From NCBI GenBank assembly GCA_009846005.1, contig VXYL01000054.1:1-33390 (forward strand): 33,390 bases of DNA, in the 5' to 3' direction. The translations under genes were made by a program, and so were the position numbers. The notes beneath the pieces are model-generated. The model saw only the letters and a list, made by a program, of their open reading frames with translations. It was not told where the DNA came from and made no database searches. This DNA is from Gammaproteobacteria bacterium. Its GTDB lineage: Bacteria; Pseudomonadota; Gammaproteobacteria; Pseudomonadales; Azotimanducaceae. This document shows, piece after piece, positions 1-33,390 of the stretch; within the stretch, counting starts at the first letter, position 1, and each line of letters opens with the position of its first letter.

Positions 1-177
1 CGTGTCGACCTTGCGGGGCCTTTGCGGGTCGTCGAGGGTCTTGACCGAAACCAATCGTCGACCACCACGCAGAATGCTCTGAAGCGCACCCCGACGGATC
101 ATCCGCCAGATCGTCGACTCCGACACACCGAGGGTCGTTCCCGCTTCCGGCACGCTAATGAATTGATCGCTAGCCAC
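1..177 (-). CDS. Excisionase/MerR-type helix-turn-helix protein, 3' end cut by the window
   Basis: Reading the minus strand from a GTG at 177 gives 59 codons that run off the window edge. The translation holds a pattern typical of excisionase-family HTH domains (HTH_17): ISVPEAG, then LGVSESTIWRMIRRG, then GRRLVSVKTLDD. The recognition helix is around residues 18-27, followed by the wing. A stop lies in frame 16 codons upstream, and no ATG is available, so GTG is the likely start; no convincing ribosome binding site is seen. It lies 53 bases downstream of the kinase gene on the same strand. Such domains occur in recombination directionality factors and in small regulators; without the C-terminus these cannot be told apart. 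Confidence 0.6.
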   Translation of the reverse strand, partial: MASDQFISVPEAGTTLGVSESTIWRMIRRGALQSILRGGRRLVSVKTLDDPQRPRKVDT

Positions 178-230
178 GGTTCTATGGTCCGGCGTGCTCG
201 GCGGCAGACTCTCAGAGCCCTGTCATCATG

Positions 231-1196
231 TCAACCCATCCACTCCTTCGCTTCGCGTATCGCGTCGTCGATTTCTTCGGTCAAGTCGGTGCCGTGTTCG
301 GGACGTTCGGCCCGCCAGCCTAGATGCACGAGCGTGCGGATCAGAAAGAACAACGGCAGCTTGGTGACATCGGCATCGGAGAACGGACGCCGCTCCCGGT
401 ATCCTTCGATCAGGGCGGCCTGCATGTCGTTGAACCCATCGAGGTCCCGATAGCGGTAGAGCACGACCGCGAGTTCGTAGTGGTGCCACCCGAAGCCGGA
501 GTCGTCGAAGTCGATCAGGTGCAGGCCTTGTTCGCCGACCACGACGTTGTGGGGGTGCAGGTCCGCGTGAATGAGACTGAACGTGTTGGCCGAATCATCA
601 AGGCGCGACAGCTCGTCGGCGACGGCATTGCGGGCGTTACCCAACACACCGCGCTGCGCGGCGTCCAACTGCGGGATGTCCCAAAACGGCCCCCAGAACG
701 CCCGGTCGCCGACGAATCCCTCCACGTCGAAGCGGTGTCGTTGAAAACCGTTGGGCACGGTCCAGGCGGCGGACTGGTTGTGAATGGCGGCGGCGATCCG
801 GCCGATCGCGCGGAAGTGCTCCGGGAAGGTTGACGGTTCACGGTCCATGATGCGGCCCATCAACTCGCCGTCCACCCACTCGAGCAGACCGATGTGGCGT
901 TCGCCGCCGTCGAAGGGCAGGGTGACGTACCCGTCGTCGTCCCGGGTGCGTACCGGCACGGGAACGTCGAGTCCCGCTTCGCGTAGCGCGGCGGTCCAGA
1001 CCTGCTCGGAATCGAGTTCGGCGAGGGTGTGGTAGCCGGGCCGATGGATTCGCAGCACGTACCGCTTATCCGGCCCATCGACGCGGAAGGAGGCGTTCTC
1101 GCTGATCCCGATCGGTTCGAGGTGGGCACCTCCTAGGTCCCACTCGCGCAACGCCTGACGGGCAAGTGCAAGGAGCGCGGCGTTCACTTCAGCCAT
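231..1196 (-). CDS. APH-family small-molecule kinase (phosphotransferase)
   Basis: A 321-residue protein of the aminoglycoside phosphotransferase / homoserine kinase II / hydroxylysine kinase superfamily. The catalytic loop LIHADLHPHN supplies H210, D212 and N217, and LIDFDD (D229) is the metal-binding DFG equivalent. The nucleotide lobe has YVLRI near residue 47, where many relatives carry Lys. Length is normal for the family. It starts with ATG inside the end of the PLP-enzyme gene (8-base overlap ATGGCTGA), so the two are translationally coupled. Known relatives of the partner enzyme cleave phosphorylated amino alcohols, and fused kinase-aminotransferase proteins exist in bacteria. I therefore infer that this kinase phosphorylates the hydroxyl of a small amino compound, making the partner's substrate. 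Antibiotic resistance is unlikely. The exact substrate is unknown. Confidence 0.85.
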   Translation of the reverse strand: MAEVNAALLALARQALREWDLGGAHLEPIGISENASFRVDGPDKRYVLRIHRPGYHTLAELDSEQVWTAALREAGLDVPVPVRTRDDDGYVTLPFDGGERHIGLLEWVDGELMGRIMDREPSTFPEHFRAIGRIAAAIHNQSAAWTVPNGFQRHRFDVEGFVGDRAFWGPFWDIPQLDAAQRGVLGNARNAVADELSRLDDSANTFSLIHADLHPHNVVVGEQGLHLIDFDDSGFGWHHYELAVVLYRYRDLDGFNDMQAALIEGYRERRPFSDADVTKLPLFFLIRTLVHLGWRAERPEHGTDLTEEIDDAIREAKEWMG

Positions 1197-2463
1197 AGAG
1201 CTCTTGCATCGTCTCCGAGAGCGCGTTCGCGAAGCTGTCGGCGTTGTCCTTCGAGAACACCAGGGGCGGGCGGAGCTTCAGGACGTTGCCATGGGATCCG
1301 GCACTGCCGGCCAGGAAGCCCTTTTCCTTGAGACGGTTGACCACCGAACCGACCCCGGCCCGATCCGGCTCCTTCGAGGCTCGGCCTCGGACCCAGTCCA
1401 CGCCAAGCGCGAGGCCGTGTCCGCGGACATCGCCCATGCACTCGTAGTCCGCCTGTAGGTCGACGAGCGCCCGTCGGAGCTCTGCGCCTGCCTCCCGGAC
1501 GTTGTCGAGCAGCTGCCGCTCCTCGAGTTCGTCGAGCACCGCCATGCCTACCGCAGCCTGCAAGGGCGACGACGCGAAGGTGTTGAAGTAGCCTGTCTTC
1601 TCGCGGAAGGCGTCGACGAGTTCGGGACGGGCGACGACGCCGGCGAGCGGAAGTCCGGCACCCATGGGTTTGCCCATGGTCACGATGTCCGGCACGAAAC
1701 CGGTCGTCTCGTAGCCCCACCAGTTGCCGCTACGGCAGAAGCCGGCCTGCACCTCGTCGGCGATGAACACGCCTCCCGCTTCGCGCACGAGTTCGGCGGC
1801 GCGGGCCATGAAGCCCGCGGGAATGTCGGGGATCCCTTCGTTGAAGAGAAGCGAGCAGAGGAACATGCCGGCGAACGGAATGTCGTGGTTCGCGAAGTCC
1901 GTGATCGCGCGGCGCACCTCGTCGAGATAGAGCTCGGTGAGTTGAGATTCCGAGGCTGACTCGTCGATTGGACGGTAGCGCTGCGGGTAGGGGATCGTGT
2001 GAATCTCCGGACTGTTTGCCGCGCCGCGCCGGGACAGCCGTCGCACCTCCGTGCTGTTGCCGTGGTATCCGGCATCCGAACAGACGATGCCTCTCCCGCC
2101 GGTGGCCGCGCGGGCCATGAGAAGGGCGATTTCGCTTGCCTCGGTCCCCGTGCAGCAGAACACGGCCCGACTGAGCGGTTCGGCGTGCAGGCCGGTCAGA
2201 CGCTCGGCGTAGTCCAGGATGCCTTCGTGCAGATAACGGCTATGGACGTTCAGCGTGCCTGCCTGGGTCTGCATGGCCGCGACGACCATGGGATTGGCAT
2301 GCCCCACGCAAGGCACGTTGTTGTACATGTCCATGTACCGTTTCCCGGATGCGTCGATGAGCCAGACGCCCTCGCCGCGGACGATATGCACGGGCTCGGC
2401 ATAGAAGAGCGGCATCCGCTGGCCGAGCAGCCGTTCGCGGCGTTCGAGAAGTTTGGCGTTCAT
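1189..2463 (-). CDS. Class-III PLP enzyme, ethanolamine-phosphate / phosphohydroxylysine phospho-lyase-like
   Basis: A 424-residue class-III aminotransferase fold. The PLP lysine is K265 in TMGKPMGAG, D236 in ADEVQAGF binds the pyridine nitrogen, and CTGTEAS (about 104-110) holds the phosphate. The segments NNVPCVGHANP (48-58) and LNVHSRYLHEGILDYAERL (71-89) closely resemble the animal phospho-lyases ETNPPL/PHYKPL (NNVAHVGH..., SRYLHDNIVDYAQRL as I recall them). This favours elimination of phosphate plus deamination over transamination. The start chosen is the ATG at 2463, because the residues further upstream look like antisense of the neighbour; the ribosome site is weak. It overlaps the kinase gene by 8 bases and is divergent from a dioxygenase gene across 72 bases. 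An ordinary omega-aminotransferase remains possible. Confidence 0.85.
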   Translation of the reverse strand: MNAKLLERRERLLGQRMPLFYAEPVHIVRGEGVWLIDASGKRYMDMYNNVPCVGHANPMVVAAMQTQAGTLNVHSRYLHEGILDYAERLTGLHAEPLSRAVFCCTGTEASEIALLMARAATGGRGIVCSDAGYHGNSTEVRRLSRRGAANSPEIHTIPYPQRYRPIDESASESQLTELYLDEVRRAITDFANHDIPFAGMFLCSLLFNEGIPDIPAGFMARAAELVREAGGVFIADEVQAGFCRSGNWWGYETTGFVPDIVTMGKPMGAGLPLAGVVARPELVDAFREKTGYFNTFASSPLQAAVGMAVLDELEERQLLDNVREAGAELRRALVDLQADYECMGDVRGHGLALGVDWVRGRASKEPDRAGVGSVVNRLKEKGFLAGSAGSHGNVLKLRPPLVFSKDNADSFANALSETMQELYG

Positions 2464-2508
2464 GGCGGCGATGACCTTCGGTGAGGAGGCACGTTTGGGG
2501 ACGAGCGT

Positions 2509-2528
2509 TATAGTACAGGGAGGAGGGG
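2509..2528 (+). promoter_or_regulatory. Possible -10 box and ribosome binding site of the dioxygenase gene
   Basis: In the 72-base divergent gap there is TATAGT at 2509-2514, a fair -10 match, but I see no convincing -35 at the right distance. A strong Shine-Dalgarno, AGGAGGGG at 2521-2528, sits 7 bases before the ATG at 2536 and fixes that start. The -10 and the ribosome site are very close, so a transcript from this box would have a short leader. The promoter part is a guess; the ribosome site is clear. Confidence 0.35.
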
Positions 2529-2535
2529 AGCAACC

Positions 2536-3684
2536 ATGGCAGAACAGTTTGCCGAACGAGTCGTCCGGTTCGAGCGTCCGGAACACTTCCATACGCTGCT
2601 CATCGGCACCGACGGCAGATTCCTCGGGATTGACGGCGACGGCGAGCCGACAAGCTTCGCCGTCGCGGACGACAACGTCATCTGGGATTGGTGCGACGGC
2701 GAGGTGCGGCACGCCACAACGGGTCGGTTGTTGGCCATCGACGACACCGCCGTCGAGGTCGACGGCGAGCGGTTCGCGGTTGCCCATGGGCCCGAGAAGC
2801 TTCCCTCGGAATATCTGCGGACGTTCGAGGACAACGGCTGGGTCTGTCTGACCTGCGTGCTGTCGGACGAAGTCGTCGACGGCTTGCGCAGGGTGGCTTG
2901 CACCGACCAGCACGCCGGTCTTGAACCCAATCGGAGGCGCGTCGCGATCAGCCAACACGTCGCGGTGGCGCAGACCGCCGCCGAGCCGATTTCGCTGTGG
3001 CTGGTTCGCCAGTACATGGGGACGCAGGACATCTCGATGGCCCACTCCCCCGGCATGGCGGTCCTCACCAGGGACGATGGCAAGCGCCCGGTGCAGGGCT
3101 GGCATTCCGACTATCCGTACCATTGGGGCGTTCCCGCGCCGGGCCAGGTGCCGGTGCAGCTGGGTGCCTCGCGTCTCGGCGTGCAGCGCAACGTCTGCGT
3201 GTCCGACTTCACCAAGGTCGGCGGCGCAACCGCGTTCAAGCTCGGATCGCACGCCCGGAACGAGGGACCCCCGGAGGACTGGGGCACCGCCGCCCGCTAC
3301 GCTTCCCGTAGCTATCGTGCCGAGCACGGCCTGCCCTACAACGGCCCCGATGCCGACATCGTCGAGGCGCCCGGTGGCAGCATCATCCTCTACGACGCGC
3401 GGACGTGGCATCGGGCGGGCGTCAACCGCACGGACAACAAGCGTGCGGCGATGCTGCAGGCGATGGTGCCGATGTACGTGATGCCCAAGGTGGACATGAG
3501 CGCGGCGTACAAGCAGTTCGCCGCGAGCCACGTCTACGCGGACATCACGGAACGGGAACGCACGGAATTGGAAGCACTCCTGGTACGACGCCTGCCGGGT
3601 CCGCCGCTGCACGGTGCGCTGGGTACCGACCCGGAATTGGTTGCCTTGGTCCGGAAGGAGGACGGAGGACGGACGGGCTACTGA
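2536..3684 (+). CDS. Phytanoyl-CoA dioxygenase (PhyH)-family oxygenase with N-terminal extension
   Basis: A 382-residue Fe(II)/2-oxoglutarate-dependent oxygenase. The iron triad is H190 and D192 in GWHSDYP plus H292 in TWHRAG; R303 is placed to bind the 2-oxoglutarate carboxylate. The family hydroxylates small molecules or acyl-CoAs in the cytoplasm. About 85 extra residues precede the catalytic part. They look beta-rich and repetitive (GTDGRFLGID, then DDNVIWDW, then GRLLAIDD) and are not part of the usual PhyH core. Upstream and divergent lie a kinase and a phospho-lyase, so the oxygenase might create the hydroxyl that the kinase uses, but this is speculation. The gene ends 10 bases from the convergent rpoN. 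The substrate cannot be read from the sequence. Confidence 0.85.
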   Translation: MAEQFAERVVRFERPEHFHTLLIGTDGRFLGIDGDGEPTSFAVADDNVIWDWCDGEVRHATTGRLLAIDDTAVEVDGERFAVAHGPEKLPSEYLRTFEDNGWVCLTCVLSDEVVDGLRRVACTDQHAGLEPNRRRVAISQHVAVAQTAAEPISLWLVRQYMGTQDISMAHSPGMAVLTRDDGKRPVQGWHSDYPYHWGVPAPGQVPVQLGASRLGVQRNVCVSDFTKVGGATAFKLGSHARNEGPPEDWGTAARYASRSYRAEHGLPYNGPDADIVEAPGGSIILYDARTWHRAGVNRTDNKRAAMLQAMVPMYVMPKVDMSAAYKQFAASHVYADITERERTELEALLVRRLPGPPLHGALGTDPELVALVRKEDGGRTGY

Positions 3685-3694
3685 CCCGACCTCG

Positions 3695-5224
3695 CTACAC
3701 CAACCGACGGCGCTCGTTGGACGGCGGAATCGCCATCGACTCGCGGTACTTGGCCACCGTGCGGCGTGCAACCCGGATATCTCGTTCCATGAGAACGGCG
3801 GCGATCTTGCTGTCGGAGAGAGGCTTCTTCGGGTCTTCCTGCGAGGTGAGTTTGCGGATCAAGGCGCGAATGGCCGTACTCGACACCTCGCCACCATTGA
3901 CCGTGCCGACGTGGCTGGAGAAGAAGTACTTGAGCTCGAAGATGCCGCGTGGCGTTTCCATGTATTTGCGTGTGGTGACGCGGGAAACGGTGGACTCGTG
4001 GCGGTCCACTGCGCCCGCGATGTCGGCCAGCACTAACGGCTGCATGGCCTCTTCGCCGTGTTCGAGGAAACCGACCTGACGTTCGACGATGGATGCCGCG
4101 ACCTTGAGGAGCGTCTCGTTGCGGTACTCGAGGTTCTTCAGGAACCACTTGGCGTCTTGCAGGTTGTCCTTCAGGTACTGGTTGGCAGCGCTCGCGTCGC
4201 CACGCCGGATCATGCCGGCATAGCTGTCGTTGATGTGTACGCGAGGTGCCGAGTCCCGGTTCAACTCCACCGTCCAGCGACCGTTGCGCTTGGTGACGAG
4301 CACATCCGGCTCGACGTACTCGATACCCCCGCTGCCGATGCTGCCGCCGGGACGCGGGTTGAGGGAACGTATCAGGGTCATGACGTCGACGAGTTCGCGC
4401 TCGCCGAGCCCGACTCTGCGGGCGAGGCCGACAAAGTCGCGGCCGGCCAGCAGCGCGAAGTGGTCCCGAACGAGACCGATCGCTTCGGTTCGCATCGGCG
4501 TGTCCGGGGGCAGTTGGAATAGCTGGAGTAGCAGGCATTCGCGCAGATCGCGGGCGGCCACGCCGGGCGGGTCGAACGTCTGCACGAGCTTGATCACGGC
4601 TTCCATCTCATCGACCTCGAATCCGATCTCGGGGTCGATGGCATCGGCCAATTCGGCTGCGGATGCGGTGAGCATGCCGTCATCGTCGATGTTGCCGATG
4701 ACCATGTGCGCGGCCGCCCTGTCCCGTTCCGACAACGGTGCTAGATTCAGTTGCCAGAGCAGGTGATCGAGGAGCGTGTCCTCGGCGCTGTTACGCTCTT
4801 CGAAGCCGTTGTTTTCTTCGGGACTGGGACCGGATGCCCCCCGTGGCGGTTGGTAGACGTCGTCCCAGGTGACATCCACGGGCAGATCCTCCGGAATCTC
4901 TTCGATGGATCCCGGCGTCTCGGCGGCGTCGGTGTCGAACGCCACGTCCGCGCCTTCGAGGTCAGTGCCGTCACTCGCCGCCGAAGGATCTTCGCGGTCG
5001 TTCGTCGGATCGTCGCCGTTGTAGTCGAACGCATCCTCCCCGTCGGCTGACGCCGGCACCTCGTCGCCTTCCTCGACGAGGTCCAGCATGGGGTTCGCCT
5101 CGATGGTTTGGCGAACCTCGGTCTTGAGCTCCAGGGCGGAGAGTTGCATCAGCCGGATTGCCTGCTGCAACTGCGGCGTCATCGCCAGCTGCTGGCCCAT
5201 GCGCAGGGCAAGCGTCTGTTTCAT
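3695..5224 (-). CDS. rpoN: RNA polymerase sigma-54 factor RpoN
   Basis: A 509-residue sigma-54. The N-terminal activator-interacting region I is Gln- and Leu-rich (LALRMGQQLAMTPQLQQAI). It is followed by a very acidic region II (about 52-115), the core-binding domain, the HTH around ESTVSRVTTRKY, and the C-terminal RpoN box ARRTVAKYRESMAIPPSNERR that reads the -24 element. It directs transcription from -24/-12 promoters with AAA+ activators. The ATG at 5224 overlaps the lptB stop (TGATG), so it is chosen over the GTG one codon upstream. It is the last gene of the lpt operon. The usual downstream genes hpf, ptsN and rapZ are not here; instead a convergent dioxygenase gene ends 10 bases away. 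Confidence 0.98.
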   Translation of the reverse strand: MKQTLALRMGQQLAMTPQLQQAIRLMQLSALELKTEVRQTIEANPMLDLVEEGDEVPASADGEDAFDYNGDDPTNDREDPSAASDGTDLEGADVAFDTDAAETPGSIEEIPEDLPVDVTWDDVYQPPRGASGPSPEENNGFEERNSAEDTLLDHLLWQLNLAPLSERDRAAAHMVIGNIDDDGMLTASAAELADAIDPEIGFEVDEMEAVIKLVQTFDPPGVAARDLRECLLLQLFQLPPDTPMRTEAIGLVRDHFALLAGRDFVGLARRVGLGERELVDVMTLIRSLNPRPGGSIGSGGIEYVEPDVLVTKRNGRWTVELNRDSAPRVHINDSYAGMIRRGDASAANQYLKDNLQDAKWFLKNLEYRNETLLKVAASIVERQVGFLEHGEEAMQPLVLADIAGAVDRHESTVSRVTTRKYMETPRGIFELKYFFSSHVGTVNGGEVSSTAIRALIRKLTSQEDPKKPLSDSKIAAVLMERDIRVARRTVAKYRESMAIPPSNERRRLV

Positions 5225-5970
5225 CACAATTCGAACATCTCGCCGAGATAGACCCGCCGTACGGTCTCGTTGGATAGTATGGCTTCGGGGTTGCCCTCGG
5301 CAATGAGGTGGCCCTCGTTGACGATATAGGCACGATCGCAGATGTCGAGGGTCTCGCGGACATTGTGATCGGTGATCAGAACGCCGATGTTGCGCTCCGC
5401 GAGGGCACGGATTTCCTGTTTGAGGTTGTCGACGGAGATCGGGTCGACCCCCGCGAAGGGTTCGTCGAGGAGCATGAACCGCGGTTCGCCCGCCAACGCA
5501 CGGGCGATTTCGACCCGTCGGCGCTCCCCTCCCGAGAGGCGCTCGCCGATGTTGTCGCGGATGTTCTCGAGGCGCAGGTCGCGGAGCAGGTCTGAAACCA
5601 GCGCGCGTTGCGCGGCCCTGCCCAGGTCGGAGCGCAGTTCCGCCACGGCGAGGAGGTTCTGCTCGACGTTGAGCTTGCGAAACACGCTGGCTTCCTGCGG
5701 GAGGTAGCCGATGCCCGCCCGCGCGCGCTCGTGCATCGGTGCGCGGCTTAGGTCTTCGTCGTCGATGCGGATGCTTCCCGAGTCTGCCTTCACGAGTCCG
5801 AGAATCATGTAGAACGAGGTCGTCTTGCCGGCACCGTTCGGACCGAGCAGACCGACAACTTCGCCGCTGTCGACGGCCAGTCCGACCCCTTCGACGGCGC
5901 TACGGCCGCGGTAGCGTTTCGACAGGCCGGTCACCGTCAGGCGAGACCGGCGATTGGCCTTGGCTGCCAT
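5224..5970 (-). CDS. lptB: LPS transport ABC ATPase LptB
   Basis: A 248-residue cytoplasmic ATPase that powers extraction of lipopolysaccharide from the inner membrane with LptF/LptG. All ABC motifs are intact: Walker [10 protein letters not shown]-loop LPQE, signature LSGGE, Walker [14 protein letters not shown] and H-loop ITDHNV. The start is placed at the ATG at 5970, 2 bases after the lptA stop (TGATCATG). The frame stays open 23 codons further upstream, but that stretch overlaps the lptA 3' end and has no family counterpart. Its stop overlaps the rpoN start, so expression of the two is coupled. lptF and lptG lie outside the window, as is usual. Confidence 0.97.
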
Positions 5971-5972
5971 GA

Positions 5973-6503
5973 TCAATCGGGACTCGGTCCTGACGCGCCC
6001 GGCAGGGCGCGCGGTTGAGGGTGGCGTTCGTATTGGCATCCGTCCCGGCAGACGACGCCGTTCGTCTTCATGTCCCAGATGATCGTGCCGCCGGCGTAGT
6101 CCGCTTCGGGCGTGGACAGGAAGGCGTCGCCCGTGAGTTTGATCTGTTCCTCGGCGATGCTGTAGTCGACGGTCCGAGCGTGGGCGCGGACGAATGGCTC
6201 GCCGGCGTTGATCCGCTGCCGGAACCGCACTGGCGTGCCTTCTGCGCCGGTGGCCACGACGCGATTCAGCTTGCCCTCGCGCTTGGTCGCCCTCACCCGC
6301 GCTGCTTCGACGCGCAACGTGCCTTGTTGGATCTGGACATTGCCAGACAACTCGATGGTGCCGTTGGGGTCGTCGTTGTACGTACCGCTGTCCGCGTCGA
6401 CCACGAGCGGCTGCTCGGCGTCCTCGGGCAATCCCAAGAGCGGCGAGCAGACCAGCGCGACAAGGAGCGCGGCGGCGCGCCAGCCGAAGCGCTTGCGCTG
6501 CAC
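5973..6503 (-). CDS. lptA: Periplasmic LPS-bridge protein LptA
   Basis: A 176-residue exported protein of the OstA/LptA beta-jellyroll family, which forms the periplasmic bridge carrying lipopolysaccharide from LptC to LptD. Conserved features are [11 protein letters not shown], the [17 protein letters not shown] strand pair and [10 protein letters not shown] signal peptide is clear from the GTG at 6503: basic residues QRKRFGWR, a hydrophobic run, and cleavage near LLGLPED. This GTG lies one base after the lptC stop (TGAGGTG), so I prefer it to the TTG at 6542, which would overlap lptC by 38 bases and put 13 residues before the signal. Two cysteines near the C-terminus (CRDGC) are unusual for the family. 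Confidence 0.92.
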
Positions 6504-6504
6504 C

Positions 6505-7143
6505 TCAGCGGCGAGTGGCGGTCTGCTGGTCCGGTCGAGCAACGATGGATACCCGCTGGCTGGCCGAGGAAAAAAGCGTCAGACGTCCGCTTGCCAAGTC
6601 AGCTTCGAAACCGGCGACGCGAGCGCTGACCGTGTCGGTCTCGATCATAGCAGTTTGCTCTGCCTTGGCCTGCTGGCGAGCCGGGTACAGCGTGAGCGCT
6701 TCGGTGCGGATTCTCGTGTACGCGCCGCCGCCGCGATCCTGCGTCAGGGTCACGTCACCGCGGAGTTCGACACGCTCCTCGTCGGTGCCGGCAGCCGCGC
6801 GCACTTCCCCGCGCTGCGACTCCATGCGCCAAGGCAACCCGTCGGCGTCGTGCAACTCGAGAAGTGGCGCTTGCAGCGTAGATCGTCCCGCGGCGTCGAA
6901 GTGGCTGATTCCGTCCGCACGCAGGCGGTACTCGATGCCGCCGTCGTCGCGGAACTGCGTGATCGTGCCTGCCTCGACGAAGGCGTCCGGCTCGTCGGCG
7001 AGTTCGGGCGGCAGGGGTGGCTCGTCTTCCTCGCCCGGACCAAGCACCATCGAGATGCCCGCAAAGCCCGCCACGGCGACGGCCACGACGCCCCACCTGA
7101 CCAGCGTCCTCGGCGGGTTCGTATCAATGGGTGCGTCTTTCAT
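6505..7143 (-). CDS. lptC: LPS export protein LptC
   Basis: A 212-residue bitopic protein, a little longer than the E. coli one (about 190). A single N-terminal membrane helix (about residues 15-34) follows a short cytoplasmic head, then comes an acidic-proline linker (GEEDEPPLPPEL). The periplasmic beta-jellyroll starts at AGTITQFRDDGGIEYRLRA, the typical LptC pattern, and continues with GDVTLTQD. It receives lipopolysaccharide from LptBFG and hands it to LptA. It starts with ATG 15 bases after kdsC and ends one base before the lptA GTG. Sequence similarity in this family is low, so gene order contributes much of the confidence. Confidence 0.92.
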   Translation of the reverse strand: MKDAPIDTNPPRTLVRWGVVAVAVAGFAGISMVLGPGEEDEPPLPPELADEPDAFVEAGTITQFRDDGGIEYRLRADGISHFDAAGRSTLQAPLLELHDADGLPWRMESQRGEVRAAAGTDEERVELRGDVTLTQDRGGGAYTRIRTEALTLYPARQQAKAEQTAMIETDTVSARVAGFEADLASGRLTLFSSASQRVSIVARPDQQTATRR

Positions 7144-7158
7144 GCGATGACGCTCGGG

Positions 7159-7689
7159 TTAGCTCGAGCGCGCGGCAATGACCAGGTCGCAGATTTCGCG
7201 TACCGCCCCGTACCCTCCGCGGTTTGCGGTCACGTAGTCGGCTTGGCGGACGACGTCGGGATGCGCATTGACGACGCCTATCGACACACCGACGTGACCG
7301 AACACGGCGAGGTCGGCGAGATCGTCGCCGGCAAAGGCCATGTGGTTGACGGCTATGCCGGTTCGGCGTGCAAGTTCGTCGAGCGTCGCAAGCTTGTCCG
7401 CCACGCCGTCAAAGAAATAGGGGACGCCGAGTTCCGTTGCGCGGCGGGCGACGGCTTCGGATGTTCTTCCGGTGACGATGGCAATGGGCACGCCCGATGC
7501 CATGAGTCGCTGCATGGCGCTACCGTCCTGGGTGTTGAACGCTTTGAGCTCCACGTTGTCTGGCCCGTAGTAGAGCCGTCCATCGGTTAGCACCCCGTCG
7601 ACATCGAGCCCGAGCAGGCGAACGTTGCGCAGCCGACGCAGAACCTCGTTCGGCACGGGAGTCTCGGCCATGCGACGGTCCACCGTCAT
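7159..7689 (-). CDS. kdsC: 3-deoxy-D-manno-octulosonate 8-phosphate phosphatase KdsC
   Basis: A 176-residue HAD phosphatase without a cap domain, which works as a tetramer in this family. It removes phosphate from KDO-8-phosphate, the last step before CMP activation in LPS core synthesis. Motif I LLGLDVDGVLTDG gives the two catalytic aspartates, motif II is IVTGR, the motif III lysine lies in GVADKL, and motif IV is FAGDDLADL. The ATG at 7689 overlaps the exchanger stop (ATGA), which supports coupling. A second ATG at 7671 is possible and would shorten the N-terminus by six residues. The isomerase gene kdsD, which normally precedes kdsC, is absent here. Confidence 0.96.
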   Translation of the reverse strand: MTVDRRMAETPVPNEVLRRLRNVRLLGLDVDGVLTDGRLYYGPDNVELKAFNTQDGSAMQRLMASGVPIAIVTGRTSEAVARRATELGVPYFFDGVADKLATLDELARRTGIAVNHMAFAGDDLADLAVFGHVGVSIGVVNAHPDVVRQADYVTANRGGYGAVREICDLVIAARSS

Positions 7690-8669
7690 CCCTGGTGGTA
7701 GAGGATGAACGTATAGCCGATCCACGCGGCGAGCAGTACGACGCCCTCGAACCGGGTGATCACCTTGCGCGAACCGATGCCGAAGGCGAGCAGGACGAGC
7801 AATGCCGTCAACGCGAACATCATGCCGTAGTCCCTCCACAGCACGTGCACGCCGATCGGCTGCGGATCGAGCAGGGCAGGTATCGCCAGAACGGCGAGGA
7901 TATTCAGGATGTTGGAGCCGACCACATTGCCGATGGCGAGTTCCGGATGGCCTTGGCGTGCGGCGGCCACGGTCACGGACAGTTCCGGCAGGCTCGTGCC
8001 CACCGCCACGATCGTCAAGCCGACTACCAGTTCGCTGACACCGAATGTCACGGCCACCACCTCAGCCGCATGGACGAGGACGTGCGCCGAGGCGAGCAGC
8101 ACGGTGAGGCCCACGATGAACCACGCGAGGGACTTCTGTGTCGTCATGTCGGGGAGCTCGGCAAGTTCCGCGTCGAGGTCCGCCGGCGTTGCACGGTTCT
8201 TTCGCCCCAAAAGGTAGAGGATGGCCCCCAATCCCCCAAGCAACACCAGACCGTCCACGACGCCGAGATAGAGGTTGAACAGGCAGACGAGCGTCAGCAG
8301 CGTGGCGCCGATGAGCCACGGCATTTCGTGCTTCAAGGTGGTGTCGGTGAAGGGCAAGGGGCGGACCAGCGCCGTGATGCCAAGTACCAGCCCCATGTTC
8401 GCGATGTTGGAGCCAATCGCGTTGCCGATCGCGATCTCACCGAGGTCGCTTAGGCTTGATTGGATGCCGACCATGATTTCCGGGGCGGACGTGCCGACGG
8501 CGATCGCGGTCAGGCCGATGACGATCTTGGAGACCCCGAGATTCTTTGCCGCTGCCGCCGAGGCGTTGACGAAGCGATCAGCACTCCAGCCGAGCGTGAT
8601 GAACCCGATGATGAGCGTCAGGAACGGGTAGCCCGCAATCAGGGCATGTAGTGAGTCGAGCAACCCCAT
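7686..8669 (-). CDS. yrbG: Na+/Ca2+ exchanger family protein YrbG
   Basis: A 327-residue inner-membrane antiporter of the CaCA family with about ten membrane helices. The two inverted alpha repeats are plain. The first has GTSAPEIMVG and GNAIGSNIANMGLVLG; the second has GTSLPELSV and GNVVGSNILNILAVLA. The acidic residues inside GTSxPE form the cation site in the family. A hydrophilic loop around residues 155-175 separates the halves. In E. coli the same gene opens the yrbG-kdsD-kdsC-lptCAB operon, and it does so here without kdsD. The start ATG is well placed, with divergent ibaG 150 bases away. Which ion it moves in this organism is not shown. Confidence 0.95.
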   Translation of the reverse strand: MGLLDSLHALIAGYPFLTLIIGFITLGWSADRFVNASAAAAKNLGVSKIVIGLTAIAVGTSAPEIMVGIQSSLSDLGEIAIGNAIGSNIANMGLVLGITALVRPLPFTDTTLKHEMPWLIGATLLTLVCLFNLYLGVVDGLVLLGGLGAILYLLGRKNRATPADLDAELAELPDMTTQKSLAWFIVGLTVLLASAHVLVHAAEVVAVTFGVSELVVGLTIVAVGTSLPELSVTVAAARQGHPELAIGNVVGSNILNILAVLAIPALLDPQPIGVHVLWRDYGMMFALTALLVLLAFGIGSRKVITRFEGVVLLAAWIGYTFILYHQG

Positions 8670-8705
8670 GGGCCGTGCTGGGTCCGTTCACTCAAGTGCC
8701 GGTTA

Positions 8706-8737
8706 TGTTACGCAAAGTAACAACGGCTGGTAACCAG
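8706..8737. promoter_or_regulatory. Two adjacent palindromes in the yrbG/ibaG divergent gap
   Basis: The 150-base gap between divergent yrbG and ibaG contains TGTTAC-gcaaa-GTAACA (8706-8722, 6-base perfect arms) and CTGGTAACCAG (8727-8737, 5-base arms). Both share the GTAAC element, so one dimeric regulator could bind both. TATGTT at 8704-8709 could be a -10 box. No regulator can be assigned. The spacing and symmetry are directly visible; the operator role is inference. Confidence 0.35.
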
Positions 8738-8819
8738 TCGGGCGCGACCGCAACCGAAGTCCCCCTGCGCAGAGCAGCGGACGCCGTGCTAAGGTGCGTT
8801 CGCCGATGGCGGAGCCACC

Positions 8820-9047
8820 ATGACCGATGACCTGAAATCGCGCCTCGAAGAGGCGTTCGGCGACGGCAACGTGGACATCGCCGGGGAAGGCAATCGATTC
8901 GAGATCCACATCGTGTCGGCGGCGTTCGACGGCTTGAACCGGGTAAAACGACAGCAGGCGGTGTACGCGGTGATCGGGGAGCTTATAGCCTCCGGTGCCA
9001 TCCACGCTGTCACCATCACGGCGACAACCCCCGACGAGAACACGTGA
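8820..9047 (+). CDS. ibaG: BolA-family protein IbaG
   Basis: A 75-residue BolA/YrbA protein. The fold is recognisable from FEIHIVSAAFDGLNRVKRQQAVYAVIGEL, the conserved helix-turn-helix-like segment (residues 27-55), followed by a C-terminal strand AVTITATTPDE. IbaG proteins pair with monothiol glutaredoxins to bind a [2Fe-2S] cluster; the usual histidine is H29. GGAG at 8810-8813 is the ribosome site. An upstream ATG at 8805 opens only a five-codon reading frame that ends on the ibaG start (ATGA). The stop overlaps the GTG of hisD. In relatives murA and hisG lie between these two genes, and the mla operon lies upstream; none is present. Confidence 0.93.
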   Translation: MTDDLKSRLEEAFGDGNVDIAGEGNRFEIHIVSAAFDGLNRVKRQQAVYAVIGELIASGAIHAVTITATTPDENT

Positions 9048-10360
9048 TTCGACGCCTGAACACCGCCGACGCGCGGTTCCACGACCAACTCGATGCGCTG
9101 CTCTCCTGGGAGGCTCGGGAATCTGCAGAGGTTGCGCGAACGGCCGCGGACATCGTGGCCGAGGTTCGCGTTGACGGAGACGCGGCGTTGACGCGATTGA
9201 CGCGCCGGCACGATGCCCTGAACGTCGTGTCCGTCGAGGACCTGGAAGTCGACCCGGATGAGCTTGGGCGAAGTCTCGAACGCCTGCCGGTCGCAGACCG
9301 CGATGCATTGCGTTTGGCAGCGGATCGAATACGCACCTACCACGAGCGCCAGCCGCGCGGCGACTTCAGCTATACGGACGAACTCGGCAACGTCCTCGGG
9401 CAACGCACCACGCCGCTGGACAGTGTCGGCGTCTACATCCCGGGTGGCCAGGCGGCGTATCCGTCGACGGTGTTGATGACCGTCATCCCCGCCCGGGTGG
9501 CGGGGGTTTGCAAGGTCGTTGCGACCGTGCCGACACCACGGGGCGAGCGCAACGACCACGTCTTGGCCGCGATGGCGATCGCAGGCGTGGACCGGGTGTT
9601 CACGATCGGCGGCGCACAAGCCATTGCCGCACTTGCCTTCGGCACCGCGACGGTGCCCCGGGTGGACAAGATCGTCGGTCCCGGCGGTGTTTTCGTTGCC
9701 GCCGCCAAGCGGCTTGTGTTCGGGCCGGCGGGCATCGATCTCATTGCCGGCCCGAGCGAGATCCTCGTCATTGCCGACGGCAGCGTGGACCCGCGCTGGA
9801 CCGCCCTCGACCTGCTCTCCCAGGCGGAGCACGATTCCGATGCGCAAGCTATCTTGGTCTCGCCCGACTCGGGATGCCTCGACCAGGTACAGGCGGCCGT
9901 CGACAATTTGGTCGACACGCTGCCGCGTGCGGGAATCGTCCGCCAATCGTTGCGAGAACGCGGCGCGCTGATCGAGGTTCGAGATTTGGCAGAGGCATGC
10001 GAGGTCGCAAACCGCATTGCGCCCGAGCATCTCGAACTGGCCGTGCAGGACCCCGAAGCGTTGCTGCCGACCATCCGGCACGCGGGCGCGATCTTCCTAG
10101 GTGCCCACGCCGCAGAGGTGTTCGGTGACTACGTGGCCGGTCCAAGCCATGTATTGCCGACCTTCGGCACGGCCCGCTACGCTTCGCCGCTCGGCGTGCC
10201 GGACTTCGTAAAGCGCACGTCGATCATCGGCGGTCACGAGGCCTCCGTTCAAGGTCTTGCCCGGGTCGCGGCGAACATCGCCGACGCGGAGGGACTCGCG
10301 GCGCACGGGCTCGCCGCACGGGCCCGGGTCGCCGGCTACGACGATAACCGATCTTCTTGA
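9044..10360 (+). CDS. hisD: Histidinol dehydrogenase HisD
   Basis: A 438-residue zinc enzyme that oxidises histidinol to histidine in two NAD-dependent steps. Conserved blocks are GVYIPGGQAAYPS, IDLIAGPSEIL, the zinc-binding SQAEHDSDAQ, the catalytic pair E-H in RIAPEHLEL, GDYVAGPSHVLPT, and the C-terminal histidine in LAAHGLAARAR. The length is typical. It starts with GTG overlapping the ibaG stop (GTGA), so it is coupled to ibaG. The NAD-site segment reads VGPGGVFVAAAKR, where family members usually have VGPGNAYVA. hisG, its usual upstream neighbour, and hisC downstream are not here. The start might be read at a later codon, but nothing better is visible. Confidence 0.97.
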   Translation: MIRRLNTADARFHDQLDALLSWEARESAEVARTAADIVAEVRVDGDAALTRLTRRHDALNVVSVEDLEVDPDELGRSLERLPVADRDALRLAADRIRTYHERQPRGDFSYTDELGNVLGQRTTPLDSVGVYIPGGQAAYPSTVLMTVIPARVAGVCKVVATVPTPRGERNDHVLAAMAIAGVDRVFTIGGAQAIAALAFGTATVPRVDKIVGPGGVFVAAAKRLVFGPAGIDLIAGPSEILVIADGSVDPRWTALDLLSQAEHDSDAQAILVSPDSGCLDQVQAAVDNLVDTLPRAGIVRQSLRERGALIEVRDLAEACEVANRIAPEHLELAVQDPEALLPTIRHAGAIFLGAHAAEVFGDYVAGPSHVLPTFGTARYASPLGVPDFVKRTSIIGGHEASVQGLARVAANIADAEGLAAHGLAARARVAGYDDNRSS

Positions 10361-10395
10361 CCGTCGGGAATGGTTGTCACGCGAGCCCGAATCTG

Positions 10396-11532
10396 ATGCC
10401 GCCAGGGCGTCCTCCGCTTGTCGATCCGAGTTGCACCTCGCCCGCCTTGACGCCAGCCGAGGCCCATTGCCGCAATGTGCGCAACGGATTCGCGGCGGAC
10501 CCTGCCCAGTTCGCCTTGGCTAGCCGTCTCACCGAACTTCGGGATCGCCTGACGGCGTCCGACGAGGGCTCCCGAGTCGAGCAGTGGTTGCGCCGGGCGT
10601 TTCGGCGTCCTCCGGAGACCGTCTCGGGCCTGTACCTCTGGGGTGACGTGGGTCGCGGCAAGACTTACCTGATGGACCTGTTCCACGAGACCTTGCCGGT
10701 CGTGCGCAAACGGCGTTTCCACTTCCACCGCTTCATGCAGCGCGTCCATGCGGACCTGCGGGCCCTGGAAGGCCGCACGGACCCATTGAAGACGGTTGCC
10801 GAGGGTTTCGCGGCGGATGCGCGCGTGCTCTGTTTCGACGAGTTCTTCGTGTCGGATATCGGCGATGCGATGATCCTCGGCGAGCTACTCAAACACCTCT
10901 TCGAGCACCAAGTCACCTTGGTGGCCACGTCCAACGTGGCACCGGCCAAACTCTATGAGAACGGCCTGCAACGGCGCCGCTTTCTGCCCGCCATCGACTT
11001 GATCCAACGACATACGGACGTTGTCCATGTGGGCGGCGAGACTGACTACCGTCTACGGGTATTCAAGCGTGGAGACGTCTATCGGACCGACGGAAGGACC
11101 ACGGACCTTCTCGACAGTTTTCGCGCACTGTGCCACGCCGATCCGGCGGAGGATGAAGACTTGATCATCAACGACCGGCCAATCCGGGCGAGGTACTGTG
11201 CCGAGGATGCGGTCTGGTTCGACTTCGATGCACTATGCCGGGGGCCGCGTAGCCAGAATGACTACATCGAACTGGCGAGGTTGTTTTCCACGGTGGTTGT
11301 TGACGGCGTTCCCTTGTTCAACGCCGAAGCGGAGAGCGAAAACGCTGCGCGCCGCTTCATCAGCTTGGTGGACGAGTTCTACGATCGCAACGTAAAGGTC
11401 CTGTTTTCGGCAGCGGCGCCAGTCGACGCGCTGTATGGTGGCAGTTTGCTCACGATGGAATTCGAGCGCACCAGAAGCCGCATCGTGGAAATGCAGAGTG
11501 ATGCCTATCTGCGACGCATGCACCGTCCGTAG
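10396..11532 (+). CDS. zapE: Cell-division ATPase ZapE (AFG1 family)
   Basis: A 378-residue AAA+-like ATPase of the ZapE/AFG1 family, which acts at the Z-ring late in division. Walker A is LWGDVGRGKTYLMD and Walker B VLCFDEFFVSDI. Further family blocks are KRRFHFHRFM, TLVATSNV, NGLQRRRFLPAID and ARRFISLVDEFYDRNVKV. The end YLRRMH matches the E. coli C-terminus. The ATG at 10396 is chosen by homology of length. A TTG at 10357 overlapping the hisD stop (TTGA) is the alternative, adding 13 residues. The TAG stop lies in the head of a hairpin repeat that follows. zapE next to rplM-rpsI is conserved in gammaproteobacteria, but here a dioxygenase gene separates them. Confidence 0.95.
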   Translation: MPPGRPPLVDPSCTSPALTPAEAHCRNVRNGFAADPAQFALASRLTELRDRLTASDEGSRVEQWLRRAFRRPPETVSGLYLWGDVGRGKTYLMDLFHETLPVVRKRRFHFHRFMQRVHADLRALEGRTDPLKTVAEGFAADARVLCFDEFFVSDIGDAMILGELLKHLFEHQVTLVATSNVAPAKLYENGLQRRRFLPAIDLIQRHTDVVHVGGETDYRLRVFKRGDVYRTDGRTTDLLDSFRALCHADPAEDEDLIINDRPIRARYCAEDAVWFDFDALCRGPRSQNDYIELARLFSTVVVDGVPLFNAEAESENAARRFISLVDEFYDRNVKVLFSAAAPVDALYGGSLLTMEFERTRSRIVEMQSDAYLRRMHRP

Positions 11533-11553
11533 GGGCGACCCTCGTGGTCGCCC
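11529..11553 (+). repeat. Hairpin repeat, GCGACC-stem form, at the zapE stop codon
   Basis: The head GTAGGGG is followed by the inverted pair GGGCGACC / GGTCGCCC around a 5-base loop (CTCGT here, CTTGT in most copies). The head contains the zapE stop TAG (11530-11532). The following bases up to about 11590 are GC-rich and contain no gene. The hairpin could also end or protect the zapE transcript, but there is no run of T for a classic terminator. Confidence 0.75.
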
Positions 11554-11667
11554 GCACGAGCCTAGCGGGCCCGCCAGGGCGTCCGCCGCGTGGCTTCGGG
11601 TCACTGAACCACCGATGCACTGATCGCGACCAGTCGCGTATCCTGCCGGTGGTCCGAGGGAAGGCCG

Positions 11668-12762
11668 ATGACGTACGAGACAGTGTTCGAGCCGGAGGAA
11701 TTCGATACCGCGTTCGACGCGGCATTGGCCAACTGCACCGAACTCACCCGCGACGAGGCGGCGCGCTTCGTCGAGCACGGCCATGTTGTGGTCAAGGCGG
11801 CTTTTCCAAAGCAGATGGCGGACTTCACGTGCGAGAGTGCTTGGACGGAGCTTCAGGCGAACTACGGCGCCGAGCGAACCGACCCGGAAACCTGGAATAG
11901 CGTGCCCACGCGTCTGGATTGGAAGCCGGGCCACGTGCGCACGCAGGGCAGCGGGGCGCGCTTCCTCTTAAAGACCCACGCGCCGCGCGCGTTCGCTGCT
12001 CAGGCGGACGTGATCGGCGGGGCCGGCCGGCTTCCGGACGACGGCGATTCCCTGTTCTGGGCTGATGCCGCTGTCGGCAACCTCCGGGTACCCGACGGCC
12101 CGGCCTGGCAACCGCCGGCAGCGCGCCAGCCGGGTTGGCACAAGGACGGCTATCACTTCCGCCACTTCATCAACTCGCCGGAGCAGGGTCTTCTCACCGT
12201 ACCCATCTATACGGACATCCTGCCACGAAGCGGCGGCACGTTCATCGCCCGAGATTCCATAGCCCCGGTCGCGCGGCTGCTTGCCCAATGCCCGGCAGGG
12301 GTACATCCCGACGGCACGCAGGCGGGCTACCTCATACCGGGCCTGATCGAACAATGCTCGGATTTCGCGGAACTGACCGGCGAGGCGGGCGATGTCGTTC
12401 TGGTGCATCCCTACATGCTTCACCGGGTGAGCGTGAATGCGTCGGACCGCCCGCGGTTCATCGCCAACATGCCCGTTGTACTCGCCGAGCCGATGTGTTT
12501 CGCCCGCCCGCCCGGCGATGCCTATTCGCTTGTCGAACTGGCGGTGCTACGGGCGTTGAACGTCCCGCGGTTCGACTTTACACAGACCCGGGCCGCGCTT
12601 CGCGTACAGCCTTTCTCCTTTCGCGACGAAGCGGAAGCAGCCAAACAGCGCCGGTTGGTTGAACGCGAGATGGAGGAGATGGCCGGGCGTGGAATCGTTG
12701 TGCCCGATTGGGGGAGGGACTTCGGCTACATGTCCAAGACCGAGCTGGCGTCCAGCGCATAG
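11668..12762 (+). CDS. Phytanoyl-CoA dioxygenase (PhyH)-family oxygenase
   Basis: A 364-residue Fe(II)/2-oxoglutarate oxygenase. H158 and D160 in [11 protein letters not shown] and H252 in HPYMLHRVS form the iron triad, and R261 or R263 in DRPRF would bind 2-oxoglutarate. It differs clearly from the dioxygenase at 2536: there is no beta-rich N-terminal extension, and the C-terminal tail is basic and helical (about 305-340). The ribosome site GAGGGAAGG precedes the ATG at 11668. It sits alone between two repeat clusters, inside the otherwise conserved zapE-rplM junction, which suggests later insertion. Its TAG stop lies in a repeat head. The substrate is unknown. Confidence 0.85.
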
Positions 12763-12800
12763 GGGCGACGCTAACGCGCCCGTCGGGGCGCGTTGTCGCC
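12760..12800 (+). repeat. Long nested hairpin at the stop codon of the second dioxygenase gene; possible terminator
   Basis: Starting on the TAG stop, TAGGGGCGAC leads into a two-part stem. The outer arms are GGCGAC (12764-12769) and GTCGCC (12795-12800); the inner arms are AACGCGCC (12773-12780) and GGCGCGTT (12787-12794), with three unpaired bases on one side. The head is the same as in the GCGACC-stem repeats, but the interior is different. No T-run follows, so factor-independent termination is doubtful. An effect on mRNA stability is possible. Confidence 0.7.
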
Positions 12801-12826
12801 TGCCGGACTACCTGGTCTCGGCGCTG

Positions 12827-12880
12827 GACGGGACAAGCCGTCCCCTACGGGTCGTTGCGGGACGGGACAGGCCCGTCCTC
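12827..12880 (-). repeat. Two minus-oriented copies of the ACGGG-stem hairpin repeat
   Basis: Read on the minus strand, 12847-12827 gives GTAGGGGACGGCTTGTCCC..., one G short of the usual stem. The second copy, 12880-12859, has GGACGGGCCTGTCCCGTCC. They fill the gap between the second dioxygenase gene and the rplM promoter region. Both resemble the copies near 28015, 30121 and 33309. Confidence 0.7.
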
Positions 12881-12911
12881 TCGGGTTATTGGTTTTCGGG
12901 GCCATCCAGGG

Positions 12912-12940
12912 TTGTCCGGCGTGGGCCACAAGCGTAGGAT
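12912..12940 (+). promoter_or_regulatory. Candidate promoter of rplM-rpsI
   Basis: TTGTCC (12912-12917) and TAGGAT (12935-12940) are separated by exactly 17 bases, and each matches 4 of 6 consensus positions. A start near 12947 would leave a leader of about 30 bases before the rplM ATG. It lies just after the repeats that isolate this operon from the dioxygenase gene, where a promoter is needed. Confidence 0.4.
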
Positions 12941-12977
12941 GCGCGCCTTCGCGTTTCGGATGCCCGACAGCCCGTCG

Positions 12978-13406
12978 ATGAAGACCGTCAGCACGCGCCG
13001 CGAGGACGCAGCACACGATTGGTACGTGGTGGATGCCGAGGGCAAGACCCTGGGTCGCCTGGCGTCGGGCATTGCCCATCGGCTGCGCGGCAAGCACAAG
13101 GCGACCTACACGCCGCATGTGGACACGGGCGACTACATTGTCGTCGTCAACGCCGAGAAGGTGCGTGTTACGGGCACCAAGGAGACAGACAAGATCTACT
13201 ACCGGCATTCGGGCTATCCCGGCGGCATCAAGGCAACGCCGCTCAACAAGATGCGTGCCGACCACCCGGAGCGGCTGATCGGCAACGCGGTTCGCGGGAT
13301 GATGCCCAAGAACCCCCTCGGTCGGGCCATGCTGCGCAAGCTCAAGGTCTATGCCGGACCGTCGCATCCGCATGCTGCACAGCAACCTAAGACGCTTGAT
13401 CTGTAA
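12978..13406 (+). CDS. rplM: 50S ribosomal protein L13
   Basis: A 142-residue protein with exactly the E. coli length. Signature segments are [47 protein letters not shown] and [15 protein letters not shown], ending [12 protein letters not shown]13 is an early assembly protein of the large subunit. The frame is open upstream, but only the ATG at 12978 (MKTVSTRRE) fits the family; there is no obvious Shine-Dalgarno. rpsI follows after 35 bases, the universal pairing. Confidence 0.98.
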
Positions 13407-13441
13407 CGGTATCGCACCGACGCTAACGGGAAAGCACTTCG

Positions 13442-13831
13442 ATGGCAGAAACGAACTACGGCACGGGCCGACGCAAGACTTCGACGGCCCGGGTCTTCCT
13501 AGCCGAAGGAATGGGCCGGATCTTTGTCAACCGCCGACCCATTGACGAGTACTTCGGTCGGGAGACTGCGCGGATGATCGTGCGCCAGCCCCTGGACACG
13601 GTGGGCGCGGTGGACAGTCTCGATGTCCAGGTGACCGTCAAGGGCGGCGGGGCATCCGGGCAAGCGGGAGCGATACGCCATGGCATCGCCAGGGCGCTGG
13701 TGGAACGCGACGAGGAACTACGCGGGCCGTTGCGCAAGGCAGGTTTCCTGACCCGCGACGCCAGGGAGGTCGAGCGCAAGAAGGTGGGTCTGCGCAAGGC
13801 GAGGAAGCGCCCGCAATACTCGAAGCGCTAG
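13442..13831 (+). CDS. rpsI: 30S ribosomal protein S9
   Basis: A 129-residue protein beginning [16 protein letters not shown] and ending in the basic tail [17 protein letters not shown], whose last residue contacts P-site t[19 protein letters not shown] is the central family signature. It is co-transcribed with rplM. Around 13826-13835 the stop codon lies in the short palindrome GCGCTAGCGC. The gap to petA is about 100 bases and may hold a separate petA promoter (TAGTAT at 13880 is a weak -10 candidate with no -35). Confidence 0.98.
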
Positions 13832-13930
13832 CGCGTCCTCCGGGGCACGCGAGACGGAATGCTGTAGCGGGCGGTGTGTTAGTATTTCCCTACCCCATCC
13901 CCCACGAGCCGCATCGACCCGAGTAACCGC

Positions 13931-14557
13931 GTGAGCATCGATAAAGACGCTACGAGCGTGGAGAGCAAGGGCCGGCGCTACTTCCTGATTGGCATGACCT
14001 CGGCCGCGTCGGTGGCCGGGGCCATCGGCGCGGCGGTGCCTTTCGTCAAGTCGTGGACGCCGAGCGCAAAGGCGCGCTCGGCCGGCGCGCCGAAGATCTG
14101 CGATATCTCGCGGCTTCGTCCGGGGGAGATGCTCGCGCCGATGCCGGCCTGGCGCGGCAAGCCGTGCTTCATCGTGGGCCGGACCGCAAGCGACGTCGCG
14201 CGGCTCGAGACCGAGCAGGACGATCTTGCCGATGCCGCGTCAGACGACCTCGCCCGGCAGCCCGCCTACGCTCGCAATCCCTGGCGTTCGCGGCGACCCG
14301 AACTCGGCGTCTATATCGGTATCTGCACCCATCTTGGCTGTTCGCCGAAGCACCGACCGGAACAGGGCGATTTCTACTGCCCGTGTCACGGCTCGCGGTT
14401 CGATCTTGCCGGTCGGGTGGTCAAGGGTGTGCCGGCGCCGGACAACCTGGACGTGCCTCCGTACTCCTATCTTTCGGATACCGAGATCATCATCGGCGTC
14501 GACGAAGAGGATCTGGCTGCGGCAACGGACGTAGACGACGCGCCGGAGCGGGCGTAA
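13931..14557 (+). CDS. petA: Cytochrome bc1 complex Rieske iron-sulfur subunit
   Basis: A 208-residue Rieske protein. The [2Fe-2S] ligands are C132 and H134 in CTHLGC and C150 and H153 in CPCHGS; C137 and C152 form the disulfide. The N-terminus has a twin-arginine-like GRRYFLIG before a single membrane helix (about 18-40), so Tat export with a retained anchor is expected. An insertion around residues 88-122 (acidic, then PWRSRRPELGVYIG) is typical for proteobacterial members. The GTG start at 13931 is chosen because it precedes the twin-arginine region by a usual distance; the ribosome site is poor. petB begins directly after the stop. Confidence 0.96.
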   Translation: MSIDKDATSVESKGRRYFLIGMTSAASVAGAIGAAVPFVKSWTPSAKARSAGAPKICDISRLRPGEMLAPMPAWRGKPCFIVGRTASDVARLETEQDDLADAASDDLARQPAYARNPWRSRRPELGVYIGICTHLGCSPKHRPEQGDFYCPCHGSRFDLAGRVVKGVPAPDNLDVPPYSYLSDTEIIIGVDEEDLAAATDVDDAPERA

Positions 14558-15814
14558 GTGGCCGTTGGTTCCATGCGAGGACCGTTGACGCGCCTGATGG
14601 CGTGGGTCGACGACCGTTTTCCGCTGACGCGGACGATGGAAGACCACGCCACCAAGTACTACGCCCCGAAAAACGTCAACTTCTGGTACCTGTTTGGCGC
14701 CCTCAGCATGGTGGTGCTGGTCATGCAGTTGCTCACCGGGTTGTGGCTCACCATGTCCTACGTGCCGTCCGGCGAGGGGGCTTTCGCATCCGTCGAGTAC
14801 ATCATGCGCGATGTCGAGCACGGCGACCTCATCCGCCTGGCACACTCCACCGGCGCGTCCGCGTTCTTCGCCGTCGTGTACCTGCACATGTTCCGCGCCC
14901 TGGCCTACGGTTCCTACCGCAAGCCGCGGGAATTGCTTTGGCTCATCGGCATGGCGATCTACCTCGTCCTGATGGCGGAGGGCTTCTTCGGCTATCTTCT
15001 GGTGTGGGGCAACATGTCGTACTGGGCCGGACAGGTGATCGTCTCGCTGGTCGGCGCGATACCCTTTTTCGGCGAGGGCCTGATGGAATGGGTACGGGGC
15101 GACTACGGCATCTCGGACATCACCCTGAACCGGTTCTTCGCCCTCCATGTCGTGGCACTGCCGATCGCGCTGATCGGACTGGTGTTCATCCACATCGTGG
15201 CCCTGCACCACGTCGGATCCAACAATCCCGACGGCATCGAGATCAAGGATCACAAGGACGACAAGGGCGTGCCGCTGGACGGCATCCCGTTCCATCCCTA
15301 CTGCACGGTGCACGACTTCCAGGCGACGGTGGCATTCCTGTTCGTGTTCTGCGCGATCATGTTCTTCGCGCCGGAGATGTTCGGCTACTTCCTGGAGAAG
15401 CCGAATTTCGAGCAGGCCGACCCGTTGAAGACGCCGGACGTGATCGCGCCGGTCTGGTACTACACGCCGTTCTATTCGATGCTGCGTGCGACGACCTTCC
15501 CGATGTTCGGGCTAGCCGCCAAGTTCTGGGGTCTGGTGGTGATGGGCACCGCCATCCTGATCCCCGCGATGCTGCCGTGGCTCGACAGGAGTCCGGTCAA
15601 GTCGATGCGCTACAAGGGGCTGGTGTCGAAGGTGATGCTTGCGCTGCTCATCGTGAGCTTCTTCATCCTTGGCTACCTCGGCACGATCCACACCACGCCG
15701 CTGACCACGGCAATCGCGCAGGTCTGCACGCTGATCTACTTCGCCTACTTCGTGCTCATGCCTTGGTACACGCGCGTTGAAAAGACCAAGACGCCACCGG
15801 AGCGTGTGACGTGA
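14558..15814 (+). CDS. petB: Cytochrome b subunit of the bc1 complex
   Basis: A 418-residue membrane protein with eight expected helices. The heme ligands are H96 and H110 in helix B and H197 and H212 in helix D, each pair 14-15 residues apart. The Qo-site motif usually written PEWY is PVWY here (298-301, in IAPVWYYTPFYSMLR), a variant I associate with some beta- and gammaproteobacteria. It oxidises quinol and passes electrons to petA and petC while moving protons. GTG at 14558 immediately follows the petA TAA. An ATG at 14573 would remove five residues and cannot be excluded. The stop overlaps petC. Confidence 0.97.
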   Translation: MAVGSMRGPLTRLMAWVDDRFPLTRTMEDHATKYYAPKNVNFWYLFGALSMVVLVMQLLTGLWLTMSYVPSGEGAFASVEYIMRDVEHGDLIRLAHSTGASAFFAVVYLHMFRALAYGSYRKPRELLWLIGMAIYLVLMAEGFFGYLLVWGNMSYWAGQVIVSLVGAIPFFGEGLMEWVRGDYGISDITLNRFFALHVVALPIALIGLVFIHIVALHHVGSNNPDGIEIKDHKDDKGVPLDGIPFHPYCTVHDFQATVAFLFVFCAIMFFAPEMFGYFLEKPNFEQADPLKTPDVIAPVWYYTPFYSMLRATTFPMFGLAAKFWGLVVMGTAILIPAMLPWLDRSPVKSMRYKGLVSKVMLALLIVSFFILGYLGTIHTTPLTTAIAQVCTLIYFAYFVLMPWYTRVEKTKTPPERVT

Positions 15815-16683
15815 CGAGAACTGCCGCCGTCGCAGGGATGGCGGGACTGTTGTTGGCGTTGACGGCCCGGGGTGCGAGTACCGACGTGGAACTCGAACCG
15901 ATGAAGCCGAATCTGCAGGACCTGCCGTCGCTGCAAAGGGGTATGACGCTCTACGTCAACTACTGCCTCGGTTGCCACTCCCTCAAGTTCCAGCGCTACG
16001 AGCGCACTGCCGACGATCTAGGCATCCCGCACGACGTGGCACTTCGCAACCTGGTCTTTCCGGGACGGGCTCGTCCGGCGGGCATGGACGGGACGGCCAT
16101 CGGCGACCTGATGCAGACCGCCATGCCCTTAGAACGTGCCAAGGTATGGTTCGGGAAACCGCCGCCGGACCTGACAATGGTCGACCGGGTCCGAGGCACC
16201 GCATGGGTCTACAGCATGCTGAAGAGTTTCTACGTCGACCCTGACCGACCGTTCGGCTTCAACAACCGGACCTACGAGAACATCGGCATGCCGCATGTCC
16301 TAGTGGGGTTGCAGGGGGTACCGCGCCTTGTCCCCAAGCGACCCAAGAGCGTCGACATCCTGGACGGCCTCGATGGGGTGGTCAGCAAACGGCCGGACGG
16401 CGAATACGTCTCTGACGTGACGGCCGCCGACGAGTTGCCGGACGGCGGGGATCCGGTGAACCGGGAATATGTGGCCGACTTGGAGGTGGACCCGGGAACG
16501 GGTTCGATGACCGCGGAGGAATTCGACCAGGCGGCCTACGACATCGCCAATTTCCTTCACTACGTGGGTGACCCGGGGCGCCTCGCCCGCCACCGAATCG
16601 GGGTTTGGGTACTCGTGTTCCTTGCCGGACTATTTGTTCTGGCCACGTTGCTGAATCGCGAATACAAAAAAGACGTGCACTAG
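15811..16683 (+). CDS. petC: Cytochrome c1 subunit of the bc1 complex
   Basis: A 290-residue exported c-type cytochrome. The heme site CLGCH (C52, C55, H56) comes after a signal peptide (about 1-23). The axial methionine is probably M160 in NIGMPHVL. One C-terminal membrane helix (about 264-282) ends in the basic LNREYKKDVH. A region at about 178-222 is Asp- and Gly-rich and somewhat longer than in relatives. The GTG start overlaps the petB stop (GTGA). It carries electrons from the Rieske protein to a soluble cytochrome c, so the organism respires through a cytochrome c oxidase or a similar acceptor. Confidence 0.96.
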   Translation: MTRTAAVAGMAGLLLALTARGASTDVELEPMKPNLQDLPSLQRGMTLYVNYCLGCHSLKFQRYERTADDLGIPHDVALRNLVFPGRARPAGMDGTAIGDLMQTAMPLERAKVWFGKPPPDLTMVDRVRGTAWVYSMLKSFYVDPDRPFGFNNRTYENIGMPHVLVGLQGVPRLVPKRPKSVDILDGLDGVVSKRPDGEYVSDVTAADELPDGGDPVNREYVADLEVDPGTGSMTAEEFDQAAYDIANFLHYVGDPGRLARHRIGVWVLVFLAGLFVLATLLNREYKKDVH

Positions 16684-16706
16684 GTGCATTGGGATAGGAG
16701 GTTGCC

Positions 16707-17342
16707 GTGGACTTCAATCCTGTCAGGCGCTCGTCCATGACGCTCTATTCGGACCCGCGCGACCACTACAGTCATCGGGTGCGGATGGTGTTGGCGGAGA
16801 AGGGCGTCACGGTCGATATCGTCGACGTCAACACACGCCGCCCGCCCGAGGAACTCGCCGACCTGAATCCCTACAACACGGTACCCACGCTGGTCGACCG
16901 CGAACTCGTGCTCTACCAGAGCACGGTGATCATCGAGTACCTCGACGAGCGATTCCCGCATCCCCCGCTGTTGCCTGTCTATCCGGTTGCCCGGGCGCAG
17001 AGTCGATTGCTCATGCATCGCATCGAAAAGGACTGGAGCAACCGTCTCGATGTACTGATGCGCGGCCGGGGCGGCGAACGGGTGTTGTCGAAGGCCCATC
17101 GGGAACTCCGAGAGAGCGTCGTCGGCGCGGCCCCCCTGTTCGCCGAGAAGCCGTTCTTCATGAATGAGGAGTTCACCTTGGTGGATTGCTGCGTGGCGCC
17201 GGTGCTATGGCGTCTGAAGTATGTCGAAGTCGACCTCCCGGCACGCCAGACCCGTCCCATGACCCAATACATGCAGCGCATCTTCGCGCGCCAGTCGTTC
17301 CGTGACAGCCTGACGGAGCTTGAGGTCGAGATGGGCGAATGA
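16707..17342 (+). CDS. sspA: Stringent starvation protein A
   Basis: A 211-residue protein with a glutathione-S-transferase fold. The N-terminal thioredoxin-like domain runs from MTLYSDPRDHYSHRVR to NPYNTVPTLVDRELVLYQSTVIIEYL, and the all-helical domain follows. In E. coli SspA binds RNA polymerase and changes promoter choice in stationary phase, and has no transferase activity. The position of the GST catalytic residue holds no typical Ser/Tyr/Cys pair. A good ribosome site, TAGGAGGTTG, precedes the GTG at 16707. It lies 23 bases after petC and overlaps sspB (ATGA), the usual order. Confidence 0.95.
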   Translation: MDFNPVRRSSMTLYSDPRDHYSHRVRMVLAEKGVTVDIVDVNTRRPPEELADLNPYNTVPTLVDRELVLYQSTVIIEYLDERFPHPPLLPVYPVARAQSRLLMHRIEKDWSNRLDVLMRGRGGERVLSKAHRELRESVVGAAPLFAEKPFFMNEEFTLVDCCVAPVLWRLKYVEVDLPARQTRPMTQYMQRIFARQSFRDSLTELEVEMGE

Positions 17343-17707
17343 CGTCCACGCGACCCTACCTGGTCCAGGCGATGATCGACTGGATCGTTGACAACGCCTG
17401 GACACCCTACGTGGTGATTGCGGCCGATGCGCCCGGTACGGAAGCATTGCTCGACCACGCTACCGACGGTCGCCTCGTACTCAACGTGTCCGCCACGGCA
17501 ACCCGCAATCTCGCCATCGGCAAGGACACGCTCGAAGTGGATTGCCGGTTCGGCGGGCGTGCCGTGCACGTGAGCGCGCCAATCGGCACGGTTGTCGCCG
17601 TCTACGCGCGGGAAAACCACAGGGGAATGGTCTTCGAAGTTGAAGACAACCTTACGCCAGCCGAGCCGAACAAGCCGTCCCCACCGAAGCTCTCGCTGGT
17701 CAAGTAG
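17339..17707 (+). CDS. sspB: ClpXP adaptor SspB
   Basis: A 122-residue adaptor that binds ssrA-tagged proteins and delivers them to ClpXP. The SspB fold is recognisable from RPYLVQAMIDWIVDN, TPYVVIAADAPG, LNVSATATRNLAIGKD and VSAPIGTVVAVYARENHRGMVF. A flexible Pro-rich linker ends in the ClpX-binding tail PPKLSLVK, similar to the E. coli ending LRVVK. The ATG overlaps the sspA stop. The TAG stop is inside the head of a hairpin repeat, directly after the conserved last residues, so the protein is not truncated. Confidence 0.96.
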   Translation: MTSTRPYLVQAMIDWIVDNAWTPYVVIAADAPGTEALLDHATDGRLVLNVSATATRNLAIGKDTLEVDCRFGGRAVHVSAPIGTVVAVYARENHRGMVFEVEDNLTPAEPNKPSPPKLSLVK

Positions 17708-17745
17708 GGGCGACCCTTGTGGTCGCCCGCCCTTGTGGTCGCCCC
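17704..17745 (+). repeat. Hairpin repeat, GCGACC-stem form, with partial duplication, at the sspB stop
   Basis: GTAGGGGCGACC-CTTGT-GGTCGCCC (17704-17728) forms an 8-base stem with the CTTGT loop. The second half, CCTTGTGGTCGCC, is repeated at once (17731-17743). The TAG of the head (17705-17707) is the sspB stop. The rest of the gap to the convergent lipoprotein gene stop at 17846 shows no gene. Confidence 0.75.
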
Positions 17746-17845
17746 CTCCACCCTAACGCGGCCGACGGGCACGCGTAGCCCGCGCCTTCAAAAAGCCGGT
17801 GGGGGTCACGCCGGACGCGACGCCCTAAGATGCAGCAAGCACTTG

Positions 17846-18328
17846 TCATGGGTCCACCGCGTCCGCCGGTGGGCCAAGGACCTTGACGACGCCACGTTCG
17901 CTGCTCTCGTTCGTCTCACGACGACGGCGCAGGTCCATTTCTATCATGCGAAGCTCCCATAGTTCGGAAACGACCGCCATTTGTTCGATGATGTCGTCGT
18001 CGAGTCCGTGTTCGCGCATATCACGGACCCTGTCGGCGTTCTGCTCGGCGCGAAGGTCCAGATCGAGCTTGTGCGCGTCGATGGATAGCCTGCGGATGAA
18101 CGCCTGCTTCTCTTCCAGGTCGTACGAGTCCCACGTGCCGTCCGAGAGGACGCGGTGCGCCTCGGGGAAGGTCGACTCGATCTCCGTGAGATTCGTCGCC
18201 AGTTCACGGGCCGTGTCCGCATCGATGGCCATCTCTTCCATGAGGTCGCCGATGCCGCAACCGGCCAATAGGCAGGTAACGACAGCCACCCCGGCACGGA
18301 CGCGCAGACGGCTAGGTACTGTTCTCAA
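17846..18328 (-). CDS. Putative lipoprotein of unknown function, charged and helical
   Basis: A 160-residue protein starting at a TTG (18328). Basic residues are followed by a hydrophobic stretch and the lipobox LLAGC, with the cysteine near residue 24. The mature part is highly charged (IDADTARELATNLTEIES, LDLRAEQNADRVRDMREHGLDDDIIEQM, MIEMDLRRRRE) and should be mostly helical, possibly coiled coil. It overlaps the dolP 3' end by 17 bases, so it is coupled to an envelope lipoprotein gene. I do not recognise a family. The start is uncertain, but only this one gives a complete signal peptide. Basic residues follow the lipobox at a distance and no Asp is at +2, so sorting to the outer membrane is expected. 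Confidence 0.6.
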   Translation of the reverse strand: MRTVPSRLRVRAGVAVVTCLLAGCGIGDLMEEMAIDADTARELATNLTEIESTFPEAHRVLSDGTWDSYDLEEKQAFIRRLSIDAHKLDLDLRAEQNADRVRDMREHGLDDDIIEQMAVVSELWELRMIEMDLRRRRETNESSERGVVKVLGPPADAVDP

Positions 18329-18914
18329 GATAGTCGAACACCTTGACCACGCGTTGCACGCCGAACACGGTCCGGGCAACCGCAACCGCTGCATCCGCCT
18401 CATCCCGCGGCACGACCCCCATGAGGTAGACGACGCCATCCTCGACGAATACCTTGATCCGGGATCCCTCGACATCCTCGTTGGCGAGGAACTGCGCCTT
18501 GACCTTGGTCTGGACCCAATTGTCATTGCCGCGCGCGACCAAGCTGATCGCTCCGCCGATCTGGATTTCGTTGTGGATCTTGCGGATCTTGCGGATGTCG
18601 CGAATCGACCGCTCGGCAAGGTCGCGCAGATCCTGGTCTTCGACCTGCCCGGTGAGCAGCACGATCCCGTCGTGGCTCACGACGTTGACGTGGCTGATTG
18701 CGAGCCGTTCGTCGGCGGCATCGATCCGACGCGCTGCCATCCGTTCGATGACTTCGTCGTCGATCCAGCCTCCCGGCGTTCTCAAGGTCGGGTCTTCGCC
18801 CGAGAAGCTCACGCAGCCGACTTGCAAGGCGACCAGCGTGGTGGCAAGGCAGCACAACACGGGCCGAAATAGACGAGGCCCGCCGCCGGAGCAGAGTTCA
18901 GCAATCCATTGCAT
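18312..18914 (-). CDS. dolP: Outer-membrane lipoprotein DolP (YraP) with two BON domains
   Basis: A 200-residue lipoprotein. The signal peptide ends in ALQVGC (Gln at -3 is unusual). Two BON domains follow: the first spans about residues 50-115 (VIERMAARRIDAADERLAISHVNV to GQVEDQDLRDLAERSIRDI), the second about 125-195 (WVQTKVKAQFLANEDVEGSRIKVFVEDGVVYLMGVV). This matches E. coli DolP, which supports outer-membrane integrity at the division site. The ATG at 18914 is chosen because AGGA lies 8 bases upstream; an ATG at 18923 is the alternative. It overlaps the yraN end. In E. coli the order is lpoA-yraN-diaA-dolP; diaA is missing here. Confidence 0.9.
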   Translation of the reverse strand: MQWIAELCSGGGPRLFRPVLCCLATTLVALQVGCVSFSGEDPTLRTPGGWIDDEVIERMAARRIDAADERLAISHVNVVSHDGIVLLTGQVEDQDLRDLAERSIRDIRKIRKIHNEIQIGGAISLVARGNDNWVQTKVKAQFLANEDVEGSRIKVFVEDGVVYLMGVVPRDEADAAVAVARTVFGVQRVVKVFDYLENST

Positions 18915-19326
18915 CGAACGCATCCTGAATCCATTCACATGCGATGCGGTAGTTTCCCCCTGATGCGGACACGACGTCAAATCGGATTCCGCGGTATTCG
19001 TGCTCCGGATGCTCCTCGAGGTAGCGTTCGGCGGTTCGGGTGAGGCGGCGCCTCTTGGCGGCGTCCACCGAACCCAAACCCGATGTCCACGCGGTTGGTG
19101 ATCGGTACCGGACTTCCACGAAGGCAACTACGTCGCCGTCCAGCATCACTAGGTCGATTTCGCCAGTCCGATGGGTGTAGTTCCGTGCCAGGACGCGCAG
19201 CCCATGTCGGCGCAGGAGACGCTCCGCATGGCGTTCGGCACGTCGCCCGATGCGTGCTGTCGCCGGGCGGCGGTTCCCCAAGAGCTTGCTGCCCGCGCGG
19301 TGAAGCCGCGGTATCCACTTGTTCAA
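18898..19326 (-). CDS. yraN: UPF0102 family nuclease-like protein YraN
   Basis: A 142-residue protein with a restriction-endonuclease-like core. GEIDLVMLDGDVVAFVEVRYR holds the E, D and ExR residues of the fold, followed by VDAAKRRRL and RFDVVSASGG. The biochemical role of the family is not settled. The start is a TTG at 19326, 49 bases after lpoA; there is no ATG near the expected N-terminus, and the ribosome site is not visible. The N-terminal 30 residues are basic and poorly conserved. It shares its last 17 bases with the dolP start region. Confidence 0.9.
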   Translation of the reverse strand: MNKWIPRLHRAGSKLLGNRRPATARIGRRAERHAERLLRRHGLRVLARNYTHRTGEIDLVMLDGDVVAFVEVRYRSPTAWTSGLGSVDAAKRRRLTRTAERYLEEHPEHEYRGIRFDVVSASGGNYRIACEWIQDAFDAMDC

Positions 19327-19375
19327 TGGCGCGACGCCGTTGACAGCATTTGCGGGAGCACGGGCGAGAAGGCGG

Positions 19376-21184
19376 TCAGTTGGCGGCGTCCCACATGGGT
19401 ACTAGCCGTCCACCGATCACTTGGGCCCAGACCAGGGACCGTCGAATGCGACCGTCCTCCCCGAGCGAGAGGACGCCGGTGCTGCCGGGTATGACCTGGC
19501 GTTGGACGGTCAACCGGTCCAGCTGGTTGGCGAGCCGGAACCCGTCGACGCCGAGCGCGAAGAGCGATGCATAGGAACCCCGGCTGGCCGGGAATGCGTT
19601 GTTGACGGTTTCGCCGAGCGTACCTGCATCGAGCGTCCACGGCATGGCGCAGATCCGCAACCCCTCGAGGCGCGACAGGTCGACTGTGCCGAGGGTGGCC
19701 GTTGACGGGGCGAAGACCGGCAGGTCGCCAGCGAAGTGGAAGTCGAGTGCGGGCATGAGCGACAGGAACTCGTCGGCATCGATCAGCGCCACCACGGCAT
19801 CCACGTCGTCCCGCCGGCGGGGCGCAAACTCGAGCGTCCTGCCGAGCAGCGACTCGATCTCCCGAACGCGGGTCTGACTCTCGCTGATGTGCAGCGCTCT
19901 GCCGACGATGTCGGTAATCTCGGCAAGCCGGTGAAACGTGCCGAACCCGACAGCTTCGACGCCGTCGAGTTCGTCCTCCAACCGGGCCCGCGCGCGACCG
20001 GACCAACGGGCTGGAGAGTCGAAGAGCACGATGCGTTCGATGTCCTCTTCGGCGAGCGCTTCGGCAATGGCCGATGCCTGGTCTTCGATCGCGAGCGAGA
20101 ACTGGATCATGGTGTCTGGTGCTGCGGTGTCCGGGTCGAGATGATTGAGAACGATGGCGGGCAGGGTCGGTGATAGCGCCGCGAACGCCGTCACAGCCTC
20201 CCTTTGGAGCGGGCCGACAATCACCTCCGCGCCTTGTTGGCGTGCGAGATCGTAGGCTGCCCGGACCGACATCGTGTTGGTGTCGTAGATCGCGACCCGC
20301 TGGGAGTTCCCGCCGGCATGCAGGTATGCGGCCAAGAAGCCGTCCCGAACGGCCTCTCCTGCCGCGCCGAAATCGCCCGTAACCGGCACCAGCAAGGCAA
20401 GCTGGCCTGGATCGCGGGTGAACCTGCCAAGGGACGGCGGCGGATGGCGTGCCGCCGGGTGATCGGGGTGGCGGTTTCGCCAGCGCTGCCATTGGTTGAT
20501 CTGGCCACGGCTCGTGACGGCCTCGTTGAAATGGCTCGCCAGCATCCACCACGCACGCGCCGTTGGCGTGGATGCGGCTTCCGCTTGGGACCGTAGCTCC
20601 AGCGCTGGCAGTTGCGTCAGGTTTCGCCAGATCGCCGCACTCAGCCCGCCCAAGGCGGCGGGATCCGTCGTGGTGTCCGCGAGGGCGATCAACACCCGTG
20701 CGGATTCAGCGACGTCGCCGATCGCGGACAGGGCGCGTGCGCGAAGGGTCATCGAATGACGTGTTTGCTCGCCTCCTTGGGGGTCAAGGGTTGCGAGCAA
20801 GCGGTGGATTTCGGGTTTGTTCCCGGCAGCCATCGCTATGTCCAGTCGAATCGCGTCGAACTGGTATCGCGATACAGGGTCCAGCGCCTCCGCCAAGGTC
20901 AACTCGCCGGGTTTCTCGGCGAGCATTCGCTGGACGGCTTGTTCGACGCGTTCCGCTTCCCCAAGCTCGAGCAATCGTTCCAACGACTGTAGGTAACCAC
21001 GGGCTTGCTGAACGTTCTCGCGGGTGCCCTCGGCTTGCCTGAGATTGGCTTCGACAACGCTCGTCGGATTCGGGGCGGTTCGTTCGGGCGCCGGGGCGGA
21101 TTGTTCCGTGGTGCTTTTGCAGCCGCTCATTGCGAAGATGGCCACAAGCGCAAGCAGGCAACCGGTGCGGGGGATCTTGCACAT
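19376..21184 (-). CDS. lpoA: Penicillin-binding-protein activator LpoA
   Basis: A 602-residue outer-membrane lipoprotein that stimulates PBP1A in peptidoglycan synthesis. The signal peptide runs from MCKIPRTG to the lipobox AMSGC. A helical TPR-like N-terminal domain (about 40-240, for example LQSLERLLELGEAERVEQAV) precedes a C-terminal periplasmic-binding-protein fold that begins LALLVPVTGDFGAAGEAVRDG, with GAEVIVGPLQREAV and ALDFHFAGDLPVFAPS. It is somewhat shorter than E. coli LpoA (about 680). The frame is open far upstream, antisense to rsmI, but only the ATG at 21184 gives a signal peptide. Its start codon overlaps that of rsmI on the other strand. Confidence 0.93.
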   Translation of the reverse strand: MCKIPRTGCLLALVAIFAMSGCKSTTEQSAPAPERTAPNPTSVVEANLRQAEGTRENVQQARGYLQSLERLLELGEAERVEQAVQRMLAEKPGELTLAEALDPVSRYQFDAIRLDIAMAAGNKPEIHRLLATLDPQGGEQTRHSMTLRARALSAIGDVAESARVLIALADTTTDPAALGGLSAAIWRNLTQLPALELRSQAEAASTPTARAWWMLASHFNEAVTSRGQINQWQRWRNRHPDHPAARHPPPSLGRFTRDPGQLALLVPVTGDFGAAGEAVRDGFLAAYLHAGGNSQRVAIYDTNTMSVRAAYDLARQQGAEVIVGPLQREAVTAFAALSPTLPAIVLNHLDPDTAAPDTMIQFSLAIEDQASAIAEALAEEDIERIVLFDSPARWSGRARARLEDELDGVEAVGFGTFHRLAEITDIVGRALHISESQTRVREIESLLGRTLEFAPRRRDDVDAVVALIDADEFLSLMPALDFHFAGDLPVFAPSTATLGTVDLSRLEGLRICAMPWTLDAGTLGETVNNAFPASRGSYASLFALGVDGFRLANQLDRLTVQRQVIPGSTGVLSLGEDGRIRRSLVWAQVIGGRLVPMWDAAN

Positions 21185-22058
21185 GAACAATGACACCGAG
21201 TCCGCCTCGGAGGCACCGGCTAGGGAGGCGCGGTTGTACATCGTGGCAACGCCGATCGGAAACCTGGCGGACATCACGCAGCGTGCGGTGGACGTCCTCA
21301 AGTCGGTACCGGTGGTAGCGTGCGAGGATACCAGACGCAGCGGGGTGTTGTTGGCGCACATCGGCGCGACCTCCAAACGACTGGTGGCGCTCCACGACCA
21401 CAACGAAGGGGCGGCAAGCGCGCAGATCGTCGAGTTTCTCCACGCCGGACAGGACGTCGCGCTAATCTCCGATGCGGGCACCCCGACGGTCTCGGATCCG
21501 GGTTTCGAACTCGTGCGGCTCGCCTGGGAATCCGGCGTCACCGTGACGTCGGTGCCGGGGCCGAGCGCGGTGACCGCCGCGGTGGCGGCGTCGCCGATTC
21601 CCGTCAACCGGTTCCGGTTCGAGGGCTTCCTTCCCGCCAGGGCAACGGCCCGACGGGAGGCGTTGAGGGGGATCCTCGCATCGGATGTAGCGGTGGTGTT
21701 CTTCGAGGCGCCGCACCGTCTGCGCGAGTCGCTGTCCGATCTGGTCGACCTCGGCGGCGGCGAGCGCACTTTGCTCCTCTGCCGGGAGTTGACCAAGTTG
21801 CACGAGACGCTGAGTGTCGGCACGGTCGCCGGCTTGCTCGCTTCGCCGACGATCATGGACCGTGGCGAATTCGCGTGCATTCTGGCACCAGCGCCGACCG
21901 CCGACGAAACGCTGTCGGCCCTCGCCGTCGTCGATGTGCTTGCCGCGGAACTACCGCCGGGCCAGGCAGCAAGGCTCGCGGCGAAGATCACCGGCGCATC
22001 GCGACGGATGCTCTACGAACGCGCCATCCGAACGGCTGCGCCTGCGCGCGACCCGTAG
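21183..22058 (+). CDS. rsmI: 16S rRNA (cytidine-1402 2'-O)-methyltransferase RsmI
   Basis: A 291-residue tetrapyrrole-methylase-fold enzyme that methylates the ribose of C1402 in the decoding centre. Conserved segments are LYIVATPIGNLADITQRA, CEDTRRSGVLL, LHDHNE, LISDAGTPTVSDPG, VPGPSAVTAAVAAS, FEGFLPA and LCRELTKLHE. The ATG at 21183 gives 17 residues before LYIV, close to E. coli. GGGGG at 21168-21172 may serve as ribosome site. Upstream in-frame starts (21024, 21138) would encode antisense of lpoA and are rejected. Downstream an accessory island separates it from rnpB, its usual neighbour. Confidence 0.96.
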   Translation: MNNDTESASEAPAREARLYIVATPIGNLADITQRAVDVLKSVPVVACEDTRRSGVLLAHIGATSKRLVALHDHNEGAASAQIVEFLHAGQDVALISDAGTPTVSDPGFELVRLAWESGVTVTSVPGPSAVTAAVAASPIPVNRFRFEGFLPARATARREALRGILASDVAVVFFEAPHRLRESLSDLVDLGGGERTLLLCRELTKLHETLSVGTVAGLLASPTIMDRGEFACILAPAPTADETLSALAVVDVLAAELPPGQAARLAAKITGASRRMLYERAIRTAAPARDP

Positions 22059-22183
22059 TACATGTCAGCTGCGGGTCAAACGCTAACCACCTGTGGCGGC
22101 GGGGGAATCGATCCAGGCGACGTGGGAGGTACCAAGAATAAGCGTGAGTCGTTTGCTGCGCGTTTTGCGTACCCGAGTAGTCA

Positions 22184-22208
22184 AATAACTCGCGTTATTC
22201 GACGTTAT
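22184..22208 (-). repeat. Left recombination-site-like palindrome of the recombinase gene
   Basis: Plus strand: AATAACTCG (22184-22192), then CGTTATT (22193-22199), then CGACGTTAT (22200-22208). Two imperfectly inverted arms with TCG/CGA inner ends flank an asymmetric 7-base centre, the architecture of a tyrosine-recombinase core site. On the minus strand the 17 bases from 22202 to 22186 match the right-hand copy with one mismatch. The site contains the recombinase stop codon TAA (22197-22195). The site role is inference from symmetry and position. Confidence 0.55.
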
Positions 22209-23343
22209 CACCACCGTTTCGCGGATTGCAAGCGCTTTCTGCAACTTTCTTCTCGTTGGTCTCGTCCCCTTCCTCGGCACCGCCCCGCAGCCGCGCCACC
22301 GCGCCCCGGGACGCTTCCTGGTTGCGCACGTAGTAGGCCGGCATCGACGACGACTTCCAGCGGCCGGCAACCTGCACGTCCACGAGCGACGCGCCCTCCT
22401 CCACCAGCGACTGCGCGGCGCCGACGCGCAGCGAGTGTCCCGACACGCGCCGGGTGATCCCGGCCTGGGCGGCCCGGCGCTCGATGACGGCGCGGACGGC
22501 GTCCGGGCCCAGCCGGGTCTTCCCGATGCGGCGGCCGGGCACGGGACGGAACAGCGGACCGGACTCGATCCCGGCGGTGTCCATCCACGTCCGCAGCCGC
22601 GCCGCCGCCGCAGGGACGATATGGCCCACCGCGCCGACCCCGTGCTGGTCCGTCTTGCTGCGCCGAATCGTGACGTGCGCCGAGCGGTCGTCCTGGAACG
22701 AAACGTCCCCGGCGTCCAGCGCCGACGCCTCGGCGATGCGGAGCAGCGCACTGGAAATGACGCCGATCAGCGCCGCGTCGCGGATTCCGCGCGGGTCCTC
22801 TGGAGCCTCGGCACATTTGCACATCCTGTCGGCGTCCTCCCAGCGCAGCGGGCCGGCCTGGCCGCGTCCCCGCCCGCCGCCCTCGCGGCGGAACCGCTCC
22901 AGCCGCCGCGCCGCCAGGCCTCCCGCGGGAGGCTCGGCGATTTCGTGCCCGGCCCGGGCCGACTCCAGGGCGGCGCGCTTGACGGCGGCGACCGCCGTCA
23001 CGGCGCTAGGGGGCGCCAGGCCCCTGTCGTACATCACGCCGAGGTAGCCGCCCAGCAGGCGGTCGGTCGGAGGCCGTCCGTCGAGCCACGACTCGTAGCG
23101 CCGGAGCTGGCCGACGTACGTCCTGCGGGTGTTCTCCGCCATGGCCGCATCCTCGAACAGGCGGACCGCCAGGTCGAAGTCCAGGTGCGGCACGACCTTG
23201 TCCGGCGCCGTCGCGGCCTCCGGCGGCCGGTCGGCTTCGGGCGTTCGGGCCGTTTCGGCAACGACGAAGACCACGGCGATCGGGCGTTCGGCGGGCGCGA
23301 CGGCTTCGGGCAGGCGATGCAGGCGTCGGGACATGGCTCTCAC
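22195..23343 (-). CDS. Cre-like tyrosine recombinase
   Basis: A 382-residue site-specific recombinase. The core-binding SAM-like domain (about 55-135) has NTRRTYVGQLRRYESWL. The catalytic set is complete: R202 (LLRIAEASAL), K230 (RRSKTDQ), H303 and R306 (SGHSLRVGAAQ), W329 (AGRWKS) and nucleophile Y338 (AYYVRN). The trio SGHSLRVGAA, W in place of the second histidine, and YYVRNQEASRGAVARL closely parallels phage P1 Cre (SGHSARVGAA, YIRNLDSETGAMVRL). GTG at 23343 has GGAG 8 bases upstream; an ATG three codons later is possible. Its stop is inside the left palindrome, and the right palindrome lies 17 bases before the start. Codon use is GC-richer than in the genes to its right. It is likely a transferred element; the natural role is unknown. 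Confidence 0.92.
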   Translation of the reverse strand: MRAMSRRLHRLPEAVAPAERPIAVVFVVAETARTPEADRPPEAATAPDKVVPHLDFDLAVRLFEDAAMAENTRRTYVGQLRRYESWLDGRPPTDRLLGGYLGVMYDRGLAPPSAVTAVAAVKRAALESARAGHEIAEPPAGGLAARRLERFRREGGGRGRGQAGPLRWEDADRMCKCAEAPEDPRGIRDAALIGVISSALLRIAEASALDAGDVSFQDDRSAHVTIRRSKTDQHGVGAVGHIVPAAAARLRTWMDTAGIESGPLFRPVPGRRIGKTRLGPDAVRAVIERRAAQAGITRRVSGHSLRVGAAQSLVEEGASLVDVQVAGRWKSSSMPAYYVRNQEASRGAVARLRGGAEEGDETNEKKVAESACNPRNGGDNVE

Positions 23344-23360
23344 TGGGGTGTCTCCACTTC

Positions 23361-23385
23361 GTTACTTCGGATAACGCGAGTTAAC
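23361..23385 (+). repeat. Right recombination-site-like palindrome of the recombinase gene
   Basis: GTTACTTCG (23361-23369), GATAACG centre (23370-23376), CGAGTTAAC (23377-23385). The arms match as inverted repeats at 7 of 9 positions. TCGGATAACGCGAGTTA (23367-23383) equals the inverted left copy except for one G/A. The centre is the same as on the left, so the two sites are in opposite orientation and recombination would invert the segment between them. It sits in the 5' region of the recombinase gene, so binding could also repress it. Confidence 0.55.
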
Positions 23386-23440
23386 CACGGTGACTGGCGG
23401 GTTGGTCGCGATAACTCATCCACTATCCATGGAGGAACGA

Positions 23441-23836
23441 ATGAAACACCTTGCCAAGTATCTTGCCGCACCTGCTGCGTTCGCATTCGCGTTTCTATTG
23501 GGCGGCACGCCGAGCGCACCGATCTCGGCCCTCCTGCCAACCGTAGGACAGTGCGCGTTTGCAGACGACGAAAACCCACCTGAGCCGGTCATGGATTGTT
23601 GGGACACGAGCGACCCGATGTACAACAGCGAATTGTGCAAAGAGGTTCGGGAAGGCGATTGTTGGGAAACAGCCGCGACCATAGGCACCGCCGGCATGGT
23701 GCTCGGATATGCTGGGGGATTGATGATGATGACTGGAGTTCTTGGGGGTCTTGGTGCAGGATTGGCGGGAGTAGCCCTCGTGTTAGATGCCGTTGCTGTC
23801 GGCGTAGGGGCGGCATGTTCGACTCAATTCGACTAA
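23441..23836 (+). CDS. Small exported Cys/Gly-rich protein of unknown function
   Basis: A 131-residue protein with a strong ribosome site (GGAGG at 23431-23435) before the ATG at 23441. A signal peptide (about residues 1-42, long, hydrophobic AAFAFAFLLGG, likely cleaved after QCAFA) precedes a mature part of about 89 residues. This has an acidic Pro-containing head, three cysteines in two DCW and one LCK contexts, then a very hydrophobic Gly- and Met-rich stretch (GMVLGYAGGLMMM, GVLGGLGAGLAGVAL) and a final CSTQFD. Codon use is less GC-rich than in the surroundings. I know no matching family. A Gly-rich hydrophobic mature peptide with paired cysteines recalls secreted bacteriocin-like or pore-forming peptides, but that is a resemblance only. 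Confidence 0.65.
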   Translation: MKHLAKYLAAPAAFAFAFLLGGTPSAPISALLPTVGQCAFADDENPPEPVMDCWDTSDPMYNSELCKEVREGDCWETAATIGTAGMVLGYAGGLMMMTGVLGGLGAGLAGVALVLDAVAVGVGAACSTQFD

Positions 23837-23852
23837 TGCTAATGCTTCGACC

Positions 23853-23972
23853 ATGACTAGGACGTTCCCAATAGTGACATGGCTTAAGCGCCTGGACCGT
23901 TTCGGGCTCTGGACGTTTCTGCTTGCTCCCATTCCGCTCGCGGTAGTGTTGCTCATGTGGTACGCGGCGTAG
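23853..23972 (+). CDS. Possible 39-residue single-span membrane peptide
   Basis: An ATG at 23853, 16 bases after the stop of the exported-protein gene, opens 39 codons ending in TAG. The peptide has a basic amphipathic N-terminus (TWLKRLDRFG) and one hydrophobic span (LWTFLLAPIPLAVVLLMWY), the layout of small membrane proteins. No Shine-Dalgarno is visible, so it may depend on translation of the upstream gene or may not be expressed. The pairing with a secreted peptide gene suggests a self-protection or anchoring role, which is only a hypothesis. Confidence 0.35.
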   Translation: MTRTFPIVTWLKRLDRFGLWTFLLAPIPLAVVLLMWYAA

Positions 23973-24045
23973 ACGAGCCCGAACCTTCCCATACGGTGTC
24001 CCACTTGTGGCTCGCCGTGATTCGGCTAGGCTGCTAGGCTTCGCA

Positions 24046-24416
<371 letters not shown>

Positions 24417-24568
24417 GGCGGGGCATGTGGCACGAGGTTAGGCGTGGGTGATTGCCCTCGGACCGTGTGCGAATTGGCTGAAATGTGGCGCCCGCGCTGG
24501 CGAAAGCCCCGGCGAAACCTCAAGCTTTGCAACGTGGTCCAACGAGCACATGGCCAGGGATTTGAGCG

Positions 24569-24865
24569 GTGCCCAGTCAGTCTTACAAGTTCGTTCTCCG
24601 GCTTCCCGCAGAACTTCGCGACCGGGTTGCGGAGGCTGCGGGGCTCTACCGTCGCAGCATCAACTCGGAGATCGTCGCGCGTCTCGAGCAGTCGCTGATG
24701 GGCATTCCGGAAGACGGGGCGGAACGGCGAGTCGAGCCGCCGTTTTTCGCGCAGATCGAGACCACCTTCAGGCGTGATCTCTCCGACGACGAAGATCGTT
24801 TGATCCGTCTCTACCGGCGTCTGTCTGTGCAGCAACGCAGGGCATTGGTAGACCTGTTGAGTTGA
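24569..24865 (+). CDS. Arc-family ribbon-helix-helix DNA-binding protein
   Basis: A 98-residue protein. Residues 7-43 (FVLRLPAELRDRV, then RRSINSEIVARLEQSL) match the phage P22 Arc fold, where the first strand inserts into the DNA major groove and NSEI starts helix B. The C-terminal half (about 55-98) is charged and helical, and would extend the dimer or bind a partner. The GTG start at 24569 has AGGGA 8 bases upstream. It lies between rnpB and the acyl-CoA cluster, 131 bases from the lyase gene, where two palindromes are found, so it may regulate that cluster. This link is inference. Confidence 0.85.
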   Translation: MPSQSYKFVLRLPAELRDRVAEAAGLYRRSINSEIVARLEQSLMGIPEDGAERRVEPPFFAQIETTFRRDLSDDEDRLIRLYRRLSVQQRRALVDLLS

Positions 24866-24926
24866 TCGCGGTTCACGGGCCGTTCGACCGGCGGCCCCGT
24901 TGGTGTCGCGCGGCTAGACCCCGCGG

Positions 24927-24947
24927 CGCACTGCTGGACGCAGTGCG
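24927..24947. other. Perfect 8-base hairpin after the Arc-type gene
   Basis: CGCACTGC-TGGAC-GCAGTGCG, an 8-base stem with a 5-base loop. No T-run follows on either strand, so it is not a classic terminator. It could be an operator or an mRNA-stabilising hairpin between the regulator gene and the lyase gene. Confidence 0.5.
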
Positions 24948-24962
24948 GCTGAGTTGCTAAAA

Positions 24963-24988
24963 AGACCTATTGTCTTAAGCGAAGGTCT
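24963..24988. promoter_or_regulatory. Inverted repeat AGACCT/AGGTCT just upstream of the lyase gene
   Basis: AGACCT (24963-24968) and AGGTCT (24983-24988) flank 14 bases containing TATTGTCTTAAG, in an AT-richer spot than its surroundings, ending 8 bases before the lyase ATG. GAAGG within the right arm region may be the ribosome site. An operator overlapping a start region is plausible, for example for the adjacent Arc-type protein; no direct evidence. Confidence 0.3.
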
Positions 24989-24996
24989 AGCTAACC

Positions 24997-26094
24997 ATGT
25001 CAAGTTTGCTGCCGAAGCGCGTCACGATCACCGACGACACCATGCGGGAGGGGCTGCAGATCGAGAGCCCCGACATCCCGGTGTCCGAGAAGCTCCGACT
25101 TCTCGATGCCTTGGGCGAGACCGGTGCGAAGGTGATCTCCATCGGATCCTTCGCGCACCCCAAGTGGACGCCGTCGATGGCGTGCATCGACGAGATCGCC
25201 CAGCAGTTCGTGCCCAAGCCGGGCATCAGGTACACGGCAGCCGTGTTCAACAAGAAGGGCTTCGACAGGGCGGATTCGTACTACCCGAAGATCGACGTTC
25301 GCGGCCGCCGCTTCGGGACCCACGTGGAACTGTGCGATTCGTTTGCGCGGCGCAACTACAACCGCACCCAGGCGCAGCAGATCGCCGGCATGGACGGCTC
25401 CATTGCCGGCGCGAAGGCAGCCGGTGCCGAAACCGCGTCGGTGGCGCTCGGCAATCCGTTCGGCTCCAACTTCGAAGGACCGTTCAGCCTTGAGACGCGC
25501 ATGGAGTTCCTGGCGATGATGGTCGACAAGTGGCACGACGCCGGAATCCGCGTCACGAAGGTGTCCTTCCTCGACGCGATGGGCTGGAACATGCCCCACG
25601 AGGTCCGCGAGACCCTGACCGCCATCCGGGACCGATACCCGGAAGTGGAGACCTTCCACATGCACCTCCACAACACGCGTGGCGCGACCATGGCGAGCTT
25701 CTACGAAGCGCTGATGCTCGGTGCCACCGAGTTCGATACCTCCATCGGGGGCATGGGCGGCTGTCCGTACTGCGGCAACGGTCGTGCGGCGGGCCATGTG
25801 CCCACCGAGGATTTCGTCCACCTTTGCCACGAGATGGGCATCGAGACCGGCTACGATCTCGACAAGCTGATCGAAGCCGCGGCGATCGCCGAGGAGGTGG
25901 TCGGCCACCCGCTATGGGGCCATGTGTCGAAGGCGGGTCCGCGACCGCATGACGACGGGCTGTACCCGCTGGAGATGCCGTTCGTGGAGACCCTCGAGGA
26001 AGCCGCCCACTTCCGCAAGGGCCCGGCGGTCTACGATGGGCAGATATCGCCGTGGCAGCAGGGCAGCGCCTTGATCGGGGGAGCACAAGCCTAG
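24997..26094 (+). CDS. HMG-CoA lyase-like protein (pyruvate carboxyltransferase/DRE-TIM family)
   Basis: A 365-residue TIM-barrel lyase. The N-terminal ITDDTMREGLQ gives metal ligand D14 (or D13) and catalytic R17; HMHLHN (H223, H225) gives the metal histidines; GGCPYCG with C256 matches the active-site cysteine loop of 3-hydroxy-3-methylglutaryl-CoA lyases, and TEDFVHL follows as in that family. It is about 65 residues longer than typical HMG-CoA lyase, with a C-terminal tail (SKAGPRPHDDGLYPLEMPF and beyond) that I cannot place. It would split a 3-hydroxy acyl-CoA into an acyl-CoA and an oxo acid. With the following carboxylase and hydratase this fits the end of leucine breakdown, but another branched substrate is possible. 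Confidence 0.85.
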   Translation: MSSLLPKRVTITDDTMREGLQIESPDIPVSEKLRLLDALGETGAKVISIGSFAHPKWTPSMACIDEIAQQFVPKPGIRYTAAVFNKKGFDRADSYYPKIDVRGRRFGTHVELCDSFARRNYNRTQAQQIAGMDGSIAGAKAAGAETASVALGNPFGSNFEGPFSLETRMEFLAMMVDKWHDAGIRVTKVSFLDAMGWNMPHEVRETLTAIRDRYPEVETFHMHLHNTRGATMASFYEALMLGATEFDTSIGGMGGCPYCGNGRAAGHVPTEDFVHLCHEMGIETGYDLDKLIEAAAIAEEVVGHPLWGHVSKAGPRPHDDGLYPLEMPFVETLEEAAHFRKGPAVYDGQISPWQQGSALIGGAQA

Positions 26095-26226
26095 CCTAGG
26101 TAGCGGGGCTAACTCGGCGAACGGGCAAGCACGATCCAGGATCGACCGTTGCGCGTGTTCGTTTGGCGAGTTCGTGCCGTCCGTTCGAATCCACGAGTGG
26201 GCGGTTCAGGAAAGTAGGGAGAGAGA

Positions 26227-27984
26227 ATGTCCGTCATGCAAACGAGTCTCGGCGGCGCCGCGCAGCACGGGGTCAACCGACGTGAAGTGTCGGTGATCCG
26301 ATCGAAACTCGACACGCGTTCTGAGCAGTACCAGATCAACCGACAGCAGATGCTGGACAAGCTCGCCTTTTTGGACGAACTCTACGAACAGGCGGCCGGG
26401 GGCGGGGGTCCGGAGGCGATGGAGCGTCTCAAAACCCGGGACAAGATGCCGATCCGGGAACGGGTCGCCAAGGTGCTCGATCCGGACTCGCCGTTCCTCG
26501 AAATCAGCCCCTTGGCCGCCTGGCATTCGCACTACACGATTGGTTCCGGGTTCACCGTCGGCATCGGGGTCATCTCGGGTGTCGAGTGTGTGATTCTCGG
26601 CCACGACCCGTCGGTGCGGGCGGGCTCGATGAACCACTTCAATTCGAAAAAGCTGATGCGTGGCTTGGAGATCGCCCGCGAGAACCGCTTGCCCTACGTG
26701 CAGTTCGTGGAATCGGCCGGGGCGGATCTGGGTGCCGGTGGCCGCGGCGGCGGTGGAGGCGGCGGTCCGCGGCCCAAGCTGACCCCCGAGGAGGAACGTG
26801 CGGCGTTCGAACGCGGCGTGATGGACGGATTGCGTGGCTCGACGGGGCACTTCGCCGAGTCGGGACGTCTGTTCTACGAGATCACGGAACTCTCGAAGAT
26901 GCGCATTCCGACGATTTCGGTGGTGTTCGGCGTGTCGACGGCGGGCGGCGCCTACCAGCCCGGCATGAGCGACTACAACATCTTCATCCGGGGACGGTCG
27001 CGGGTGTCGCTAGGCGGCCCGCCGCTGGTCAAGATGGCCACCGGGGAGGACGCCGACGGCGAAGAGCTCTCCGGCGCCCTGATGCACACCACGCTGTCGG
27101 GGCTCGGCGACTACCTGGCGGAAACCGAAGTCGACGGGATCCGCCTGTGCCGTGAGGTCGTCGCGCATCTCAACTGGCGCAAGCTCGGTCCGGGTCCGAG
27201 CCTGCCGCCGGACGAGCCCGTCTACGACAAGGAGGAGCTTCTGGGCATCCTCGGGGAGGATCTGACCATCCCCTTCGACATGCGGGACGTCATCGCCCGC
27301 ATAGTCGACGGCTCCCGGTTCGAGGAATTCAAGCCGCTTTACGGTCCGACGCTGGTGTGCGGCTGGTCGTCCATCCACGGCTATCCCATCGGCATTCTGG
27401 GCAACAACGGGGTGCTGATGTCCGAGTCCTCCGAGAAGGCGTCGCAGTTCATCCAACTCTGCAACCAGGTGGACGTGCCGCTCCTGTTCCTGCACAACAT
27501 CACCGGCTACATCGTCGGCACCGACTTCGAGCAGCGCGGCATCACCAAGAACGGCTCGAAGATGATCAACGCCGTGTCCAACTCCACGGTGCCGCACATC
27601 ACCGTGATCGTCGGCGCGTCCTACGGCGCTGGGAACTACGGCATGAGCGGTCGAGCCTATGGCACCCGGTTCGCGTACACGTGGCCCACCGCGAAGATCG
27701 CCGTCATGGGTCCCAAGCAACAGGCCGGCGTCATGACCATCGTGCAACGGGCCGCCGCCGAGCGGCGCGGGCTCGAATTCGACGAGGAAGCCGATGCCAA
27801 GCGCGTGGAGCGGGCGGAGTACCAGTTGGAGGAGGCCTCCAAGGGCCTGTTCGCCACGTCCCGGGTGGCCGACGACGGCATGATCGACCCCCGAGACACG
27901 CGCGACTTCATCGGCATCTCGCTGTCCGCGTGCCACAACAACGTCGTCCAGGGCACCAAGGAGTTCGGCACATGGCGGATGTGA
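26227..27984 (+). CDS. Acyl-CoA carboxylase carboxyltransferase (beta) subunit
   Basis: A 585-residue carboxyltransferase of the methylcrotonyl/geranyl/propionyl-CoA carboxylase type, which moves CO2 from carboxybiotin to an acyl-CoA. Both crotonase-like halves are present: the N-half around FVESAGADLG and STAGGAYQPGMSDY, the C-half with HNITGYIVGTDFEQRGI, GASYGAGNYGMSGRAYGTRF and WPTAKIAVMGPKQQAGVM. A run of glycines (about 175-186) sits in the loop after the first oxyanion segment and is unusual. A strong AGGGAGAG precedes the ATG at 26227. Its biotin-carrying partner follows, separated by a hairpin-repeat insertion. Gene context favours 3-methylcrotonyl-CoA; substrate not certain. Confidence 0.92.
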   Translation: MSVMQTSLGGAAQHGVNRREVSVIRSKLDTRSEQYQINRQQMLDKLAFLDELYEQAAGGGGPEAMERLKTRDKMPIRERVAKVLDPDSPFLEISPLAAWHSHYTIGSGFTVGIGVISGVECVILGHDPSVRAGSMNHFNSKKLMRGLEIARENRLPYVQFVESAGADLGAGGRGGGGGGGPRPKLTPEEERAAFERGVMDGLRGSTGHFAESGRLFYEITELSKMRIPTISVVFGVSTAGGAYQPGMSDYNIFIRGRSRVSLGGPPLVKMATGEDADGEELSGALMHTTLSGLGDYLAETEVDGIRLCREVVAHLNWRKLGPGPSLPPDEPVYDKEELLGILGEDLTIPFDMRDVIARIVDGSRFEEFKPLYGPTLVCGWSSIHGYPIGILGNNGVLMSESSEKASQFIQLCNQVDVPLLFLHNITGYIVGTDFEQRGITKNGSKMINAVSNSTVPHITVIVGASYGAGNYGMSGRAYGTRFAYTWPTAKIAVMGPKQQAGVMTIVQRAAAERRGLEFDEEADAKRVERAEYQLEEASKGLFATSRVADDGMIDPRDTRDFIGISLSACHNNVVQGTKEFGTWRM

Positions 27985-28014
27985 ACTTTGTCGCTTCGCG
28001 TGTCGCAACGCACC

Positions 28015-28090
28015 GTAGGGGACGGGCTTGTCCCGTCCCGCCGCTGTGGCTTCCCAAGGCGGGCGGGCGACCACAAGGGTCGCCCCTACG
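28015..28090 (+). repeat. Composite hairpin repeat: ACGGG-stem copy (+) and GCGACC-stem copy (-)
   Basis: A plus-oriented GTAGGGGACGGG-CTTGT-CCCGTCCC (28015-28038) is followed, after about 28 bases, by a minus-oriented GCGACC-stem copy (28067-28090: GGGCGACC-ACAAG-GGTCGCCCC-TACG). The pair is bounded by inverted GTAGGGG heads. It lies between the carboxylase subunit genes. Its translation in the frame of the next gene would add an artificial N-terminus. Confidence 0.75.
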
Positions 28091-28113
28091 GATGGTCTAT
28101 GGAGGCGGTCGTG

Positions 28114-30111
28114 ATGTCTGACGTGAGTATCGAGCCAATTCGCCGCCTGCTGATCGCGAATCGCGGCGAGATTGCGCGACGGATAATCCGGACTGCCCAT
28201 GAGATGGGTATGGCGACCGTTGCGGTCTATGCGGACGGTGACGTGGGTGCGCCTTTTGTTCTGGAGGCGGACTCGGCGATCGCCCTCAACGGCAAGACCT
28301 CCGCCGAGACCTATCTGAATATCGACAAGGTCCTCGGAGCTTGCCGGCGATCTGGTGCCGATGCGGTCCATCCGGGCTACGGGTTCCTGTCGGAGAATGC
28401 GACATTCGCCAAGGCCGTGATCGACGCGGGCCTGCGCTGGGTCGGGCCGTCGCCGGACGCGATCGGCCAGATGGGCGACAAGCTGGCGGCGAAACGGCTG
28501 ATCGTGGAAGCTGACGTTCCAACGCTGCCGGCCATCGAACTCACTGCGGACGAAGATCTCGGGGCCGCTGCGGAGAAGATCGGCTACCCGGTTCTCGTCA
28601 AGGCCTCGGCCGGTGGCGGCGGGCGCGGCATGCGGATCGTCGACACACCCGACGAACTCCCGGCAGCCGTGGAGGGAGCACGACGGGAAGCGGGGGCGGC
28701 GTTCGGCGACGACACGCTGTTCCTGGAACGATGGCTCACTGCCGCTCGCCACGTGGAGATCCAGATACTGGGCGACAACCACGGCAACCTGGTCCACCTG
28801 TTCGAGCGCGAGTGTTCGATTCAACGGCGTCACCAGAAGATCATCGAAGAAGCCCCTTCGCCCGCGGTAGACGACGAACTGCGTGCCGCGATGGGCGAAG
28901 CGGCGGTGTCTGCGGCGCGGCGCATCGGCTACTCGTCGGCCGGCACGGTGGAGTTCCTGCTAGCCGGACGGGAGTTCTTCTTCCTGGAAGTGAACACCCG
29001 GTTGCAGGTCGAGCATCCCGTCACCGAAGAGATCACCGGTCTCGACCTGGTCCGTGAGCAACTGCGGATCGCCGAAGGGGAGCCCTTGGGCTACGGCCAG
29101 GACGATCTCTCGTTCAGCGGCCATGCCATCGAGGCGCGTATCTACGCGGAAGATCCCGCGCGGAACTTCCTGCCGTCGCCGGGCACCGTGGACGTCTGGC
29201 AGCCCGCTGCGGATGGCTTGGCGCGCTTCGACTCCGGCGTCGAGTCGGGTAGCGACGTCAGCGTCGAGTTCGATCCGATGATCGCCAAGGTCATCGCCCA
29301 CGCGCCGACCCGGCGCGAAGCCGCGGCGCGTCTGGCCCGAGCGCTCGAACGAACGTCCCTACAGGGACTGCGGAACAACCGCGACTTCCTGGTGGCGACG
29401 CTCCGCGAACCGGCGTTCCTTGCCGGGGACACGACGACCGATTTCATCTCGCGCGTGGAGCCGGCCCGGACCCGTGACCTGTCGGCGGAGAACCTCGCCG
29501 ATGCGGTCACCGCGGCCGTCATGTGTGCGCAGGCGATTCGGCGTGCCAACGCCCAGGTCCTGCGCGGTTTCCCGAGCGGCTGGCGCAACTCGGTGATGCC
29601 GCGGGAACGAACGACGTTCAAGTACGCCGACCTGGAGATCCCGGTGAGCTACCGCTCGCGCCGGGACGGGACGTTTGCCATGACCGTTGCGGAACAGGAC
29701 AGGACCGTTGCCGCGTTCAGCGCGGGCGAGGGCGGGGCGGATCTTGAGATCGACGGACGACGAGTGCAGTTCGCCGTGGCCGGCGGCGGCGAGAAGTGGT
29801 TCGTCCACGGCGCGGACTACGACGTCGAACTCGTCGAATTGCCGCGCCTGCCGCTGCCCGAGCAATACGAGATCAAGGGCGGTTTGACGGCGCCGATGCC
29901 CGGCAACGTGCTCGCCACCCACATCGCGGAAGGCGAGGCGGTGACGGAAGGCCAGCTACTGCTCGTGCTGGAGGCGATGAAGATGCAGCACCGCATCACC
30001 GCCCCGTTCGACGGCACGGTGAAAGAGGTCCACGTCGAAGAAGGGCAGCAGGTGGACAACGGTGCGCTGCTGGTGCTGCTCGAAGAAGCCGGTGAATCCG
30101 GCGAAGGCTAG
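28114..30111 (+). CDS. Acyl-CoA carboxylase biotin carboxylase / biotin carrier (alpha) subunit
   Basis: A 665-residue protein. The biotin carboxylase part (1 to about 450) has LLIANRGEIARRI, the ATP-grasp loop VLVKASAGGGGRGMRIV, FLERWLTAARHVEIQILGD and the FLEVNTRLQVEHPVTEEITGLDLV signature. A linker domain (about 500-585) precedes the biotin carrier domain with biotinylation site K623 in LEAMKMQH. It carboxylates its biotin with ATP and bicarbonate and pairs with the upstream beta subunit. The ATG at 28114 has GGAGG 8 bases upstream. The frame is open upstream to 27988, but that stretch is encoded by the hairpin repeats and has no family counterpart. Stop at 30109-30111. Confidence 0.95.
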   Translation: MSDVSIEPIRRLLIANRGEIARRIIRTAHEMGMATVAVYADGDVGAPFVLEADSAIALNGKTSAETYLNIDKVLGACRRSGADAVHPGYGFLSENATFAKAVIDAGLRWVGPSPDAIGQMGDKLAAKRLIVEADVPTLPAIELTADEDLGAAAEKIGYPVLVKASAGGGGRGMRIVDTPDELPAAVEGARREAGAAFGDDTLFLERWLTAARHVEIQILGDNHGNLVHLFERECSIQRRHQKIIEEAPSPAVDDELRAAMGEAAVSAARRIGYSSAGTVEFLLAGREFFFLEVNTRLQVEHPVTEEITGLDLVREQLRIAEGEPLGYGQDDLSFSGHAIEARIYAEDPARNFLPSPGTVDVWQPAADGLARFDSGVESGSDVSVEFDPMIAKVIAHAPTRREAAARLARALERTSLQGLRNNRDFLVATLREPAFLAGDTTTDFISRVEPARTRDLSAENLADAVTAAVMCAQAIRRANAQVLRGFPSGWRNSVMPRERTTFKYADLEIPVSYRSRRDGTFAMTVAEQDRTVAAFSAGEGGADLEIDGRRVQFAVAGGGEKWFVHGADYDVELVELPRLPLPEQYEIKGGLTAPMPGNVLATHIAEGEAVTEGQLLLVLEAMKMQHRITAPFDGTVKEVHVEEGQQVDNGALLVLLEEAGESGEG

Positions 30112-30120
30112 GAAGAGACC

Positions 30121-30180
30121 GTGGGGACGGGCTTGTCCCGTCCCGGGAACAGACCGTAGGGGACGGGCTTGTCCCGTTCC
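30121..30180 (+). repeat. Two tandem ACGGG-stem hairpin repeats
   Basis: Copy one (30121-30144) begins GTGGGGACGGG and copy two (30156-30179) GTAGGGGACGGG; both have the CTTGT loop and a CCCGTYCC closing arm. They are 35 bases apart, in the gap between the carboxylase alpha gene and the hydratase gene. The second has a C-to-T change in its closing arm, which leaves a weaker pair. Confidence 0.75.
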
Positions 30181-30210
30181 GTGCCCGACCGTAAAGCTAG
30201 GGGAGACAGC

Positions 30211-30990
30211 ATGCCTGAACTGCAAGCCACCATTTACGAGGTGAAGAACGGCGCGGCCTGGATCACGCTGAACCGGCCGCAGAACCGCAACGCGTTATCG
30301 GCAATACTCGTCAGCGAACTCTACGACCATCTGCTCGCGGCGAACGACGATCCCGCCGCGCGTTCCATCGTCATCACGGGCACCGATCCGGCTTTTTGCG
30401 CCGGCGCGGATCTCAAGAGTCCCCCGGGCGCCTCGGTGGAGGGTCGCCGGGCGGTGCCGTATCCACAGGTTCTGACCACCATCCAGGACAGCCCGAAACC
30501 GGTGATCGCTGCCGTCAACGGGGCCGCGTTCGCCGGCGGCTTGGGCCTCGTCGGGGCAGCCGACATCGTGATTACCGCCGAGGAGGTGCAGTTCAGCTTC
30601 AGCGAAGTGCGCATCGGCGTGATTCCGGCCGTGATCTCGGTGGTCTGCATTCCCAAGCTCGGCACCCACCATGCGATGCGTCTGTTCGTCACGGGCAAGC
30701 GCTTCACCGGTGCCGAGGCGGTGGAAATGGGCTTCGCCCATCGCGCGGTGCCGAGGGCGGAACTGGAAGCCGCCGTGAACGAGGAGATCGACATGATCAA
30801 CCGCGGCGGCCCCAACGCCGTGGTCGAGTGCAAGAAACTGGTCCGGCGCGTGCCGCTCCTGAACCGCGAGGATGGCTTTGCCGAGACCTCCGAATGGAGT
30901 GGCCGGATGTTCCGCAGCGAGGAAGGGGCCGAGGGGATGGCGGCGTTCCGGGAGAAGCGGGATGCTGCCTGGGTGACCGGGGAGAGATGA
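30211..30990 (+). CDS. Enoyl-CoA hydratase/isomerase family protein (methylglutaconyl-CoA hydratase-like)
   Basis: A 259-residue crotonase. The oxyanion-hole segments are FCAGADLK and NGAAFAGGLGLV; the catalytic glutamate is in FSEVRIGVIPAVIS, and RFTGAEAVEMGFAHRAV follows. The EVRIGVIPA pattern with the histidine-rich LGTHHAMRLFVTG resembles methylglutaconyl-CoA hydratases of leucine degradation. GGGGAGA at 30200-30206 is the ribosome site for the ATG at 30211. An upstream ATG at 30169 lies in repeat-derived sequence and is rejected. The stop overlaps the start of the amidohydrolase gene (ATGA). Other 2-enoyl-CoA substrates cannot be excluded. Confidence 0.92.
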   Translation: MPELQATIYEVKNGAAWITLNRPQNRNALSAILVSELYDHLLAANDDPAARSIVITGTDPAFCAGADLKSPPGASVEGRRAVPYPQVLTTIQDSPKPVIAAVNGAAFAGGLGLVGAADIVITAEEVQFSFSEVRIGVIPAVISVVCIPKLGTHHAMRLFVTGKRFTGAEAVEMGFAHRAVPRAELEAAVNEEIDMINRGGPNAVVECKKLVRRVPLLNREDGFAETSEWSGRMFRSEEGAEGMAAFREKRDAAWVTGER

Positions 30991-32465
30991 GGCTCAGCGC
31001 CCCACGGAACCTGGGGCTACTCCTGGCGGCGAGCCTTGTTCCCACCGTTGAAGCAGCGACGGCATCCGAGTCCGGCTATTGCGACTTCGCCAAGTCGGTT
31101 GACGAGGATCCCGCCACGGGACTGATCGTCGCCGCCGATGTCCTGCTCGGGACGGGTGTCGGGCGCGACTACGCCGTCCACGTACGCTTCAACGGGACGA
31201 TCGGTGCCGTGGAGTCGTTCGATGCTGTCCGGGAAGACTATCCGGACGCTGCGGTTCTCGATTGCCGGGGCAAGGCGGTGCTGTCACCCGGATTCGTCAA
31301 TGCCCACGAGCACCCGGCCTACAGCTACGCCTATCCCGACGCGAACCTGAGTCCCACGTACGCGCACCGGGACGAATGGCGCTTCGGGCTAGTCGGCAAG
31401 GCGCAACTGCCTTCGCCGACACCCTTCTACTACGTTCCGGACGGCGAGGAGGCGCGCACTGCGGCCTTGGTGGCCATGGAGTTGCGCCACCTGCTTGGCG
31501 GTGCCACGACCATCGCGGGGTCCGGCGGCGTGCCGGGCGTTGTACGGAACGTGGGACTCCACGAACGACCCGGCGATGTCGGGCTCTACGACTTCGAAGC
31601 CGATGTTTCCACGTTCCCCTTCTCGTATCGGACCCTTGAAGACCTGGCCGAGGAGTGCGCGGGAGGGCCTAGACGGGCATTCGCGCCGTTGGACGACGAC
31701 AACCTGGTGTTCGCGGCCTATGTCGCCCATGTCGGCGAGGGCCGCGCGGGCAACTGTGCGGCCAGAGGAGAGGTCGGGCGTTTCCTGGACCGCGCCGAGC
31801 GCGACGAACGACGCTATTCGATGGTACACGGCATCGCGACGACGCCAGCGGACTACAAGGCGATGCGGGAACGTGACGTGACGCTGGTGTGGTCGCCTAG
31901 GTCGAACCTTGCCCTCTACGGCGAAACAATCGATCTCGAAGCCGCGCTGGCGCAACAGGTGCGGATTGCCATCGCGACGGACTGGTCGCCGAGCGGGTCG
32001 TTCAACATGCGCGAAGAGGTGCGATGTGCCACCGAGGCTGCTGCGTCGGCCGGTGTGGACTTGTCCTATGAAGCGCTGTGGCGGATGGCGACCGGAAACG
32101 CCGCCTACGCGCTCGGCCTCGAAGGCGACATCGGGACCATCCGGGTCGGTCTGCGAGCCGATCTAGTGCTGGTCAAGTCCGACGACGAGAATCCGTATCG
32201 GAGGATGCTGACAGCGGGCCATGACGACAACCTCGCAACGTGGATCGATGGCCAGGTCGTGCTGCGATCCCCGATGATCGCCGCCGCGGCTCCGGAACGG
32301 AAATGCACGGCCATGGCCGGTCTATCACCGGCGGTGTGCGGAGTTCTCGACGAGTTCGGGTGGTCGAGCGAGAGGTTTGCGTCGCTTGCCGAGGGAACCG
32401 TGGCATTGACCGATGTTCGCGGTCAGGCGCCTTGCCACCCTAGGCGCGCTGCCCGTGAGCCGTAG
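30987..32465 (+). CDS. Exported metal-dependent amidohydrolase
   Basis: A 492-residue amidohydrolase-superfamily protein. A signal peptide (about 1-23, ending TVEA) indicates a periplasmic or secreted enzyme. The metal site is H107 and H109 in GFVNAHEHP, a further histidine in SMVHGIAT, and the aspartate in IATDWSPSGSFNM. MATGNAAYALGLEGDIGTIRVGLRADLVLV is the usual C-terminal beta-sandwich return. The family hydrolyses cyclic amides, chlorinated or deaminable rings; the substrate is not readable. The ATG overlaps the hydratase stop. Two cysteine-containing segments near the C-terminus (ERKCTAM, PAVCGVL) suggest a disulfide. Its 3' end overlaps the convergent permease gene by 26 bases. Confidence 0.88.
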   Translation: MRLSAPRNLGLLLAASLVPTVEAATASESGYCDFAKSVDEDPATGLIVAADVLLGTGVGRDYAVHVRFNGTIGAVESFDAVREDYPDAAVLDCRGKAVLSPGFVNAHEHPAYSYAYPDANLSPTYAHRDEWRFGLVGKAQLPSPTPFYYVPDGEEARTAALVAMELRHLLGGATTIAGSGGVPGVVRNVGLHERPGDVGLYDFEADVSTFPFSYRTLEDLAEECAGGPRRAFAPLDDDNLVFAAYVAHVGEGRAGNCAARGEVGRFLDRAERDERRYSMVHGIATTPADYKAMRERDVTLVWSPRSNLALYGETIDLEAALAQQVRIAIATDWSPSGSFNMREEVRCATEAAASAGVDLSYEALWRMATGNAAYALGLEGDIGTIRVGLRADLVLVKSDDENPYRRMLTAGHDDNLATWIDGQVVLRSPMIAAAAPERKCTAMAGLSPAVCGVLDEFGWSSERFASLAEGTVALTDVRGQAPCHPRRAAREP

Positions 32466-33171
32466 CGGTCGCAAACCGGCCGGCTAGGACCAGGTAGGCC
32501 GCCGCCGACAATGCCGTGACGCCGAACAGCATGCACATCACCACGATCTGGTAGCGCACCGCGATCAGCGGCTCGACCCCGGCAAGGATCTGCCCGGTCA
32601 TCATGCCGGGGAGCGCCACTAGACCGACCGCGAACAACGTGTTGACCTGCGGGATCAGCGCCGCGTTCAAAGCCGTCGGCAGTGCTTCGGCGGGGGCGGT
32701 GCCGGTGGCGAGTTCGGCGTCGTAGCGCTCCGCCGCGAGGCTGACGGCGTTCATAGCCGCCGAGAAGATCATGCCGCTCAGCGGAATCGCGTAGCGAGGG
32801 TCGTACCACGGATCCAGCGACAGTACCCCTTGCGTTACCAGAACTAGGGTCAGCAACCCGCTGACCGCAACGGCGGCAAACGCGATCGCGTACCGGGGCG
32901 GGGTCCGGCGACCCAGCGGACGCAGCGCGATCCAGGATGCGACCGCCATCATCACGAGCAGCACCGCCAGTACGATGTACGGTTGGTCGGCGTTGAAGAT
33001 GTAGGTCAGCACGTAGCCGATCACGAGAAGCTGGATGAGCATGCGCGCCGTGGCATAGAGCCCGTTCCACGCACCGAGCGAATAGCGCACGAGGATCACG
33101 ATGGCCACGGCGACCGGCACGAAGGCGACAATGAGCCTCAGCAGGGAGATTTCGGGGATCGAGGTTTCCAT
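32440..33171 (-). CDS. fetB: ABC transporter permease, FetB/YbbM (UPF0014) family
   Basis: A 243-residue membrane protein with about six or seven helices. The family signature is plain: ALIPQVNTLFAVGLVALPGMMTGQILAGVEP followed by AVRYQIVVM. E. coli FetB works with the ATPase FetA and is linked to iron export and peroxide resistance. The usual partner fetA is not in the 219 bases upstream, which hold only repeats, so it is either further away or absent. GGAG 10 bases before the ATG at 33171 supports the start. The last 26 bases overlap the end of the amidohydrolase gene on the other strand. Confidence 0.88.
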   Translation of the reverse strand: METSIPEISLLRLIVAFVPVAVAIVILVRYSLGAWNGLYATARMLIQLLVIGYVLTYIFNADQPYIVLAVLLVMMAVASWIALRPLGRRTPPRYAIAFAAVAVSGLLTLVLVTQGVLSLDPWYDPRYAIPLSGMIFSAAMNAVSLAAERYDAELATGTAPAEALPTALNAALIPQVNTLFAVGLVALPGMMTGQILAGVEPLIAVRYQIVVMCMLFGVTALSAAAYLVLAGRFATATAHGQRA

Positions 33172-33256
33172 GCCATGTCTCCGTCGGGCGACTGTGAACG
33201 ATGATGATACGGCGAGGCAGCGGGCGTCCCTCGTGCAATCCGCTCACGCGGAATCC

Positions 33257-33380
33257 GTAGGGCGACCCCACGCTGTCACCCGTTGGCGGCGCGCCGAGGT
33301 GCCCGGCCGGGACGGGACAAGCCCGTCCCCTACGTGCTTCTCCGGCGCAGGCCCGTAGGGGCGATCCCTTGTGGTCGCCC
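33257..33380. repeat. Cluster of three hairpin repeats at the window end
   Basis: A degenerate GCGACC-stem copy (plus, 33257-33283, GTAGGGCGACCCCACGCTG), a minus-oriented ACGGG-stem copy (33309-33333, with ACAAG loop) and a plus-oriented GCGACC-stem copy (33355-33380, GTAGGGGCGATCC-CTTGT-GGTCGCCC). They fill the region upstream of fetB. No gene is visible in 33172-33390. Confidence 0.7.
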
Positions 33381-33390
33381 GTCGGCGGCG

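Follow-up and report, generated by a model that had tools for sequence, protein, structure and literature searches.

The invertible segment of the Hin system is about 1 kb in length. The hin gene is described as located within this segment (PMC5903667), and in one orientation a promoter in the segment reaches the adjacent flagellin operon (PMC9368917). Among relatives of Cre, the enzyme/site pairs Nigri/nox and Panto/pox are described as having a simple inverted-arm site near the recombinase gene (PMC4957104). RIT elements carry tyrosine recombinase genes, are reported to have an inverted repeat with an overlapping palindrome at both ends, and are present in several copies in some strains (PMC3414803).

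The locus considered here lies in a 33,390-nucleotide stretch of contig VXYL01000054.1 from a gammaproteobacterial assembly; the whole of this stretch is referred to as the window. A Cre-like tyrosine recombinase gene is bracketed by two inverted sites and is followed, beyond the site at its start, by a gene with a hydrophobic leader. With confidence that is evenly balanced, and on the strength of sequence comparison, we propose that this may be a self-contained DNA inversion cassette, working in the manner of Hin/hix but with a Cre-like tyrosine enzyme. The features of the locus are:

22059..24021, strand not assigned: accessory stretch (unit plus neighbour gene) between rsmI and rnpB, with approximate ends from alignment with G010 and G005
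22180..23389, strand not assigned: whole unit, bounded by the left and right sites, with an inverted pair conserved in 25 of 26 copies
22180..22203, minus strand: left (stop-side) site, GTCAAATAA-CTCGCG-TTATTCGAC as read on the plus strand, including the recombinase stop codon
22195..23343, minus strand: Cre-like tyrosine recombinase, 382 aa, GTG start (Pfam Phage_integrase, 1.3e-17)
22202..22231, minus strand: predicted outward-facing promoter-like block, conserved, of the form TTGCAA-18-TAACGT, the second box preceded by TG, lying partly over the recombinase gene at its 3' end
23351..23355, minus strand: Shine-Dalgarno-like GGAGA of the recombinase, recognized in the sequence between the right site and the start
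23366..23389, plus strand: right (start-side) site, TTCGGATAA-CGCGAG-TTAACCACG, inverted with respect to the left site
23441..23836, plus strand: adjacent gene, 131 aa from the ATG at 23441, hydrophobic leader, no Pfam or NCBIfam match

The recombinase and its end sites

An initial annotation of the window had recognized the Cre-like recombinase gene, and this is confirmed by the Pfam match and by Cre being the nearest relative both by sequence (PDB) and by fold (Foldseek). The best PDB sequence matches are Cre (3.6e-14), with 27–28 % identity across half the protein. Residues R202, K230, H303, R306, W329 and Y338 are invariant in 19 aligned proteins, and the window recombinase was also aligned with Cre; we take these residues to be the catalytic set by assuming the roles of the R-K-H-R-W-Y residues of Cre. 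The AlphaFold model has a mean pLDDT of 71 (below 50 for residues 1–47) and a pTM of 0.55. When it was searched with Foldseek, ranks 1 to 29 were occupied exclusively by Cre and its derivative Tre, with E values down to 3.2e-12 and TM-scores of 0.45–0.55. As modelled, the protein has a predicted two-domain fold nearest to that of Cre, without an arm-binding domain. NCBIfam matches are of the Xer type and far under the cut-off; NF040815, the sole match with integron integrase in its description, is also far under the cut-off.

The start codon, GTG in the window, is ATG in most close relatives. Several copies of the family carry damaged genes: the recombinase frames of G003C175, G002C471 and G021C76 match in two pieces, that of G007C44 contains an internal stop, and those of G000C24, G010C11 and G003C73 have an early stop in the C-terminal tail.

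The 17-base sequences TCGAATAACGCGAGTTA (22186–22202, minus strand) and TCGGATAACGCGAGTTA (23367–23383, plus strand) are inverted relative to each other and are one base apart. Allowing up to three mismatches, the 17-base copies give three matches in the window, one of them being the left palindrome read on its opposite strand, and the same count in 100 dinucleotide shuffles of the window has a mean of 0.09 and a largest value of 1. The near-identical inverted copies reported at the edges of the gene are thus real, and the left copy does hold the recombinase stop codon (22195–22197). Two details of the earlier description needed correction. The distance between the right copy and the GTG at 23343 is 23 bases (32 to an ATG at 23334), rather than 17; in addition, comparison among relatives suggests, in place of the proposed 7-base centre RATAACG, arms of about 9 bp around an asymmetric 6-bp spacer, CTCGCG on one strand (22189–22194 and 23375–23380). 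These predicted sites do not match the lox-type 34-bp arrangement of 13-8-13.

At unrelated loci (G008C115, G008C143, G021C76, G000C24 and G003C175), a weakly conserved stretch containing a TGTCCGCG motif lies 50–80 bp beyond the left site, on its outer side. It is a candidate accessory site, terminator or piece of the inserted unit.

Distribution of the unit in related genomes

The recombinase was searched for in 97 genomes, comprising the window's own and 96 relatives, with at most 20 candidates scored per genome, so that some copies may have been missed. At E ≤ 0.001, 52 of the 97 were matched, many via distant recombinases only. Short pieces aside, matches of about 43 % identity or more came from the same genus and from G021 of another genus; matches below this level were left out of the comparison. 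Among the candidates scored, 31 stretches were compared (the window and 30 others), 26 of which are complete at both gene ends. The five fragments are G000C26, G014C201, G003C158, G002C587 and G003C183. The window's own genome holds three further family loci in four stretches (C24, C26 and C7, the last in two pieces), together with one distant recombinase; the truncated C7 copy was excluded from the site table. Six named family loci come from the three MAGs RHO3_bin_63, IRC1_bin_7 and COS4_bin_45, whose codes may point to sponge samples.

An inverted near-palindromic pair brackets the gene in 25 of the 26 complete copies, with centres 1.14–1.38 kb apart, and homologues therefore do not consistently lack the flanking palindromes, a possibility that the initial annotation had named as telling against its reading. 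In G006C109 the left site is present alone and the right site is missing. A blind search for 17-mer pairs found a pair in nine of 12 distant stretches (one of them a fragment) compared with 22 of 300 random spans. Core to core, the unit measures 1154–1219 bp (16 copies).

The viral contigs searched contained no recombinase relative and no exact site, and among plasmids (1814 records) and phages (28 records) every recombinase match was below 60 % identity.

Divergence of the sites and matching of their spacers

The sequence of the sites shifts with the recombinase clade. Close relatives have TTAA/ATAA arms and a CTCGCG spacer, the spacers of a second clade are CCCGCG, CCCGCT or GCCGCG, and distant clades have TCCGCT or TTCGCG spacers with other arms. 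Recombinases of this class require identical spacers in both partner sites. For relatives of Cre, a lack of cross-recombination has been put down to incompatible spacers (PMC4957104).

Compared in the inverted sense, the spacers of the two ends agree in 23 of 24 copies; compared in the direct sense, they agree in none of the 24. In G008C115 the spacers of the two ends disagree. Where spacers were scored between the arms only, agreement in the inverted sense was 17/18. The patterns by which the sites of 16 copies were found leave, at each end, spacer position 2 alone free, and the sites of the remaining copies were placed by the likeness of the two ends, so that the independent information in the spacers is smaller than these counts. 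At position 2, which was left free, the T/C difference between clades is matched at both ends in 16/16 copies, which are related and not independent. Two copies of the second clade, G003C235 (CCCGCT) and G002C502 (GCCGCG), each have one further change, again matched at both ends. Spacers that match in the inverted sense predict inversion rather than excision, and the comparison points to recombination of the two sites of a copy with each other, which would be an inversion. This change of spacer, matched at both ends in the inverted sense, is the strongest evidence for an inversion switch.

The 14-bp core of the window-type site, WTAACKCGMGTTAW, occurs at 30 places in the 10 genomes searched, and all 30 lie beside a recombinase gene or fragment; it was not found in G004, G005 or G012. 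The alternative that the palindrome is present without the gene at many unrelated loci is consequently not borne out. The idea that it is a pre-existing target or a host operator was likewise set aside, as in these 10 genomes no place lies away from recombinase genes or fragments.

The neighbouring gene

A signal-peptide-like frame within 350 bp past the start-side site, pointing away from it, is present in all 22 copies with enough right flank, compared with 2 of 24 beyond the stop-side site and 327 of 1500 random positions (22 %), as judged by a simple hydrophobicity score, which is not a signal-peptide predictor, at a threshold chosen after seeing the data. G000C24 and G002C471, with short flanks, were excluded. 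The kind of neighbour is constant; its sequence is varied. When the neighbour frames were compared, only five pairs were similar at E ≤ 1e-3. Some of the proteins have leaders or modules in common, and one has a weak SprT-like peptidase match, under the cut-off. The neighbour also differs between genomes at loci with orthologous left flanks (the window and G003C67; G003C73 and G010C11; G003C195 and G010C149). In these pairs, homology stops at the right site or within about 70 bp of it.

Some of the neighbours look mosaic, with a Cys-rich CPAGQH...HADHxC module joined to either of two C-terminal parts, one with HExxH (weakly SprT-like) and the other of an HSHP/HTHP type that is presumably JAMM-like (L009 256–1119; L112 3–752; L114 near the right end; L064, in G008C143). 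Five leaders, chosen by eye, end in sequences like PTVGGxAHA (window 23441–23570, G002C502, G007C44, G014C28 and G007C36), possibly a common sorting signal.

In five genomes searched, a dispersed 26-base repeat, CACACGCGATTCCGTTCCCACGTCTG (up to three mismatches), was found at 12 places in the window's own genome and at one in G003. It occurs at L112 1743–2380 and 2301–3686 (G000 contig C70), at L009 2366–2631 and beyond some neighbour genes. It was considered as a cassette end and rejected; it clusters instead beside a gene that we take to be a REP-associated transposase. A swap of neighbours on contig C24 was also discounted, because the right end of C24 overlaps C70 by 55 bp, apparently a point at which the assembly joined near-identical copies; this right flank was therefore not used as evidence.

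A promoter-like block at the stop-side end

In the initial annotation, a promoter over or outside the right-hand site was envisaged, which inversion could aim at the secreted-protein gene. A candidate for such a promoter was found, but at the stop-side end of the unit. Across 27 stretches, the TTGC of this block is intact in 26 and TAnnnT is present in all 27; in most cases TG precedes the second box and an A-rich sequence the first. Its distance from the site centre is constant within 1 bp in 26/27, and G007C44 also fits if its centre is corrected. The block continues through three reading frames and beyond early stops, which indicates that, for the close clade, protein constraint alone is insufficient. 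The block also codes for protein in distant clades, and although its first 60 columns have a mean identity of 93 %, some other windows of the gene equal or exceed this in the close clade; protein constraint may thus explain part of its conservation.

With a promoter matrix, outward-facing matches at p ≤ 0.05 were obtained at the stop-side end in 12/16 copies, and at the start-side end in 0/16 outward and 1/16 inward, the matrix frequencies being assumed and the copies homologous and not independent. The match is moderate, as the −10 box TAACGT agrees at three of six positions, and a strict sigma-70 consensus scan of 21950–24150 found no promoter and no terminator. Upstream of the neighbour gene, p ≤ 0.05 was reached in 0/23 copies as assembled and in 8/23 when the segment was flipped in silico. 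After this modelled flip, the best match upstream of the neighbour is the conserved block in 22/23, and the block sits 34–161 nt upstream of the secreted-protein gene in 20/23.

Genomic context and history of the copies

In the window, 1,988 bp separate rnpB (identified via Rfam RF00010) from the gene upstream, which we take to be rsmI; in 16 of 20 genomes this gap does not exceed 183 bp. The unit and its neighbour are therefore regarded as an accessory insertion. The inter-gene sequence at empty loci is too different for the ends to be placed, and no target duplication was noticed there. In G003, G011 and G002, rsmI was not found within the compared stretch upstream of rnpB, and G003 has a unit there. 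In G011 (L098) and G002 (L105), different DNA lies upstream of rnpB where rsmI would be expected, and the spot may be an insertion hotspot. Just past rnpB, the window encodes a small Arc-type DNA-binding protein (24569–24865; Pfam PF03869).

The tree of the elements disagrees with their loci. The window copy groups with G003C231, whose left flank matches that of C26, while the positional partner of the window, G003C67, groups with G003C73. G003C67 and G003C73 have a tract of 100 % identity within the element and unrelated flanks. Site-specific cassette exchange was considered as the cause of this mismatch and put aside, since in this best-resolved pair the identical tract inside the element makes ordinary gene conversion sufficient.

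The orientation of the unit with respect to the neighbour gene is identical in 22/22 copies, none being inverted, and with respect to orthologous left flanks it is identical in 14 copies forming six groups.

A proposed switch and its alternatives

In the switch that we propose, the recombinase would bind the two inverted sites that border its gene and recombine them, so that the 1.2-kb segment flips. In the assembled orientation, the stop-side block would fire outward into a host gene at its 3' end; having no recognizable promoter, the secreted-protein gene would be OFF by default. After inversion the block would lie upstream of the secreted-protein gene and could turn it on. The recombinase would then be co-directional with the upstream host gene (rsmI here), and read-through transcription could allow the segment to flip back. 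The paired sites, their divergence together with the enzyme, the matched spacer changes, the catalytic residues and the constant type of neighbour are observed; inversion itself, promoter activity of the block and its control over the neighbour are what we infer. More tentatively, and with rather less than even confidence, the family may represent a switch that can be copied: a single Cre-class gene would double as an invertible promoter cassette, present at several loci of a genome, with every copy directed at another fast-changing secreted protein and with enzyme and sites co-evolving towards separate specificities inside the same genome.

The strongest evidence against an inversion switch is the single orientation, as free inversion predicts that about half of the copies would be inverted. 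A bias towards OFF could explain this, because the recombinase would be promoterless in that state and served by read-through after a flip. The original suggestion that the enzyme flips its own gene is thus favoured by the matched spacer changes and opposed by the uniform orientation of all assembled copies, and the reading offered with it is, overall, partly supported.

The main rival is a minimal two-ended mobile element, similar to an insertion sequence or a one-gene RIT-like element, with the sites as its ends, excised as a circle and inserted elsewhere. It holds this position because joining of the ends in a circle would place the recombinase under this same block, supplying a promoter of which the assembled recombinase gene shows a likeness in only 1/16 copies. 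The several copies at unrelated loci within a genome are consistent with such an element, as are the emptiness of the rsmI–rnpB locus in most genomes and the similarity of paralogues, which begins and ends at both sites in the two pairs aligned through both ends; RIT elements, too, are described as ending in an inverted repeat and palindrome (PMC3414803). We nevertheless consider it unlikely. Canonical excision needs spacers that match in the direct sense, and a full match of this kind occurs in 0/24; the palindrome is absent from empty sites; the insertion between rsmI and rnpB includes the neighbour gene and so exceeds the length from site to site; and a signal-peptide-like neighbour in every copy that could be scored would not be expected of a free insertion sequence.

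An improbable alternative is that the sites are binding or operator sites regulating the recombinase and its neighbour, with recombination absent or vestigial. The fixed orientation would suit this explanation, as would the overlap of the right site with the 5' regions of both genes and the several copies with broken recombinases. However, the catalytic residues are invariant in the 19 aligned proteins, an operator at the stop codon would be unneeded, and matched changes of spacer are expected of recombining sites rather than of operators. Similarly improbable, finally, is an integron-like platform with a stationary recombinase gene and the right site as an attachment site capturing or exchanging secreted-protein genes: differing neighbours at orthologous left flanks, with homology ending at or near the right site, would fit, but inter-strain recombination at fast-changing genes yields the same pattern, the only integron-related profile match is NF040815, and this reading became a minor one because an array of further sites is absent, flanks of up to 5 kb containing no further window-type core (one mismatch allowed) except one in G002C13, which has one mismatch and adjoins a second recombinase fragment, and, of other site types, just two weak likenesses with three mismatches (G002C502 and G014C261).

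Comparison with known systems

A one-gene unit consisting of a tyrosine recombinase gene between inverted sites of its own was not noticed in a literature search that was thin on subscription journals and is weak evidence in this respect. The statement that a self-flipping, single-gene Cre-like unit is undescribed therefore stands to the extent that no description was noticed; a recombinase within its own segment is, however, known from the published account of Hin (PMC5903667). If flipping is true, this would be an example of a phase switch spreading within one bacterial genus, where it would stand at many loci next to secreted-protein genes of varied sequence. If it is not, some other explanation is required for the matched spacers and the outward block, for example a one-gene, circle-forming element. 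The family would also provide natural enzymes of the Cre-like kind whose predicted sites differ from one another within a single genome, and these could be of use as orthogonal recombination systems.

Cre/loxP, Nigri/nox and Panto/pox are the closest in enzyme, by sequence and fold, and have an inverted-arm site by the gene. Unlike the present family, with its two inverted sites on chromosomal contigs, they are described as having one site of 13-8-13 bp per candidate, in phage or plasmid sequences and a P1-like context (PMC4957104). RIT elements differ in having three recombinase genes and a length of about 3.5 kb, whereas the window unit has one gene in 1.2 kb. Integrons are set apart by an IntI-type integrase and an array of attC cassettes, neither of which is seen in the window family. 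In the UpaE element of uropathogenic E. coli and the RecV switches of C. difficile, inversion by a tyrosine recombinase is described as controlling surface proteins or flagella, in which they resemble the proposed switch. In both of these systems the recombinase gene is outside the inverted element.

The arrangement of the unit is most like that of Hin/hix at the Salmonella fljBA switch, where the recombinase gene is likewise inside a segment between two inverted sites. Hin, in contrast, belongs to the serine recombinases, has an enhancer bound by Fis and is known to invert its segment; the window unit encodes a Cre-like tyrosine enzyme, its gene fills the segment, several copies are present per genome beside varied neighbours, and its inversion is predicted. 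If the segment does flip, the unit would be a compact tyrosine-recombinase counterpart of Hin, in which the gene fills the switch.
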